The notes under the pieces were generated by a model. That model was not told the origin of the DNA. It made no database searches and saw only the letters and a program-made list of their open reading frames with translations. The position numbers and the translations under genes were made by a program. Below, piece after piece: positions 1 to 64,000 of a stretch of 64,000 nt of DNA. The DNA is from an uncultured Nitrosospira sp. (GTDB taxonomy: Bacteria; Nitrospirota; Nitrospiria; Nitrospirales; Nitrospiraceae): assembly GCA_900696515.1 (NCBI GenBank), contig CAADGK010000101.1:1-64000 (forward strand), in the 5' to 3' direction. Positions within the stretch are counted from its first letter, which is position 1. The number at the start of each line of letters is the position of its first letter.

Positions 1-1
1 C

Positions 2-556
2 AACATCCTCCAGGACGAGGAGATCGATCCACGCAGTTTTGACCAGCTGGTGGAACTGATCTCGCAAGCGAAGGGCGATGTGGTGATCGACAATGGGGCC
101 AGCTCCTTCGTGCCGCTCTCGGCCTATCTGATCACGAACCAGGTGTCGGCCTTGCTGCACGGTATGGGCCATCAGATCGTGGTGCATACCGTCATCACCG
201 GCGGGCAAGCCCAGTCGGATACCCTGCATGGATGGACACAACTCGTGAAACAATTTCCTTCGGACGTGTCGTTTGTCGTCTGGCTCAATCCCTATTGGGG
301 TCCGATCGAGCGTGACGGGAAACCGTTTGAGCAGATGAAAGCCTATACCGCGCACAAGGATCGGGTGTCGGCTATTACCCGGCTGCCGGATCTCAAGAAA
401 GAAACGTTTGGGCGTGATCTCAGCGACATGCTGCAAGCCCATCTCACCTTTGAAGAGGCCATGGCCCTCCCCTCGCTCACGATCATGACGCGGCAACGGT
501 TGTCGATCATCAAGAAGCAGCTCTTTGAACAGTTTGCCGGGGTGCCGGTGTTGTGA
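2..556 (+). CDS. traL: TraL-like conjugal transfer ATPase, 5' end missing
   Basis: The reading frame is open from base 2, so this is the C-terminal part (about 184 residues) of a protein that starts outside the window. The segment VVIDNGASSF, the phrase NPYWGPIE and the ending with LTIMTRQRL match IncP TraL, a P-loop ATPase of the ParA/MinD type encoded in the traKLM leader operon next to oriT. The Walker A loop would lie in the missing part. The stop codon overlaps the start of traM, so the two are translationally coupled. By analogy with RP4 it acts in the cytoplasm in relaxosome or transfer preparation; its exact role is not settled. The origin of transfer would be expected further left, outside the window. 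Confidence 0.85.
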   Translation, partial: NILQDEEIDPRSFDQLVELISQAKGDVVIDNGASSFVPLSAYLITNQVSALLHGMGHQIVVHTVITGGQAQSDTLHGWTQLVKQFPSDVSFVVWLNPYWGPIERDGKPFEQMKAYTAHKDRVSAITRLPDLKKETFGRDLSDMLQAHLTFEEAMALPSLTIMTRQRLSIIKKQLFEQFAGVPVL

Positions 557-1002
557 TGGGCGACGATCCTACCGACGACTTACTCAAGGAAATTGCCTCG
601 AAACATGGCGTGGCCTTGGACCGAGAAGATCCGATTTTGATGGTGCAGACCATGCACGCTCGGTTATTGGCCGACAGCCGGTCCGCGCAACAAGCCATGC
701 TCGAGGACTATCGCAAGACGCTCGAAACCCTATTGGAACGATGGAGCGCGGAGACGACAGCCAAAGCGGAGCGGATTGTCACGGCCTCGCTGACCGCGAG
801 CACGGAGACCATGAAGGCGCAGATGGCGACGACCACGACGGACCTGGCCCGCACCATCCGGAAGGAAGTCACCGATCTATTAGAAATAGAAACGACCGAG
901 ACGCGAATGCGTAGGGCCACCACAGTGGGGTACTTGAATCTCCTCGCGGCAGTCGTGACCTTTCTCTCAGCCGTCGTGGTCTATTGGACCCTTCGCCCCT
1001 AA
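556..1002 (+). CDS. traM: TraM-like conjugal transfer protein
   Basis: A protein of about 148 residues. It begins with an acidic segment containing EIASKHGVAL and DPILMVQT, followed by a long helical middle and one C-terminal membrane segment (residues about 122-145). This layout and the N-terminal signature match IncP TraM, a small protein that aids transfer efficiency. The ATG at 556 overlaps the traL stop; a GTG three bases earlier is an alternative start. It closes the tra leader operon. The next gene is on the opposite strand, so the convergent hairpin at 1231-1267 probably ends both transcripts. Confidence 0.8.
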   Translation: MGDDPTDDLLKEIASKHGVALDREDPILMVQTMHARLLADSRSAQQAMLEDYRKTLETLLERWSAETTAKAERIVTASLTASTETMKAQMATTTTDLARTIRKEVTDLLEIETTETRMRRATTVGYLNLLAAVVTFLSAVVVYWTLRP

Positions 1003-1230
1003 CCGCCCCCTCTCTATTGTGATCCCCCCCGCAGGCCATGCCGATGGCTAAAAAACAGGCAGCGTACTGAACAGGCCGTGTATCGCTGCGTATCGTCTGC
1101 ACCACTCACCCGTTGTTCACACAGTTACCCCCAGAAGATGGGGACAATGGAGCGGCTCATGGGGCGAGCAAGCGCGCCAGAGCGGACGCTGGCACGCCTG
1201 CAGCGCCCCATCCGCCGAACTCAGAATCGG

Positions 1231-1267
1231 GCGTCCCCGCCCCTCATCCACCACGGGGCGGGGACGC
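1231..1267. terminator. Strong GC hairpin between convergent genes
   Basis: A perfect 13-bp stem (GCGTCCCCGCCCC and its complement) around an 11-base loop sits in the 334-bp gap between traM (plus) and the DUF4942 gene (minus). There is no clear T-run after the stem on either strand, so it is a terminator-like or transcript-stabilising hairpin, not a textbook intrinsic terminator. I see no gene in 1003-1336; the short open frames there have no recognisable content. Confidence 0.45.
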
Positions 1268-1336
1268 GATAAAAAGAGAGAGTCGTGATTCCCTCCCCTC
1301 CCACCTGCGGTCCCATCGCACCAGCTTCATCCCTCC

Positions 1337-2197
1337 TCAGTCTTTCGGCGCGGGCAACGCATGGGGATAGTGCTTGGCGATGATCCGATTGAGTCGCGTC
1401 ACCAGATCAGGACGCTTGAAGGTCACATGCCCGTTCTGATTTTTGAACAGTCGAATGAAGATATACTCATTCTCGGCGAGCTTGGGCCACGATGAGGTCA
1501 GCTGCATCGCCTCCGCAATGAGACGATAGGCCCCCGTCCGGTGATCGGCCTCCGGCTTGCCATCACAGAGATGAAAGACGCGGAGGAGATCGTCCAGCTG
1601 ATCGGTCTGCCGCATGTTGGCGCTTCCGTAGGAAGTCACATAGGTCATCACCAGGCGCTTCCCGAATTTCTGCGGAAGATTGGTCTTGTAGTCCCAGGAG
1701 AGACGGCGAAAGCACTCAATCACCCCCTGCTCGAACATGTCCACCCGTGAGTCATGGAGCGTCGCAAAGGTGGCGCGAATCGCCTCGCGCGTGAGTTCCG
1801 GCACCTTCTCTGCTCCGATTTGCTCATCCACTTCCTTTCTCTTTGACGCAGACATGACCGAGCGCATGCCAGAATCATTCAGGAGCGTGGTCCATCCGCC
1901 GGCATCGAGACAAGCTTGGAATGTCTCAAGCAGTGTTGTTTTCTTCGCGAACTCACCCGTCATGTGGAGACCGTTACCTCGCCACCCGCGGGCCATCGAA
2001 AGATCAGGAAATCCGAGCCGTGCTGCCGTTGCCAGGGCGTGGGCCTGCTCTAATTTCTCCAATGCCTCTTGAAACAAGATCATGACCGCCTCCCGTTGCT
2101 GCAACAGATTGGCGATGCTGAGACTCGGGATCAGGTCATGTTCTTGTCCTGCGTCCCCGTCCGGAGTCACAAAGATGGTTTCCGCTTGGTTCGTCAT
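1337..2197 (-). CDS. DUF4942 domain protein
   Basis: A 286-residue protein. The central stretch with ELTREAIRATF, DMFEQGVIECFR and LSWDYKTN resembles DUF4942 proteins, which occur mainly on plasmids and integrative elements and have no established function. There is no signal peptide or membrane segment, so it is cytoplasmic. The ATG at 2197 is preceded by an AAAGGAC ribosome-binding site. It is the last gene of a minus-strand run (3531 to 1337) of plasmid accessory genes and overlaps its upstream neighbour by 4 bases. Confidence 0.75.
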   Translation of the reverse strand: MTNQAETIFVTPDGDAGQEHDLIPSLSIANLLQQREAVMILFQEALEKLEQAHALATAARLGFPDLSMARGWRGNGLHMTGEFAKKTTLLETFQACLDAGGWTTLLNDSGMRSVMSASKRKEVDEQIGAEKVPELTREAIRATFATLHDSRVDMFEQGVIECFRRLSWDYKTNLPQKFGKRLVMTYVTSYGSANMRQTDQLDDLLRVFHLCDGKPEADHRTGAYRLIAEAMQLTSSWPKLAENEYIFIRLFKNQNGHVTFKRPDLVTRLNRIIAKHYPHALPAPKD

Positions 2198-2613
2198 GAT
2201 GGCGTCCTTTCTGTTCCCACGGTCGGGCTCTCGTCTGGAATCTGAAACGGGCCGACCCAGGCGCCTGGTTGAGCCTTCGCGGTGAGGTCGGCCACAATCT
2301 TGTCTTGTGTCGTGTGATCCACCCCCTGTCTCGTCCAGCGTGCACGTGCTTGTCGTTCTGCATCGTCCATCATCACTGGTTCACAGCGAAAAGCGGCCAC
2401 GGGGGCCTGTCGCTGGCAGACTTCGCACATCGCAAAGGCTGAGTCGTCGTAGTCCGTGTCGCCGTCGTCTTCAAGGACGTGCGTCCCCTCATCGCGGAGC
2501 ATCACGCGCGTGATCAGGTCCACGGTAAAGGGTCCCCAGCTCTGGCAATCCGGACAGTGCCAGCCCTCGCTACCATTTCTATTCGCTGATTCATCGATCC
2601 TGTTTGGAGTCAT
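2194..2613 (-). CDS. Small zinc-ribbon-like hypothetical protein
   Basis: A 139-residue protein with two cysteine pairs, CPDC near residue 20 and CEVC near residue 63, spaced as in a zinc ribbon. An acidic stretch (EDDGDTDYDD) lies between them. A ribosome-binding site (GAGAGGAC) precedes the ATG. Its stop overlaps the DUF4942 start, so the two are probably co-expressed. I do not recognise the family; the cysteines point to metal binding and possibly a nucleic-acid or protein adaptor role. Confidence 0.6.
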   Translation of the reverse strand: MTPNRIDESANRNGSEGWHCPDCQSWGPFTVDLITRVMLRDEGTHVLEDDGDTDYDDSAFAMCEVCQRQAPVAAFRCEPVMMDDAERQARARWTRQGVDHTTQDKIVADLTAKAQPGAWVGPFQIPDESPTVGTERTPS

Positions 2614-2693
2614 TGCGTTGTCCTCTCTTTCTGTTCAGGTCTGTTGGTTTGTATCTTCCCGTTCATCCGTCATCAGTAGTTCGACATGACGCC

Positions 2694-3194
2694 TCACCCC
2701 TCCCCGTACAGCCACCCTTCATCGGCGAAAGAGACGTGCCGCCCCTCCCCCATCACAATATGGTCGAGCACGCGAATGCCCAGTAACTCGCCCGCACTGA
2801 CGAGTCGTTTCGTCAACGTGCGGTCCTCAAGGCTCGGTGTGGGATCCCCCGAGGGGTGGTTATGCGAAAAAATCACGGCCGCCGCATTCATGCAGACCGC
2901 CGCTTTAAAGGCCTCACGTGGATGCACGATGGAGAGCGTGAGGCTACCGACCGACACCACTTGATACCCGACAGGGGTGTGTTTCGCGTCGAGGAACAGG
3001 ACGAGAAATTCTTCATGCGGTCGTCCATCGAAGTGGGCCCGGAGGAAGCGGCACACCTCACTCGATTGTGATAGCCGTGGTGCGCCGTACAGGGCTGAAT
3101 GTGGTTCTTTCACCACCTGCAACCGATAGAGGGGGACGCAGACCGAAGTAGTTACATTCTGGTTCTGGGTTTCTGGTACGATCTTCTTCGCCAT
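2694..3194 (-). CDS. RadC-like JAB-domain protein
   Basis: A 166-residue protein of the RadC/JAB1-MPN family. The metal-site signature HNHPSGDPTPS is present at about residues 110-120, with the conserved LFLDAKH upstream. It lacks the helix-hairpin-helix N-terminus of chromosomal RadC, as do most short plasmid- and prophage-borne RadC-like proteins. The family is annotated as DNA repair, but the activity of these short forms is not established; a metal-dependent peptidase or DNA-related role on mobile elements is inferred. Its ATG follows AAGGGAAAGG. It sits between two small hypothetical genes on the same strand. Confidence 0.85.
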   Translation of the reverse strand: MAKKIVPETQNQNVTTSVCVPLYRLQVVKEPHSALYGAPRLSQSSEVCRFLRAHFDGRPHEEFLVLFLDAKHTPVGYQVVSVGSLTLSIVHPREAFKAAVCMNAAAVIFSHNHPSGDPTPSLEDRTLTKRLVSAGELLGIRVLDHIVMGEGRHVSFADEGWLYGEG

Positions 3195-3273
3195 GTGCTC
3201 GCCTTTCCCTTCCGTGTGATGATTGGTCAGGGAGTTGGAACGAGTGCTGTCGTTCCGACTCCCGCCTGTCGGC

Positions 3274-3531
3274 CTACCGTGGATATTTCTCGGTGAGATA
3301 ATTGCGATGGGCCATCCGATCGAGCTGCGCGAGATCGAGGTTCACCCCATCGCAGAAATGACGGAGGTCTGAGAGAAAATCGGCCAGGACTGTTCCGACC
3401 GAGGCGCCCGGTTCCCGTAAGCCTGCGACACGATAGTAGGCCAGCGCCTGCGCGGCTCGATCCGCCCGAACCGCATTCGGGTGTCTTTTTGCCCTTCGTA
3501 CATTTGCCCGATACATCGTTGTTGTGTTCAT
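3274..3531 (-). CDS. Small hypothetical protein
   Basis: An 85-residue basic protein beginning MNTTTMYRANVRRAKRH. I chose the ATG at 3531 because it has a good ribosome-binding site (AGAAAGGAC); the frame is open further upstream but that part looks non-coding. There is no recognised domain. It is predicted helical and cytoplasmic, and is the first gene of the minus-strand accessory run ending at 1337. An 18-bp perfect palindrome about 340 bp upstream may belong to its promoter region. Confidence 0.5.
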   Translation of the reverse strand: MNTTTMYRANVRRAKRHPNAVRADRAAQALAYYRVAGLREPGASVGTVLADFLSDLRHFCDGVNLDLAQLDRMAHRNYLTEKYPR

Positions 3532-3845
3532 CCTCGTGTCCTTTCTGTTGGACTGTCTCCCCATGAGAACAGCCACCCCCGAGACCAACGGCCACAGCGC
3601 GTCGACCGGCCCACCGGTCTCTTTCACGAACATGTGTTGCGCCTCTCACGCACAGCAGGAGGCGCAACAGAACATCCGAGTCTGGGGTCCCGGCTGGCTG
3701 CGAGCGTGACAGCCCTCGGGGCCGTTGGCTGGCGCGGTTGCACCCGGACGGGCCCCACACCATGGGGAGCGAAGGAATGGGATGGAGAAGGAGAACAATC
3801 CGCACGGTCGGGCCGCCGCAGGCGACGCGACGGTGCGTGAAGGAA

Positions 3846-3867
3846 GGCACGGCGCGGACGCGGTGCC
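3846..3867. repeat. 22-bp imperfect inverted repeat, copy 1
   Basis: The element reads GGCACGGCGCG, two bases, CGCGGTGCC and can form a hairpin. A second copy at 4738-4759 matches at 20 of 22 positions and differs only in the two central bases. The two copies flank the klcA gene. They could be regulator sites, transcript hairpins or remnants of a small mobile unit. Confidence 0.6.
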
Positions 3868-3874
3868 ACTGTGC

Positions 3875-3892
3875 TGTTGGAACGTTCCAACA
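3875..3892. promoter_or_regulatory. 18-bp perfect palindrome, operator candidate
   Basis: TGTTGGAACGTTCCAACA is a perfect 18-bp palindrome. It lies in the 469-bp gap (3532-4000) between klcA and the minus-strand accessory genes. I see no convincing gene in this gap. Its position upstream of the 3531-1337 run fits a repressor operator, but no -35/-10 pair is clear enough to define a promoter. Confidence 0.45.
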
Positions 3893-4000
3893 CACTCGTG
3901 AGTCAGGAGCGGAGAGATAAATTTTGGAGAAGGAAGGGAGAACTGGTCTGATCAGACAAGGCCGACGAGCGAGCGAGGCCCGCCGGCCCTGTTGAGCGAA

Positions 4001-4432
4001 TCAGTCGATCGCTCGAAAGATCAGGCCACCCTCGGGATGATCGCCTGCGAAATCACGCAGCAGATGGAAGTGCTGGGCGACCCGAGGACCGAGTGGATCG
4101 TCCTCCAACAGGAAGGACACGTGGCTGAACGTGAACAGGGACACAATCATCCCGGCGGCCTCGCCCGAGACCGTGGCGTCAAAGTAATTGCCCGCATGAA
4201 TGAGGTGATAACTCACATGACTCGGTGCGAGATAACACCCGCCGTTGCTCAAGTCATAGAAGTGCCAATACCCTCCGGTGTAGGTGGGACACAGCTTGGC
4301 GAACTGCGTGTAAAGAACATTCTCCACGGTGAGCATGTGCATCCCAAAGTGGCGCGGCAGAAACGTGAGCCGGTCCTCTTCCGGCACCACGGTCGCCACG
4401 ATCGCTGGTTGTTCGTTATTGAATGGTTTCAT
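4001..4432 (-). CDS. klcA: ArdB/KlcA family antirestriction protein
   Basis: A 143-residue protein, typical length for KlcA/ArdB. Diagnostic features are VPEEDRLTFLPRHFG near the N-terminus, YTGGYWHFYDLSNGG in the middle and FSHVSFLLEDD later. The family inhibits type I restriction enzymes in vivo without resembling DNA directly, helping a plasmid establish in a new host. The gene stands alone, with long non-coding flanks on both sides and one copy of a 22-bp inverted repeat on each side. Its presence supports a conjugative broad-transfer element. Confidence 0.9.
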   Translation of the reverse strand: MKPFNNEQPAIVATVVPEEDRLTFLPRHFGMHMLTVENVLYTQFAKLCPTYTGGYWHFYDLSNGGCYLAPSHVSYHLIHAGNYFDATVSGEAAGMIVSLFTFSHVSFLLEDDPLGPRVAQHFHLLRDFAGDHPEGGLIFRAID

Positions 4433-4737
4433 GTCATTCCCTCCGAGTTATCCCAGGCGGAATTGCCTGGGTGGAGGGTCTCCAGCACACCGAAAGCGCA
4501 GGAGTCAGGGCCGTGTGACACACGCTTGCGAGCACGAGGCGCAGCCGCGAGCGCAGGCCTTGACGTCGAGACCGGTGTGGTAGCCTCACGACACACAGGC
4601 AAGCACGCCCCCTCCCCTCCTGTCTGTCAGCGGTTTTTCTTCCCCACCTAGGCGAGTGACGAGACCGGATTGAGGAGGCGTCTTCGCACGGTCCATCTGC
4701 GCGGCGCGGATGGACGGTGCCAATCGAATAGGGGTGC

Positions 4738-4759
4738 GGCACGGCGCGTGCGCGGTGCC
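4738..4759. repeat. 22-bp imperfect inverted repeat, copy 2
   Basis: Second copy of the element at 3846-3867, matching 20 of 22 bases. It lies in a 715-bp stretch (4433-5147) where I see no gene. That stretch is GC-rich and has several other short dyads, but no iteron family or recognisable transfer origin. Confidence 0.6.
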
Positions 4760-5147
4760 GTCCATCGGTCTGTGGGATTGGGGTCATGTGCAGGGCGTGA
4801 GTCCCGCCGTCTGACGGGATGAGCGAAGCGAACCAGGAGCAGCGCGGTCGCCGCAGGCGAGACGCCACAACGAACGTAAAGGACTGCGGCTGAAGGGTTC
4901 CTCGACGCTGATGCCCTGCAGCGTGGTGTGGGGCATGAACGACCACCACGGATTATGTTGGGTGTTGATTGTCGTCATCCGTACCCACCGTCCGCTAGCG
5001 GCCAAGTGCGGAAGTTCGATACCGAGATCGCACCGTCATAAAGCGGTCCTCAGCCCTGTCGCATTAACGACCCCGGCTCACTTGCAACCGAGGGGATGCA
5101 AGCCGACCCGCCCCCGGGGCAGCTGCCGAGAGATCGCGCCAGGGCCG

Positions 5148-5891
5148 TCATGTGGCTGCCTCGTTGCAGACTGTCCTAAAGGGTAGAGCCATAACGTACG
5201 GGACATCTTCGCCCCGACTGCCGTGGAGAAACAGGACGCCCTTGTCGAGTGGCTCTGCTCCGCTGGCGCTCATTGAGGTCCGGATCTTGGGGATCGCCTC
5301 GGATATTACACTCGGCAGGTTCCCGAGATCCTCGTGCGTAACCACAAGCTGCAGCGTCCGCTCGTGGTCAAGTTGCTCAAGGGCAATCACTGCGCCGTGT
5401 GTGTTAGGACCAAAGACAACCGGGGCCTGTCCAAGAACAATGCACACGGAGACGACGACCATGAGGATGGGACTTTCCTCGGGCTCTACGAAGAGTACTG
5501 ACCTTGGCCATGACTGACGGTCATTCGCACTCAAGTAGAGGCTGCCTCGAGGGACCGCGATCTGGAAACCGATCTCAATACGCTTCTCCGGAGTGAAGGT
5601 CGGTCTCCACTTCTTCCATGTGCGATCCTCACCCGGCGTGACGAGGTGGGCGTTGGCGATCTGCGCCTCTTTGGTAAGGCCGAACCGCCAGTTCCCTGAC
5701 GCGTGGAGGCTTGCCTTTAACTGTTGGAAATTGTCGCGGCACGCCACATACACGTCGAGGCCGCGCTTCCAGACCTTCCAAGAGTTGCTGCTCGCGCCAT
5801 GGGGCGTACCTACTGCGACGCGAAACGGTTGCTTACGCAGCGGGAGCGCTGTACTCGGTGGATCAACCCACACCTGCACAGGCCGTGTCAC
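5148..5891 (-). CDS. Conserved hypothetical protein
   Basis: A 247-residue soluble protein starting at a GTG (5891). The N-terminal third contains FRVAVGTPHG, then SWKVWKRGLDVYVACR and KASLHASGNWRFG. I recognise this pattern only as a hypothetical family with no known function. There is no signal peptide and no clear catalytic motif. A GTTAGGC core site lies about 55 bases upstream on the same strand, as in integron gene cassettes. It is the last gene of the 8644-5148 minus-strand region before a long non-coding stretch. Confidence 0.6.
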   Translation of the reverse strand: MTRPVQVWVDPPSTALPLRKQPFRVAVGTPHGASSNSWKVWKRGLDVYVACRDNFQQLKASLHASGNWRFGLTKEAQIANAHLVTPGEDRTWKKWRPTFTPEKRIEIGFQIAVPRGSLYLSANDRQSWPRSVLFVEPEESPILMVVVSVCIVLGQAPVVFGPNTHGAVIALEQLDHERTLQLVVTHEDLGNLPSVISEAIPKIRTSMSASGAEPLDKGVLFLHGSRGEDVPYVMALPFRTVCNEAAT

Positions 5892-5946
5892 GACAGCCTC
5901 TCCCTCTCGGTCACTCTGGCGTCGACAGCGTTGGTCAAACTGGAAG

Positions 5947-5953
5947 CCTAACG
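5947..5953 (-). other. Integron-like core site GTTAGGC
   Basis: On the minus strand GTTAGGC matches the attC 3' core GTTRRRY. Just before it are two strong hairpins, one with arms around CCCGGCGG/CCGCCGGG and one reading ACGATGC TTC GCATCGT. The next gene starts about 55 bases later. A full attC with a matching RYYYAAC partner was not found by eye; the nearest candidate is GCCAAC near 6069. Confidence 0.4.
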
Positions 5954-6071
5954 GCCCGGCGGATGACCATCCCGCCGGGCAAGTGAGACGATGCGAAGCA
6001 TCGTCCGAACGCCGTAGTTCATTCGGCGCCGCGTCTTCGCGGCAATCAGCTGGAACGGATTGTTGGCGAAA

Positions 6072-6422
6072 TCACCCGCCGCGTTCAATTTCTCTCACCT
6101 TTGTGATCGCAAGCGGACCTATCCAATAGGCGACAGCGCCCAGCATCAAGCCAGCGATGACTCCAACCCACCCAACGAGCACCAATCCTAGGAATGGTGC
6201 GCCAGCGGTGATGGCGATCACAGTGACGAGGGCCAACGGTTTTCGTTCGTAGAATTCTCTTCTTTTCTCCCAAGTCACGTGCCCCGCAAAGTCGATTTCT
6301 CCTGCCACGCTAACCGAAATTCTGCGCCCCTTCTTCCCGCACTCCGGGCACGGCGATGTGTTGCCATCCGGAAGCACTGCGCAGCAATGAGCGCACTCTA
6401 CCTTGTTCCTTGTCTCGGGCAT
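6072..6422 (-). CDS. Zinc-ribbon membrane protein, hypothetical
   Basis: About 116 residues from the ATG at 6422 (a TTG at 6434 is possible). The N-terminus has the two cysteine pairs CAHC and CPEC, typical of a zinc ribbon. The C-terminal half holds two adjacent membrane segments (about residues 64-85 and 88-108). The family is unknown; zinc-ribbon plus two-helix proteins are often small membrane accessories. A GTTGGGT core-like site lies 9 bases before the ATG. Confidence 0.5.
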   Translation of the reverse strand: MPETRNKVECAHCCAVLPDGNTSPCPECGKKGRRISVSVAGEIDFAGHVTWEKRREFYERKPLALVTVIAITAGAPFLGLVLVGWVGVIAGLMLGAVAYWIGPLAITKVREIERGG

Positions 6423-6430
6423 TCTTACAC

Positions 6431-6437
6431 CCAACTA
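6431..6437 (-). other. Integron-like core site GTTGGGT
   Basis: GTTGGGT fits GTTRRRY exactly on the minus strand and lies just upstream of the ATG at 6422. A hairpin with arms GATCCG/CGGATC precedes it. It is one of three such sites in front of gene starts in 5.1-8.7 kb. The match is short and could be chance. Confidence 0.35.
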
Positions 6438-6544
6438 TGTTTAGCCCGATCCGCATAAGAATCGGATCTGCTATTTTATGTCTGCGTAACACACCTTCAC
6501 TGATCGTGAACAATATCCCACAATCGACGGTGGTGCAAATGGTT

Positions 6545-6574
6545 GCTTTTCAATTCGGTGATCGACCGCTTTGG
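6545..6574. repeat. 30-bp direct repeat, copy 1
   Basis: This stretch is built around TCAATTCGG and GATCGACCG. It matches 27 of 30 bases with 10247-10276 in the same orientation. It lies in the non-coding gap 6438-6715. It may be the end of a lost insertion element, but no transposase is present between the copies. Confidence 0.6.
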
Positions 6575-6715
6575 AAGGGGCGCTGAGCACACAAAGGGCA
6601 TAGTTGCGATGCATTTCGTTTGGAACGTAGCCCTGGGGGGAGAGAGTTCCGGTTCTTGGAGGAGAAGGCTAACACCCGGTGCATCGGCCGTGTGCACCAG
6701 ACGCGAACAGTGGCT

Positions 6716-7078
6716 TCATCGGTTTGCTAGACTTTGCTTGAGTAGTTCCTCAAGAAGGTCAAGCTCCTCAATCAACTGATGCCATCCCCGCTCCCATCGA
6801 TCAGCAAGCGGTTCGCTCGGCTGGGAGATATGCCGCGAGATGTCTACAATACGATCACATCGACGAGCAAGGTCAGATAGCTGCGCTGACACATCTGCGG
6901 GAAGTTGGATGGGACCAGGAAGATCAGGACGAGGCAGCCCCGCCTCCTCAGCTACAAGAACGGCGGTAGATAGCGCCAGTCTGCCGATGCGCGACCTTGC
7001 CACATACGATGGCGCGTGTCCGTCAGCTACCTCACGGATCGCCCGGATCTCGGCAAGACAACGATCAATTGCATTCAT
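6716..7078 (-). CDS. Small helical protein, third gene of the channel/nucleotidyltransferase unit
   Basis: A 120-residue, mostly helical, charged protein with a heptad-like end (LIEELDLLEELLK). There are no cysteines forming a site, no membrane segment and no catalytic motif that I recognise. Its start lies inside the end of the nucleotidyltransferase gene (14-base overlap), so it is translationally coupled. It could be an antitoxin-like or regulatory partner, by analogy with HEPN/MNT pairs, but that is inference from context only. Confidence 0.55.
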   Translation of the reverse strand: MNAIDRCLAEIRAIREVADGHAPSYVARSRIGRLALSTAVLVAEEAGLPRPDLPGPIQLPADVSAQLSDLARRCDRIVDISRHISQPSEPLADRWERGWHQLIEELDLLEELLKQSLANR

Positions 7079-7745
7079 TGATTCTCACCTCAAGCTCACA
7101 CAGAAGCGCCTCTGCACGGTCGCACCAGAGGCACGCCATATCGCGGCTGGGTTTCTCAGGCCGTCCAGAACGTCCGTCAGCATACATTCTATAGGCATAC
7201 AGAATGGGAAAATCATTGGACCAGCTGGAGGCCAGTCCCCAGCGCCGAACGAGGCGTGTCACTGGCTCAAATCGAGAAAAACAAGGGCTATCGGATAAAG
7301 CGCAACCGAGAATGCACGCGTGCCGAAACAGCGTCGCGACCGTAGCCAGTTCGAACAGTAGATACGCATCCGAGCCGAGCGAGCCTCGCACATCATCGAG
7401 GACGTTCTGAAAGCCTTTTAGGTCACGACCAGCCAACGAGTACTTGGGAAGCGACGACAAGAGCTGACCTAGCCGACCTTGGACTGCGATGTCCTCCGAA
7501 ACTGCACGGGCCTCGAGCTGAAGATGTCGCAGAAACAGCGATCCATACTCAGCCATCGCTTCAACTTCGCTCCAAGCATATCGAGCGACCGAGAGGCGCG
7601 AGGGAGAGCCGACAGCGGCCCCGATCGCGTCCAGACTCGGGGCGCGGTCAGAGATTACGAGCACGTCAACGTCGCTAAGCGAATCGGCATCGCCCCGCGC
7701 GTGTGATCCATACAGCCAGATCGCACAGTCGCTGCTAAGGGTCAT
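7065..7745 (-). CDS. Nucleotidyltransferase-domain protein
   Basis: About 226 residues. The N-terminal DNA polymerase beta-like nucleotidyltransferase fold shows its signature as YGSHARGDADSLSDVDVLV: the GS motif followed by a D-x-D metal pair. The rest is helical and resembles the helical partner domains of minimal nucleotidyltransferases. Such enzymes AMPylate or nucleotidylate proteins, tRNA or drugs; the substrate cannot be told here. The ATG at 7745 overlaps the stop of the pentapeptide/channel gene (ATGA), and its own end overlaps the next gene, giving a compact three-gene unit. Confidence 0.8.
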   Translation of the reverse strand: MTLSSDCAIWLYGSHARGDADSLSDVDVLVISDRAPSLDAIGAAVGSPSRLSVARYAWSEVEAMAEYGSLFLRHLQLEARAVSEDIAVQGRLGQLLSSLPKYSLAGRDLKGFQNVLDDVRGSLGSDAYLLFELATVATLFRHACILGCALSDSPCFSRFEPVTRLVRRWGLASSWSNDFPILYAYRMYADGRSGRPEKPSRDMACLWCDRAEALLCELEVRINECN

Positions 7746-8644
7746 CGGTGAAGGCTCCAACGAAAGACATAAGACGCGAATAAAGCGATGGCTACGACGC
7801 CGAGGACCGATTCAATTCCGGCGACTGTACGGGCCACAACTCCGACGGCAGACACGTCAGACTCGATGCCTGCTGGAAGGATGTTCTGGAGACTGAAATA
7901 TATAGCATCCTGGAAGCGAACGTCTGGTCGCCGCGCATGCGCCAGGCCATCTCGCAATAGAAAGAACATCGCCGGAAAGATCAGCAACCCAAGCGACAGG
8001 AGATTTCGGACCAAGACCCAAGCACGTTCGCCATAGCCCCACAGCCAGCGATTGCACAGGCTGGCACTCAATTGCGCGACTGCTTGCATTCGAGCGAGTC
8101 CATCGAAGTGATCCTTATACCACTGTGAGTCCCCCCTGATTGCAGCGCGAAGATGACCCTCCCGCGCTCGTATCTCTGTCATGCGATACTGCCGTGACTC
8201 GGACGAGAGGCCCAGACGGCTCGACTCAAGGGCGAGATTGCGAGCAAGTTCCTCGCGGAGATTCGGTTGTGAGGGAAGGCTGTGACGAAATTCCGAGAAT
8301 GGCAACTGGCAGCCGCGAAAGGAGGAATGTCTGAAATCACAGCTCTTAATGGCAACGTGACTAAAGTTGCAGTCAAAGAACCGACACCCTACGAAACGCG
8401 AACTGGCGAGCTCAGCTCGCCGGAAATAGCAGCCAATAAAGACGCAGTTCAGAAAGCCACTGTTACGCAGGTCAACTTCCTTGAAACTGATATTTGCGAA
8501 GGTGCAATGCGAGAACTCACCGTTCTCGATCCGCTGCCCATCAAGACGTGCGGCACCAAAAGCGAGGTCTGCTCCCTGGTAAGGAGCAGCGAGCTTGCCG
8601 CTTGGCCTACCGAGCAGGTACGCAGATGCGTCAGTTTCAGCCAT
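7742..8644 (-). CDS. Pentapeptide-repeat protein with C-terminal ion-channel-like domain
   Basis: A 300-residue protein. Residues about 25-125 are phenylalanine- and cysteine-rich pentapeptide repeats (for example FLNCVFIGCYF), expected to form a right-handed beta-helix. A helical linker follows. The C-terminal third has two membrane helices (about 205-232 and 270-297) around a loop resembling the pore region of two-helix channels (FQDAIYFSLQNILPAGI), but without the TVGYG potassium filter. This architecture suggests a membrane effector or sensor. It is first in a coupled operon with a nucleotidyltransferase. A GTTAAAC core-like site lies 31 bases upstream of the ATG. Confidence 0.7.
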   Translation of the reverse strand: MAETDASAYLLGRPSGKLAAPYQGADLAFGAARLDGQRIENGEFSHCTFANISFKEVDLRNSGFLNCVFIGCYFRRAELASSRFVGCRFFDCNFSHVAIKSCDFRHSSFRGCQLPFSEFRHSLPSQPNLREELARNLALESSRLGLSSESRQYRMTEIRAREGHLRAAIRGDSQWYKDHFDGLARMQAVAQLSASLCNRWLWGYGERAWVLVRNLLSLGLLIFPAMFFLLRDGLAHARRPDVRFQDAIYFSLQNILPAGIESDVSAVGVVARTVAGIESVLGVVAIALFASYVFRWSLHR

Positions 8645-8675
8645 GATTTCTTCGATACGATACTTTATACGCGGC

Positions 8676-8682
8676 GTTTAAC
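8676..8682 (-). other. Integron-like core site GTTAAAC
   Basis: On the minus strand the context CACTGAGTTAAACGCCGCG resembles the inner part of attC sites (the TGAGTTAA segment) and contains an exact GTTRRRY match. It precedes the first gene of the three-gene unit. The interval 8683-9519 further upstream has no gene I can support, only short frames without recognisable content. Confidence 0.35.
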
Positions 8683-9519
8683 TCAGTGCGGGGCCTATCT
8701 GTGCAGTATGCACAGCAGACATATCGATCCAATCAAAGGCAAGTGTATTGCAACTCCGACACTTTTTCAAAACCTTTTACCGCTCTGCCTGCTGGGATAT
8801 GGAGAGACTCACACAGTCGTTCCGCCTCCGCCAGGTATGCTGACTTAACCTCTTTGTTCTAGGGCCTGTGGTTGATGAGCAAGTTATTCCGAAGAGATAT
8901 GTCTGTGTGCTCGAGCCGTGGATATTCGGAGACACAACTTGCGTAACCAGCACCAGTATTGAAGGTGCAGAAAGTGTCCCAACTCAAATCCCGGCTTCTG
9001 CACTACTGTAAGGCGCAAGTGTTGCTATGAACGTTCTTTCTTTTACACCCCGTGGGATCCTGATGGCGCTGTCATTCGATCGGACCACCTGATAGCCGTC
9101 GGTCGTGTACGTCGGTTCAGGGTCGAGGACTGCCATCGGCCACCTTGAGACGTTCGCAGGCCCTTCAAACACTTTCCGCAAAGTGGACCGCCACGTGCTG
9201 CGAAGAGGACCGCTGGCTTACTCCGTTCCACGTCCGTGAGCTATGGTGTGGCCTCTTGTTCTTGGTGGCGATCCGTTCCCGGATCCCCTCGCCAGCCAGC
9301 TCGGCACACCTCGACAGCCAAGAGGACAGATCGAGCCCGCTCCGGTCCGGCTGGTCGTGATAAAAATGATGAACTGTCACTGTGGTACCATTCCCGTTGT
9401 TGAAGGGGAGGCCCGGCTCAATGGCATGCTGATGGTGCGTGATGTCTTACTACCGCTTTCAAGGGCGCGGGGCATGCGCGTTCTTCGGTTCAACAACACA
9501 TGTTAATGGAGGTACGACG

Positions 9520-9969
9520 ATGAGAATAATTTTCTCAGTCCTCTTGATTCTGGTCTTGGTCCAGACGACCCTTGCAGTGCGTGCAGAGCCACAAGATTTC
9601 ACCGTGACAGCGGTGATGAAAGGTTCAACGACGATCAGTGGCCAGAAGATCGAATATCCCAAAACCGATAAGGCGGAAATGGCCTCGGTCCTGGTCGAAA
9701 TCCAACCGGGGAAGGAGAACGGTCGCCACATGCATGCCGTCCCCACCTACGTCCATGTCCTTGAGGGAACTATGACGGTGGAATTTGAGGATGGCGCTCG
9801 ACAGACATTTAAGGCTGGGAGTGGGTTTCTGGAGGTAATAAACACCGTGCATAGCGCAAAGAATTTAGGCGAGGTACCGTTGAGATTATTGGTTGTCTTC
9901 GTAGGTGAAGAAGGAAAGCCAAATCTTATCCGACCCGAAAAACATCAGGCATCAGATGCGACACCATGA
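9520..9969 (+). CDS. Secreted cupin-domain protein
   Basis: 149 residues from the ATG at 9520, which follows a GGAGG ribosome-binding site. Residues 1-24 form a Sec signal peptide ending near VRAEP. The remainder is a single cupin barrel: GKENGRHMHAVPTYVHVLEG carries the metal-binding histidines and the later NTVHSAKN carries the second motif. Such small periplasmic cupins are usually of unknown substrate. The gene stands alone, with no co-directional partner. Confidence 0.8.
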   Translation: MRIIFSVLLILVLVQTTLAVRAEPQDFTVTAVMKGSTTISGQKIEYPKTDKAEMASVLVEIQPGKENGRHMHAVPTYVHVLEGTMTVEFEDGARQTFKAGSGFLEVINTVHSAKNLGEVPLRLLVVFVGEEGKPNLIRPEKHQASDATP

Positions 9970-10246
9970 TGCAAAACAAATGTTTCTGAACCACGTTGTG
10001 ACCCCTTCCAAGCTGAGTATGTCGCGAGGTCGGCTTGTGAATGAGTCGGAGGGTGTTTCCTGCATCCCCAATTCAGCATAGGCCGAAACATAGTCAAAGT
10101 CCTCTCGGTATACAGGTCTGGTTGATTGTCAGGGGCAGGAGCATGCACGCAGAGCGAAGACAAGCCTACGACAGGGAGATGTAGCAGAGCACTACTCTGG
10201 TACTAACCTCGACCTCCTACCATAAGAATGCAGACGTTGAACGGCC

Positions 10247-10276
10247 GCTTCTCAATTCGGAGATCGACCGGTTTGG
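10247..10276. repeat. 30-bp direct repeat, copy 2
   Basis: Matches 6545-6574 at 27 of 30 positions, same orientation. It lies in the 396-bp gap 9970-10365 between the cupin and repA genes, in which I see no gene. Confidence 0.6.
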
Positions 10277-10365
10277 GGCGCAAGCTGAATACGGATCGGA
10301 CTTGAACGAAAATTGACGCCTTGGATCAATGAACGTCTGGATTCATGTGAGTACCGGCCTCTTGA

Positions 10366-11643
10366 TTATGGTGCGCGTCTCGAAGAGTCCTGCAGGACCT
10401 TCTTCGGTTGTCCTACCCAGCCGTCAAGTTTGTGCTTTTTCCCTTCTCGTTGAAATGCCGCGACCAACGCGCGGGCTCTTGTCGTTCGAATGCGTCGACT
10501 CAAGGCCAGCTCTCGAACTTCCGCCATCACACGGTGCCGAATCGACCGACTAAAACTATCGATTACTTTTTTCCAGAATGGCTCATAGGCCTGATCGCGA
10601 TATCCGACGAAATCGTAGATTTCCTTTAATGCGTACGCCCTGTCTTCTATTTCTCCAGAGATATCGAGACCGAACTTCGTGGTATCATCCTGCTGGACAA
10701 TGACCTCGCGCACAGGTCCACGTTCAATCTCTCGTAACTTCTCCCGCTCATGTTGATACACTTCATGCCATGTTGGGCCCGCTTCCCAGACAATAATATA
10801 TTCCTTTGTCTGTGACGGCAGCAGTTCCAAGGACCATTTCCCAAGAAATCCAACTTTCAGCAACTCATCGTGCGCAGGCTTCAATTGGCGCCGAATTTCA
10901 GAAATAGCTCGCAACCGCTTTAAACTCAGGTTCATGGATAATTCTGCATAGGACTCACTCGCAGCTCCACGCCCCACCCGAAACAAAGCATGTAGATGTT
11001 GATAGAGAAGCTTTGTCAAATCTCGCTGTAGCGCCCAAAAGATCCGTTGATCCTGGATATGACAATGAAAATTATTCAAATTGGCCCAATACCAATCCGC
11101 TAGGCGAATCTGATGTGTCCATTGTCCTTCACTTCGATCACCAACAGATATCTCCTCCCGATCAATTCGCTCGAAGATGTGTACCCCTGTTTCCGCACGT
11201 CGGCCTTTCGCATTCTTCCTGTGTTCTTGCAACACCAAGCCACTCAGTCGATCTAAAAATTCACGCACTTCCTGCTGACGATCGCCATTCGGCGTTCGAC
11301 CAGTTAGTCGTATCAATTCGCGACCGCTAATTCTTAAAACATCAGGCACCACACCTTCCCGTTCCCACATCATAGTTAGAGCACGTTCGAATGCCCGAAA
11401 ATATTCCAAGTCTAAGACTGTAGGGTATCCCCACTTGGCACTGGGCATGATTTCAATCTCAACCTTGCGTGGGGTTCCGTCTCTTTCCATCACTCTCGTC
11501 ACGACTTTCGAAAGAGTGTCTGGACTGACCTTTCCTTTACCTGGGAGCTGCCACATAGGGATTTCTGAGATCGAGACCTCAGAATGGATTAAGCCATCCA
11601 AGACAGGAGCCGTTTTTTCTTTCTTTTGAAGAGTGGTATCCAT
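10366..11643 (-). CDS. repA: Plasmid replication initiator (RepA type)
   Basis: 425 residues, soluble. The block from SEVSISEIPMWQLP through RISGRELIRLTGR and the later WYWANLNNFHCHIQDQRIFWAL, LTKLLYQHLHALF resembles the replication initiator protein A family, which binds iterons through winged-helix domains to open the origin. The gene reads away from an array of TTGTGCGAACCCTCTCAC-type iterons and a DnaA box immediately upstream, as expected for an iteron-controlled initiator. A strongly basic C-terminus follows (RRIRTTRARALVAAFQREGKK). It lies next to parAB, giving a complete plasmid maintenance block. Confidence 0.85.
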   Translation of the reverse strand: MDTTLQKKEKTAPVLDGLIHSEVSISEIPMWQLPGKGKVSPDTLSKVVTRVMERDGTPRKVEIEIMPSAKWGYPTVLDLEYFRAFERALTMMWEREGVVPDVLRISGRELIRLTGRTPNGDRQQEVREFLDRLSGLVLQEHRKNAKGRRAETGVHIFERIDREEISVGDRSEGQWTHQIRLADWYWANLNNFHCHIQDQRIFWALQRDLTKLLYQHLHALFRVGRGAASESYAELSMNLSLKRLRAISEIRRQLKPAHDELLKVGFLGKWSLELLPSQTKEYIIVWEAGPTWHEVYQHEREKLREIERGPVREVIVQQDDTTKFGLDISGEIEDRAYALKEIYDFVGYRDQAYEPFWKKVIDSFSRSIRHRVMAEVRELALSRRIRTTRARALVAAFQREGKKHKLDGWVGQPKKVLQDSSRRAP

Positions 11644-11759
11644 CAGCGTGGTCGTAACGTATTCTTCTCTTTAACGTAAGGGTTTACGTGGGAAAGGAAT
11701 ATGGAGAAACAATAAAGAGATAAGATAATGAAAGAGATAAGGAATTGCAGATCAGACAT

Positions 11760-12065
11760 TTGTTTCAACCCTCTCACTTTGTGTCAACCCTCTATAGCCT
11801 TTGTGCGAACCCTCTCACCCGGCTCTTGTGCGAACCCTCTCGCAGTTGTTTCAAGCCTCCCAAATCGTGGACTCTAGCTTGTGCGAACCCTCTCACCTGT
11901 GGATAAATCCCTGAGAACGGCGGTCAGAGATATCATTGCAGAGTTCACATCGTTACGTGAAAGAATGGGAGATGAAAGGTTTTCGGACAAGACAAGATAT
12001 TTGTCGATTGAGGATGAGAAGGAAAAATGGGAAGAAAACGTTCAGCCATGAGAGGGTTGGAACAA
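11760..12065. other. Replication origin with iterons and DnaA box
   Basis: Between repA and parB are repeats of TTGTGCGAACCCTCTCAC. Units start at 11760, 11779, 11801, 11826, 11846 (degenerate) and 11879, at 19-33 bp intervals. An inverted unit lies at 12048-12065. A perfect DnaA box, TGTGGATAA, sits at 11898-11906 right after the last direct unit. A/T-rich sequence (11690-11755) on the repA side could be the unwinding element. Together with repA this is an iteron-type origin; the units probably also autoregulate repA. Confidence 0.85.
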
Positions 12066-12134
12066 GAAGTTTACGATGAGACATTGTCACCAGGGTTTAT
12101 GAATGTTTAAGGGTGAACGGTAAGCAGAATGCAA

Positions 12135-13223
12135 TTAGGAGGAGTCAGTTCGTTGAAAATTATCCAAGTGTTCCTGGGCCTTCCGTAAGCCTTCTTCAAT
12201 AAGCCTGATGTCATGAGCACGGTTCGGGTGAAAACGGATAACAAGGCGAAACGGACCATCGGTTCCCCTGGCATCGAATCGAACTGATTGAGCACCCTGG
12301 TTGGTACGGGGAACTCGTGTTACCTCCTCCCGAATACGGCGAGCGGTCCAGCCACCTTCGATTGCTTGGCGCGCTACCCTCTGTAGTCTGACGAGATTGG
12401 ACCGTAAGGGAAGAAGCTCCTGAACGTGTGTCAATGTTAGAGGTGATCCAGCTCCAAGCGTGAGCTCAATGATGTGTTCGGGTAAGTCAAGAACTTGGAG
12501 CGCACGAGTGATCCGCGTTTTATCACACCCGAGGCGTTGGGCCAGTTCTGATTTCAAATAGCGGTGTTGTTCAATCAGCCGCTTATAGCCCTTTGCTTCT
12601 TCATAACCAGTCAATTCTTTTCGCAGAAGATTGTCGATGAGGGCTTCGGCTGCTGCAACGTCCAGATTGTCATGCCGGATTAACGCTGGGATTGTAGCCT
12701 TTCCGAGAATCTGACATGCTCGCCATCTCCGTTCGCCTGCCACAATGTGATAACGGCCGTTGGCCACAGGACGAACATGAATGGGGGTTCGCACGCCGAA
12801 TAAGCGGATGTTCTCCAAGAGTTCAGGATCAGGTTCAGCCTGGAGTCGTGGTTGGTCCGGGCTCGGATCGAGAAGCTCGAGTCGGAGATTGTGGACACGC
12901 TCCCCTTCCGATTCGAGAGAGAGAGGGGTTTCGAGAGAAACCGAGGGGGCAGTTGTTGCTGAAGCAGCGACTGGAGCACGTGGGGGGCTTGGTGGGATCT
13001 CAGATGCGGCAGGGTGAGTCTCTGATGGCGGAGGAGTCTTATCGGTCGATGGCGAGGATGTGACGGAGGGTTTTGGCTGTGGTGAAGGGGCCGTGACGCC
13101 GAGTGTTTCAGCAAGGACTCCGTGGATTGCGGTCTCATTGGTAATACCCAATCCCATCAAAGCTCTACGGCTTTGTTCCTCGAGCTCTTGCCGTTCTTTG
13201 GATACTCGCTGCTTTCCACTCAT
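12135..13223 (-). CDS. parB: ParB-family partition protein
   Basis: 362 residues. After a low-complexity proline/serine-rich N-terminus comes the ParB/Spo0J nuclease-like domain with GRYHIVAGERRWRA and the following helix-turn-helix (LAQRLGCDKTRITRALQVLDLP). ParB binds centromere sites, spreads as a CTP-dependent clamp and stimulates ParA. The ATG overlaps the parA stop by one base. The extended linker of about 110 residues is longer than in many ParB proteins. Likely target sites are the palindromes at 14374 and 14553. Confidence 0.92.
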   Translation of the reverse strand: MSGKQRVSKERQELEEQSRRALMGLGITNETAIHGVLAETLGVTAPSPQPKPSVTSSPSTDKTPPPSETHPAASEIPPSPPRAPVAASATTAPSVSLETPLSLESEGERVHNLRLELLDPSPDQPRLQAEPDPELLENIRLFGVRTPIHVRPVANGRYHIVAGERRWRACQILGKATIPALIRHDNLDVAAAEALIDNLLRKELTGYEEAKGYKRLIEQHRYLKSELAQRLGCDKTRITRALQVLDLPEHIIELTLGAGSPLTLTHVQELLPLRSNLVRLQRVARQAIEGGWTARRIREEVTRVPRTNQGAQSVRFDARGTDGPFRLVIRFHPNRAHDIRLIEEGLRKAQEHLDNFQRTDSS

Positions 13224-14095
13224 TAGCTCACCACGACCTCAGCGGAGGGTGATTCTGATTCCGTCGCTAGTTGAGCCTCCAAGAGGTCTCGTTTCTTGCT
13301 GGCCTTCGCCACACGCGATACGACTTCAGCGGCGAGCCCGGCATAATCCTCAGCGCCCGAGGCGCGCAATTCCTGCTGGAAAATCGTCTTGTTCACCATG
13401 ATGGCTTTACCGAACTCTGTGTTCTCGCGGATGATGGTCGAAAAGACCTGATCTCCGAATGTATCCCGCATGGTCTTGACGATGGTCTTCGCCACGTTTG
13501 TACGCATGTCACAACGGGTCAGAAGGTACCCCAATAATTCGGTCTTGCGTTCTGTCTTCACGACGTTGACCTGTTGAACTTTGTTCTGTAAGGAGCGCAG
13601 GCCGTCCAAGGCGTATTTGTCTCCGGCTGCAACGGGCACGATGACGTAATTGGCTGCATACAAGGCGTTGGACATAAAGGTGCCGAGATTCGGAGGGCAA
13701 TCAATGATGACCATGTCATAGTTATTAAGTAAGGCAGACTGCCGAAACGCGGCATCCAAACCAAGCAGTGCACGGGGAGTTCCTTGGATATAACTCTCTT
13801 GTTCAAAAAGATCGATATGGGATGGAATGAGATCTAGATTTTTGGTGGAGGTTTCAACGATGGCTTCATCAAGTACCGCAGTGCCTCCAAGGACGTGGGC
13901 CAGCGTCGTCTGCCCTTTATAATCCCGACGTTCGTGAGGGAACAGGGTGGCTGTGAGGTTTGCCTGCGGATCAGCATCGACCACAAGGTATTTCTTCCCT
14001 TTACTGCTGCGAGCAAGGCCCGCGGCGAGATTCGACGCTGATGTGGTCTTTCCAACACCTCCTTTATGGGTGGCTATGGCAACTATCACCCCCAT
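13223..14095 (-). CDS. parA: ParA partition ATPase
   Basis: 290 residues. The deviant Walker A KGGVGKTT is at residues 11-18, and DADPQANLT and VIIDCPPN follow as in ParA/Soj. It has no N-terminal DNA-binding extension, so it is the short form (type Ib-like size), although its partner is a full ParB. It forms ATP-dependent nucleoid gradients that segregate plasmid copies. It is the first gene of parAB, with an upstream AT-rich region that may hold the centromere and the promoter. Confidence 0.95.
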   Translation of the reverse strand: MGVIVAIATHKGGVGKTTSASNLAAGLARSSKGKKYLVVDADPQANLTATLFPHERRDYKGQTTLAHVLGGTAVLDEAIVETSTKNLDLIPSHIDLFEQESYIQGTPRALLGLDAAFRQSALLNNYDMVIIDCPPNLGTFMSNALYAANYVIVPVAAGDKYALDGLRSLQNKVQQVNVVKTERKTELLGYLLTRCDMRTNVAKTIVKTMRDTFGDQVFSTIIRENTEFGKAIMVNKTIFQQELRASGAEDYAGLAAEVVSRVAKASKKRDLLEAQLATESESPSAEVVVS

Positions 14096-14373
14096 TGCAG
14101 ACCTCCTAGTTATGATAAAAGCAGACTAAGTGTTCATTGAAGTATAGAACTGTAGCAACAAAGTCAAGGGGAAATGCGTGGCCAAATGGTAGGACACAGT
14201 GAATTACCCACTTGTTATAGGGCCAATTAGACTTGGGAGTAGATATATTCAGTCAGATGAGGCGCCTTACTTATGATGATTATGAGGCATGAGTTATCCA
14301 AAACTCGGATCAGACCCTATGACATATCTTAAGAGACAGCCATGGTATGTCCTCCATCTCAAAACGAATAGTG

Positions 14374-14567
14374 GTTGCGTCAACGCAACTAATAAACATT
14401 ACACGATATGTAAAAGAAAACTGCATGAATTTATAAATATTGTGAATATATAAACGATATGACTGTAAAGTCATGAAAATATGTTGGAAAAGTTTTATAT
14501 AAATTAATAATATCAATTAGTTTATTCATAAATATGAAGGAACATTTAATAGGTGCGTTGACGCAAC
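14374..14567. other. Centromere-like AT-rich block bounded by two palindromes
   Basis: GTTGCGTCAACGCAAC (14374-14389) and GTGCGTTGACGCAAC (14553-14567) are related dyads in opposite orientation. The intervening 163 bp is strikingly AT-rich and includes ATGACTgtaaAGTCAT. The block lies about 280 bp upstream of parA, with no gene between 14096 and 14817. It is a candidate parS/centromere or a second unwinding region; ParB binding is inferred. Confidence 0.55.
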
Positions 14568-14817
14568 TTATCGTATTGTGCGCTCTCGACTGTATCCCAT
14601 CGATGGACCAAGGAAGAGCTCAAATGATAAGAGGTCCAAGTTAGAAAACTGAAGTTGCTGTGTATACTCTGAAGGCCAGCCAGGGATCACTCATCAATCG
14701 AGAACTCCGACCGCTATGTATGAAACTTTGACTATATAGAGCGGAATAAGTTTAGAATTGTTTTGAAATACAACGTAAAAGGTTTCAGCATATTAGGATG
14801 GGAGAGAAATGAGGTGT

Positions 14818-15528
14818 CTAAATAACGTCCCACTCCTTGAAGCGAGAGGTAATTCTCCACCGTCCGGTCAAGCGCACGAAAGCTAAATACTTGTAGATCT
14901 TCGTTTCAGTTTCAGGCGGAAGCTCGAAACCTCCTCTTTTCATATCAACCAAGAGCTGACGGGTGTCGTCAAGCAGGGCCTCGCGGATCTCAGGCTCGGC
15001 TGTTCGAATTTGCGAATCGAGGATTTCAAGATCTTTCGCTGTGAATTGATGAAAGCGATGGATCATGGTGTCTGGCGAGATGTGTGGGCGAGCCTGTGGC
15101 GAGAAGAGTCGCACTTCAAATTGACCTTTGACAAAATGACGTGGGCGAACGGTGATTTTGAGTAGGCCGGCCGTCACCAGTTGCTGTCTGGCGCGGAGTG
15201 CATTCTTTCCGCGTGTCCCCACCCATTGCGCCATATCGGCGATCGACGCCTGAACATGACTCGTGCCACATCCGTGGCTGTGTCGAAGGAATTGTACATA
15301 GAGGATCTGTTGATGAGAGGGGAGGGCGCGAAAATCAGGATGGTCAAGTGTTTGGCAGACGAGTTCCGAAAACCGAGCCGGGTTGAAGTCAGGTGGTGCT
15401 GGTCGGGTCTCTGAGGTAAGTTGGGGAGCAGATTCCCGTTCTTCAAACTCTCGGGCAAGTGCTTCTTCATCAAAGACTTCAGAAGATTTCACGATGTCCA
15501 TTGAGGCCTCAAAAGTCGATGTACGCAT
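14818..15528 (-). CDS. Hypothetical winged-helix-like plasmid protein
   Basis: 236 residues, or 227 if translation begins at the ATG at 15501, which has the better ribosome-binding site (TTGAGG). The middle part (SIADMAQWVGTRGKNALRAR, then LVTAGLLKITVRP) resembles a winged-helix DNA-binding module of replication or regulatory proteins. There are no membrane segments. Its location beside parAB suggests a maintenance or copy-control role, but I do not recognise a named family. Confidence 0.55.
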   Translation of the reverse strand: MRTSTFEASMDIVKSSEVFDEEALAREFEERESAPQLTSETRPAPPDFNPARFSELVCQTLDHPDFRALPSHQQILYVQFLRHSHGCGTSHVQASIADMAQWVGTRGKNALRARQQLVTAGLLKITVRPRHFVKGQFEVRLFSPQARPHISPDTMIHRFHQFTAKDLEILDSQIRTAEPEIREALLDDTRQLLVDMKRGGFELPPETETKIYKYLAFVRLTGRWRITSRFKEWDVI

Positions 15529-15803
15529 AGATCGAGTGCCATACCTAGACGTATCATGTCAAGTACTTATATACAGATTGATCCAACATGGCTCAATTCA
15601 TGTTAGTATCCGGGATGGCACCCTTCTCGGATGCCTTGACTTTTCGGATAGAAGAGGGGAGGGTGGGGGAAGGCAGGGGAGCGGCCAGGAAAATCGGGGT
15701 GAAAGGTAATCACCTCTTCGTATGTCGGAAGATCCGTCGCCGAGAGGGACACCCCGCTTTGCACGCTCCGCCTACATCTATAAGGAGGAGCGCCGGGCGT
15801 GAT

Positions 15804-15820
15804 GCGGGCGTCACGCCCGC
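15804..15820. other. GC palindrome upstream of the recombinase
   Basis: GCGGGCGTCACGCCCGC is a 7-bp stem with a 3-base loop. It lies in the 360-bp non-coding gap 15529-15888 between two divergent genes. It could be a recombinase or regulator binding site; no recombination core is evident. Confidence 0.35.
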
Positions 15821-15888
15821 TGAGTCTTAGAGGGTTCTCCATTATAGAGAGGGATGGAGAGGGGACAGAGAAACGACGGAGGCAGACC

Positions 15889-16983
15889 ATGGAGCTTGTG
15901 CCCATCAGCCCTGAACGAGACCAGCCGGATCGAGACGCGTCGACGGCGCTCGTCCCGTTGACCACCACGGCGGTGCGGCGGCTGGGGGGCGAACTGCCGC
16001 CGGTCTGTTTGCAGTTGTCGTCGTCCACCTTGATTGGTCTCCGCGTCTATCTCGACGAGTTCGCGCGGCAGCTCACGCAACGGCAGCCTGGATCCACCAC
16101 GGCCCGGACCTATTTCAAGCGAGGTCGGTGCTTCATCGCCTGGCTGGAGCAGGGGAGAGACCACCAGCTGCGTCGCCTTGATCGAGGTTGTCTTGAGGCC
16201 TACCGCGCCTTTCTCGATCACCGCTTTGCCAACCTCCGCACGAAGAACGGCTATCTGACGGCCGTCCGCCAGTTTCTCAACTGGCTCGTGCCGCTCCATC
16301 CAGGACTCGTGAACCCAGCGGACTTTGTCCAGGGCTGGACCTGCAGTCGGCAGCACACGCGACGACACTTGCCGGTCGAGGACGCGAAGGCGTTGCTCGC
16401 GGTGTTGGAATCTGATCCACGGAAGACGGATGAGCAACGCGCGCGCAATGTGGCGATGGCCTATCTGATGCTCAAGACCGGGCTCCGGACGATTGAGGTG
16501 AGTCGCGCGCGGATTGAACATCTGCAAGAACTCGTGCCGGGTGAGAAGTGGCGGTTGTGGGTGCATGGAAAGGGGAGAGCGTCTGCAGATGAGTCGGTGC
16601 AGGTGCTGAAGGAAGTCTATGAGAAGATTCAGACGTACCTCGCGCTCCGGACGGGCCCATTGCAGGGGAGTGCTCCGCTGTTTGCGACCACGGCCTGTCA
16701 TGATCGGGGCGGGAATGTGGTGACTCCAGCCGGGAAGCGGCTCTCGACGCGGGCGATTCACCGCATCATTACGGAAGGGTTGCTCCTCGCCGGGGTCAAG
16801 AAACCCGGCATTGTGGTCCACAGTCTCCGCCACTCCACCCCGACCTTTGCGTTGCTGAACGACGCGAATCCCACGCGGGTGCAGAGGATGATGCGGCATC
16901 AGCACTATGCCACCACCGAGATTTATGTAGAGGAAGTCCAACGCCTCTTGGAGGGAGCGGAGGATGCGGTGACGCAGATTTAG
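15889..16983 (+). CDS. Tyrosine recombinase/integrase
   Basis: 364 residues from the ATG at 15889, after GGAGG. The N-terminal SAM-like domain (residues about 45-150) is followed by a catalytic domain. Visible residues are the first Arg in KTGLRTIEVSR, Lys in HGKGRAS, the HSLRHS box, His in RHQHYATT and the nucleophile Tyr in TEIYVEE. It is XerC/D-like and lacks the extra helix region expected of integron IntI. On a plasmid it may resolve multimers or move a module; no attachment-site pair was found. Confidence 0.88.
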   Translation: MELVPISPERDQPDRDASTALVPLTTTAVRRLGGELPPVCLQLSSSTLIGLRVYLDEFARQLTQRQPGSTTARTYFKRGRCFIAWLEQGRDHQLRRLDRGCLEAYRAFLDHRFANLRTKNGYLTAVRQFLNWLVPLHPGLVNPADFVQGWTCSRQHTRRHLPVEDAKALLAVLESDPRKTDEQRARNVAMAYLMLKTGLRTIEVSRARIEHLQELVPGEKWRLWVHGKGRASADESVQVLKEVYEKIQTYLALRTGPLQGSAPLFATTACHDRGGNVVTPAGKRLSTRAIHRIITEGLLLAGVKKPGIVVHSLRHSTPTFALLNDANPTRVQRMMRHQHYATTEIYVEEVQRLLEGAEDAVTQI

Positions 16984-17118
16984 GCGACTGGAGGTGCCAT
17001 ACCATCCACTCAGTGATCAAAGATGCTTCCTGTGGGTGTTCGGTGGGATGTGGCTTCTCGCATGCCTCCAAATCATGAAATTCATGAAGGGGAAAGTCTG
17101 TCCATCCACTCTCACCCT

Positions 17119-18018
17119 TCACGAACTTCTCTTGGCGGGCTCCTTATGAACGACGAGCGTGTCACACTTTGACCGAGCCAGGATATGATGCGTGACACTC
17201 CCAAGGAATACGTCTTCGAACCAGGATTGCCCGTGCTTGCCGATCACGATGAGGTCGGACAGAAGCTCCTCCGCTGTGGCCAAGATCATAGGAGAAGGAT
17301 CGCCGCGTTCAACGCTATAGGAGACCCTGTTCGAGTCGATATGGGATTCACGGATCAGCTCGAACATCCGCTGCTCTGCAGCCTGTTGTTCCTCTTCGCA
17401 GTATCGGCGAATCCCGGACTCTGACGCACCGACAATCTGGAGTCTCCCTTCAAAAGGAATGCGGAACACGTGCAAGATCGTCATGTGGGCGAGAGGAGCG
17501 ATCCGGCTTGCCATGGCCAAGGCGGAAGCAGAATACGGCGAGAAGTCGACCGGGACGAGGACGTGCCGATACTCTGTTTTCGGGGGAGACTTCACCACAA
17601 GCACCGGTTGCGTGCACGCACTCAGTACACGTTCTGCCGTCGTGCCGAGCATCAGATCAGGCAGAGAGCTCTCTCCATGAGCGCCCAAGACAAGCAGATC
17701 GGCGGACTCCGTCGCCGACAGGATTTCGGCTTGTGCGTGACCGGTCTTGACGGCGGTACTTCCGATCACTCCCGTCTGGCGACTGAGGTCCCCAGCTATT
17801 TTGTTCAGCGTGTGTTTGGCATCGTCGATCAGCGTGGCTTCTATGTCGGGCGGTGTAAGGAACAATTTTCGGAGATCACTCAAGGCTGAACGGCTCATGA
17901 CATGGATCAGGCTCAGATGCGCAGACTGTTCTTGGGCAACGAACGCGGCTCGTTCTGCGGCATATCGGGCTCCATCGGAAAAGTCGGTTGCAACTAATAT
18001 GGACGTCATCGGTGCCAT
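17119..18018 (-). CDS. Tandem universal stress protein
   Basis: About 299 residues from the ATG at 18018 (AAAGGA ahead). Two UspA domains are visible: the first starts with SILVATDFSDGARYA and ends in LGTTAERVLSACTQPVLVV; the second starts HVLVPVDFSPYSASALAMA and ends LGSVTHHILARSKCDTLVV. The G-x-x-G/S nucleotide-loop patterns are present in the C-terminal parts. Such proteins are induced by stress, hypoxia or starvation. A second tandem Usp lies at 39967. The gap 18019-18265 upstream holds no gene. Confidence 0.9.
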   Translation of the reverse strand: MAPMTSILVATDFSDGARYAAERAAFVAQEQSAHLSLIHVMSRSALSDLRKLFLTPPDIEATLIDDAKHTLNKIAGDLSRQTGVIGSTAVKTGHAQAEILSATESADLLVLGAHGESSLPDLMLGTTAERVLSACTQPVLVVKSPPKTEYRHVLVPVDFSPYSASALAMASRIAPLAHMTILHVFRIPFEGRLQIVGASESGIRRYCEEEQQAAEQRMFELIRESHIDSNRVSYSVERGDPSPMILATAEELLSDLIVIGKHGQSWFEDVFLGSVTHHILARSKCDTLVVHKEPAKRSS

Positions 18019-18265
18019 AGAGAGGTGTCCTTTGTGAGACCGGTCAACGCAGTACCCTTGGTTCGATTTGCGAACGTAGGGCACTGACTCCGTTGCTCCA
18101 CGCACGGATCACAATTGTCTCCCACTCAGCACTGGAAAAACCAGCGACTGACCGGCACTATTCGGAAGCACTCCACGATCATCAATTTAAGTGGAACGAG
18201 ACATCTGTCGCCTGGATTGATACGGACAAAATCCATCTGCGGTCTGACATGGGCGATGCCGACGC

Positions 18266-18604
18266 TCAGTCTTCCTCACCGGTGTGATCGTGTTTCACCG
18301 GCGGTTTCGCCTTCTTCTGGAATTCTTCGTGGAATTTGGGAATGGGTGGACTTGTGAAGGCGCCGTCTAGCTTGAAGTGTTCGTGCAGTGCCTTGTCGCT
18401 CCGGACGGCTTTCTCAAAGTCGAAGGCGTACTTCTTGTCGACGTTCGGCGTGAAGGGCGTATAGGGTTTCTTGACACCCTTCCATCCTGATCCTTCGTAG
18501 TTCAGGTGGCACGCGTTGCATTGTTCGGCCAAGGCAAAGCCTTGTCCCGCTTCAACCAGCCGCTCCCGATCCATCGCTTTCTAGCGAATGGTCAAAGGCC
18601 TCGC
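18266..18604 (-). pseudogene. 3' fragment of cytochrome c554 gene (cycA)
   Basis: The encoded C-terminal third (fourth haem site CNACH, then LNYEGSGWKG and the HDHTGEED end) is nearly the same as the cycA copy at 28493-29215. Homology continues upstream of the ATG at 18574 to about 18604, but there with a one-base frameshift and an in-frame TAG, then stops close to the end of the nickel permease gene. This is a truncated, duplicated segment without a signal peptide or the first three haem sites. A 102-residue product is conceivable but unlikely to mature. Confidence 0.85.
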
Positions 18605-18610
18605 AGACAA

Positions 18611-19321
18611 TTACCTCTGCCCCATAGCCGTCTGTGTCAGCTTGAATAGCATCCATACGCCAACCAGAACGCTGGCAACGCTGGCACATCCTTGCACGCC
18701 CGTAAAAAGTCGATGACTAGCGGATAGTGAATAGACAACCGGCACGCTGATGATCAGAGCGATTCCCATCATACCCGCGATGGAACCAATGCCGAACGCG
18801 AGGATCGACAGGAGTCCCCCGCCCACCCCGACCGTCGTGGATAACACCATAAGCATCAACGCTGCGGATCCGGCAAGCCCATGCGCCATCCCGATGCAAA
18901 GCGGTCGAATCGACTCTGACATCCAATGCCGGTGTCGATGGTCTTTCTCCAATTGGTGACTATGTAGGTGCACGTGCGGGAGGCCCTCATGATGGTGACT
19001 GTGAACGTGCCATCGTTCACGGTAAAGCTTCAGAGCCAGTTTCACTCCGAGCAGAATCAACAGAACTCCTACTCCTGATTCAGCAATGGTTTCGAATTCG
19101 GCAGGAATATGAATCCCACCAATGAGCACGATGAATCCTACGAGTAACAGTGTGAAGGTATGCCCGATCCCCCACCAGAGGCCAATGGCGCCCGATGCAA
19201 GGAATGATGGCCGCTCGGCAAGCACCGTCGAGACCGCTGCAAGGTGATCCGTATCCATGGCGTGCCGCAACCCGAGTAGAAAACCGACTCCCAGTAATGT
19301 AAGAAGCTGTGTGTCAAACAT
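18611..19321 (-). CDS. ureH: UreH/NiCoT-like nickel permease
   Basis: 236 residues with about six membrane segments. The transporter signature RHAMDTDHLAAV is in helix 1 (H-A-x-D-x-D-H of nickel/cobalt permeases). A cytoplasmic loop at about residues 103-132 is histidine-rich (VHSHHHEGLPHVHLHSH), suited to nickel buffering. It follows ureD directly on the minus strand (22-bp gap), so it is probably the nickel importer dedicated to the urease. TauE-like exporters share a similar fold, but the histidine motif and context favour nickel. Confidence 0.88.
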   Translation of the reverse strand: MFDTQLLTLLGVGFLLGLRHAMDTDHLAAVSTVLAERPSFLASGAIGLWWGIGHTFTLLLVGFIVLIGGIHIPAEFETIAESGVGVLLILLGVKLALKLYRERWHVHSHHHEGLPHVHLHSHQLEKDHRHRHWMSESIRPLCIGMAHGLAGSAALMLMVLSTTVGVGGGLLSILAFGIGSIAGMMGIALIISVPVVYSLSASHRLFTGVQGCASVASVLVGVWMLFKLTQTAMGQR

Positions 19322-19343
19322 GATGGTTCAGAACACCAGAGGA

Positions 19344-20309
19344 TTAGTATTTCCGCAAAGACACAGGCGGAAGATCCCACAGCCCTTCTCGAATCGCTGC
19401 CCACAAGGCATCGAGCAGAGAAGTAAGGGCGGGGGCGGTTCTAGTCAGAAGCTTGATGGCAAGCCCCGGCACCGGCGGTGTCGACACGCCTCCCAACACT
19501 TCTCCTTGCCTGGCATCCAAGATCCCGGCAATCCTTGATTCCAGTCCCCGCCAGGCCTCTTCGCCCATGGCATCGTTCACCACATAGAGCGAGGCCACAT
19601 AATCCCACTCTTCGGCAAGGCCGACCACACCTAAGTCCGTTGCCGGGTCAAGGATATATCGCTCCCGTAAAGAGTTTCCGGAAGCTGTCGTGATCAGGAT
19701 TTCGTTTTCCAGATCGGTAAAGGCCCACCGTTCTCCCCTCGCAATGCGGCCTGAGGCCAGCGCATCCCACAATAAGAGTGTCGCACCAGGCGCAACCGTG
19801 GCCCTGAGACTCTGCCGAAAACGAGATCCGGCAAAGGGAATCGTATGTTCAGGAAGCCACTCAAGAATCGCGCCAGGTCCGACCGTGATGGACACATGCT
19901 GGTCAGATACCGGGCCTTCAGTTCGATAGACCCGGTTGGCAGAGGGAGCAGAAATCAGGACATGCGCACCCTGCTCTACTGTCATGTCGATGGAGAGATG
20001 GTCGCCCCCGACCAGACCACCGGATGGATTGACCAACATCGTGTAAGCTGCTCCCGTATCGTCAAGATAGATGGGAGGCAGCAACTTCCATGGCGTGGTG
20101 AAATACGAATGAGAGATCACCGTACGGTAATCGAGCTTCGTATAGGTCAGCTTCAGCTCACCGGCTCGCCCGACCAGCTCGGTCGCAAATCGTGCAGGAG
20201 CTTTTCTCTTCCGGACAGACGTGCTTGCCCCGGACGATCCCCTCGGTTGAGAGACACCCGTTTTCCGGGACGTTCGCTTTTGTTGCCCCTGCCGCGTCGG
20301 CGTGGTCAT
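19344..20309 (-). CDS. ureD: Urease accessory protein UreD
   Basis: 321 residues. Conserved UreD elements are seen in [45 protein letters not shown] and [14 protein letters not shown]. UreD (UreH in some species) is the scaffold that brings UreF and UreG to apo-urease for nickel insertion and carbamylation. The N-terminus has an extra basic tail of about 45 residues rich in K, R and S. The start ATG overlaps the ureG stop (ATGA). No ureE is present in the cluster. Confidence 0.93.
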
Positions 20310-20983
20310 GAACGCTTGACTCGTTGCGGGATACGCTGCTCAACCCACGCCACCACCGGATCCATCCCCTCGCCAGACAGGATATTGGTGAAGGCAAAGG
20401 GAAGCTCACCACGCATCTTGCGGGTATCTCGATCCATGACGGAGAGATCTGCGCGCACATGCGGAGCCAAATCCATCTTGTTGATGACGAGGAAATCAGA
20501 TCGCGTGATCCCCGGTCCACCCTTCCGTGGAATCTTGTCACCACCCGACACATCGATCACATAGATGACATAGTCCACCAGCTCAGGGCTGAACGTGGCC
20601 GCAAGATTATCCCCACCACTTTCCAAGAAGATCAACTCCACGTCCGGATGTCGGCGCAGCAGATCATCGATGGCTTCCTGGTTATGGGATGCGTCCTCAC
20701 GGATCGCCGTATGGGGACAGCCCCCGGTTTCAACACCAAGAATCCGATCGACCGGAAGCGCGGCACGCTTGGTCAAAATCTCGGCGTCGATTTTTGTGAA
20801 AATATCGTTGGTCACGGCAGCGAGGCTGAAACGATCGCGCAGCCGTTGACATAGGGCTTCCACCAGTGCCGTTTTCCCTGATCCGACGGGACCGCCGATA
20901 CCAATGACCGGAATGCCTTGTTTCCTCGCTTGAGTCGGAGTCCAATTATAGTTATGTTTATGTTCACGATTGAGATCATGCAT
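20306..20983 (-). CDS. ureG: Urease accessory GTPase UreG
   Basis: 225 residues from the ATG at 20983. The P-loop [11 protein letters not shown] lies near residue 23, followed by [26 protein letters not shown] (the nickel-binding CPH motif) and the base-recognition motif VINKMDLAP. UreG hydrolyses GTP to deliver nickel to UreDF-urease. A histidine-containing N-terminus ([13 protein letters not shown]) could aid metal handling in the absence of UreE. It overlaps ureD by 4 bases. Confidence 0.96.
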
Positions 20984-21078
20984 GATGATTTCTAACAAGC
21001 GGTCGCTGAGGCCCTACGGGCCATCAACGGCCGTCTTGGTCCTTTCGTTAGGGGTCACGCTGCTCGGTGACTTCACCT

Positions 21079-21765
21079 TTATGATCGGAAAAGCCTCCAT
21101 TCGAGCGAACCGTGACGCATGGCATAAATATCCTGAATAGGTGACCACGAACTCATCGCCGAATCGATATCGACATCTCGGCTGATCCGTTCAATCAGCG
21201 GAAGCCATTCGCCTAATATGCGCTGTCCCTCATGCTGCCCGATGGGACTGAGCCGCATGGCTGCGGAGATGAAGCCGACGGCGGTTTGGTACAAGAAGGC
21301 CGCCGCAGTTTCTTCCGAACTCCACCCGCACGCGCCCATGGTGAGCCCAAACGTCACGGCGAGATGACCGGGGGTACGATCAGCCTCCAGTTCATCACGA
21401 TATTCACTCAGAATCGGCTTGGCGCGGATTTGATCGGCAGCAACTCTGATCACTTGCCGCCCCATCTGGCGGCTTGCGAGTCGTGATTCACGACAGACCT
21501 TGGTTGAATCCAACGCTCGGTCGATACGCACGGTATCGTCCAGCACTCCCATTGAGACCGCATGATTCGCCTGTTTGACGGCAAGCACCTCTCGACGGCT
21601 CATGCCCCCGCGCAGCACATCCTCTATATACCGAGCCAGTTGCTCGGACGTCTTCACGGCACCACCCTGGACCGCCGCCTCTAAGCCCGAGGAAAACGCA
21701 TAGCTTCCAGAGGGAAAAAACGTATCGACAAACCGGAGCCCTTCAAGTAATGCAGGGGTATTCAT
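21079..21765 (-). CDS. ureF: Urease accessory protein UreF
   Basis: 228 residues from the ATG at 21765. The N-terminal segment FVDTFFPSGSYAFSSGLEAAV and the later FLYQTAVGFISAAMRLSPIGQ are characteristic of UreF. The protein is all-helical and regulates UreG GTPase activity within the UreDFG complex. The ribosome-binding site is weak. About 95 bases separate its end from the ureG start. Confidence 0.92.
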   Translation of the reverse strand: MNTPALLEGLRFVDTFFPSGSYAFSSGLEAAVQGGAVKTSEQLARYIEDVLRGGMSRREVLAVKQANHAVSMGVLDDTVRIDRALDSTKVCRESRLASRQMGRQVIRVAADQIRAKPILSEYRDELEADRTPGHLAVTFGLTMGACGWSSEETAAAFLYQTAVGFISAAMRLSPIGQHEGQRILGEWLPLIERISRDVDIDSAMSSWSPIQDIYAMRHGSLEWRLFRS

Positions 21766-21846
21766 CGTAAGTCTCGAAAGCAAGACAACCGGACAACGAG
21801 GTTCACGATCACGCACGAGTGATCGTTGAACCGGCTGTCCCGTTTG

Positions 21847-23571
21847 TCAAAATAGGAAATATCGCTGTGCCATGGGCAGCACGATCGCCGGCTCACAGGT
21901 CAGCGGCACACCGTCGGCCGTCACGACGTAGGTCTCAGGGTTAACCTCTACTTTCGGGAGAGCATCGTTGAGCTTGAGATCACGCTTCTTCACGTTCCGG
22001 CAGTTCTTGACTGCCGACACCCGCCGCTGCAACCCCAGCTTCTTCGGTACCTCCCGTTCCAAACTCGCCTGCGACATAAAAGTCAGACAGGTGCTGAACT
22101 GCGCGCGACCGAATGCCCCGAACATCGGCCGGCTGATCGTCGGCTCCGGCGTGGGGATCGACGCATTCGGATCGCCCATCTGAGCTTGGGCGATAAAGCC
22201 GCCCTTCAACACCATTTCCGGTTTCACGCCGAAGAATTCCGGCTTCCAGATGGCGAGGTCGGCGATCTTGCCGACTTCCACGGACCCGACCTCATGGGCA
22301 ATGCCGTGAGTAATGGCTGGATTGATGGTGTACTTGGCCACATAGCGCTTCGCCCGAAAATTATCGTTCTGCGGGGAATCTTTGCCGCTGGTGGCCGTGA
22401 GGCGCCCCCGTTGCGCTTTCATCTTATGAGCTGTCTGCCAGGTTCTGGTGATGACTTCCCCGATTCGACCCATGGCCTGCGAGTCCGAGGACATGATACT
22501 GATCGCACCCAGATCATGCAGGATGTCTTCCGCCGCAATGGTCTCGCGGCGGATGCGGGATTCCGCAAACGCGATGTCTTCAGGAATGCGCGGATTCAGA
22601 TGGTGTGCCACGATCAACATGTCGAGATGCTCATCGATCGTGTTGATGGTAAAGGGCCTTGTGGGATTCGTCGAGGAGGGGAGCACATTGGGCTCACCGC
22701 ATACTTTAATGATATCCGGCGCATGTCCACCCCCCGCACCTTCCGTATGAAAGGTATGGATCGCACGCCCATTGATGGCTCGAATGGTATCTTCCACGTA
22801 CCCGGCTTCATTAAGGGTATCGGAGTGGATCGCGACCTGCACATCATACCGATCGGCCACATTGAGACAGGTATCGATTGCGGTGGGGGTGGTTCCCCAG
22901 TCCTCGTGCAACTTCAACCCGATGGCGCCGGCTTCGATTTGTTCGTTCAACCCCTCAGCTCTAGAGGCATTGCCCTTCCCTAAAAATCCGAGATTGATGG
23001 GAATGCCCTCCGCCGCTTCCAACATGCGATGGATGTTCCAGGGCCCCGGCGTACAGGTCGTTGCGTTGGTCCCACTGGCAGGACCGGTGCCGCCGCCGAT
23101 CATCGTCGTGAGGCCGGAAGACAGCGCCTCCCACCATTGTTGCGGACAGATGAAGTGGATGTGCGTATCGATGCCGCCGGCCGTGATAATCTTGCCTTCC
23201 CCGGCGATCGCTTCCGTGCCAGGACCAACCTCCATGCCGGGCGTGACATTCGGCATCAGGTCGGAATTTCCTGCCTTCCCGATGCCGACGATGCGACCGT
23301 CCTTGATGCCGATGTCGGCCTTGATAATCCCGGTATAGTCCAGAATGAGCGCGTTCGTAATCACACAGTCGAGCTGTCCGCTGGCACTGGAAGCTCGAGC
23401 CGATTGCCCCATGCCGTCTCGAATGGTCTTGCCGCCACCGAACACTACTTCATCGCCATGAGAAGTCCGATCTTCCTCGACTTCGATGATCAAGTCGGTG
23501 TCGGCCAGCCGGACACGGTCACCGACGGTGGGCCCATATAGAGATGCATATTGCTTACGTGAAATTTTCAC
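21847..23571 (-). CDS. ureC: Urease alpha subunit (catalytic)
   Basis: 574 residues, close to the usual 567-572. Catalytic features are visible: THIHF (nickel histidines), [10 protein letters not shown] with the carbamylated lysine, [15 protein letters not shown] with nickel histidine, and [10 protein letters not shown] with the aspartate. It hydrolyses urea to ammonia and carbamate. It starts with GTG, overlapping the ureB stop by three bases. It has no leader of its own, so any export would depend on its partner UreB. Confidence 0.98.
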
Positions 23572-24224
23572 TGGGCACCTCCTTTTCCGAATCCGCGTTC
23601 CGCGGCGAGTCCCACTGCCTTCGCTTTGATCTTCGGATCATCCAACGACCCGTCGGTCAGTCCGTTGATACCCTGGGCAAGCCGATTGCCGGCGAACGCC
23701 ACGAGCGTCACCTTCTTTTCCTCGCCCGGCTCGAACCGCACGGCCGTGCCGGCAGGGATGGCCAGCCGGAATCCGAACGCCTGCTCACGATCGAACGCGA
23801 GTGCGCGATTGGTTTCGAAGAAGTGACAGTGCGACCCGACTTGAATCGGGCGATCGCCCATATTCTTGACGGTCGCTTCTTTGGTTTCACGGCCCTTGAG
23901 GACTTCTAGATCGCCTGGCGCCGTCATGACCTCGCCGGGGATGATCGGGGTGTTCAATTCAGCTTTGACCGCTGCGGCTAACGCCTCGCGCGATCGGTCC
24001 GGAGCCTTCTGCACCTTCTTGTTGGCAACCCTCGTGATCAACGATTCATTCGCGGCAAACGACAGCCCGGACTGGACGGGGTGGCTCAAGAGCGAGGCGG
24101 CACCGATCCCGGCCGCGACTCGTCCGCTCTGGGTGAGAAATTGTCGCCGCGACGGTCCGGTTTTATCGGAAGCCGTTGGTTTTCCCTTGTCCTCTTCAGA
24201 ACCGTGTGGCTCTTTCATTTTCAT
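23568..24224 (-). CDS. ureB: Urease beta subunit with twin-arginine leader
   Basis: 218 residues, about twice the normal 100-110. Residues about 115-218 are a standard UreB ([44 protein letters not shown]). The N-terminus carries [10 protein letters not shown], a twin-arginine motif, then a short hydrophobic stretch [13 protein letters not shown] and a linker of about 70 residues. The start ATG has a good AAGGAG site at 9 bases, so the extension is likely translated. This suggests Tat export of an assembled urease or a membrane-tethered form. It overlaps ureC by 4 bases. Confidence 0.9.
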
Positions 24225-24426
24225 GGCGCAATACTCCTTCTTCTTGCGAGGCTGATGGGCACCCTCTCCATTTGAAGCGTGAATCTCTTACTGCTGACCC
24301 CCCGTTGAGCGTGTGACCTGGTGTCAGACTTCATATGAGCGTCATCTCAACTACTGGGTGAGATCGACAGACGTTGGAGGGACCGGCTTCTCACGCGTCT
24401 TATCGGCCAACCCAGGCAGGCAGTAT

Positions 24427-24729
24427 TTACGGAATCGGGTTGTGGACCGTCACAAGTTTCGTTCCATCGGGAAAGGTCCCCTCAACCTGAAAGTCGTGGA
24501 TCATTTCTGGCACACCGGGCATCACGTCCTTACGAGACAACAGCTGAGCTCCATAGGTCATGAGCTCGACCACCGATTTGCCCTCTCGAATCCCTTCTAA
24601 TACTGCCGCGGTGAGATACGCGACCGTCTCCGGGTGATTGAGTTTCAGGCCGCGCTTCTTGCGGTCGGTTGCGACCTGTGCCGCGACGTAAATCATGAGC
24701 TTGTCCTGCTCTCTTGGACTCAGACGCAT
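24427..24729 (-). CDS. ureA: Urease gamma subunit
   Basis: 100 residues from the ATG at 24729, with GGGAGG ahead. [20 protein letters not shown] and [24 protein letters not shown] are canonical UreA. It forms the small subunit of the UreABC trimer. It is the first gene of the ure operon (ureA-B-C-F-G-D-H). A strong dyad at 24812-24834 lies about 83 bp upstream. The 200-bp gap to ureB holds no gene, but contains ACTACTGGGTGA, which matches part of the element at 34701-34718. Confidence 0.97.
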
Positions 24730-24811
24730 AAAGCCTCCCTCATCTGAAGGTGATCTTGTGATACTGGACCTTCCATAAGGGAGGCACCGTACCTGCTCCC
24801 TATCCCCTGTT

Positions 24812-24834
24812 GGAACTAGGGAGCTACCTGGTTC
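24812..24834. promoter_or_regulatory. Dyad operator candidate upstream of ureA
   Basis: GGAACTAG followed by 7 bases and CCTGGTTC forms an imperfect dyad. It sits 83-105 bp before the ureA start codon. A near-identical copy (21 of 23 bases) occurs at almost the same distance before the DUF4142 gene (31457-31479). Likely a binding site for an activator such as the nearby LuxR-type response regulator (inference). Confidence 0.6.
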
Positions 24835-25053
24835 ACGACGCGAAATTTCCCGGTCGTCCAACCGTGATTGCCAACCTCCTTGGGTGAGATTAGGCGTACG
24901 ATAATTTGTACGCCTGAGTAGGTGAATGGGTACGTGCTCTGAGCTTCTGGGCAAGAAGTGAAACTATGCAGGATGGTCGAGCAAGCTCGACACAGAATGA
25001 AGAAGCAGCCTGATGTGAAAATAACAAGCGTCGGATCGAGCATTTGCAATGAG

Positions 25054-25095
25054 CTAGGTAAATTATGCTGTCGCTCTGGGTGATCACCTAGTAGT
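25054..25095. promoter_or_regulatory. CTAG-N24-GATCACC element, copy 1
   Basis: CTAG at 25054 and GATCACC at 25082 are 28 bases apart start to start, within TGGGTGATCACCTAGTAGT. The same spacing occurs at 31461/31489 and 34677/34705. It lies in the region 24730-25489 upstream of ureA, next to a decayed copy of a zinc-ribbon gene. Confidence 0.5.
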
Positions 25096-25150
25096 AAATG
25101 TGAGAGAAGATTCATTACGATACACCCCCGCACCGGTATAGTGTTGCGAA

Positions 25151-25335
25151 TCCACGCCTATGTTGAAAGCAATACGAGATGCGCGCGATCTGCGGACCGT
25201 CTCCCATTACGACGGATACATATGTGGTGCCGCTGATTTCCGACAATCCTGAGGAGATTGTGCTGGAGATGTGCCAATCGTCTGGCCAGATCATCGACTC
25301 TCTCAAGGCTTGCCTGTCAGCTGGGCTGCCTGTAC
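25151..25335 (+). pseudogene. Decayed copy of the small zinc-ribbon gene
   Basis: Read in shifted frames, this stretch encodes MRAICGP, then TYVVPLISDNPEEIVLEM and SSGQIIDSLKA. It parallels the intact gene at 34809-35015 (CPRCHGYMVPLIPDGSEEILLEL, SSGFRCVNCGERIDPLI). The regulatory sequence before both is also shared. The copy has lost most cysteines and carries frameshifts, so it is a relic of a duplication of about 300 bp. Confidence 0.6.
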
Positions 25336-25489
25336 CGAGTCACCGAGGGTTCTGACCGTGATCGCTCAGCACTCGTCGACTGGACGGGATATGCCGATTA
25401 AGATCCATTTACGATCTATTGGGCATCCTGCCTTGCACTATTCGTATAACTCGTGGCCGTATGAGTCGCTACCAAGTGGATGTGCCCAG

Positions 25490-25924
25490 ATGAAATGTCG
25501 TCGGTATGGATGGCAATCGCTTGCAGTGTTCCTGCTTCTGATCATGGGACTGTCCATAGCGAGCGGACCAGCGAGCGCAGAATGGGTGGCGCTCGAGAGT
25601 CGGTATCAGTCACCAGGGCTACAGACATTCTATGTTGATCCGGCCACGATGAGCCGAGAGGACGGATTTGTGACCGTTTGGCAGCTTACGGACTTCGTGT
25701 GGACCCAAGGGGGCCAAGGATTTAGCTTTCGATCGACCACGACGCAACAGCAAGTCGATTGTGGGGCGCAGCAGGTGCGCCTCCTGAGGTTTGCTGAATT
25801 CTCTGGTGCCACGGGACAGGGAACAAGGCTGTATGGTCTCGTGGATTCAACCAGCTGGTTGTCCATTAATCATGCGACGAGTCTCAGTCAAGCCTTGTGG
25901 GTTCTGGCGTGTGGCAATTCATGA
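25490..25924 (+). CDS. Secreted surface-adhesin E-like protein
   Basis: About 144 residues from the ATG at 25490, which begins a signal peptide (core LAVFLLLIMGLSIA, cut near ASAEW). The mature part has TFYVDPATM, VTVWQLTDF and a late VDCGAQQVRLL, resembling the surface-adhesin protein E family often seen as small secreted proteins in environmental bacteria. Function unknown. An upstream start at 25391 is open but lacks signal-peptide logic. No partner gene overlaps it. Confidence 0.65.
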   Translation: MKCRRYGWQSLAVFLLLIMGLSIASGPASAEWVALESRYQSPGLQTFYVDPATMSREDGFVTVWQLTDFVWTQGGQGFSFRSTTTQQQVDCGAQQVRLLRFAEFSGATGQGTRLYGLVDSTSWLSINHATSLSQALWVLACGNS

Positions 25925-26199
25925 AGGGAAGAGAGCACCCGTCTCAGGTATGCAGCGATGTCCATGGAAGACGTGACCATGCCCAGCATAGGGACGCCTG
26001 CTGTCGTCCCAGTCGTATTGGAATAGAGTGTTCTGCCTGGATGTTGCCTCCAACTACAGAATGGCAGTTGTCCTGAAACAAACACCTCGAGATATGCGGT
26101 TCTCGCAAGGGAGTGGGCTGTATGCGCTCGTATGCTTCCACAAGCGCGGCATTTTCGTGGGGCTGAGTCCCATTATGCTTCAGGCGAGTATCTTCCCAG

Positions 26200-27750
26200 T
26201 TGAGCGGCAATGTGATAGCGGATAGACAACGCGTCATGCAGGGGCACAACAAGGAGCGGCCAGAAGTGGGGATGGAATGGGATGACGGTGCAAGAGGGGA
26301 GTGTCTTCGTAAATGGAAGAGAGTAGTTAGACAAGGGATCGTGATGGTCGTCATCACGACCTGTAGTGTAGCTTCTGCCTTGGCGCAAAGAGCGGACCCT
26401 GATGTTCACGGTCCGCAACGATCCTCTCAACAGTCTGAGATCGAGGACTTGAAGGCCAGGGTCAAGCAACTGGAGCAATCAGTCGAGGACATGAGAAACA
26501 AGGAATCGCCGCCTGATGAACCACTTTCAGCGGGAACTCAAACGGAGGTTCCTGCCATTGAGCGTGAGCGTGAGCTGGTCTCCGAAGATGCGTATGCCGA
26601 TGCTCGACCGGATAATGCGCCGTTTGATCCGGCCCTTCGTGGATTCTTCCGCTTTCCTGGTTCCCATACCCTAATGCGGGTAGGGGGCTACATCCGGACT
26701 GATGCGATTTATGATGTGAGTCAGCTGGGAAATATTAATCAATTTCGAACCGAGTCGATTCCGACGCCGAATCTCGATGTCTCAAACTACAATATGGCAG
26801 CAAGAGCCTCGCGCATCAGTTTTGAAACCAGGACCGACACTCGGTGGGACGTTTTGCGGACCTACTTCGAGATTGATTTTGTCGGCCCTGGAAATAGTAC
26901 CAATCTGCGGCTGCGTCACTTCTACGGGCAGTTGAAAAATCTGCTGATCGGACAATCCTGGTCGACGTTCCACGATTCAGATGTGATCCCGGAAACGGTC
27001 GATTTCAATGGGCCCAATTCCTGGATCTTCCACTTTAATCCCCAAGTGCGATATACGCACCGCTTGGCCAAGAGGCACGCGGTGTCGATTGCGGCCGAGC
27101 AGCCTTCTTCCGGGATTCCTTCGACCAATCCAGTCACGGCGCAACCGGTCTCGTCCACCAGTCCGCTGCCGGATGTCGTGGTGCGCTATCGCTATGAAAC
27201 CGATGATTATCACTTCAACACCGCAGGACTCTTTCGATCGATCGGGGGAGTCACGAGTTCCGGGCAATCGGATCATGCGTTCGGATATGGGGTGATGGCC
27301 TCAGGGCTCGTCAGACTGTGGGGTCGGGACAACGTGGTATTTCAGGCGGTGTATGGGGAAGGCATTGCTCGCTACTTCAACGACACGAAGGGCCTCAATC
27401 TTGACGCAGGCTATGACGCATCAGGCGCGGTCAACGCGCAGCCGCTCTATGGAGGCTATGCGGCCGTTCAACATTTCTGGAATGAACACTTGCGGTCCAC
27501 GGTGACGTATGGCTACCTTCAAGTGAGTACCACAGACCGGTCTCCCGTCGACACTTACAAGAGAACACAATACCTCGATTGCAATCTTATGTATAGCCCC
27601 GCAGAAGGCATCACAATCGGTGGAGGATTTCTGTGGGGACAACGAGTCAACAAGGACGATGTGTCAGGAGAGGGCTTCAGGATCAATTTTCTGGTGAAGT
27701 ACGACCTCGTCCGACTGCAACAGGACGTAAAAAAAGTGCTCCCGTTTTAA
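26200..27750 (+). CDS. DcaP-like trimeric outer-membrane porin
   Basis: Up to 516 residues; the real start may be the ATG at 26272. A hydrophobic segment (IVMVVITTCSVASALAQ) acts as signal, followed by a short coiled coil (IEDLKARVKQLEQSVEDM). The barrel then starts with LMRVGGYIRTDAIYDV and continues with ISFETRTDTRWDVLRTYFEIDF and LRLRHFYGQL, as in DcaP-family porins that pass small organic acids and amides. It ends with phenylalanine. Lying between the urease operon and the nitrification cytochromes, it may admit urea or a short amide (inference). The gap 25925-26199 holds no gene. Confidence 0.85.
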   Translation: MSGNVIADRQRVMQGHNKERPEVGMEWDDGARGECLRKWKRVVRQGIVMVVITTCSVASALAQRADPDVHGPQRSSQQSEIEDLKARVKQLEQSVEDMRNKESPPDEPLSAGTQTEVPAIERERELVSEDAYADARPDNAPFDPALRGFFRFPGSHTLMRVGGYIRTDAIYDVSQLGNINQFRTESIPTPNLDVSNYNMAARASRISFETRTDTRWDVLRTYFEIDFVGPGNSTNLRLRHFYGQLKNLLIGQSWSTFHDSDVIPETVDFNGPNSWIFHFNPQVRYTHRLAKRHAVSIAAEQPSSGIPSTNPVTAQPVSSTSPLPDVVVRYRYETDDYHFNTAGLFRSIGGVTSSGQSDHAFGYGVMASGLVRLWGRDNVVFQAVYGEGIARYFNDTKGLNLDAGYDASGAVNAQPLYGGYAAVQHFWNEHLRSTVTYGYLQVSTTDRSPVDTYKRTQYLDCNLMYSPAEGITIGGGFLWGQRVNKDDVSGEGFRINFLVKYDLVRLQQDVKKVLPF

Positions 27751-27839
27751 GAGGTCCTTCGTGCCCGTTCATCCCGAGGGCAGACCAGGTCACCGCGGGC
27801 GAGCGTGATTCGCTGAGGCTGTGGTGGGAATGTGCGGGG

Positions 27840-28457
27840 CTATGTGTCAACTAGGCGTGTCCGCACAATCGTTCTTGCTTCTTCGGACATCACGCTTGTC
27901 TTACTTCTCTGGTTTTTTTCCTCTGTGTCCTTCTTAGCGTCCTTTAACACGGGCCTGCCCAGCGCCAGACTGGCATTGAGATCGTGTTCAGGAGCCTTTT
28001 TGTGCGCCAAATTCTGATGGCAGTCGATGCACGTGGCGCCCTCCGTCTCCATCTTCTGGTGCGCGGCCTTGGCGGAGGCGCCCGGCGGCCTCGTATTCTT
28101 GTGGCAGGCCCGGCAGGTTAGGCTGTCCCACTTCTTGAGCTTCATCCGAGCCCGATAGGCCGCCTCCGGGCGGTGTTCGTCGAATTTTTCAATGGTCGAG
28201 TAATCGGCGGTGAATTCCTTGATCAGGAACGGCACGCCATCCACCACATGCGTGTAGACGGCCTTATGGAAGTTCGAGAAGCCTTGCGGCACGTGGCAGT
28301 CCTTGCATCCGGGGTCGGCGCCGAGCGCACCCCAGCGCGAAGACTTCTTGAGCTCTTCGTAGGGATAGGTCTCGCAATGACAGCTGGTACAGAATTCGGT
28401 CCTTGAAATGGCCGCTTCGCTGCCGAACACGACCGCAATCAAGCCGATCCCGAGCAT
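27840..28457 (-). CDS. cycB: Tetrahaem cytochrome cM552-like (NapC/NirT family)
   Basis: 205 residues from the ATG at 28457, or about 218 if a CTG at 28496 is used. One N-terminal membrane anchor is present, then four haem motifs: CTSCH, CKDCH, CRACH and CIDCH. GCKDCHVPQGFSNFHKAVYTH and the following VVDGVPFLIKEFTADYS match CycB of ammonia oxidisers, the quinone reductase for hydroxylamine-derived electrons. The residue after the first haem motif is changed: CHCETYP instead of the usual CHSMTYP, losing the methionine. The C-terminus has an unusual charged tail. It follows cycA on the minus strand. Confidence 0.85.
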   Translation of the reverse strand: MLGIGLIAVVFGSEAAISRTEFCTSCHCETYPYEELKKSSRWGALGADPGCKDCHVPQGFSNFHKAVYTHVVDGVPFLIKEFTADYSTIEKFDEHRPEAAYRARMKLKKWDSLTCRACHKNTRPPGASAKAAHQKMETEGATCIDCHQNLAHKKAPEHDLNASLALGRPVLKDAKKDTEEKNQRSKTSVMSEEARTIVRTRLVDT

Positions 28458-28492
28458 GGCCTCGGTAGCCAGCGTGGCAATCTTCCCGACGC

Positions 28493-29215
28493 TCAGTCTT
28501 CCTCACCGGTGTGATCGTGTTTCACCGGCGGTTTCGCCTTGTTCTGAAATTCCTCGTGAAATTTGGGAGTCGGGGGACCGGTGAAGACACCGTCCAGCTT
28601 GAAATGCTCGTGCAGTGCCTTGTCGCTCCGGACGGCTTTCTCAAAGTCGAAGGCGTACTTCTTGTCCACTTTCGGCGTGAAAGACGTATAGGGTTTCTTG
28701 ACACCCTTCCATCCTGATCCTTCGTAGTTCAGGTGGCACGCGTTGCATTGTTCGGCGAAGACAAAGTCTTGTCACGCCTCCACCAGTCTTTCTCGATCCA
28801 TCGTTTTCTGAGACTTTTCAAAGGCCTCACCGGCTTTGCGATGAAGCTTCCGGTAGTCGCTCCCGGCGCCATGACACGATTCACAGCCGACTCCCGTGAG
28901 AAACTTATCCGGCTCCTCGATCGTGTACCCGCCTTCCTTGCCCCATCCATCGACATGACATCCAATGCAATCTTTGTCCTTCGTGTAGTCTTTTTTCGGA
29001 TCGAGTTTGGCCTTCAGTTTCGCCTCCTTCCTTGTATTGGGTTTCAGCGATTCAATGGCCTTTGCATGGAGCGTTTTATCCCAGGATTCTCCCTGACTTT
29101 TGTGACAGTTGTAACATTTCTTCCGGCCCTCGAACGTTGGCTCAGCCGAAACCGTCCCAGCCCACATCACACACATCGCCGCAATGGCCATCGCATGCAG
29201 AATCGGATGATTCAT
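28493..29215 (-). pseudogene. cycA: Cytochrome c554 gene with internal TGA
   Basis: From the ATG at 29215 (GGAGGGG ahead) the frame encodes a signal peptide and EPTFEGRKKCYNCHKSQG, matching tetrahaem cytochrome c554 of the hydroxylamine pathway. Haem sites CYNCH, CIGCH and CESCH are present. At codon 148 (28772-28774) a TGA interrupts the frame. The partial copy at 18266 has GGA (Gly) there. After the stop the same frame continues with the fourth site CNACH to HDHTGEED. A 147-residue product would lack haem 4. It is a nonsense mutation, a recoded stop or a sequence error. Confidence 0.88.
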
Positions 29216-29276
29216 GGCCCCTCCATTCCTGTCAGTGGACGAGTCAATTGAGTTACAAGACCATCTGCTTCTCATC

Positions 29277-29335
29277 GGATCGCGGTCCAAGCCCCTAAGC
29301 ATTGGCTTGTTTTTGATGCTACCAGGGATCGTAGC
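29277..29335 (-). repeat. Duplicated 3' end of the secreted gene at 30068
   Basis: The bases encode RGLDRDPMRS and match the end of the 30068-30508 gene (KGLNRDPMRSP). They lie directly upstream of cycA. This suggests that the secreted gene once adjoined cycA and that the monohaem cytochrome region was inserted or duplicated between them. No complete gene is present in 29216-29430. Confidence 0.6.
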
Positions 29336-29430
29336 TATGTGATGATCCGTCTACACTATAAATAAATGGATGGCTTAAACAGGGCCTGCGTCCACGTGCT
29401 GATCCCATTCTCAACGAGGCGGCTTGAAGG

Positions 29431-29835
29431 TCACTGTTTCAATGTTCGGATGTATGCCAGTAGATCATGCACCTGCTTATCAGAAAGCCGAAATGTCCAC
29501 GAGGGCATCACCTTACATGGGCCCCCCTCGTGAATGGTTTTGATCAAGTCAACATTCAGCTTGCGTTGGGTGGCGGCAGAAGACAAGTCGGCCACTTCGG
29601 CCCCAGCAATCTCAAGCCCGTCGCCTTTGCCTCCTGGGTCGTGACAAAGGATGCAGTGTTGTTCAAAGAGGCTCTTCCCAGTCCGTGCATCCGACCCAAG
29701 TATGAGGTCCTGCTTCGGGATAGCGCGCTCTTGAGCGGGTGCCGTGTCTAAGACTGCCGCAACCAAAATTCCGGTGGCGCCTATCAGGCACGTCACCACC
29801 GACCAGATTGTCCATTTGGACATTATGGATACCAT
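29431..29835 (-). CDS. Class I c-type cytochrome
   Basis: 134 residues from the ATG at 29835. An N-terminal hydrophobic segment (about 10-30, ending near APAQERA) is a signal peptide or anchor. The haem site CILCH is followed by DPGGKGDG, and a methionine ligand lies in VMPSWTFRLSDKQVHDLLAYI, all typical of monohaem cytochrome c. It probably accepts electrons in the periplasm, perhaps from the adjacent tetrahaem cytochromes. It stands between the gene at 30068 and the broken cycA on the same strand. Confidence 0.88.
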   Translation of the reverse strand: MVSIMSKWTIWSVVTCLIGATGILVAAVLDTAPAQERAIPKQDLILGSDARTGKSLFEQHCILCHDPGGKGDGLEIAGAEVADLSSAATQRKLNVDLIKTIHEGGPCKVMPSWTFRLSDKQVHDLLAYIRTLKQ

Positions 29836-30067
29836 CGAAGTCCGTCCTACTATCGTTGGTCCATTCGCGCGTTCGTTCAGGTACACACTCATACGCCTAT
29901 CGAGATCCTACTCTGTCGGGAGGATCACGACTTCATTCGGACTCATCTGATCACCCTTCGTTCTGTACTCATCGCAAATACATCGTGGCGCGGGCTATCA
30001 TATGCCAAATCAGATGATTCACGGCCGCGCTTTTCCAGCCAGTTGACGGTTCACCTGTGGTGCAAGG

Positions 30068-30508
30068 CTAAGGGCTTCTCATCGGATCGCGGTTCAGGCC
30101 CTTCAAGTCCTTGAGCATCGGCTCGCCCTGCGTTCGGCTTCCCCACCAGGGATCGGGTCTGTCGGAGTGGCCATCGACGCTAGCGGGGATATCAAATCTC
30201 GAATCGAGCGGTGTATCATAGGACTGCATCCCCTTACCGGATATGGCTGAGTCGCTCCCACGATTGTGCTCTGACTCGCTTCTATCCTTCTCCTTCCCTA
30301 ATGTCAGTCCGAAGTGCTCTTGGAAGGTAGGGGTGAGGACGCGGTGGATCAAGGAATCCCGCTCAAACACACCACCGTCGACGGTGTGGCGGTCGGTCCA
30401 GTGCCATTGGGAGGATGGTGACCAGCCGGCTGCCACGATAGTCGGTCCGACGAACCATCCCAGCATCATCAAACCCAGTATTACTGAAGACAGGTAATGT
30501 TGTTTCAT
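30068..30508 (-). CDS. Secreted hypothetical protein
   Basis: 146 residues from the ATG at 30508, with AAGGAG ahead. A signal peptide (LSSVILGLMMLGWFVGPTIVAAG) precedes a polar mature part containing DRHTVDGGVFERDSLIHRVL and ending PDPWWGSRTQGEPMLKDL. No cysteine pair or haem motif is seen. I do not recognise the family. Its last ten codons recur upstream of cycA at 29277, tying it to the nitrification cytochromes. The start overlaps the stop of the upstream zinc-ribbon gene (ATGA). Confidence 0.6.
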   Translation of the reverse strand: MKQHYLSSVILGLMMLGWFVGPTIVAAGWSPSSQWHWTDRHTVDGGVFERDSLIHRVLTPTFQEHFGLTLGKEKDRSESEHNRGSDSAISGKGMQSYDTPLDSRFDIPASVDGHSDRPDPWWGSRTQGEPMLKDLKGLNRDPMRSP

Positions 30509-30780
30509 CGCAAGGCTCCTTTCTGTGTTGAGTGAGTATCTCCGTCTGAATTGCACTGATCTCCAGTGAACAGGCGATCTCGTCCAGTCTCACTCTCGTC
30601 ATGGGTTTCGCGATTGGCGGTGGGATCGTCGAAGACTGCGCCGCACTCAATACAACGGACCTGTCCCGTCTTTAAACCTTGGGGAGTGAGGACGTCATCA
30701 ATCATGCGACGGTGCCTACAATGACGAGTCGATCTGAGCGAAGCGAGCAAGGGTGATTGCCCGTGGGCCGTTGTCGTCAT
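30505..30780 (-). CDS. Small zinc-ribbon-like hypothetical protein
   Basis: 91 residues from the ATG at 30780 (GAGG ahead). The core reads HCRHRRMIDDVLTPQGLKTG, then QVRCIECGAVFDDP, giving a C-x2-C pair and a further cysteine/histidine suited to zinc. The remaining tail is polar. Function unknown. It overlaps the following secreted gene, so the two are probably one transcript. Confidence 0.5.
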   Translation of the reverse strand: MTTTAHGQSPLLASLRSTRHCRHRRMIDDVLTPQGLKTGQVRCIECGAVFDDPTANRETHDESETGRDRLFTGDQCNSDGDTHSTQKGALR

Positions 30781-30842
30781 GATTGCCTCGCACGGGATGC
30801 GTCGGTGACTGGGGATCCAGCCACCGACTTCATAGATTCTCG

Positions 30843-31373
30843 TTAGGGAGTTGTTTGCATCGCGTACTTGATTCCCCGCGCCTCCTCCACATGAGCCCTC
30901 AACAGGGGCAAGGTCTTGGCGATCCAATGCAGCACGTCCGAATCCTCCACGGCTTGCAGGTGTTCTTCGAATTCATTCGCGCTGTTCTGGTGATCCCGCA
31001 GGATGTAGGCCATATATTCTCGATCGAATGCATGCTCAGTGAGCTGCGAGAACTCCTTGATCTTTTGCTTGTGCTCATCGTTTAACTCCGAAGAGAGTGG
31101 AACACCCTTGGTGGTCGCCAACCCTTGGACCTCCTCGTTCAACCTCTTGTGGGCGCCAGCCAGTTGCAGGCCGAATTGTCGTACGCGCGGGTTGGCTCCT
31201 CGATCCCCGGCCAGCTGTCCCAGCGCTGTTTTCGCCTGGTGCATCTCTGCGGCCTTTTTCAGGCACGCGACCGTGTGGGGTTTGGCTTCCGGCTCGGCTG
31301 CACGCAGCGCGGTGGCCGGGGGGATCGCCATTGCGGCGGCTGTCACAAGACTGATGACTATCGTGCGAATCAT
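30843..31373 (-). CDS. Secreted DUF4142 protein
   Basis: 176 residues from the ATG at 31373 (AAGGAGGAG ahead). After a signal peptide (VISLVTAAAMAIPPATALRA) the mature part is helical, with EMHQAKTALGQLAGDRGANPRV and EFSQLTEHAFDREYMAYILRDH, typical of DUF4142, a ferritin-like helical fold found in periplasmic stress proteins. A strong dyad (31457-31479) and the CTAG-N24-GATCACC element lie upstream, the dyad at the same distance as for ureA. It probably belongs to the regulon of the neighbouring two-component genes. Confidence 0.85.
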   Translation of the reverse strand: MIRTIVISLVTAAAMAIPPATALRAAEPEAKPHTVACLKKAAEMHQAKTALGQLAGDRGANPRVRQFGLQLAGAHKRLNEEVQGLATTKGVPLSSELNDEHKQKIKEFSQLTEHAFDREYMAYILRDHQNSANEFEEHLQAVEDSDVLHWIAKTLPLLRAHVEEARGIKYAMQTTP

Positions 31374-31456
31374 GAACTCCTCCTTTTTGGTGAACGATAG
31401 GGTCCAATATCCGGCCTGTTGTCTTGCGCTCACGGTACACGGTGCTGTCTTTTGCC

Positions 31457-31495
31457 GGAACTAGAGAGCAACCTGGTTCTCGATGTGAGATCACC
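31457..31495. promoter_or_regulatory. Dyad operator and CTAG-N24-GATCACC element upstream of DUF4142 gene
   Basis: The dyad at 31457-31479 reads GGAACTAG, 7 bases, CCTGGTTC and matches the ureA site at 21 of 23 bases. It lies 84-106 bp upstream of the start codon. CTAG (31461) and GATCACC (31489) have the same 28-base offset as at 25054 and 34677. Confidence 0.6.
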
Positions 31496-31953
31496 TAGCT
31501 TCCCTGCTTTGAGGCATCGGTCCTATTTGGATCGGGGACTGCCGAGAGCGAGTCCGGATGGGCGTCTCGTAGGGGCATACTCAAAAAGCGACCGCCTTGC
31601 ATGACGCAGTCGATGGCAAGCGGCAATTCGTGAATTGATCTCTTCAGCACGTATCCCCGGGCTCCCAACCGGAACGCCTCCGTCACATAGAACGGCCGAT
31701 CGTGCATGGTCAGGAAGATGATCCGCAGCTCCGGCGTCGTGGCGAGCAACCGGCGAGCCGCCTCAAGTCCGTTCATGTGCGGCATCGAAATATCGAGCAG
31801 GATGACGTCCGGCTTAAGCATCTCTGTCGCTCTGAATAGTTCGATTCCGTCGTGGACGACACCGACGATGGAGACCTGCTGGCCGAGGTGACGTGCTACG
31901 GCAAGCACCATCTCCGAATGGTCGTCGGCTAATAGGATCTGCGGTTGATTCAC
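31495..31953 (-). CDS. Stand-alone response-regulator receiver protein
   Basis: 152 residues. A receiver domain is seen with acidic pocket ILLADDHSEM, phosphoacceptor aspartate in VILLDISMPHMNG, threonine in IIFLTMHD and lysine in GYVLKRS. Unlike its neighbour it has no helix-turn-helix; the C-terminus is a short polar tail. It resembles a NarL-family regulator that has lost its output domain and may act as a phosphate sink or protein-protein switch. It lies downstream of a full regulator and kinase on the same strand. Confidence 0.88.
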   Translation of the reverse strand: MNQPQILLADDHSEMVLAVARHLGQQVSIVGVVHDGIELFRATEMLKPDVILLDISMPHMNGLEAARRLLATTPELRIIFLTMHDRPFYVTEAFRLGARGYVLKRSIHELPLAIDCVMQGGRFLSMPLRDAHPDSLSAVPDPNRTDASKQGS

Positions 31954-32050
31954 AGGTCTTGCTCACTGGTTGCCGGTCAGGTCGCTCCGGATTGACCACG
32001 CGTGACTCATCACGCCCATCGTGGCATCATACATCACACACAATGCAGGC

Positions 32051-32073
32051 GATACTGGAGGAGAACCTAGTTC
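32051..32073. promoter_or_regulatory. Weak dyad operator candidate
   Basis: ACCTAGTTC matches the right half of the ureA-type dyad; the left half is degenerate (GATACTGG). It lies about 98 bp upstream of the receiver-only gene, in the 170-bp gap 31954-32123. Confidence 0.35.
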
Positions 32074-32123
32074 AGCCGGCCGAATGTTCCCAGAGGTTGT
32101 TCATGGAGAAGGGCAGTCGTGGA

Positions 32124-32777
32124 CTACGGTTTCGAGCAGGCGAGCCCCTCTGTGATGGCAAAGCGCATCAATTCGGCAGTGGTGTGGATGTTCAATCGTT
32201 GCATCAGGCGCGTTTTGTGGAAGTCAATGGTTTTCAGGGAGACATTGAGGTGGGAGGCGATCTCCTTGGTCCCTTTCCCTTCGCCGATCAATTGAAGGAC
32301 TTCGCGTTGGCGTGGGGTGAGAGCGGCGACGGGATCCTTGACCGCCGGATCGCGTTCAGGATTCATCGCGCGATCGACCACTGGGGTAGCGATGGAAGGG
32401 GTCAGATAGCGTTGGCCACGCAGAGCCGCATTGATTGCCAGCGGGAGTTCCACCGGCGCCGAATGTTTGAGCAGGTACCCGCTTGCGCCGGCTTCCAGGG
32501 CTTCCGTGGCGTAGGTCGGGCTGGTCTGCATGGTCAGAAAAATCAGCTTCGTATCGGGGCAGAGCCGCTTGATCTGCCGTGCGGCATCGATTCCATTGAG
32601 CAACGGCATGGCAATGTCCAGGATGATCAGGTCTGGTTCGAGGCGTTGTGCCGATTCTACGAGGCTATGGCCATCTCCGACTGTGCCGACGACCTCGCAG
32701 GTATCCTCCACAAGTTTTTTCAGACCGGCCAGCATCATACTGTGATCGTCGGCCAACAGGGCTCGCGGTTTTAGCAT
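32124..32777 (-). CDS. NarL/FixJ-type response regulator
   Basis: 217 residues from the ATG at 32777, with AAGGAG 10 bases ahead. The receiver domain has LLADDHSMM, the phospho-site in LIILDIAMPLLNG and GYLLKHS. A LuxR-type DNA-binding domain follows at about residues 148-210 (LTPRQREVLQLIGEGKGTKEIA, then KTIDFHKTRLMQRLNI). It is likely phosphorylated by the adjacent histidine kinase and may bind the GGAACTAG...CCTGGTTC dyads nearby (inference). Confidence 0.93.
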   Translation of the reverse strand: MLKPRALLADDHSMMLAGLKKLVEDTCEVVGTVGDGHSLVESAQRLEPDLIILDIAMPLLNGIDAARQIKRLCPDTKLIFLTMQTSPTYATEALEAGASGYLLKHSAPVELPLAINAALRGQRYLTPSIATPVVDRAMNPERDPAVKDPVAALTPRQREVLQLIGEGKGTKEIASHLNVSLKTIDFHKTRLMQRLNIHTTAELMRFAITEGLACSKP

Positions 32778-32812
32778 CGGTTCGTTTCTCCTTATCATTC
32801 ACGCGACCGGCA

Positions 32813-34366
32813 TTACGATGTCGAGAGAGACGGTGCGATCGGACTGTGCCTGTCAGGATTCCGATTGAATAGGGAGTCGGAGAGTGGTACCCAGGCATGG
32901 ACCTCCGTTCCCTTGCCGGGGCTGCTTCGAATGCGAAAAGTGCCCTGAAAGAGACGCACCCGCTCTTCCATGCTGATGAGCCCTAGCCCGTGAGACGTGG
33001 ATTCTGACGGTTCTTGAACAAATCCCTTTCCGTCGTCGCGGACACAGATTCCCACGCCAGTGGCTGTGCCGAGCAGACGGACCAGCACCTCAGAGGCCTC
33101 GGCATGCTTGAGTATATTTTGGAGACTTTCCTGCGTGACGCGGTAGAGGCAGGTCGCGACACTCAACGGAAGAGACTGAGGGACTTTCCGCTGCATGTAC
33201 TGGACCTTCAAACCGGTTCGACGGATGAAGTCATCGACCTGGTCTCGGATCGCTGCCTCTAATCCGAGGTGTTCGAGGAGTGATGGGTGCAACCGGTATG
33301 CGAAGTTATGGACATCCTCGGCCAGCTGAGCAGCGGCTTTTCGAAGGTGTTCGATATGGCCTTGGTGCGATGCCTCGGACGAATCGCTTCGTGTGAGGGC
33401 GCTGATCTCCACCGCCAGGACGGCAAGCCGTTGTGTCACATCGTCGTGGAGTTCACGGGCGATCCGTTGCCGTTCCTCATCCTGTGCCTGTAGTAGTTTA
33501 GTGGTCAGATTTATCAACTGCGCTTCATGCTTGCGCAAGAGTTCTTCTGCTCGTTTTCGTTCTGTAATGTCTTTTTCCGATCCGACCAGGCGGATGGCTC
33601 GACTGTTCCCTTCCCACAGAGCATAGGCGCGGTCGAGTACCCAAATCCATCTGTCGTCTCGGCGACGGATACGGTACTCCTCCCGAAACCCCTGTCGCTT
33701 CTTTGCAAGATACTCCTCAAGATTGCCGAGGACGCGGGGACGGTCGTCGGGGTGGATGCGTGTCGACCACTGTTCAAATGTCTCGGGGCTCTCATTGCTG
33801 TCGAACCCATGCATCTCCTTCCAGTGAGACGAATGGGCGACCTGACGAGTCTGTAAATCCCAATCATAGACGCCGTCGTGTGTGGCCTGGGTCACGAGTT
33901 CCCAACGATCAAGTGCGGCTTGAAGCAGCGCGGTCCGCTCCGTCACGCGAGATTCTAGCTGTTCGTTTGCCACACGTAAGGCCTGCTCCGCCTTGGTGCG
34001 TTGCTCCACTTCCTGGAGGAGATTCGCCCGGGCAACTTCAAGTTCACGCGTGCGTTGCACGAATAAATGTCCACCCCAGAGCACCGACCAGAGCACGAGC
34101 AGCGCCATACAGCGGTTGAGGACGGACCAGAAAAACGGAATTCCAGGCATGGAAAGGAACCACCCCACGATGATGAGAATCGAGCAGACCCCACCCGTCA
34201 AGAGCGCGGCGCGCCACCCCGCAAGCCACAGGCACATGAGACCGATCGGGGCATAGAGGACATAGACGGCAAAGCCAAGTGGGGTACGTCAGTCCAGAAC
34301 GAAGACCGTGATGACAGCGAGGACGAGCAAGAACATGGCTGCACGCAGGGAGCCTGAGGTAGGCAT
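32813..34366 (-). pseudogene. PAS histidine kinase interrupted by TGA in its N-terminus
   Basis: From an ATG at 34366 the frame encodes membrane helices and then meets TGA at codon 26 (34289-34291). It continues in the same frame with RTPLGFAVYVLYAPIGLM and the rest of the kinase, so a 517-codon gene seems to carry one nonsense codon. The ATG at 34237 could restart a 474-residue product. Domains after it: remaining membrane segments, coiled coil, PAS domain with WSTRIHPDD, HisKA_3 with RIARELHDDVTQRL, and an ATPase domain with DDGKGF and HGLGLISMEERV. It pairs with the NarL-type regulator downstream. Confidence 0.8.
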
Positions 34367-34502
34367 AAGACAGTTCCCCTCTTTGCTTCTGATCAGCTTT
34401 GCCTGGAAGTGGGTGGATCATAGGCTTCTGTAGCCAGTCATCGCAATAGCCGAGCAGCATTGATGAGGTCCCATGCAGGTCGCCTAGGAGAGTTTCACCC
34501 TC

Positions 34503-34525
34503 GGAACTAGGTAAATCACTAGTGC
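34503..34525. promoter_or_regulatory. Partial dyad operator candidate upstream of the kinase
   Basis: GGAACTAGG is an exact match to the left half of the ureA-type dyad. The right half is weaker (CACTAGTGC). It sits about 137 bp upstream of the kinase start codon at 34366, suggesting self-regulation. Confidence 0.4.
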
Positions 34526-34676
34526 TGCGCGCCAGAGCCGGGCATCGCGACATCATGCGGTTCTGTCGGACCAACTGGTCGCGCAGTCCAGGACCTCAAC
34601 TCATAACAGAGGAGTCGGGACATGTCAGCAGATGTCCGTCACGCTCTCGAGTTGAAGGTGCACGGTGTTCCGGGGG

Positions 34677-34718
34677 CTAGGTAAGTCGTCCGCATGTTCT
34701 GGGTGATCACCCAGTAGT
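34677..34718. promoter_or_regulatory. CTAG-N24-GATCACC element, copy 3
   Basis: CTAG at 34677 and GATCACC at 34705 are 28 bases apart. The latter sits in CTGGGTGATCACCCAG (34699-34714), a perfect 16-bp palindrome. It stands between the kinase and the divergent zinc-ribbon gene. The region is homologous to 25045-25140 upstream of ureA. Confidence 0.55.
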
Positions 34719-34808
34719 GGTCGCATGAGCAGATTCGTTACGGTGTACGTGCGGATGTGATCCTGTTTCTGTTCCGCGGTGGCCGGTGAACGAGCTGAAC
34801 TGACCGTC

Positions 34809-35015
34809 ATGCAACAGAGAGTTGCACCGATGATTGCAATCGCTGAGCAGAAGGGGGCCTGTCCTCGTTGTCATGGCTATATGGTACCGCTGATTCCTGA
34901 CGGTTCGGAGGAAATTCTCCTGGAGCTTGGTGAGTCGAGCGGTTTTCGCTGCGTCAACTGCGGTGAGCGGATCGACCCGCTGATCGTGGCCAATCGCCGA
35001 GCCCCCAAGCAGTAA
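34809..35015 (+). CDS. Small zinc-ribbon protein
   Basis: 68 residues from the ATG at 34809 (34779 is an alternative). CPRCHGYM and CVNCGERI form a C-x2-C/C-x2-C zinc ribbon around an acidic strand (PDGSEEILLELGES). The family is unknown; such small ribbons are common beside stress regulators. A decayed copy with its upstream region lies at 25151-25335. It is transcribed away from the kinase, probably from the shared region holding the palindrome. Confidence 0.65.
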   Translation: MQQRVAPMIAIAEQKGACPRCHGYMVPLIPDGSEEILLELGESSGFRCVNCGERIDPLIVANRRAPKQ

Positions 35016-35164
35016 GGATACGGCTATGGGAAATGACCGGATAAATGAAAGTCAATAGGGCGATGGCTTCCACACCCGGGGTTGGAGACATACATGTGGA
35101 GGAAAAGGGGTCTGGACCCTACAGGCTGGATCAGTATGAGAGACCCATAACCTAGGAGGGCATC

Positions 35165-35269
35165 ATGGACAGAGTATGGCTGTACTTAGGAGGGATGGCA
35201 GTGGCATTCGGCATTGCCATCTATGCGGTGATGTCCATTGTGAAAGGCACGAGTCCTCCGGCCTATTGA
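35165..35269 (+). CDS. 34-residue single-span membrane protein
   Basis: An ATG at 35165 follows TAGGAGGGC, a strong ribosome-binding site. It encodes MDRVWLYLGGMAVAFGIAIY and 14 further residues ending TSPPAY. One membrane helix spans about residues 5-27. Such tiny proteins are often subunits or regulators of membrane complexes. It starts a run of small plus-strand stress-type genes leading to cydAB. No homologue is recognised. Confidence 0.6.
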   Translation: MDRVWLYLGGMAVAFGIAIYAVMSIVKGTSPPAY

Positions 35270-35368
35270 GGAAAGAAATTGCAGGCGAGGCACGTGCATC
35301 CGATCAGGCGGCCAACCCTCACAGACCATGGACACTCAACGGTTGGGACTACTACAGGAGGACCTACG

Positions 35369-35713
35369 ATGAAGATAAGGAAATGGACGGGGATATTTTT
35401 GGCTCTCAGCTTGCTGATGACCATGCCGGTTTTCGCATCGGATGACCTTGAAGCGCTGATCAAGGCTGGGGATCATCGCAAATTGGAGATGTACTATGCA
35501 GAAGAGGCGAAGACCCTCAAAGCGAAAGCGGACAAGTGGGAGGTGCTCGCCGAATACTACGAAAAGTTTCCGGACGAATATTCCGGCGGCAGCGAGAACG
35601 TGCATAAGCATATCGAGAATGTCCGTGCCATGGCGGACGACTATCGGAAGGCCATGCACGAGGCACGCGATTTGGCCTTGCGCCACCACTCCTTGATCCG
35701 GAAGGGGCCGTGA
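35369..35713 (+). CDS. Secreted helical hypothetical protein
   Basis: 114 residues from the ATG at 35369, with CAGGAGG ahead. A signal peptide (GIFLALSLLMTMPVFA) is cut near SDDLEA. The mature part is a charged helical hairpin with KLEMYYAEEAKTLKAKADKW, and histidines near the end (LALRHHSLI). Family not recognised. It may be a periplasmic stress protein like its neighbours. Confidence 0.65.
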   Translation: MKIRKWTGIFLALSLLMTMPVFASDDLEALIKAGDHRKLEMYYAEEAKTLKAKADKWEVLAEYYEKFPDEYSGGSENVHKHIENVRAMADDYRKAMHEARDLALRHHSLIRKGP

Positions 35714-35827
35714 GATCCGATGAGGACCGGGGACTGAACGGTCGAGGGCGACCGGATGAAATGGAATGTTGAACTGGATCGGGAGGCACGAAAACCTGAC
35801 CGATACGAACAGTGAAGAGGAGAACGC

Positions 35828-36061
35828 ATGAAGACTCGGAGTGAGCAGAAAAAAGGGGAAGGAATGGGACAGGCAGTCAGCGATGAACCGGCTCAGGCTA
35901 CTTTGAATGCGGGTGAGGTACAGGAACGTATCGCCATGCGTGCCTACGAGCTCTACCGAGAGCGGGGGGCTATCGATGGGCATGATCTCGATGATTGGCT
36001 GGAGGCTGAGCAAGCCATTGTCGGCTCCGAGGCACATCCCGAGAGAAGTGTCTTGCAATAG
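35828..36061 (+). CDS. DUF2934 protein
   Basis: 77 residues. The C-terminal half, IAMRAYELYRERGAIDGHDL followed by DDWLEAE, is the DUF2934 signature, a short helical family of unknown function common beside stress genes. An AGGAG site precedes the ATG. It is co-directional with the PepSY gene 17 bp downstream, so an operon is likely. Confidence 0.8.
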   Translation: MKTRSEQKKGEGMGQAVSDEPAQATLNAGEVQERIAMRAYELYRERGAIDGHDLDDWLEAEQAIVGSEAHPERSVLQ

Positions 36062-36078
36062 CCATAAGGGAGGAACGC

Positions 36079-36426
36079 ATGAGACAGCAATCTCCGTTGA
36101 TGTTGGGACTTGCGATGCTGGTGTTAGCTGCTGGAACCATGACGGTGGCCGATCCAGCCTCCGCCGAAGAACACAGCAAGGTTGAAATGGCAGCTGCGGC
36201 TACGGTGACGATCCACGACGCGATCAAAACGGCGTCGGAGAAAGTGCCGGGGACGGTCATCGAAGCCGAGCTGGAGGAGAAACATCATAGGCTCGTCTGG
36301 GAAGTCGAGATTGTCAGCCCGGAACACAAAGTCATGGAAGTACATATAGACGCCAAAACCGGTGCGGTGATCGATGTAGAGGAGGAAAAGGAGAAGTCGG
36401 GGCGGCTTAAACGACCGAGGTCGTGA
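36079..36426 (+). CDS. Secreted PepSY-domain protein
   Basis: 115 residues with a signal peptide (MLGLAMLVLAAGTMTVADPASAEE). The PepSY fold covers about residues 42-105: TIHDAIKTASEKVPGTVIEAEL, then LVWEVEIVSPEHKVMEVHID and KTGAVIDVEEE. PepSY domains act as inhibitors or modulators of extracytoplasmic proteins. It follows the DUF2934 gene. The 384-bp gap 36427-36810 after it holds no supported gene and precedes cydA. Confidence 0.85.
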   Translation: MRQQSPLMLGLAMLVLAAGTMTVADPASAEEHSKVEMAAAATVTIHDAIKTASEKVPGTVIEAELEEKHHRLVWEVEIVSPEHKVMEVHIDAKTGAVIDVEEEKEKSGRLKRPRS

Positions 36427-36810
36427 ACAACAGGCAGCATCCAGGGTGCTATTTGGAAACCGGGCACATGTGCGCCACTCGCAAGGAAGGGAAATAGGAG
36501 GCCGGTCCTGGCGAGTTTGTCTTGCTGCGAATCTGAAATCTGTGCGCTGTGAGTGAAGAAAAAAGAGGAGCAGGTGTGTCTATCGGTCATAGGGGATGTG
36601 TAGTGTTTTGCAACAGCCGGTAGTGGGGCTCCGACCTGAAATGCCTCAGGGCGGTTGATTGAAATCGGCCTTGGCGTTTTTACAAAGGCTCGGTTTTGGC
36701 CCGGTAGGTGCCCTGCTGACGGCCGCATGAAATTGTCGGATGGCGAACTGGCAGGACCAGTGTGAACTTACAACCAGGGGGGGAATGCTTTTGAATGAAA
36801 GAAGACAGGC

Positions 36811-38166
36811 ATGACGAGTGCACTATTTTACGATCGGTTACAGTTCGCCGTCACGGCGACCTTTCATTACCTCTTCCCGCAATTGACGATGGGCTTGGCG
36901 GCCTTGCTGCTGTACCTGAAAAGCCGTGCCTATTGGAGCCGTGATGCCCACTACGACGAGGCCGCCCATTTCTGGACAAAGATCTTTGCCTTGAGCTTTG
37001 CGTTCGGCGTCGTCACCGGCATCCCCCTGGAATTTCAGTTCGGCATGAATTGGGCGAGGTTCTCCACATTTGCCGGCGGCGTCATCGGCCAGACGTTGGC
37101 CATGGAGGGTGTGTTCGCGTTTTTTCTGGAATCCACGTTTTTGGGCGTGCTGCTGTACGGCAAGAAACGGTTGGGTCCGTTGGTCGATTGGATCGCGACG
37201 GTGATGTTGTTCCTCGGGTCGTGGCTCTCGGGGTTCTTCATTCTGGCGACGAATGCGTGGATGCAACATCCGGTGGCCTATGCCGTTGATGACGTCGGTG
37301 CGGTTCACGTGACGAGTCTCTGGGGCTTGCTGACCAACTCCTGGTTGGTGTGGCAATTCTCGCATACGATGACGGCTGCGGTCGTCACCGGTTCCTTCGT
37401 GATGGCTGCAGTGGGGGCCTATTATCTGCTTTCCGGGATTCATTTGGATTTCGCCAAGACCTTTCTACGGACTGGGGTCGTTGCTGCGGTGCTGGCCAGT
37501 TGCCTGATGCTGTTTCCAACCGGGCACCATGCGGCGCTGCAGGTCTTTGAGCATCAACCCATCAAGGGAGCGGCATTTGAAGGCCACTTCCACACCGAAT
37601 CCGGCGCCGATCTGGTGCTCCTCGGCCAGCCGAACATGGACACACTCACGATCGATAATCCGCTCATCGCTCCCAAGATGCTTAGTTTCATCATTCATAA
37701 GCATTTCGGCGCTGAGATCAAAGGGCTCACTGATTTTCCTCGTGAAGACTGGCCGGACACCATGCCGCTGCTCTACTACACCTACCACATCATGGTCGGC
37801 CTGGGGTCGCTGTTCATCCCGCTCATGCTGACAGGGGTGGTCCTGCTCTGGCGCGGACGTCTGTTTCAGGCCCGATGGATGCTCTGGACGATCATGCTCA
37901 TGGCGCCGTTTCCCTACATTGCCACGACCGCCGGGTGGATGACCGCCGAACTGGGACGGCAGCCGTGGCTCGTGTATGGCCTATTCCGGACGGTCGACGG
38001 CAACTCTCTATTGGTGGGATCAGGCAATGTCCTGTTCACGTTACTCGGCTTTCTCGGTCTGTATCTGTTGTTGGGCCTGCTGTTTCTGTTTGTGTTGCTC
38101 CGAACAGTCGCTCGTGGTCCTGCCGTGCCTGTCGAGTTGAGTGCGAACGGGAAGGGCGCGTCGTGA
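36811..38166 (+). CDS. cydA: Cytochrome bd quinol oxidase subunit I
   Basis: 451 residues, about nine membrane helices. Haem and quinol features include FHYLFPQLTMG near the start (haem b595 histidine), TNSWLVWQFSHTMTAAVVTG (haem b558 histidine), and GRQPWLVYGLFRT in the C-terminal part, the bd/CIO signature. It has no long Q-loop insertion, so it is the short-loop type. It oxidises quinol and reduces oxygen with high affinity. It overlaps cydB by 4 bases; a tiny membrane gene follows cydB. Confidence 0.96.
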   Translation: MTSALFYDRLQFAVTATFHYLFPQLTMGLAALLLYLKSRAYWSRDAHYDEAAHFWTKIFALSFAFGVVTGIPLEFQFGMNWARFSTFAGGVIGQTLAMEGVFAFFLESTFLGVLLYGKKRLGPLVDWIATVMLFLGSWLSGFFILATNAWMQHPVAYAVDDVGAVHVTSLWGLLTNSWLVWQFSHTMTAAVVTGSFVMAAVGAYYLLSGIHLDFAKTFLRTGVVAAVLASCLMLFPTGHHAALQVFEHQPIKGAAFEGHFHTESGADLVLLGQPNMDTLTIDNPLIAPKMLSFIIHKHFGAEIKGLTDFPREDWPDTMPLLYYTYHIMVGLGSLFIPLMLTGVVLLWRGRLFQARWMLWTIMLMAPFPYIATTAGWMTAELGRQPWLVYGLFRTVDGNSLLVGSGNVLFTLLGFLGLYLLLGLLFLFVLLRTVARGPAVPVELSANGKGAS

Positions 38167-39233
38167 GCGAGGAGATGCTGTCGACCGAGACGCTGTGGTT
38201 CGCGATCGTCGCCGCGATGTTCGCCGCGTATGCGGTCCTGGATGGATTCGTGTTCGGGGCGGGCATCCTCTACCTGTTCGTTGCACGAACCGACGCGGAG
38301 CGGCAATTGGTCTTGAAGGCCATCGGTCCGGTGTGGAAGGGCAATGAAGTGTGGCTGGTTGCGGGCGGAGGTCTGTTGTTCCTCGCCTTCCCCAAAGCGT
38401 TCGCGGCCGGATTCAGCGGGTTCTACTTGGCCCTCAACCTTGTCCTCTGGTGTGTGATTCTGCGCGGGGTGTCGATTGCCGTACGGTCCCACCTCGACAA
38501 TCCCTTATGGCGAACGTTCTGGGACGCGATCTTCGCCTGGTCTAGCCTGCTACTTGCCCTGATCTTCGGCGTGGCCTTGGGCAATCTAATTCGGGGTGTG
38601 CCTCTCGCTGCCGACGGCCAATTCTTTGCTGCGCTCTGGACCACCTTCACGCCTGGGCCGACGCCGGGCATCCTGGACTGGTTCACCGTCCTCGTGGGTG
38701 CCCTCAGCGTTACAATACTTGCCGTCCATGGGGCACATTTTCTCATCATCAAGACGGAGTCGGCGATCCATGATCGGGCACGTCGGATTGCGCACACCGG
38801 CGTATGGACGGTGATGCTCCTGGCCATGGTGGCTATCTCGTTGGCGCCATCTGTCCAGCCGACGCTCTGGTACCGGTACGACGCGCATCCGGTCGGGTTT
38901 GTCCTGCCACTGATTGCCGTGGTGGCGGGGGGCACGACACTCGCTTGCCGTCGCCACGGATGGGATGGGGTCGTCTTCTTAAGCTGGAGCCTCTTCATCC
39001 TGGGTCTCTTCGGCAGCGTGGCCTGGGGTCTCTTTCCGAATTTATTGATGGCGACAGGAAACCCTGCGTACAGCCTGACCATTCACAACAGCGCCGGGTC
39101 GCCCGATGGATTGCAGCTCGGCCTCGTCTGGTTCCCCATCGGTATCAGCCTGGTCATGACCTATATGCTCTGGGTCTATCTGAGCTTCCGTGGGAAAGCG
39201 GAGCACTTCTCAAGCGAGGACAGTTATGAGTAG
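38163..39233 (+). CDS. cydB: Cytochrome bd quinol oxidase subunit II
   Basis: About 356 residues from a GTG at 38163 that overlaps the cydA stop (an ATG at 38175 is possible). Typical CydB elements: LWFAIVAAMFAAYAVLDGFVFG, GNEVWLVAGGGLLFLAFPKA, VTILAVHGAHFLIIKTE and NSAGSPDGLQLGL. Eight or nine membrane helices. It forms the oxidase with CydA. Context next to universal stress and PepSY proteins suggests expression at low oxygen. Confidence 0.95.
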   Translation: MSEEMLSTETLWFAIVAAMFAAYAVLDGFVFGAGILYLFVARTDAERQLVLKAIGPVWKGNEVWLVAGGGLLFLAFPKAFAAGFSGFYLALNLVLWCVILRGVSIAVRSHLDNPLWRTFWDAIFAWSSLLLALIFGVALGNLIRGVPLAADGQFFAALWTTFTPGPTPGILDWFTVLVGALSVTILAVHGAHFLIIKTESAIHDRARRIAHTGVWTVMLLAMVAISLAPSVQPTLWYRYDAHPVGFVLPLIAVVAGGTTLACRRHGWDGVVFLSWSLFILGLFGSVAWGLFPNLLMATGNPAYSLTIHNSAGSPDGLQLGLVWFPIGISLVMTYMLWVYLSFRGKAEHFSSEDSYE

Positions 39234-39375
39234 ATGGTGTGATGGTATCGAAGTTCGGAGGAAGTGCGACCACGACGTGCTGGCGAGGAACCGACGATTT
39301 CACTGGGTGTCGATTTTTGCAACCTGAATTGCTGTCGCTCTGATCGTCGGCGTCGGGCAGACTTGGAGGCGAACC

Positions 39376-39471
39376 ATGGAACCATTGGCTGTACTCGGAC
39401 TGTTGGCCGTGATCATTGGGATCGTTGGCCTGGTCGTGCTGCTGAAAAGTCGAAAAAACAACGTTCGCTGA
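39376..39471 (+). CDS. 31-residue membrane protein after cydB
   Basis: An ATG at 39376 with GGAGG 8-9 bases ahead encodes MEPLAVLGLLAVIIGIVGLV followed by VLLKSRKNNVR: one helix with a positively charged cytoplasmic end. Position and size recall CydX-like small subunits of bd oxidases, though the sequence does not match CydX. It may instead belong with the following cupredoxin gene. Confidence 0.6.
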   Translation: MEPLAVLGLLAVIIGIVGLVVLLKSRKNNVR

Positions 39472-39519
39472 ATTCGTCCGCCGGACCAGCTGGTTCGGCA
39501 CACAGACTGGAGGAACCAT

Positions 39520-39970
39520 ATGACAACAGGTCGAAGGGTGTGGACAGAGCGTGCACACTGGAGCGTGCTCGGTCTCGCGGCAATTCTCAGTCTGTCGTGG
39601 TTCCATGCCGAACACGGCTTGGCGCTGGAGACACTATCGGCGCAGGAGTCACGCATCGAACTCACCATTCGCGACTCGACATTCGTGCGCACCAAGACCA
39701 CGCCGATCCGTGCCGGGATGCCCATGGTCCTGGTGGTCCGTAACGAAGACCCGATTCCACATGGGTTCAGCTCCCCGATGTTTGCCGGTGACAATTGAGG
39801 CGGGAGGCATCGAAGTGTTCGGAAGGGGGATCGACGGCCTGCACGTCGCGCCAGGCCAGACGGCAGTGATCCGGTTGACGCACGCCCAACAGGCCAAGAT
39901 GACCTTCCGCTGTGACCTGCATCCTAACCTGGAAGGTGAACTGTATCTCTTGGACGTGCCTGTGGGATGA
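39520..39970 (+). pseudogene. Secreted cupredoxin-like gene with frameshift
   Basis: From 39520 the frame encodes a signal peptide and IELTIRDSTFVRTKTTPIRA, then HGFSSPMFAGDN and a stop at 39796. The continuation lies in the +1 frame: TIEAGGIEVFGRGIDGLHVA, PGQTAVIRL, TFRCDLHPNLEGELYLL. Together the two parts make a cupredoxin-like domain with the histidine in PHGF and Cys/His in CDLH as possible copper ligands. A single-base shift near 39785-39795 separates them. It is a broken gene or an indel error. Its end overlaps the next Usp gene (ATGA). Confidence 0.75.
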
Positions 39971-40902
39971 GCGCAGGGCGGAGTGAGAAGGGGAGAAAAG
40001 CCCATGAGGACTCTATGATTCAGGCCGGTGCGCGTCGGGGGCGCTGGTCGCTTCTCTTGGCGACGGACTTCCAAGAGCCGGCGAGGCGGGCATTGCTCCA
40101 TGGCATGAAGCTGGCGACGGCGTTAGAAACCTCGCTGACCATTCTGCATGTCGTGAAGACGCCGACAGATCTACCCCGCAGGGCTCCCGATGGTCAGGCG
40201 TTGCGATCGCTGCGGACCTCGGCACTGCTGGAGCTCGGACGCCTGACTCGGCTGGCAAAAGAACGTAGTGTGTCGGCACAACCACTGTTGCTCTATGGTG
40301 ACCCGATTGGCTGTATTGTGGAAACCGCTAGGCAGGTTCATGCAAAGATGGTCGTCATCGGTACAGAAGGACGTACCGGGTGGGATCGGCTACGGATCGG
40401 GAGTATCGCGCGAGGGGTGGTTCGTGAGGCGCCTTGTCCCGTATTGACGGTCCATGGCGGCCTTGCCGGAGATATTTTTCGTCATCCAGCCAAAGTACGT
40501 CTCAGGCGTGTGCTCCTCGCGACGGACTTTTCTCGCGATGCCAATTCGGCTTTTCAGATTGTTCGGAGCCTCGCTCCGAAGCTCCGGGCTTCGATTCGTG
40601 TTGTCCATGCGTCAGAATCTCCCTCGAACAACAAGCAGGCGGAACGAATGATCACGAGGCAAGTCCGAGAGCTCCAGAATGACGAGATCGAGGCGGAGGG
40701 CAATTCTGTACAGGGAGCACCGGTCGAGGTCATTCTGAGACAGGCTGCTATGTATCAAACGGATCTCCTCGTGGTCGGAACGAGTGGACGGCGAGGGCTC
40801 AGCCGGATGGTTCTCGGCAGTGTGGCGGAAGCGCTCATTAAGCGAGCCGGGTGTCCTGTGCTCACGGCGCAACACAAACGCGAACCGTTCATCACACCAT
40901 GA
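39967..40902 (+). CDS. Tandem universal stress protein
   Basis: 311 residues with two UspA domains: [19 protein letters not shown] to [18 protein letters not shown], and [19 protein letters not shown] to [19 protein letters not shown]. Both carry the G-x2-G-x9-G-(S/T) ATP-loop pattern, so ATP binding is likely. Its ATG overlaps the cupredoxin stop and its own stop overlaps the antiporter start, so it is translated within one operon. It is similar in layout to the protein at 17119. Confidence 0.93.
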
Positions 40903-42410
40903 CATTAACGATCGAATATCTTCTCCTCGCGGCGTCGGGGCTTCTGTTGCTCAGTGTCATCGCGAGCAAAGCATCTGGGCGATTGGGAGTGCCGGCATTG
41001 CTGTTGTTTCTCCTCATCGGCATGCTCGCCGGTTCCGATGGTCCTGGTGGCATTCATTTCGACGATCCCTGGTTGGCTCAATCCCTCGGAGTCGTCGCGC
41101 TTGCCTTCATTCTGTTCGCCGGCGGGCTGGACACCCACTGGTCGAGTGTGCGACCGGTGCTCGGCTACGGCGTGGCGCTGTCGACGCTCGGCGTCGCGAT
41201 CACGGCTGGGCTTGTGGGCTGGTTTGCGACAGTGGCCTTGGAGATGTCCTGGACCGAGGGACTCCTTATCGGCGCCATCGTCTCCTCCACCGATGCGGCC
41301 GCTGTGTTTGCTGTGATGCGGTCGAGATCTGTCAGCTTGCGTGAGCCCTTAAAACCGTTGCTCGAATTAGAGTCCGGCAGTAATGATCCAATGGCGGTCT
41401 TCCTGACGTTGGGGCTCATCTCATTGATCACAGGAGCATCAGGCTCGCCTCTCGATCTCATTCCCATGTTCGTGCGGCAAATGGTGCTCGGTGCGGCGAT
41501 CGGGTACGGCACGGGCAAGCTCATGGTGCTGCTCGTCAATCGATTGCGCTTGGAGTACGAAGGCCTCTACCCCGTTCTGACGTTGTCTCTCGTGCTGTTG
41601 ACCTACAGCGGCAGCACATGGCTAGGGGGCAACGGCTTTCTCGCGGTGTATTTAGCCGGTCTCATGATGGGCAACAGTGAATTCCTCCACAAACGCAGCC
41701 TGATGCGGTTTCATGACGGACTTGCGTGGTTGATGCAGATCGCAATGTTTCTCACGCTCGGCCTGCAGGTCTTCCCCACGCAACTCGTGCCGATCGCGGG
41801 GCCGGGGTTGTTGCTGGCACTGTTCCTGATGGTTTGTGCCAGGCCGGTCTCCGTGTTTGCCACCTTAGCCTTCACAGGTCTCTCGTTCAAGAAGAAGACG
41901 ATGGTGGCCTGGGTCGGGTTGCGCGGGGCCGTGCCTATTATTTTGGCGACCTTCCCGTTGCTTGCGGGTGTTCCGCAAGCCGCACTGATCTTCAACCTCG
42001 TGTTTTTTATCGTGCTGACCTCCGTGTTGCTGCAAGGGACCTCCATCCCGCTGGTGGCCCGGTGGCTTGGTGTCGACGAACCCATCTCGGCCCGCATGGA
42101 ATCCTCTCCGGTATGGGATGCCCCGACGACTCTCAAGAGCGGCCTGCTCGAAATACGGATTCCGGAGTATTCCGCAGCAATTGGCCAACGATTGCTGGAC
42201 CTCGGTCTTCCCAAAGGCGCCTTTATCCTTTTGATGGCCAGAAACGGCCAATGTTTTGTTCCGGACGGGACGACGATGCTGCAGGCTCATGATTCCCTGC
42301 TGGCCTTCACTGATCAACCGTCCTTTCTCCGATTACGTTCGATTCTCGACAGGCGGCATCCGATTTCACCTAAGGAACCACCGGACGACCGGGGTATTGA
42401 GGTTGTGTAG
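40899..42410 (+). CDS. K+/H+ antiporter of the CvrA/NhaP2 type
   Basis: 503 residues. About twelve membrane helices precede a cytoplasmic TrkA-C/RCK-like domain (about 405-485, with [21 protein letters not shown]). The transport core has [26 protein letters not shown] and [18 protein letters not shown], with the paired acidic residues of CPA1 antiporters. It balances potassium and protons across the inner membrane. The ATG overlaps the Usp stop, and its TAG overlaps the GTG of the ATPase gene, giving a stress and ion-homeostasis operon. Confidence 0.92.
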
Positions 42411-45193
42411 TGACGAACCATCACCATCTTCCTATACATGAAATTCTTCTCTTACTTGAAACTGACGTGGCTCAAGGCCTCGCCTCGGAGGAAGCGGCGC
42501 GGCGAATGAAACGGTTCGGGCCAAATGTCTTACCAAAAGTCAGGCGCCGTGGACCCCTGATCCGTTTCCTGCTGCAGTTTCATCATCCGCTCATCTACGT
42601 GCTGCTGGCGGCGACCATCGTGACGGCCCTGCTGGGTGAATGGGTGGATGCCGGCGTGATCTTCGGCGTCGTGTTGGTGAATGCACTGGTGGGGTTCATC
42701 CAGGAATCACGGGCTGAAGCGGCGCTCGATTCGCTGGCGGCGATGATGAAGACGGAGGCGGTGGTCCGACGTGACGGACAAAAACGGCGGATTGTGTCGG
42801 CGGATATCGTTCCCGGCGACGTAGTATTGCTGGAATCCGGGGATAAGGTGCCCGCCGATCTACGGCTCACGGCCATTCGCGAGCTGCGTGTCGATGAATC
42901 GGCACTGACCGGGGAGTCGGTGCCGGTCGAAAAGGCCGATCACGTCTTGCCTCCCGAGACGGTGGTTGGGGATCGGAAGAATATGGCCTTCTCCGGCACG
43001 TTCGTCACCTATGGCCAAGGTACCGGTGTCGTGGTCGGCACGGGAACAGAGACGGAGTTGGGCCGCATTCACCAATTAATGGGGGAGACAGCACAGCTTG
43101 CCACACCGCTCACGAAGAAGCTGGCCTCCTTCAGCAAGGTGCTCACCGTCGCAATCCTTGGCTTGGCGGCAATCACCTTCGTTGTCGGACTTTGGCGAGG
43201 ACAAGCAGTAACCGAAATCTTCATGGTGGCGGTCGCCTTGGCCGTGAGCGCCATTCCGGAAGGGTTGCCCGCAGCGGTGACCATTACCCTGGCGATCGGC
43301 GTCGGTCGCATGGCACGGCGGCATGCCATCATCCGGAAGCTGCCGGCAGTGGAAACACTCGGCAGCACCACCGTGATCTGTTCGGACAAGACCGGCACGC
43401 TCACCAAGAATGAAATGACTGTCCAGGCGATCTTTGCCGGTGACCGTGTCTTCGAAGTAGAAGGCGCCGGTTATGAGCCGGTCGGCGAAATCCGTGAAAC
43501 GTCTTTAAGCTCGGAAAATCTCTCACCTTTTACCTCTCACTTTTCACTGCTTCTGCCAGCCTTACGCGAAGTCCTGACGGCAGGCGCGTTGTGCAACGAT
43601 GCTCAGCTTGTGGAGAGAGATGGACGGTGGACTGTCACGGGCGATCCGACAGAGGGGGCATTGCTGGTGGCCGCACGAAAGGGCGGTATCGATGTGGATC
43701 AGCTTGCAAGTGACTGTTCCCGACTCGACAGCATCCCCTTCGAGTCAGAGCGGCAATTCATGGCCACGCTGCACCGGCCTGGAGCAACCTGTGACGTCAC
43801 GATCTATCTGAAGGGAGCTGTGGAAAAAGTCATTCAGCTCTGCGATCGGATACTGGCGGCGGACGGAACCGAGCAGCGGTTTGATCCAGAGTACATCCTG
43901 ACTCATGTTGAAGCCTTCGCCGAGCGAGGGCTCCGTGTGCTGGCATTCGCACGCAAGTCGTTGGCGGCTCATACCAGCATGCTTGCCGATCGCGATGTCG
44001 ACGGAGGCCTGACGTTTCTCGGTCTCCAGGCCATGATGGATCCTCCAAGGCCTGAAGCCATTGCCGCTGTGCGTGCCTGCCAGAGTGCAGGCATTGCGGT
44101 GAAGATGATCACGGGCGATCACGCGCTGACGGCGCGCGCCATCGCGAAGCAGATAGGTCTGGACGGTCGTAAGGATCACCGAAACGGTGAATTGAGCGCA
44201 CTGACCGGCCAAGAGTTAGCGGCCATTCCCCAGATGGCGCTCGCGGAGGTTGCCGACCGCACCGCAGTGTTCGCGCGGGTATCCCCTGAGCAAAAACTGC
44301 GCTTAGTGGAAGCTCTACAAGCACGCGATCACATCGTGGCCATGACCGGCGACGGCGTCAACGACGCCCCGGCGTTGAAACAGGCGAACATCGGCGTCGC
44401 GATGGGCCGGGGCGGAACTGAAGTGGCCAAAGAGGCCGCCGACATGGTGCTGACTAACGACAATTTTTCGTCAATCGAAGCGGCCGTCGAGGAGGGTCGC
44501 TGTGTGTTCGATAATCTGGCCAAATTTATTGTCTGGACGCTGCCGACAAATGGAGGCGAGGGCCTCGTGCTGCTGACGGCCATTGGATTAGGGACGGCTC
44601 TTCCGGTGTTGCCGGTGCAAATTCTGTGGATCAACATGACGACGGCGGTGGCGCTTGGTTTGATGCTGGCATTTGAGCCGAAGGAGCCCGGCATTATGCA
44701 ACGGCCACCCCGTGAGCCTGATCAGCCGATCCTGACGGGTGTGTTAATTGAGCGGATCTTGCTGGTCTCAACCTTAATGCTGGCCGGCGCCTATGGTGTG
44801 TTTCTGTGGGAACTGGAGCGCACCGCCTCTGTGGTGGCCGCCCGCACGGCGGCGGTGAACGTCTTCGTGATGGTCGAATTGTTCTATCTGTTCAACTGCC
44901 GCTCGCTGGAACATACGGTATTTCATGTCGGTCTGTTCAGCAATCCCTGGATCTGGCGTGGGATCACCGCGATGACCGGGTTGCAACTCTTGTTGACGTA
45001 CAGTCCAAGCATGAACCAATTGTTCCACACCGCGCCGATAGACGGGCTAGCCTGGGCGCTGATCCTGGCGGTGGCTGTGACCGTCTATCTCGTGGTAGAG
45101 GTGGAGACTTGGTTACGGTTGCAATGGAAGCGGCGCAGAGGGTCGGTCGCATCGAGAAGGGAGAGGGCAGAGGACCATCGACATGCTGCGTAA
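42410..45193 (+). CDS. Cation-transporting P2-type ATPase
   Basis: 927 residues, GTG start. Landmarks: TGES in the actuator domain (DESALTGESVPVEK), PEGLPAAVTITLAIG in helix 4, the phosphorylation motif DKTGTLTKNEM, the nucleotide site KGAVEKV and the hinge GDGVNDAPALKQA. Helix 6 reads NMTTAVALGLMLAFEPKE, unlike SERCA, as in the bacterial P2-type pumps related to stress-induced CtpF. Calcium, manganese or another cation is possible. A decayed C-terminal copy lies at 49605-49862. Confidence 0.93.
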   Translation: MTNHHHLPIHEILLLLETDVAQGLASEEAARRMKRFGPNVLPKVRRRGPLIRFLLQFHHPLIYVLLAATIVTALLGEWVDAGVIFGVVLVNALVGFIQESRAEAALDSLAAMMKTEAVVRRDGQKRRIVSADIVPGDVVLLESGDKVPADLRLTAIRELRVDESALTGESVPVEKADHVLPPETVVGDRKNMAFSGTFVTYGQGTGVVVGTGTETELGRIHQLMGETAQLATPLTKKLASFSKVLTVAILGLAAITFVVGLWRGQAVTEIFMVAVALAVSAIPEGLPAAVTITLAIGVGRMARRHAIIRKLPAVETLGSTTVICSDKTGTLTKNEMTVQAIFAGDRVFEVEGAGYEPVGEIRETSLSSENLSPFTSHFSLLLPALREVLTAGALCNDAQLVERDGRWTVTGDPTEGALLVAARKGGIDVDQLASDCSRLDSIPFESERQFMATLHRPGATCDVTIYLKGAVEKVIQLCDRILAADGTEQRFDPEYILTHVEAFAERGLRVLAFARKSLAAHTSMLADRDVDGGLTFLGLQAMMDPPRPEAIAAVRACQSAGIAVKMITGDHALTARAIAKQIGLDGRKDHRNGELSALTGQELAAIPQMALAEVADRTAVFARVSPEQKLRLVEALQARDHIVAMTGDGVNDAPALKQANIGVAMGRGGTEVAKEAADMVLTNDNFSSIEAAVEEGRCVFDNLAKFIVWTLPTNGGEGLVLLTAIGLGTALPVLPVQILWINMTTAVALGLMLAFEPKEPGIMQRPPREPDQPILTGVLIERILLVSTLMLAGAYGVFLWELERTASVVAARTAAVNVFVMVELFYLFNCRSLEHTVFHVGLFSNPWIWRGITAMTGLQLLLTYSPSMNQLFHTAPIDGLAWALILAVAVTVYLVVEVETWLRLQWKRRRGSVASRRERAEDHRHAA

Positions 45194-45252
45194 GGACTGC
45201 GGATCAAAGCCGGTCGGCTCATGTGTCGGCGATTGAGATAGGACGTCGTGTG

Positions 45253-46455
45253 ATGGCAACCATGAGGCGGATTGCGTCTTGGGCGCTTGTGCTGGGGGTG
45301 AGTGGGATCGTGCTGGCCTCATTCAGTCTCCTCAAAGGATTCCAGGAACGCGATGAACCGATTGAGGCATCGAGTCGTACGGCGCCCCCGTCGTCTCCGA
45401 ATATGGTCACGCTCAAGCCTGAACTCCTGGCGAGTGCCGGGATTGAGGTAGTTCCGATCGTTCGTGGGGAGTTTCGGCTCCATCGAGATTTTCCCGCCGT
45501 CGTCCAGCCGAATGAGAATAAGTTGGCGGAGGTCACGACATTGATTCGAGGACGGGTCGAAGAGGTCTATGTCGACTTCGGTCATGATGTCGAGCGAGGC
45601 ACTGTGCTTGCCTTGGTTCATAGTACGGACATCGGCCTGTCTCAAGCATCCTATTTGAAGGCCGCAGCTCAATCGCACGAAGCCGCCTTAGCCTATGAGC
45701 GGGCCCGTGAGTTGTACGAACATCAAGTGGTGAGCCTGGCCGAATTGAAACGCCGCGAAGCCGCGATGCGGGTGGCTCACGCCGATCTGCGGGAAACCAC
45801 GCATCGGTTGGAGTTGCTCGGGCTGCCGCGTGAGGAGATTCGGCGTTTAGATCGTGAGCGAACTGTCCGCTCAGATGTGCCGATCCGTGCGCCGATTGCC
45901 GGCCGGATCATCATGCGCAATCTCACGCGTGGTGAGGTGGTGGAGATGGGGCAGACCATCTTCGCGGTCGCCGATCTCTCGGATGTCTGGGTCGTCGGCA
46001 ATGTCCCGGAGAAGGACGTGCAGTTCATCCATCACGAGCAGTCCGTCGAGGTGCGGATGACGGCCTATCCCGGCAAGGTCTTTTCCGGCACGATCACCTA
46101 TGTCGGTGATGTGCTGGACTCTGCAACGCGCACCATGCGCTTGCGTATCACGGTCCCCAATCCGAAGAAGCTGCTGAAACCGGAAATGTTCGCGACGGTG
46201 CGCGTGTATGCGGAGCCCGAACCGGAGGTCGCGATGGCGCCGGTCTCAGCCGTGCAACGGAGCGGCGAGTCTTCGTATGTGTTTGTCCAATTGGACGGCG
46301 GGACGTTCGAGAAGCGTCCCGTGGTCCTCGGCCAGGAAACCGACCAGGTCGTCGCAGTGCTGAACGGCCTGCGCGGCGGGGAGCGGATCGTCACCGCAGG
46401 CACATTCGTGCTCAGGTCTGAATTCGAGAAAACGCTGATTGAGCCTGCGCCATGA
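45253..46455 (+). CDS. RND efflux membrane-fusion protein (CusB/CzcB-like)
   Basis: About 400 residues from the ATG at 45253. One N-terminal anchor (WALVLGVSGIVLASFSLL) is followed by a barrel-sandwich/lipoyl domain (LIRGRVEEVYVDFGHDVERG), a helical hairpin (residues about 130-205) and beta-barrel domain (VPEKDVQFIHHEQSVEVRM). It links the inner-membrane RND pump to an outer-membrane channel. Its stop overlaps the pump start. No metal-binding Met or His cluster is visible at the N-terminus. Confidence 0.93.
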   Translation: MATMRRIASWALVLGVSGIVLASFSLLKGFQERDEPIEASSRTAPPSSPNMVTLKPELLASAGIEVVPIVRGEFRLHRDFPAVVQPNENKLAEVTTLIRGRVEEVYVDFGHDVERGTVLALVHSTDIGLSQASYLKAAAQSHEAALAYERARELYEHQVVSLAELKRREAAMRVAHADLRETTHRLELLGLPREEIRRLDRERTVRSDVPIRAPIAGRIIMRNLTRGEVVEMGQTIFAVADLSDVWVVGNVPEKDVQFIHHEQSVEVRMTAYPGKVFSGTITYVGDVLDSATRTMRLRITVPNPKKLLKPEMFATVRVYAEPEPEVAMAPVSAVQRSGESSYVFVQLDGGTFEKRPVVLGQETDQVVAVLNGLRGGERIVTAGTFVLRSEFEKTLIEPAP

Positions 46456-49400
46456 TCGATGCGCTGATCGCCTTGTCGATCCGACGATGGCCGCTTATTT
46501 TGATCCTGACCGGCCTCCTGGCTGCGGCCGGTGTCATGGCCTTCCGTGAGTTACCGATCGACGCATTTCCGGATGTCACCAACATCCAGGTGCAGATCTT
46601 GGCCGACGGGCCGGGCCTGTCTCCGATCGAGGTTGAGCGGCTCATCACCATTCCCCTTGAACTGCAGATGACGGGCTTGCCCGACCTCACTGAAATCCGT
46701 TCATTGTCTAAATTCGCCCTCTCCCAAATCACCGTCGTGTTTAATGATCACGTGGACCTCTTACGTGCCCGCCAGCTCGTCCTGGAGCGACTGCTTGAAG
46801 CGAAGGCGACCTTACCTCCTGGGGTGGAGCCGGTCATGGCGCCGGTGACGACCGGCCTCGGTGAGATTTATCAGTACTATCTGGATGGGCCGAGGGTAGA
46901 CGCGACAAGCTCCGCGGCGCTCGAGGCCGCCCTGACTGAGCAGCGAGTCTTACAGGACTGGGTGCTTCGGCCGCTTCTCAGGACGGTTCCCGGTGTCATC
47001 GATGTGAATGCGTTGGGCGGATTCGTGAAGCAGTATCAGGTCATTATTGATCCGGCCCAGTTGCGCAAGTACAACTTGACGTTAGCCCAGGTCTTCAATG
47101 CGGTTGCGCAGAACAATGCCAATGCCGGCGGCAATGTGGTTGATCGACACGGTGAACGTGCGATTGTACGCGGGTTGGGGCTGGTACGAAGCATCGCCGA
47201 TATCGAGGATATCGTGGTGAAGGAGGCGGGCGGGACGCCCGTGTATGTACGCAATCTTGGTGAGGTACGTATCGGCCATGCCATCCGCCACGGCGCCGCC
47301 GTGCTTAACGGCGATCAGGAAGTGGTGGCCGGCATTGTTCTCATGCTTCGTGGCTCCAATGCGCGACAAGTCGTCGAAGCCGTCAAGGCCAAGATTGAGG
47401 AAGTCCATCGGGCCGGCATCCTCCCCGGGGGGCTGAAACTCATGCCGTTCTACGACCGATCCGAACTGGTCACGGCGGCCCTCGACACGGTCCGTCAGGC
47501 TTTACTAGGAGGGACGATCTTAGTGGCTCTCATCCTCTTCGCCACGATCGGCAACGTTCGAAGCGCACTGATTGTGACGGTGACCTTAATTCTCACACCG
47601 CTGTTGACGTTTCGGATCATGAAGGATCTTGACCTTTCGGCCAACCTCATGTCGCTGGGCGGACTGGCGATCGCCATCGGGATGGTCGTCGACGGGTCAA
47701 TTGTGGTGGTGGAGAACGTGTATCGCCGCCTTTCCACATCCGACGGCTCGCCCGACTCCCGTTGGGACGTGGTACTACAGGCGTCGAAGGAAGTGGCGCG
47801 ACCGACCGCGTTTGCGATGCTCATCATTATCGTGGTGTTTTTGCCGCTCGTGACGTTGGAAGGCATCGAAGGCAAGATGTTCGCCCCATTGGGATATACA
47901 GTCATCATCGCGTTGGTCGTATCGCTGGTGTTGTGTCTGACCGTATCCCCGGTCCTCTGTGCGCTGGGACTCCGCGGCGGGAACCAACGGGAGATGCCGA
48001 TCGTCCGGTGGGCGAAGGCGGGGTATGAACCGCTGCTCCGCTGGGCCCTCGCCCATCGTCGACTGGTGCTGATCAGCGCCCTGTCTTTGCTGGGTGTGAC
48101 GCTGATGCTGGTGCCGTATCTGGGCAAACAGTTCGTGCCGGTCCTGGATGAAGGGGCGCTGACGCCGCTGATCATCCGGTTGCCACGGGTGTCGCTTCCT
48201 GAATCCATCGAATTGGAGAAACGCGCCTTGCAGGCCCTGCGGGAATTTCCGGAGGTCCGCCTCGCGGTCGGTAAGATCGGTCGGTCGGAAATTGGCAATG
48301 AACCGCAAGAGGCCAATGAAAGCGATCCGGTTGTTCTACTGCACCCTCGGGACACCTGGACGACCGCCCGGACTAAAGCTGACCTGGTCGAGAAGATCCG
48401 CCGACGGCTAGCCGAGATCCCCGGCATGTCGTTCATGATGAGCCAGCCCATCCAGCAGCGAGTGGACGAGTTGATCTCAGGCGTCAGAACGGAGTTCGCC
48501 ATCAAGTTGTTCGGAGATGATTTGGATGGGTTGAAGGAACGGGCGGACCAGATCGCTGTCGTGATGAGAACGATCGAAGGTGTAAAGGATGTGCGTGTGG
48601 AGCAGATCGCGGGACAACCGTACCTCACCGTGGATATCGATCGCCACAAAATCGCACGCTACGGCATCAACGTGGCGGATATTCGCGCCATCATCGAAAC
48701 CGCGATCGGCGGAAAACCTGCGACGACGGTCTATGAAAATGAGCGCCGATTCGAGCTTATTCTAAGATTTCCCGAGGAACACCGGAGCACGGTGCGTCAG
48801 ATCGGCGAGATTTTGGTGAACTCGGCGGTCGGCGCGCCGATTCCGCTCAGTGAGCTGGCGACGGTGGAGATGCGCGAGGGCCCGGCGCGGATCAGCCGTG
48901 AACAGGTGCGCCGACGGATCTTTATCGGCTTCAACGTGGTGGGCCGTGATCCCGGCAGCATCGTTGAAGAAGGGCAGCGTAAGCTCGCGGAACGTGTTCA
49001 CTTGCCGTCCGGCTACACCATCACCTGGGGCGGCGCGTTCGAACAGATGGAGCGCGCGATGGCGCACCTCAGGATCGTCGTGCCGATCACGATCGGGCTG
49101 ATCGGACTGTTGCTGGCCCTTGCCTTCAACTCCCTACGCTCCGCGTCGTTGATCGTGGCCAATCTCCCGTTCGCTCTCATCGGCGGTGTGTTCGGCTTGT
49201 GGGTGACGGGGCAATATCTGAGTGTGCCGGCTTCGGTGGGATTTATCGCGTTGTTCGGTGTAGCGGTCGAGAACGGCATCGTCCTTGTGTCCACCATCAA
49301 CGGCATGCGGCAAGAGGGATTCAGTACAGAAGACGCGATTCTGAAAGGGTGTCTCCAGCGCTTGCGTCCGGTCATAATGACGACGCTGACCACACTGCTG

Positions 49401-49571
49401 GGGTTAGCGCCCCTGGCGCTGGCGGAAGGCATCGGCTCGGAGGTTCAACGGCCGTTGGCGGTTGTCGTGATCGGCGGTCTGGTGAGTTCGACGCTGCTCA
49501 CGCTGATCGTGTTGCCTGCCCTCTATCAATGGTTCGAGACGGGCGATCAGTCGGAAAAGGCGCTGCAGTGA
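46452..49571 (+). CDS. Heavy-metal-efflux-type RND transporter (CzcA/CusA-like)
   Basis: 1039 residues with twelve membrane helices and two large periplasmic loops. N-terminal AFPDVTNIQVQI and GLGEIYQYYLDG are typical of HME-RND pumps. The helix 4 motif reads AIAIGMVVDGSIVVVEN, keeping one Asp and the Glu but with Ala where CzcA has its first Asp. The methionine triad of copper-exporting CusA is not seen around FVPVLDEGALTPL. The substrate is therefore uncertain: a divalent metal or another cation. It is coupled to the fusion protein by a 4-base overlap. Confidence 0.94.
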   Translation: MIDALIALSIRRWPLILILTGLLAAAGVMAFRELPIDAFPDVTNIQVQILADGPGLSPIEVERLITIPLELQMTGLPDLTEIRSLSKFALSQITVVFNDHVDLLRARQLVLERLLEAKATLPPGVEPVMAPVTTGLGEIYQYYLDGPRVDATSSAALEAALTEQRVLQDWVLRPLLRTVPGVIDVNALGGFVKQYQVIIDPAQLRKYNLTLAQVFNAVAQNNANAGGNVVDRHGERAIVRGLGLVRSIADIEDIVVKEAGGTPVYVRNLGEVRIGHAIRHGAAVLNGDQEVVAGIVLMLRGSNARQVVEAVKAKIEEVHRAGILPGGLKLMPFYDRSELVTAALDTVRQALLGGTILVALILFATIGNVRSALIVTVTLILTPLLTFRIMKDLDLSANLMSLGGLAIAIGMVVDGSIVVVENVYRRLSTSDGSPDSRWDVVLQASKEVARPTAFAMLIIIVVFLPLVTLEGIEGKMFAPLGYTVIIALVVSLVLCLTVSPVLCALGLRGGNQREMPIVRWAKAGYEPLLRWALAHRRLVLISALSLLGVTLMLVPYLGKQFVPVLDEGALTPLIIRLPRVSLPESIELEKRALQALREFPEVRLAVGKIGRSEIGNEPQEANESDPVVLLHPRDTWTTARTKADLVEKIRRRLAEIPGMSFMMSQPIQQRVDELISGVRTEFAIKLFGDDLDGLKERADQIAVVMRTIEGVKDVRVEQIAGQPYLTVDIDRHKIARYGINVADIRAIIETAIGGKPATTVYENERRFELILRFPEEHRSTVRQIGEILVNSAVGAPIPLSELATVEMREGPARISREQVRRRIFIGFNVVGRDPGSIVEEGQRKLAERVHLPSGYTITWGGAFEQMERAMAHLRIVVPITIGLIGLLLALAFNSLRSASLIVANLPFALIGGVFGLWVTGQYLSVPASVGFIALFGVAVENGIVLVSTINGMRQEGFSTEDAILKGCLQRLRPVIMTTLTTLLGLAPLALAEGIGSEVQRPLAVVVIGGLVSSTLLTLIVLPALYQWFETGDQSEKALQ

Positions 49572-49604
49572 ATATGGGCGATGCCCTTTCGAGTACGATC
49601 TCAG

Positions 49605-49862
49605 ATGCCATATTGCTCGTCGTAATGCACCGTATTGTATATCCGTCTGTTCAATAATTCTTGGTTTTGGTGAGGGATAGCTGACATGAGAGAGGTGCAA
49701 GTCTTGTTGCTGATAGTCCGAGCCTGAGCCGAAAGTTCCAGACGGTGAACTGCCAGGGTGCTGATGCTGCCGGCGGCAGTGACTGTCGCTCTCTCGTGGT
49801 AGACCTAGACACTTGGTTATGGTTCCAATGGAAACAGTGGCGGGGAATAAAACGCCGTCTTT
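49605..49862 (+). pseudogene. Decayed C-terminal fragment of a P-type ATPase
   Basis: This stretch aligns throughout with the end of the ATPase gene at 44890-45140. Translation with one stop gives TVLYIRLFNNSWFW (compare TVFHVGLFSNPWIW) and later VVDLDTWLWFQWKQWRG (compare VVEVETWLRLQWKRRRG). Frameshifts and stops prevent coding. Nothing else is seen in the 49572-49942 gap. Confidence 0.75.
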
Positions 49863-49942
49863 CTGGGAGCGCACAAGTCTAGGTTGTCGGGGAGTGAATT
49901 TATCACGGAATATTATCTATATCCGTATCATGAAGGAGACGA

Positions 49943-50497
49943 ATGATGAGTGAACTGGTGTGTATCGCATTTAAGGATTCCAGCACAGCTGATCGAGTCT
50001 TGAACGAACTGCGTGCGATGGAAAAAGACTATGTGCTTGACTTGGAAGATGCAGTGATCGTCGTTCGTGATATGGATGGGAAGGTCCATCTTAAACAGTG
50101 TGTCGATGTGTTTGGTGGTGCAACGACACAAGGCGTGGCCCTGGGCATGTTGTGGGGCGGACTCATGGGCCTGCTGTTTCTCAATCCCCTGGCGGGCCTT
50201 TTCGGCAGTCTCGCTGGGGGAGCTGGTGCCGGAGCGTTCACTACGACGGCAAGCGAGTACGGACTCTTGAACGACTATGGGATTCCCGATAAGTTCATCA
50301 AGGACTTGGGGGGCACCCTCACGCGAGGCACCTCGGCCATTTTCTTGCTGATCCGGAGTGCTGATCACGACAAGCTACTAGCCAGCTTCTCACGATACGA
50401 AGGAACCATCCTCACGACATCGCTGACCGCAGCGCAGGAAGAGAAGCTGCGGGTTGCACTGGCTCAGGAACAGAAACACACGAGAGGGAGGGCGTAA
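49943..50497 (+). CDS. DUF1269 membrane protein
   Basis: 184 residues (ATG at 49943 or 49946; AAGGAG ahead). The N-terminal ferredoxin-like half (LVCIAFKDSSTADRVLNELRA) is followed by a glycine-rich membrane hairpin (GVALGMLWGGLMGLLFLNPLAGLFGSLAGG split around residues 68-97) and a C-terminal part with IPDKFIKDLGGTLTRGTSAIF. This is DUF1269, common in stress regulons; the function is unknown. A 3' fragment of a second copy is at 52055-52200. Confidence 0.88.
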   Translation: MMSELVCIAFKDSSTADRVLNELRAMEKDYVLDLEDAVIVVRDMDGKVHLKQCVDVFGGATTQGVALGMLWGGLMGLLFLNPLAGLFGSLAGGAGAGAFTTTASEYGLLNDYGIPDKFIKDLGGTLTRGTSAIFLLIRSADHDKLLASFSRYEGTILTTSLTAAQEEKLRVALAQEQKHTRGRA

Positions 50498-50632
50498 TAG
50501 TACCTTCCGCAAACAGGTTCGCGCGATGATCGTGTATGGGGCGACAGCCGTGATGCCGATAGCGTGTATGTTATACGGTACGTTCATTAGTATGAATCCG
50601 ATGAACTGAAGGGCATCATCTTCTTGATATTG

Positions 50633-50875
50633 CTTAACGGGTGCGGCTTGCCTGGTGGTGCTCTGCAGTTCCGTGGTGACACACATGCTCGGGGTTTCGG
50701 GTACACTCCTTGCTCTGCTGGATTCGGATCTGCTCACCAAATCAGAGCTGGACTCCGAGGATTTTCCCACTCTGAGCCGGAACGACCTCTGTTGTTCCAC
50801 TCGTTCCCTAAGGTTCGTCTTGTGCTCCATCTTCCGGTGCTAGCCGCGTCGGTGTTTGATCCCCCCGCTGCCTAG
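50633..50875 (+). pseudogene. Frameshifted paralogue of the 52263 gene
   Basis: One frame encodes HMLGVSGTLLALLDSDLLTK; a shifted frame encodes the end LVLHLPVLAASVFDPPAA. The intact paralogue at 52263-52562 has QMLGVPITLIGVMDSDLLEK and LVLQLPVLATSVFRPPAA. The shift lies near 50780-50790. The gap 50498-50632 has only a short open stretch without a recognisable product. Confidence 0.7.
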
Positions 50876-50983
50876 TCAGATCCCGATTGGCTATTGGGAG
50901 GGCCGCTGTATTCGGCAAGCCCATGTCCGATAGGGGAGAAGGGCAGTGTTCCGCGAATATCCATGAAATAAGGAGGAGATGTG

Positions 50984-51871
50984 ATGAAAGAACTGTGGTT
51001 GACTCAACTCATGGAACAATTAGCCGAGTGGGCGACGCACTCAGGAATCCGTGTGTTGATCGTCGGCCTGGCCATGATGGTCCTGCTGACGATGACAAGA
51101 CAGGTGGTCAAGCGTCTGAGACGTCTATACGAAGGCACCTTGCCCGGTCCGGCACAGCGCAAGCGGGCCAATACGCTCACGCAGGTCATACGCGATGTCG
51201 CCCGCGTTCTCATTCTTGCCGTCGGCACGATGATGGTCCTGTCCGAGGTCGGCATCGATCTCAAACCGCTGCTGGCTGCCGCCGGCCTAGGCGGATTGGC
51301 GATCGGCTTCGGCGCGCAGAGTTTGGTGAAGGATGTCATCTCAGGATTCTTTATCCTGCTGGAAGATTCCATCGCCGTGGGCGACGTCGTCGAGATCGCT
51401 GGTGTGAGCGGTGTTGTCGAAGAGGTGAAGCTGCGCGCCATCACGCTGCGTGATGTGTCCGGCAGTGTGCACATTGTGCCGAATGGGATCGTGGACCGTG
51501 TCAAGAACATGACGAAAGGCTACTCCTATTACGTGTTCGACATCGGCGTTGCGTATCGGGAAGACGTGGATCACGTGATGGCGGTGTTGGTTGAAATCGC
51601 GGCGGAACTCCGAGCCGATCCTGTGTATGCTGCGGACATTCTGGATCCGCTGGAGATGCTCGGCGTCGATCGCTTTGACGATTCCGCCGTGATCATCCGA
51701 TGCCGTCTCAAGACGGTGCCTACCCAACAATGGCGGATCGGACGCGAGATGAATCGGCGGATCAAGAAGACATTCGACGCGAAGGGAATCGAGATCCCGT
51801 TTCCCCATCGGACACTATACTGGGGACAACCGGGGCAAGTACCGGGAGCATTCGCTCAAACCGGTGCCTAG
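50984..51871 (+). CDS. MscS-family mechanosensitive channel
   Basis: 295 residues from the ATG at 50984 (AGGAGGAG ahead). Three N-terminal membrane helices, the last being the pore helix in LLAAAGLGGLAIGFGAQSLV, are followed by the beta domain (GDVVEIAGVSGVVEEVKLRAITLRD split) and the cytoplasmic vestibule to about residue 275. It releases solutes on hypo-osmotic shock. It lies between the two copies of the DUF1269/small-gene pair. Confidence 0.94.
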   Translation: MKELWLTQLMEQLAEWATHSGIRVLIVGLAMMVLLTMTRQVVKRLRRLYEGTLPGPAQRKRANTLTQVIRDVARVLILAVGTMMVLSEVGIDLKPLLAAAGLGGLAIGFGAQSLVKDVISGFFILLEDSIAVGDVVEIAGVSGVVEEVKLRAITLRDVSGSVHIVPNGIVDRVKNMTKGYSYYVFDIGVAYREDVDHVMAVLVEIAAELRADPVYAADILDPLEMLGVDRFDDSAVIIRCRLKTVPTQQWRIGREMNRRIKKTFDAKGIEIPFPHRTLYWGQPGQVPGAFAQTGA

Positions 51872-52054
51872 CCATGCGCCCCGCTCATTACAGTTGAAGG
51901 TTCCGTTTAGCGTGACGTGCTTATGGAACGCGTTATGTACAAGCAGCAGAACCGGTTACGCAGAAAAGAGCAGGGCGACTGATCGATCGATTTGTCGCGG
52001 GAGCCATTGCCTTTATGATGGCTTGGGCATGGGCCAGATTCAATCGCCATTGCT

Positions 52055-52200
52055 CATTCAGGCACTCATCCGGTCGGCTTCTCACGATACGACGGAACCA
52101 TTCTCACGACCTTGCTACCACGGAACAGAAAGAGAAGCTTCTGGCTGTGCCGGAGCACAAACACAAAGAGCAGCGAGGCGGGACATTGCATACAGGGGAA
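52055..52200 (+). pseudogene. 3' fragment of a DUF1269 gene
   Basis: The bases around CTTCTCACGATACGA and the following segment match the end of the DUF1269 gene (50370-50490). It is out of frame with any start. Upstream, 51935-52050 can encode a hydrophobic piece (FVAGAIAFMMAWAWARF) of another origin. The fragment shows a duplication of the DUF1269/small-gene pair. Confidence 0.7.
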
Positions 52201-52262
52201 ACCCGTCTGTAAATAATGGCTGCAAACATGTCAGCATGGTTCGTATTTGATAAACTAATCTC

Positions 52263-52562
52263 ATGCGTCTGATAAACCGAATGGCATTACGCTCTTCACG
52301 TTGCGCAAGGGGTTTGGCGTGCTTCGTCGTGCTCCTCTGTGTCTGCGTGGTGACGCAGATGCTCGGAGTTCCGATCACGCTCATTGGTGTGATGGATTCA
52401 GATCTGCTCGAGAAATCGGCACCGGTTTCCGAAGACCTTTCTTCCCTCTCACCCTCACTTGAACCGGAGAGGCCTAGCCTCCTTCACTTCTTCAGTGAGT
52501 CACGTCTTGTGCTGCAACTCCCAGTATTGGCCACGTCGGTGTTCCGCCCCCCCGCTGCCTAG
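52263..52562 (+). CDS. Small hypothetical protein with N-terminal hydrophobic segment
   Basis: 99 residues. A basic start (MRLINRMALRSSRCARG) and hydrophobic stretch (LACFVVLLCVCVVTQMLGV) look like a signal or anchor. The rest is acidic and serine/leucine-rich (DSDLLEKSAPVSEDLSSLS), ending in a proline/alanine tip. The family is not recognised. A frameshifted paralogue is at 50633-50875. Function unknown; the neighbours are envelope and efflux genes. Confidence 0.55.
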   Translation: MRLINRMALRSSRCARGLACFVVLLCVCVVTQMLGVPITLIGVMDSDLLEKSAPVSEDLSSLSPSLEPERPSLLHFFSESRLVLQLPVLATSVFRPPAA

Positions 52563-52757
52563 TCAGATCTCGTCGGCATCATACTATCAGCAGTTAGTTG
52601 CCTGGTGGCCTGAGTGCCTGTGGACAGTCGCGTCATGCCGAGTTGGTGCGTGTCCTGAATCTTCGAGTCTCTGAAGGACCGTCCGGCCGTTCGTAGGAAG
52701 AGGAACGGCTTTGGGTTCTTGAGCGCATATTCTTGGGACAGAGAGGAGGGGAGTGTG

Positions 52758-53363
52758 ATGTGCATTCGAATGGTACGCCATGTCTGGTTCACGTTGATGG
52801 TTCTTCCCCTTGTCGGTTTGGCGCTTGGTTGTACGACGACGCTGGTGCCTGGATCACCCGCAGCCATCACACGTCTCGAAACGGATGACGAACAAGGGTG
52901 GTTGCTGGGGGACGTTCATCTGGCTCATCAGGAGGCGGAGCGTTCAGCAGGCAGGAGGGGAACGATCGGTATGAAATGGTGGCTGGAAGAGGAAACCGCT
53001 GGCACACGATTGCAGATTGCCCGTCTTCCGTCTGACGGCCCGTTCGCGGTGAAACTCCAGGCCGGCTCGTATCGTGTCACGCGCATTGGCTTCGATAATA
53101 CACGGGGAGGCTGGCAGACGGAATGGCCGACCGCATTTCACCTTCAGTCGCGAGAATGCACCTCCCTGGGGACCTGGGCGCTTCAGATGCAAACAGGAAC
53201 GTACCGTGGATGGGTCACCCGTGAGGTGGCTCATGATCACGGTCGTACCCAGGATGAGTCGGGAAGGAGACTTGAAATCCGGCGGTATCCGACACTCATT
53301 GCGCCACTGGACTTGTCCGTTTGGAACTCGATCGAATTGCACACCCCTGTGAGGGTGTTCTAG
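52758..53363 (+). CDS. Lipoprotein, hypothetical
   Basis: 201 residues from the ATG at 52758 (GAGGAGGGG ahead). The N-terminus VLPLVGLALGC is a lipobox, so the protein is anchored to a membrane after Cys processing. The mature part has strand-rich sequences (MKWWLEEETAGTRLQIARLP, FAVKLQAGSYRVTRIGF) consistent with a beta-sandwich. The family is not recognised. It ends one base before the next outer-membrane gene, so the two are likely an operon. Confidence 0.65.
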   Translation: MCIRMVRHVWFTLMVLPLVGLALGCTTTLVPGSPAAITRLETDDEQGWLLGDVHLAHQEAERSAGRRGTIGMKWWLEEETAGTRLQIARLPSDGPFAVKLQAGSYRVTRIGFDNTRGGWQTEWPTAFHLQSRECTSLGTWALQMQTGTYRGWVTREVAHDHGRTQDESGRRLEIRRYPTLIAPLDLSVWNSIELHTPVRVF

Positions 53364-53364
53364 C

Positions 53365-54309
53365 ATGGCAGTTCGTCATCTGGTGAGCGTGACTCTGATG
53401 GCGTTGTTTCCCTGCGCGGTGGAAGCCGTTGATATCGGTCCACTGGCGCCATCGCGTTATTCCAGCGAGGCGATGATGCCGTACGCGCACAACACGGTGT
53501 TCTCACATATGCAGGATCCGGTCGTTCCTCTGCTGCGCGCGGAGTCTACGACGGGGGCGCCTCCTAACGGCAGGACGATCGAACGAGTATCGGGCGAAGT
53601 GGGAGGCCCACGGATCCCCGAGCCGATGGTCTTCGATTTGATCCGCCCGTTGGGTGGGAAGCGTGGCGAGGCGGAGATCAACGTACTGAGCAGAATTCCT
53701 CTTGGGAGAAAGGCCAGGACAGTTGATGAAGCGACCGATCCGTTGGGTCTTGTCCGGCGCAGCGCGGACAGGCAGGGGATCGAGTGGGCGCCGGAGATTG
53801 AGTATGATCTGTGGGACGGCGTCGGCATCGAATTCGAATTGCCGATTGAAAACGGGCGTATCGAGGCGTACAAAGGCGCCGGGCAAGCGACCTTCGGCAC
53901 GGCTTTGGATCACCGGTTCATCCATGGGGCCCAAGTCATCGCCCAGTATGAGCCGCAGCCGAAGCTGTGGACGACCACGTTTCTCTATCTGGCTGGTGTC
54001 CGGTTCAATGAAACCTGGAGCGTCTTTGGGATGTTTGGGCCACGGACTGAATTGGGAGGCCGTGTCACAGACCGCCGAACTGAGTGGCTCAGCAATGTAA
54101 CGTTGTTTGCGGATGTGACGAACCGACTCGTCGCGGGTATTGAAACTAATGTGGGGCAAGTCATCGATGGCCATACGTCCTTGTTGGTCATGCCGCAAGT
54201 GCATTACGAGGTGAGTAAGCATTGGATGATTCAGGGGGGCGCCGGCACGCAGATTACCAAGGGCCTAACGCTCCCGGAAATCGGATTTCGACTCATTCGT
54301 GAGTTCTAA
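53365..54309 (+). CDS. Secreted beta-rich outer-membrane-type protein, hypothetical
   Basis: 314 residues. The signal peptide covers about residues 1-21 (SVTLMALFPCAVEAV). The latter half is beta-rich (EWAPEIEYDLWDGVGIEFELP, VSKHWMIQGGAGTQITKGLT) and ends in REF, terminal phenylalanine typical of outer-membrane barrels. It resembles the DUF-type transporter barrels seen in Nitrospira genomes; no precise family is claimed. It directly follows the lipoprotein gene. Confidence 0.65.
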   Translation: MAVRHLVSVTLMALFPCAVEAVDIGPLAPSRYSSEAMMPYAHNTVFSHMQDPVVPLLRAESTTGAPPNGRTIERVSGEVGGPRIPEPMVFDLIRPLGGKRGEAEINVLSRIPLGRKARTVDEATDPLGLVRRSADRQGIEWAPEIEYDLWDGVGIEFELPIENGRIEAYKGAGQATFGTALDHRFIHGAQVIAQYEPQPKLWTTTFLYLAGVRFNETWSVFGMFGPRTELGGRVTDRRTEWLSNVTLFADVTNRLVAGIETNVGQVIDGHTSLLVMPQVHYEVSKHWMIQGGAGTQITKGLTLPEIGFRLIREF

Positions 54310-54473
54310 TTAGGATGTATCGTCTCCATGCCCATACGGGCACGGAGCTGGCGATCAAAAACGCGATGACGATGATCGAGGAGACGCATGGAATACTGTG
54401 CTGACCTATTCATCTGATTGGCGATTCTCAGAGATGATTGAGCGCTTTGATCACCAAAGGAGCGTGACAGCGC

Positions 54474-55493
54474 TTACAGAAACAGGTACAGCGCAGCCAC
54501 CACCCCGAAAAATTCGGAGCTGTTCTTCCCTCTGAGACTGAACCAGGGACCGGCAATCATGCCGACGTGTTGTGTGAAGTGGTATTCTACGGCCGGTGCG
54601 ATGGCGAGAAGATTGCTGTAGCCCTTCCCTATGATCGCTGGATCACCCTGTACACCGCCACCCGCTGTTCCGGAAAAGTTCGTCGCATTGATGGTCTGGA
54701 ATCCGATATCGAGCGCGAGCACCACGTGCCGGGTGAGCGTATACTCTCCTGCGATGATGAACGTGGTTACGGATCCCGGCTCAACACGACCTGCGGTGTC
54801 GAATCCTCCACCGTAAGCATTGAATCCACGCACCCTGACAGGCGAGTAGAAGCCATAGGAGGCATTCAGGCGGTATCTGAACACATGATCTCCTCCCAAC
54901 CGTAGTACGTTCTGTACGGCCACGCCGAGGGTTGTGCCAAACGAGCCACCTCCAATCCCGCCCAGATCCACCGTGGAAGGCCCGAGGTCGTTATAGCGAC
55001 CGGTCGGAAAGACTTCCTGAACCCAGAGGAGCACATAGGGAAGCCATGAATCGGCATCGCCTCGGAGCACTTGGACCCCCAGTTGGATCGGCAAGTCGCC
55101 GAACCCGGAGATAGAATCGCGTGAGGAAGAGTTCTCCAGCCACTGCGGCGCAATCCCGGTATCGATGCGGTTCGTGAGGCCGTAGATGAAGAAGGTTTGT
55201 TGAATGATCGTGCGAGACACGGTGGCCGAGTGCAGGCGCCAATTGTCGTTATACAATCCGCCATAGCGTGTATAAAAGAAGAACGGCTGCACGACCAGAT
55301 GCCCCGGATCGAGTGTGCGGCCGCGCATCGACAACAGTGTTCCCGTGAACCAGGGGTCGGACGATGGGTGCGCATCGGCCTCAGAGTTCCCGCACCAGCC
55401 CAATTCTGCAAGGCAGACACAGATGAGAAGCAGGCCGAGAACGATTGCGAGTCGCTTCCCAGCTAGACACGTCTGGTCAAGATAATCGATCAT
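54474..55493 (-). CDS. Outer-membrane beta-barrel protein, hypothetical transporter
   Basis: 339 residues from the ATG at 55493. A signal peptide (LAIVLGLLLICVCLAELGWC) precedes a barrel with repeated amphipathic strands (HLVVQPFFFYTRYGGLYND, YVLLWVQEVFPTGRYNDLG, IIAGEYTLTRHVVLALDIGF). It ends in LYLFL. The pattern resembles barrel proteins of the phenol/MetA-like transporter family. It is divergent from the TolC-like gene; the region 55494-55935 between them holds no gene. Confidence 0.7.
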   Translation of the reverse strand: MIDYLDQTCLAGKRLAIVLGLLLICVCLAELGWCGNSEADAHPSSDPWFTGTLLSMRGRTLDPGHLVVQPFFFYTRYGGLYNDNWRLHSATVSRTIIQQTFFIYGLTNRIDTGIAPQWLENSSSRDSISGFGDLPIQLGVQVLRGDADSWLPYVLLWVQEVFPTGRYNDLGPSTVDLGGIGGGSFGTTLGVAVQNVLRLGGDHVFRYRLNASYGFYSPVRVRGFNAYGGGFDTAGRVEPGSVTTFIIAGEYTLTRHVVLALDIGFQTINATNFSGTAGGGVQGDPAIIGKGYSNLLAIAPAVEYHFTQHVGMIAGPWFSLRGKNSSEFFGVVAALYLFL

Positions 55494-55935
55494 GGCAGCG
55501 ACGTGATGGCCTCTCACCGGACGGCCACTTTCGACACAAGATGACCACTGCACTGAGAGGTAGGACATCAAGGCCCTCTCCATAGGCATCCTTGTAGCAC
55601 AGCGATAGCCCATATTCACGCGGAGTGGATCGAGGAATGCGATGCATTGCTCCACCGGTTGATTCAGTGCTCACACTCCCGAACAATACGAAGCAAGATG
55701 ACTCTCTGAGATAAGAGTGGTTGATGCCGAAGGTCGGGGGGTCCATAAGAAAGGTAGCCATGACCTGCCTCGCACAGTGTCTCTTGTGGGCATGCGGGTG
55801 GATATGGTTAATAGTACGATCTGCTCGGTCAATGATGACCGTTGGAACAATGAGCCCATTCATCGGGTATGATCCGTGCGATGACGGCGTCAGAGACACT
55901 CGTGCCGTGAGGTTTTTGACGGAAAGGAGCGTTCC

Positions 55936-57393
55936 ATGAGAATCGTCTGGTTGGTCTTGAGCTGGCTCATCATCGCACCGGTGATCACCTCCGCAGGCCC
56001 AGCCAAAGAAATGACCTCGGAGGAATCCCTCCCGCCTCTTCCGTTAAGTCTGGAGGAACTCCATGCGAGAATTGATCGGACGCATCCGCTCTTACGAGGT
56101 GCCGGCGCTGAAAAAACGATCGCCCGTGGGAAGATGCTCAAGGCGCTGGGTGCCTTTGAACCCACCCTGGTGAACGACACCGAGCTTGAGCGTTTTATTT
56201 CAAGCAGTGACCCAAGTAAGGGCACGCAAACGGTGGGGTATAACGACACACTGGTGGAAGCGCTGCACCCCTTGGGTTTTAAAGGCAGCGCCGGATTCCG
56301 CCAATCGATTGGGGCTGCGAGAATTCCCGACCTCTCGTTCGGCGACGGGAATCAACAAGTTCTTCTTGCCGGGTACCTTCCGCTTCTACGAGGGCTGCTG
56401 ATGAATCCCGAGCGGGCAGAGTTCCAGCGATCCGAGTTGGCCGATCCGCTCGCAGACACCAAGATCGCCCAAACGAGGCAAGGTCTTTTCTTGGCCGCCG
56501 CCCATCAATTCTGGGAATGGGTGGCGGCTGCGAAAGCACTCGACATTCAGAAACGAGCACTCACCGTCGCGGAACAGCGCTACCAGCAAGTGGATGAACG
56601 CGCGAAGGCCGGTGCGGTCGCGCCGATCGACGTGTCGGAAGCCGGTCATGAAGTGCACCGGCGGCGGGAAGTGGCCATCGCCGCCCGACGAGTGCTCGAG
56701 CAAGAGCAGCTCAAGCTCTCCATGTTTCTGTGGGAAAACGGCGCTCCGACGATTCCGCCGATCGAGCGCATTCCGGAATTTCCCACCGCGAAGCGGATGC
56801 CGACCGCAGACGACATCACGGCACATAAGCTGGCAGCGATGAAAGAACGGCCGGAGGTCAAGGAACTGGAAGTGGAGGCCAGGATCAACAACATCGATCT
56901 TGCGTTAGCGAAGAATAATCTGCTCCCCAGCCTTAATCTTGAGGCGGCGCCGGCGCGTACGCCTGAGAAGTTTGTGCTCGGGTTAGGATATCGATTTGGC
57001 GTCGAATTACGGATTCCGCTGCTGCAACGCCGCAGTCGTGGCGAGGTGCTGCAGGCGCAAGGCCAGGCCGAACGACTCGTGGTGGCGCACCAGTACCGGG
57101 AAAACCAAGTCCTGGTCGATGTCGATAATGCTGTCTCGGCGATCGAGCGGGCGAGAGAAAGAATCGAAGAAGCGGGACAGGCGCTTCGTCTGGTCGCGCT
57201 GGTGGAAGAGGGAGAGCGGTACCGTTTCAGTGTCGGCACCAGCAGCGTGCTGTTCGTCAACCTTCGCGAACGCAATACCATCGATTCAGAGAATCAGGTC
57301 ATTCGAGCGAAGGCGGAATACCAGAAGGCTTTGGCGCAGTATCAGTGGGCCATCGCGGCCTGGGCCAAAGGCCCAAGCGAGACCATACGGTGA
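55936..57393 (+). CDS. TolC-like outer-membrane efflux protein
   Basis: 485 residues from the ATG at 55936 (AAAGGAG ahead). After a signal peptide (VLSWLIIAPVITSAG) two long helical repeats are seen (LSLEELHARIDRTHPLLRG and later LALAKNNLLPSLNLEAAP), typical of outer-membrane efflux channels. It could serve either the RND pair at 45-49 kb or the ABC/HlyD pair next door. The gap to the ABC gene is 134 bp with no gene. Confidence 0.88.
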   Translation: MRIVWLVLSWLIIAPVITSAGPAKEMTSEESLPPLPLSLEELHARIDRTHPLLRGAGAEKTIARGKMLKALGAFEPTLVNDTELERFISSSDPSKGTQTVGYNDTLVEALHPLGFKGSAGFRQSIGAARIPDLSFGDGNQQVLLAGYLPLLRGLLMNPERAEFQRSELADPLADTKIAQTRQGLFLAAAHQFWEWVAAAKALDIQKRALTVAEQRYQQVDERAKAGAVAPIDVSEAGHEVHRRREVAIAARRVLEQEQLKLSMFLWENGAPTIPPIERIPEFPTAKRMPTADDITAHKLAAMKERPEVKELEVEARINNIDLALAKNNLLPSLNLEAAPARTPEKFVLGLGYRFGVELRIPLLQRRSRGEVLQAQGQAERLVVAHQYRENQVLVDVDNAVSAIERARERIEEAGQALRLVALVEEGERYRFSVGTSSVLFVNLRERNTIDSENQVIRAKAEYQKALAQYQWAIAAWAKGPSETIR

Positions 57394-57527
57394 GTAGTTG
57401 GTAAAGCGACCGGTCGGGAACAGCGGGGCAAGTGTATGGTGCGTGTTGATGCTGGTGAGGTACACGTGCAAGAGGGATCTCCATCCGCCGAGATGCCTGA
57501 CACGCGGAAGATCAAAGGAGCACACGA

Positions 57528-59228
57528 ATGGGCGACGCGCTGGGCACGCACCATCCTAGCCTGCTTGAAGTTCTGAAGCTGTTTGGAAAGTTTCTCCGCC
57601 TTGAGCAGAGAATCCTCGTTCTTGTGGTCACGTATTCGCTCGTCGTCGGACTGTTCTCCCTGATCGTCCCCCTGACCGTTCAAGAGCTCGTCAACACGTT
57701 CTCGTTTGCAATTCAGCCGGTCATGATCGCCACGCTCGCCATCATCATGGTCGTCGTGCTGGTGTTCGTCGGAGCCTTTCGGGCGCTGCAGTACTACGCA
57801 GTGGAGGTGCTTCAACGTCGACTGTTTGTGCGGACGGCCTTCGCCATGGCGCAGAAGCTGCCCCTTGTGCGGGTTCAGGGATTTAGCCCGCGCGCGTCAA
57901 ATTGCTTTATGGAAACCGCCTTCATGCAACGTGCGGTCTCGACCCTCCTGGTCGATCTGGTTCATGTGCTGGTCGGCGGCATGATCGGCATGACCATTCT
58001 GGTCTTCTATCATCCGTACTTTCTCCTCCTGAACCTCGTGCTGCTCTTGGGCTCAGCGTTCATCTTCTTTGTCCTATCTCGAGGAGGATTACGGTCGACC
58101 ATCGACATGTCTCACGCCAAGTATGATGTGCTGCATTGGATTCAGGAGCTCTCGCAGAACGTCCTCCACTTGAAAGCAACCGACAGCCACGCATTGTTGA
58201 TGCAGAAGACCGATGAACTGGCGAAGAAGTATGTAGCCTGTCGTCGCGCACGCTTTTCCGTCTTGCTGCGGCAATTTCTCGCCTCGGTGGGCGGGCAAGC
58301 GCTCGCGCATAGCGGCGCGCTAGCCTTGGCCGGTTGGCTCCTGTCCAGCGATCAGTTGACTCTCGGCCAACTTGTCGCAGTGGAGGTCGTGGTCGGGAGC
58401 CTGCTGATCAATTTTGATGCAGTGGTCAAGAGCATGGGGCAGGTGTTCTTCTTCTTCACGGCTTTGGTGGAATTGGATGCCTTCTTGTCGTTACCGAACG
58501 ACCAACGCCACTGCCCTCCAACGTCGTCGGTGACCCTCCCTGACCCACAGACTCACGGTATCCGAGTAACCTGTACTGGCGTGGGCCTGATGCAAGATGG
58601 AGTGCCGGTGTTCGAGAATTTTGACCTAGACATCGCTGCTGGTGAAAAAGTCGCGATTTATGCGAACACGACGTCGGTCAGGATGTCCTTGGCCCGGGTG
58701 CTGGCTGGTCTGGAATCGCCAACCAGTGGGATCATTGCCTATAACGACGTGGAGCTGCGGCATCTCGATCAGCACGTCGTGAATCGGTGTCGCGGTTTTA
58801 TGATTGATTCGCAGCTGTCACTGATCGACGGCACCATTGCAGACAATATCGTTTGGGGACGAGCGTATGTCTCCTACGACGATGTCCGGTGGGCGCTCCG
58901 GTTGACTCAGCTCCAGGAGGACATCGCAACACTCCCTCAAGGGATCAACTCCAATATCAGCGTGTTCGGGGAGAGCCCTGCCCCAAGCCATGTGTTGCGT
59001 ATTCTCCTTGCACGGGCCGTTCTTGGACGGCCACAGCTCTTGATCTTCGATGGCATGATTCACGACATGCCGCCTGCGCTGCGAGACCGGATCCTCCAGC
59101 AAATCTGCTCGAAAGACGAATCCTGGACGGTAATGTTCGTCTCGAGCGACCCCACGCTCACGTCTTATGTCGATCGCCGCATTGCTCTGAGCGATTCAGA
59201 TGGCTCAGCGTCGTTGTTACCCACCTGA
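57528..59228 (+). CDS. ABC exporter-like protein with eroded nucleotide-binding site
   Basis: 566 residues. The N-terminal 320 residues form a six-helix permease (LFSLIVPLTVQELVNTF, MTILVFYHPYFLLLNLVLLL). The C-terminal domain has the ABC fold, but the Walker A glycine-rich loop is replaced by YANTTSVRMSLARVLAGL, lacking the GKS/T. The signature LSGGQ is replaced by ESPAPSHVLRILLARA, and Walker B reads LLIFDG with Gly in place of the catalytic Glu. ATP hydrolysis is unlikely. It may be a structural or sensor unit with the adaptor at 59293 and the TolC-like protein. Confidence 0.85.
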   Translation: MGDALGTHHPSLLEVLKLFGKFLRLEQRILVLVVTYSLVVGLFSLIVPLTVQELVNTFSFAIQPVMIATLAIIMVVVLVFVGAFRALQYYAVEVLQRRLFVRTAFAMAQKLPLVRVQGFSPRASNCFMETAFMQRAVSTLLVDLVHVLVGGMIGMTILVFYHPYFLLLNLVLLLGSAFIFFVLSRGGLRSTIDMSHAKYDVLHWIQELSQNVLHLKATDSHALLMQKTDELAKKYVACRRARFSVLLRQFLASVGGQALAHSGALALAGWLLSSDQLTLGQLVAVEVVVGSLLINFDAVVKSMGQVFFFFTALVELDAFLSLPNDQRHCPPTSSVTLPDPQTHGIRVTCTGVGLMQDGVPVFENFDLDIAAGEKVAIYANTTSVRMSLARVLAGLESPTSGIIAYNDVELRHLDQHVVNRCRGFMIDSQLSLIDGTIADNIVWGRAYVSYDDVRWALRLTQLQEDIATLPQGINSNISVFGESPAPSHVLRILLARAVLGRPQLLIFDGMIHDMPPALRDRILQQICSKDESWTVMFVSSDPTLTSYVDRRIALSDSDGSASLLPT

Positions 59229-59292
59229 AGCGCACACAGAATTGGACCGATTGAGAAACAGGCTTGCACGGGTCTTGGTGGAACAAAAATGA

Positions 59293-60750
59293 CTACTTTG
59301 AGCCTCGCCCTGCCTTGGGCAGGATCGTGTCGAGAATCGTGTGCGATCGTTCCAGGTAGTCGGGCGGGAAGAGGTTGAACCGGCGCCAGAGTTCATACCA
59401 GAGGGGGACGCGATTGAGGATCACCCAGCCCATCACCTTGGTGCCTTGCCGAACATGAGCTTGTTCGGGCCATGACCGATCCTCGGGATCAGGAACCACC
59501 CAGAATCGGTAATTCCCTTTGCCATCGTCTACCTGGTCGATCACTTTGATCACGCCGGAATAGGTGCCGGCCATCAGGTCGGGCCAGGCCGGTAAGGGAA
59601 TAGCGGGGATGCCATAGAAGAGGATTTTGACTTTTCGGCCAACATTCAATAAGGGTGCGTCAAGGCCGTCCGCTGCCATCTCCACGGCCTTGTCGGTACT
59701 GGTAGGAGACAGACGAAGCAAGGTATCACCGAGACGAACGGTCTCGCCGACCCCAACCTTGGTCATTTTCACGACGGTGCCGTCGATCGGGGCCACAATT
59801 TTACTGACCAACCGACGTTGCTCGGCGTTGGAGAGGCGGAGGGACACGTCGGCAAGCTGGTCCGTGACTCTGGCCGCTTCGGCCACCGAGGCATCGCGAC
59901 TCGCTTCTGCGTCGAGCAGCCGCTGTAACATTTCTGCACTGACTTGGTCGCGACCGAAGCGGAGCGATTTCATCGCCTCTTCGGCTGCTTGTAGGGCTGC
60001 TCGCATACCTTCAAGATCGGCTTGGCTGGCCGTGTCGGCTTGGATCGCCAACTCCAATTCACGCTGAGAGACCAACCCTCGCTTCGACAGTTGTTTATGC
60101 CGTTCCACATGCAGCGCGGCGGTCGTCGCAGCGATTTTGGCCGCCTCCACCTTTTGGTGCGCTTCCCGCACCTTATTACCGGCCTCGACTACGCGAGCCT
60201 CCGCCGATGGAACGGCGGCTTTCACGAGGTTCCGCATTTCAAGAATCCGTTTATCAAGCTGCTCGACCCTCATCAGCGCTGCACGCTGCGTCTTCTCCAG
60301 CGCCTTCTGGCGTTGATCCAGAAAGGTCAGGAGATGGGGCGACATGAAATTGGGATCATTGTCCTCCAGCTCAAGAATAAGCTTCCCCTCCTTCACCTGA
60401 TCACCTTCCAACACATGCCATTTCTTGATACGGCCGGTGATCTGTGACTCGATATCCTGCGGCCGCTCGTAGGGTGTATACGCCGACATCTGACCGGTCA
60501 CAGTGATGGTCTGTGTCCACGGGACAAAAATGATGGCCAGCAGGAAGAGCAAGAGCAGGCTGATTGGTAGACGCGAAGAGAATCTCCATCGCACAGGCAA
60601 CTGGGCCTCTGCCCAGGATTCAAGTTTGGCGGAGGCGGCGAGCTCGTCGACCGTGAGCGCAGTGAAACCCGCTTCGCGTTGTACGAGGGGGTGGGCCTGC
60701 TTTCCGAGGTCAAGCGCGTGGCTACTTGTGGAACCCTGTTTGGTGCTCAT
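59293..60750 (-). CDS. HlyD-family membrane-fusion adaptor
   Basis: 485 residues. A cytoplasmic tail of about 55 residues is followed by one membrane helix (ISLLLLFLLAIIFVPW) and a lipoyl domain (ESQITGRIKKWHVLEGDQVKEG). A long coiled coil follows (about 155-320), then the second lipoyl half (SKIVAPIDGTVVKMTKVGVGE) and a beta barrel. It fits a type I secretion or ABC-export adaptor. It faces the ABC gene convergently, with only 64 bp between stops. Start chosen at 60750. Confidence 0.9.
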   Translation of the reverse strand: MSTKQGSTSSHALDLGKQAHPLVQREAGFTALTVDELAASAKLESWAEAQLPVRWRFSSRLPISLLLLFLLAIIFVPWTQTITVTGQMSAYTPYERPQDIESQITGRIKKWHVLEGDQVKEGKLILELEDNDPNFMSPHLLTFLDQRQKALEKTQRAALMRVEQLDKRILEMRNLVKAAVPSAEARVVEAGNKVREAHQKVEAAKIAATTAALHVERHKQLSKRGLVSQRELELAIQADTASQADLEGMRAALQAAEEAMKSLRFGRDQVSAEMLQRLLDAEASRDASVAEAARVTDQLADVSLRLSNAEQRRLVSKIVAPIDGTVVKMTKVGVGETVRLGDTLLRLSPTSTDKAVEMAADGLDAPLLNVGRKVKILFYGIPAIPLPAWPDLMAGTYSGVIKVIDQVDDGKGNYRFWVVPDPEDRSWPEQAHVRQGTKVMGWVILNRVPLWYELWRRFNLFPPDYLERSHTILDTILPKAGRGSK

Positions 60751-61234
60751 GCTGCGTCAACCAGACTCAACTACTATTGAAAGATTACACACCCAGCCGT
60801 GATCATAGGCGGAACCGGTTTTCTGGTCAATCCGGTCTACCGGGGCGACAATAGCAGCGTGATGAACGTTGCTACAGAGCCAAGAGAACCTAAGCACGCT
60901 GGCCACCCGCTAAGGGAATAACCCCGAGACAGTGGACAAGTGGAGGACAGGCACGTATCTCACTGATACTCAGATGTGTCTGAAAAAACCGACCTCAACG
61001 AGCTCTCCACCCTTCGGAATAAAGCGACGCCGCGTGCCTTTGTAAATCTGGGCGCGGCGGCCTATATCGCCTATGGCCTCGCCCACGCGCCGACCATGAT
61101 CGTGAACATGTCCAAAGCGCGGCCGAAGTAACTCGTCCGGTTCCCTGTCCTCCACCGCATACACTTTTACAGTAAGGACAGCCTTTCCGTAGAGGCACGT
61201 CCCTACACTGTCCTCCACTGCAAAAATAATTATC

Positions 61235-61282
61235 GCTATATTCGTAATATCGTCTTGACACGCGAGAGACATCCGCGTAGTA
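61235..61282 (+). promoter_or_regulatory. Candidate promoter of the trb operon
   Basis: TTGACA at 61255 followed 17 bases later by TAGTAG fits a -35/-10 pair, about 75 bp before trbB. Overlapping upstream is ATATTCGTAATAT (61238-61250), a dyad that could be a repressor site. The 607-bp gap 60751-61357 contains no gene I can support; trbA is not seen. Confidence 0.45.
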
Positions 61283-61357
61283 GTGCAAAGCAATAATTGA
61301 GTAAGCAATAGATATTAGTAGAACTACATACAGTCGTTTTGCACGCATACATCGTAC

Positions 61358-62350
61358 ATGGTTCGCGCAAATACTCGCATGGATGACGGACCCTCGACGA
61401 AAGAACGAGCCCGCCGGATGATCGAACGGGATATGGGAGTTCTGTTACTCGAGACCCTCAATGATGCACGCACCGTGGAAGTCATGCTGAACGCGGATGG
61501 TCGGCTTTGGTGTGAACGGCTCGGGCAGGGGATGGCCTGTATCGGGACGTTTCCCGCCGCCCGCGCGGAAGCCATTATCAAAACCGTGGCGGGGTTTCAT
61601 CGCAAGGAAATTACGCGCCAGTCGCCCTACCTCGACGGAGAATTTCCCCTCGACGGCTCCCGCTTCGCCGCACAGATCCCGCCGATCGTGCCCGCTCCGA
61701 CCTTTGCGATCCGCAAACGGGCACTCGCGGTCTTTCGACTCGAGCAGTACGTGGAGCAGGGGATCATGACGGCTCGGCAACGAGACGTGCTCCTCACCGC
61801 CATTACAACCAGACGCAATATTCTGGTCGTGGGCGGGACTGGTTCGGGCAAGACCACGCTGGTGAACGCGCTGATCGACACGATGATGGACACCTTTCCC
61901 CATCTGCGCGTCTTCATCTTCGAAGACACCGCCGAAATTCAATGCCGTGCCGACAACTGCGTGCAATACCACACCACCGTGGATGTCACGATGGCGAAGC
62001 TCTTGAAGATTTCCATGCGCATGCGGCCCGACACGATTTTGGTCGGGGAAGTCCGAGGGCCGGAAGCGTTAGATCTCCTCATGGCCTGGAACAGCGGCCA
62101 TGAAGGAGGCATTGCGACCTTGCATGCCAATCATGCCAGGGCCGGACTCTCGAAGCTGGCGCTCTACATCAGCATGAACCAAGACTATCCCAAACCCATC
62201 GAACCGTTGATTGCCGAAGCCGTGCAGATCGTGGTGCACATCACACGCTGTGCGGACGGGCGCCGCGTCGAAGACATTCTCGAAGTCCAAGGCTATGAGC
62301 ACGGCCTGTACATCACTCGGTCACTGATTGAACCGAAGGAGCATACGTGA
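61358..62350 (+). CDS. trbB: TrbB, conjugative type IV secretion ATPase
   Basis: 330 residues. [18 protein letters not shown] is the Walker A motif (about residues 149-166), followed by [10 protein letters not shown] (Asp box), [20 protein letters not shown] (Walker B) and [13 protein letters not shown] (His box) of VirB11/TrbB hexameric ATPases. It powers mating-pair formation pilus assembly at the inner membrane. Its stop overlaps trbC. It is the first gene of the trb cluster that continues out of the window. Confidence 0.97.
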
Positions 62351-62754
62351 TGAGCACTACATCGCACTGGAAACAATATTTGTGGTGCGTCGGCCTCCTG
62401 CTGACGCTGTGCGCGTTCATGCTTCCGAATGAAGCCTACGCGGCGGGGACGGCCGGAGGAGGGCTCCCCTACGAATCGGCCTTGACCCGGTTACGAGCTT
62501 CGATCACCGGACCCGTCGCCTTTACCTTGTCCTTGATCGGGATCGTAGGCGCTGCAGGGGTGTTGATCTTCGGCGGCGAGTTGACGGGGTTTTTGCGCAT
62601 GATGGTCTTCCTCGTGTTGTTGATCGCCATCCTCGTGGGAGCCCAAAACGTGCTCACGACGCTCTTCGCCGCGGGCGCTGAGATCTCCTGGATCGGGGAG
62701 GGGACCGAGGCCATCGTGGCATCGTCTTGTCCTGAACTGGCGAGGTGGAGCTAA
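62350..62754 (+). CDS. trbC: TrbC, conjugative pilin precursor
   Basis: 134 residues from the ATG at 62350 (a GTG at 62347 is possible). A long signal segment ([19 protein letters not shown]) is followed by two hydrophobic helices ([19 protein letters not shown] and [19 protein letters not shown]), typical of VirB2/TrbC prepilins that are processed and, in RP4, cyclised. It lies between trbB and trbD in the standard order. Confidence 0.92.
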
Positions 62755-62756
62755 CC

Positions 62757-63068
62757 ATGGCGCTCCGGAAGATTCCGATCCGCCGCGTCATGCACCGAGA
62801 CAATCTGTTTCTGGGTGGGGACCGTGAACTGGTGCTGTTCTGTGGCGCGGTCGCGTTTGCATTGATCTTCACCGCCCAAGAACTGCGGGCGGGCATCGTC
62901 GGCGTGAGTCTGTGGTGTCTTCTTCTGTATCTCCTGCGACTCATGGCCAAAGCCGATCCCAAGTTGCGCTACGTCTATCTGCGGCAGTTGCTCTACAAAC
63001 CCTACTATCCCGCGCGCAGTACCCCCTGGCGGGTCAACAGCACCAGGCAAGGAAACCAGTACCTATGA
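62757..63068 (+). CDS. trbD: TrbD, mating-pair formation protein
   Basis: 103 residues from the ATG at 62757. A basic N-terminus (IPIRRVMHRDNLFLGGDREL) precedes two membrane helices (about 27-45 and 48-64), and a basic C-terminus (LRQLLYKPYYPARSTPW) follows, as in TrbD/VirB3. It anchors the pilus assembly machinery with TrbE. The stop overlaps the trbE start (ATGA-type). Confidence 0.92.
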   Translation: MALRKIPIRRVMHRDNLFLGGDRELVLFCGAVAFALIFTAQELRAGIVGVSLWCLLLYLLRLMAKADPKLRYVYLRQLLYKPYYPARSTPWRVNSTRQGNQYL

Positions 63069-64000
63069 TGGTGACGCTGACCGTCCTGATTGCACTGTTG
63101 GGCCTCGTCTTCCTCCTGTTGCTGATCCAACGTCTCCGGGAAGCCGACGCACAGGTGACGGTGAAGAAGCATCGCTCGCAGGACGCGGGCCTGTCGGATC
63201 TCTTGATCTATGCGGCGATGGTGGAGGATGGCGTGATCGTCGGGAAAAACGGCTCGCTCATGGCGGCCTGGATCTACCGCGGCGACGATCAAGCCAGCAG
63301 CACGGAACCCCAGCGCGAAGCGGTGTCGTTTCGGATCAATCAAGCCTTGAGCCAGCTCGGCAACGGCTGGATGGTGCATGTGGATGCGGTGCGGCGTCGG
63401 GCGGCTGGCTATGCCACGCCTGGTCTCTCCCATTTTCCCGATGCGCTGACGGCCGCGTTGGATGAAGAACGCCGTCGGCTCTTCGAAGGGCTGGGGGCCA
63501 TGTACGACGGCTATTTTGTCGTGACGCTGACGTATCTGCCGCCGTTGGTGGCACAACGCCAGTTCGTGGAGTTGATGTTCGACGATGATCAGGCGGCAGT
63601 CACGGCGCAGGACCGGACGAAAGGCCTGGTGGAACAATTCACCCGGGACTGTGCATCGTTTGAATCGCGCTTGTCATCGGTCTTTCGCCTGCAACGCCTC
63701 CGCGGACAATCTCTCATCCTCGAGGATGGGTCGACCGTCACCCATGACGAATTCCTGCGGTGGGTGCAACGCTGCGTGACCGGCCTGAATCAGCCGGTCC
63801 TCTTGCCGTCGCATCCGATGTATCTCGATGCCGTGATCGGCGGACAGGAATTGTGGACGGGCGTCATTCCGAAAATCGGCCGGCAGTACATGCAGGTGGT
63901 GGCAATTGAAGGCTTTCCCCTCGACAGTACCCCAGGCATCCTGACATCGCTCGGGGAGTTGCCTATCGAGTACCGCTGGTCGTCCCGATTTATCTTCATG
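63065..64000 (+). CDS. trbE: TrbE, type IV secretion ATPase, 3' end missing
   Basis: At least 311 residues from the ATG at 63065, still open at the window edge. One N-terminal helix (VTLTVLIALLGLVFLLLLI) is followed by the CagE/TrbE/VirB4 N-terminal domain (LIYAAMVEDGVIVGKNGSLM, LSQLGNGWMVHVDAVRR). The Walker A region would lie beyond the edge. VirB4-type ATPases energise pilin extraction. The frame overlaps trbD. Confidence 0.95.
   Translation, partial: MMVTLTVLIALLGLVFLLLLIQRLREADAQVTVKKHRSQDAGLSDLLIYAAMVEDGVIVGKNGSLMAAWIYRGDDQASSTEPQREAVSFRINQALSQLGNGWMVHVDAVRRRAAGYATPGLSHFPDALTAALDEERRRLFEGLGAMYDGYFVVTLTYLPPLVAQRQFVELMFDDDQAAVTAQDRTKGLVEQFTRDCASFESRLSSVFRLQRLRGQSLILEDGSTVTHDEFLRWVQRCVTGLNQPVLLPSHPMYLDAVIGGQELWTGVIPKIGRQYMQVVAIEGFPLDSTPGILTSLGELPIEYRWSSRFIFM

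Follow-up and report, generated by a model that had tools for sequence, protein, structure and literature searches.

The window, a 64,000-nucleotide stretch of a contig from an uncultured Nitrosospira sp. (Nitrospirota), encodes a protein of an old pseudo-ABC family that has no name as yet. Together with an HlyD subfamily of its own and TolC, this family on balance probably forms a tripartite conduit that resembles type I secretion systems (T1SSs) and no longer hydrolyses ATP. As judged from alignments, the loss of the ATPase motifs runs through the whole family in three phyla, and the ABC, HlyD and TolC genes travel together. What is new is the apparent combination of a T1SS-like tripartite architecture with an ATPase-dead ABC protein; a search of the open-access literature found no account of this pseudo-ABC family.

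The gene for the pseudo-ABC exporter-like protein (57528-59228, + strand), defined by its ORF, translation, family alignment, motif tallies and fold, is an uninterrupted reading frame of 566 aa with an AAAGGAG ribosome-binding site just before the ATG. The protein comprises an exporter-type 6-helix transmembrane domain (TMD; about residues 12-335, 57561..58532, +), delimited by the secondary structure of a model and by column comparison, and a pseudo-nucleotide-binding domain (NBD; about residues 340-556, 58545..59195, +), recognized by a fold match to the TAP1 NBD and a sub-threshold Pfam ABC_tran match. Live exporters of the same genome and order, with motifs such as GRSGSGKST / LSGGQ / LIFDE / AHR, served as the control, and in the alignment to them the Walker B Asp is the sole ATPase element of the window protein left unbroken. 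The degenerate Walker A region, EKVAIYANTTSVRMSL (58644..58691, +), has Arg in place of Lys and has lost its glycines; its core reads AIYANTTSVRM, with Gly and Lys gone. At the Q-loop position Gln has given way to Asp427 (58806..58808, +), and APSHV replaces LSGGQ at the signature position (58980..58994, +). Walker B (LLIFDG) retains its Asp and ends in Asp508-Gly509 (59049..59054, +), with Gly for the catalytic Glu, and the His of the H-loop is Ser540 (59145..59147, +). Because the live exporters of the genome itself keep their motifs, the loss is not a lineage artefact. A catalytically competent NBD (Walker A/B, LSGGQ and His), one of the marks of type I secretion, is absent from the window protein.

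An AlphaFold2 model (42 family members) shows a complete exporter fold, with a mean pLDDT of 78 and values of about 85-93 in the NBD; together with Foldseek and VIA-align it assigns the protein to the type IV ABC exporter fold. The top Foldseek matches are PCAT1 and HlyB/D, SUR2B is present in the match list, and the pseudo-NBD superposes on the TAP1 NBD with a Z of 25 and an rmsd of 2.2 Å. According to this model, chemistry is lost and the fold is retained. At the sequence level the best matches are NHLM ABC1/2, PrtD, LssB and HlyB, and a C39 domain is absent. The general Pfam model ABC_tran, the only one that matches all family members, gives 24 bits against a cut-off of 25 bits, and no Pfam or NCBIfam model matches the window protein above its cut-off. 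The best NCBIfam score is 119.6 bits against a cut-off of 853 bits, short of the curated T1SS ABC models, a failure that weighs little since live LssB-like exporters here also fall below the TIGR03375 cut-off.

The gene is flanked by those expected of a type I secretion system, so that ABC, HlyD and TolC genes are found together. A TolC-family outer-membrane channel of 485 aa (55936..57393, +; PF02321 OEP, E 1.7e-30) lies on one side, as it does in window-clade loci and most of the family. On the other, in convergent orientation, lies an HlyD-family periplasmic adaptor, also of 485 aa (59293..60750, −; PF13437 HlyD_3, E 2.6e-9), whose best NCBIfam match, TIGR01843 type_I_hlyD, scores 75 bits and is below the cut-off. 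No obvious substrate gene is recognized near the locus. An earlier note on this DNA had claimed that the Walker A GKS/T, the signature and the Walker B Glu are lost, that the fold, permease helices and frame are intact, and that a TolC-like channel and an HlyD-like adaptor are adjacent; the alignment to live exporters, the AlphaFold2 and Foldseek results with the 566-aa ORF, and the Pfam matches, respectively, bear out each of these points.

The window genome carries three dead-ABC copies, C101 (the window), C93 and C56. Its chromosomal copy (L058:1372-6067) shows three tandem TolC-like genes, followed by a dead ABC gene and HlyD. Genes for a replication-initiator-like protein, ParA, ParB and conjugation (Trb-like ATPase) occupy 10366-15528 and 61358-64000 of the window; this set of replication, partition and conjugation genes points to a plasmid or an integrative element, in which case the window copy of the ABC/HlyD/TolC system would be mobile. 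A urease gene cluster lies on the same contig at 19344-24224. A role in anti-phage defence was considered and rejected, as a PADLOC search matched nothing.

An orthologue is present in 55 of the 59 genomes of the same genus and in 11 genomes of f3, another family of the order; in a sample of the phylum, 77 of 295 genomes have one, all in families f1 and f3. One further member sits on a 5.5 kb contig in a record named Acidimicrobiia (L155), which is probably misbinned Nitrospirota. The losses are shared. Among 153 distinct sequences of Nitrospirota relatives, the catalytic Walker B Glu is never present (Gly in 151/152, Ser in 1), the H-loop His is found in 0/151 and SGG in 0/153, and Asp replaces the Q-loop Gln in 144/153. 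The Walker A Lys is retained in 126/153 and lost in the window clade; its loss, as the earlier note had it, is true of the window copy and special to some subclades. Orthologues with intact motifs were searched for and none was seen. Over 965 pairs, the median dN/dS comes to 0.11 in the NBD and 0.13 in the TMD, values that are simple NG86 counts with many pairs saturated; by these counts, purifying selection preserves the fold and the open frame across the family. The earlier note had called the protein maintained but inactive and had proposed an orthologue survey and a selection analysis as checks. Both give that claim strong sequence-based support: the same residues are lost throughout, Walker A Lys apart, and selection is purifying, with an NBD dN/dS of about 0.1. 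A comparison of NBD and TMD identity in dead and live families is confounded by divergence and was set aside.

The family extends beyond the Nitrospirota. A tblastn search of 72,556 plasmid records, the basis of the cross-phylum survey, was run with the HlyD protein, a query independent of the ABC gene. It found matches in only 20 records, from Novosphingobium, Sphingobium, Sphingomonas, Croceicoccus, Riemerella, Persicobacter and Aureibacter (Sphingomonadales and Bacteroidota). A homologous ABC gene is present in all 20, and the NBD is degenerate in every one of the 12 loci read in detail. In 11 of these (L189-L199) the degenerate ABC lies beside HlyD, and the gene order, where annotated or read, is ABC-HlyD-TolC; in the twelfth (L220) the degenerate NBD adjoins its HlyD. 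A Sphingobium ABC protein as query (E 1e-20) finds 22 plasmid records that include all 20 matched by HlyD, and one of the two extra records carries an IS3 transposase gene at the site expected for HlyD. Sphingomonadales members lack both the Walker A Lys and Walker B. Bacteroidota members keep the Walker A Lys and have lost the signature and His, and the Riemerella member still has the Walker B Glu; as far as these residues can tell, members of this group may retain some nucleotide binding.

In a tree built from the TMD only, and thus free of NBD columns, the dead proteins of three phyla lie on one side of a branch with support 95/99, sorted by phylum, with long branches meeting at the dead clade. 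On this tree the Walker A Lys changes three times, in the window clade, in f3 and in the Sphingomonadales. Four TMD residues, H162 (in YHPxF; YHPYF in the window protein), S195, W204 and Q249, are common to dead members of three phyla and mostly different in live exporters by column comparison; no role is assignable to these clade-specific residues from sequence alone. A new buried-charge ion-coupling site was also considered and rejected, as several invariant TMD residues match ordinary T1SS TMD motifs.

The most extreme state is seen in genus g3, where in three genomes that are 95-100% complete (G078, G080 and G093; L054-L056) the protein stops at the TMD-NBD linker, at 337-346 aa. HlyD and TolC genes are retained upstream of the NBD-less TMD gene. 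These genomes have no orthologous NBD elsewhere: the best remaining matches are 40%-identical ABC proteins (92 bits), which rules out an NBD split off as a separate gene. Two other g3 genomes carry the fused NBD at 96-100%. The NBD-less proteins nest within the already dead f3 clade and are still under purifying selection (omega 0.23-0.29). Gene content and tree position show the NBD to be dispensable in one lineage.

We infer substrate transport by the pseudo-ABC conduit and its energy source along the following lines. The TMDs would dimerize, either as a homodimer or as a pair of dead paralogues, and the dimer would dock the HlyD ring and TolC to give a passage from the cytoplasm to the outside. 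The dead NBD would clamp or gate the structure and might still bind nucleotide in members that keep GKT, and movement would draw on the gradient of the substrate itself or on an ion-motive force. The motor may have been lost stepwise: signature, Glu and His first, then the Walker A Lys in three independent losses, and then the NBD itself.

The neighbourhoods hint at ion, pH or inorganic-carbon physiology. An NhaR-like LysR gene, above the NCBIfam cut-off, occurs near 37 Nitrospirota loci despite rearranged gene order; the window copy has no NhaR gene in its neighbourhood. Genes for the inorganic carbon transporter proteins DabB and DabA lie 3′ of the NBD-less TMD gene in g3 (L054:4444-10399) and 5′ of the ABC gene on Sphingobium plasmid pHAL16 (L194:82-8156), in the same direction as the pseudo-ABC tripartite genes in both. 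This DabAB link is confined to two lineages, whose DabA proteins are only ~28% identical over the part compared. A Na+/H+ exchanger gene lies 3′ of one paralogue group (L049 and L186). As NhaR-like LysR, DabAB and Na+/H+ exchanger genes recur beside family members, it is plausible that ion or pH state is linked to the system as cue or substrate. A tentative wider proposal is that the family comprises trans-phylum, T1SS-derived trans-envelope conduits working without ATP as ion-coupled or passive gated channels, tied to Na+/pH and inorganic carbon and shaped by the stepwise loss of the motor.

The same neighbourhoods bear on the main rival to a conduit, a sensory role in which the pseudo-ABC protein would bind a ligand in its TMD cavity and signal via its neighbours with little or no transport. 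Some ABC proteins do couple to histidine kinases or channels. A paralogue group without HlyD/TolC precedes, in the same orientation, a PAS histidine kinase and an NtrC-type sigma-54 regulator at six loci (L042, L043, L171, L173, L177 and L178), which suggests a sensory ABC pseudo-transporter. Directly after the dead ABC in 36 loci, in many Nitrospira-family genomes, comes a two-TM four-helix-bundle (4HB_MCP) protein of ~263 aa (for example L181:8039-8824), and the NhaR-like regulators beside many loci would also fit sensing. Several paralogue groups (L042, L049, L170, L171 and L178) lack neighbouring HlyD/TolC genes. Part of the family may thus be something other than a conduit, and a sensory role may hold for these HlyD-less paralogues. 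For the family as a whole we regard sensing as unlikely: the window group and the trans-phylum members accompany HlyD/TolC, which fit a pure sensor poorly, and the TMD is the part that is always kept.

A conduit of this kind could instead be driven in trans, if the dead half paired with a live ABC half-exporter, or with some other ATPase, from a gene elsewhere. Heterodimers in which one site is degenerate are common among ABC exporters, and every genome searched has live exporters. In an ABC dimer each ATP site combines the Walker A of one half with the signature of its partner; a half that has lost signature, Glu and His, and in many cases the Walker A Lys too, should for this reason spoil both composite sites of a heterodimer. 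Several genera carry two copies in a row (L169, L172, L174, L188, L151 and L154), both of them dead, which rules out a live tandem partner. No live ABC gene lies beside the family loci, where an ABC partner gene of any kind is missing for most members, no ATPase gene is conserved at the HlyD/TolC loci, and NBD-less members exist. A replacement ATPase has a precedent in a T1SS-like set in which a SecA-like ATPase takes the place of the ABC protein (PMC4452313). On the composite-site argument a live partner elsewhere in the genome is unlikely, and we rate drive in trans as improbable, a little more so than a sensory role. The earlier note had suggested a gated channel, a substrate receptor or a partner of another ATPase; the last of these is disfavoured in its ordinary heterodimer sense by the dead tandem partners, the lost signature and the NBD-less members.

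That the NBD itself hydrolyses ATP slowly with its substituted residues is very unlikely. The Walker B Asp remains, many members also keep GKT, and a single degenerate site does not stop some ABC proteins from working, but here signature, Glu, His and Q-loop have all gone, Sphingomonadales members lack the Walker A Lys and Walker B as well, and one lineage does without the NBD. It is scarcely credible that the gene is an ordinary type I secretion exporter in decay: the window copy does share its contig with plasmid-type genes, and its Walker A is eroded further than in most relatives, but the orthologue survey and dN/dS rule out a pseudogene, with open frames and purifying selection family-wide, the same losses in three phyla and no intact orthologue.

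The ATP-less conduit that we favour matters beyond this locus. The ATP motor is what defines type I secretion, a definition called into question by a conserved conduit, adaptor and channel family that has no working motor and, in one lineage, has lost the motor domain. The family is also a natural motor-loss series, on which one could test what an ABC TMD can do alone and whether the TMD-HlyD-TolC path can open without ATP. For these proteins the current annotation ‘ABC transporter ATP-binding protein’ is misleading. The proposal can be tested, since culturable Novosphingobium and Sphingobium carry members on their plasmids.

Among known systems, Kamneva et al. (2015, PMC4452313) described T1SS-like HlyD/M50 sets with a SecA2-like ATPase and no normal ABC motor, from Nitrospirae among other phyla. 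These loci have a SecA_DEAD ATPase and no ABC protein, unlike those described here, and a SecA2-type replacement ATPase is unlikely beside the family loci, where neither such a gene nor a conserved neighbour cluster of SecA_DEAD type was noticed within the flanks examined. Type I secretion proper (HlyB-HlyD-TolC, and the PrtD, LssB, NHLM ABC1/2 and PCAT1 types) shares with the window locus the three adjacent parts, the ABC-exporter fold and a T1SS-like TMD; the window protein differs in being without all four ATPase signature elements and C39, and in falling below the model cut-off. Heterodimeric exporters (TM287/288, TmrAB, TAP and BSEP) have the same fold and also partly degenerate NBD motifs, but they keep one live composite site, whereas here both tandem copies are dead and a partner subunit with such a site is absent from the family loci. 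CFTR and SUR1/2, ABC proteins turned channel or regulator, resemble the family in using the ABC fold for gating or regulation instead of pumping. They bind nucleotide with at least one usable site, however, whereas in the pseudo-ABC family signature and His are gone and an HlyD/TolC set is present.
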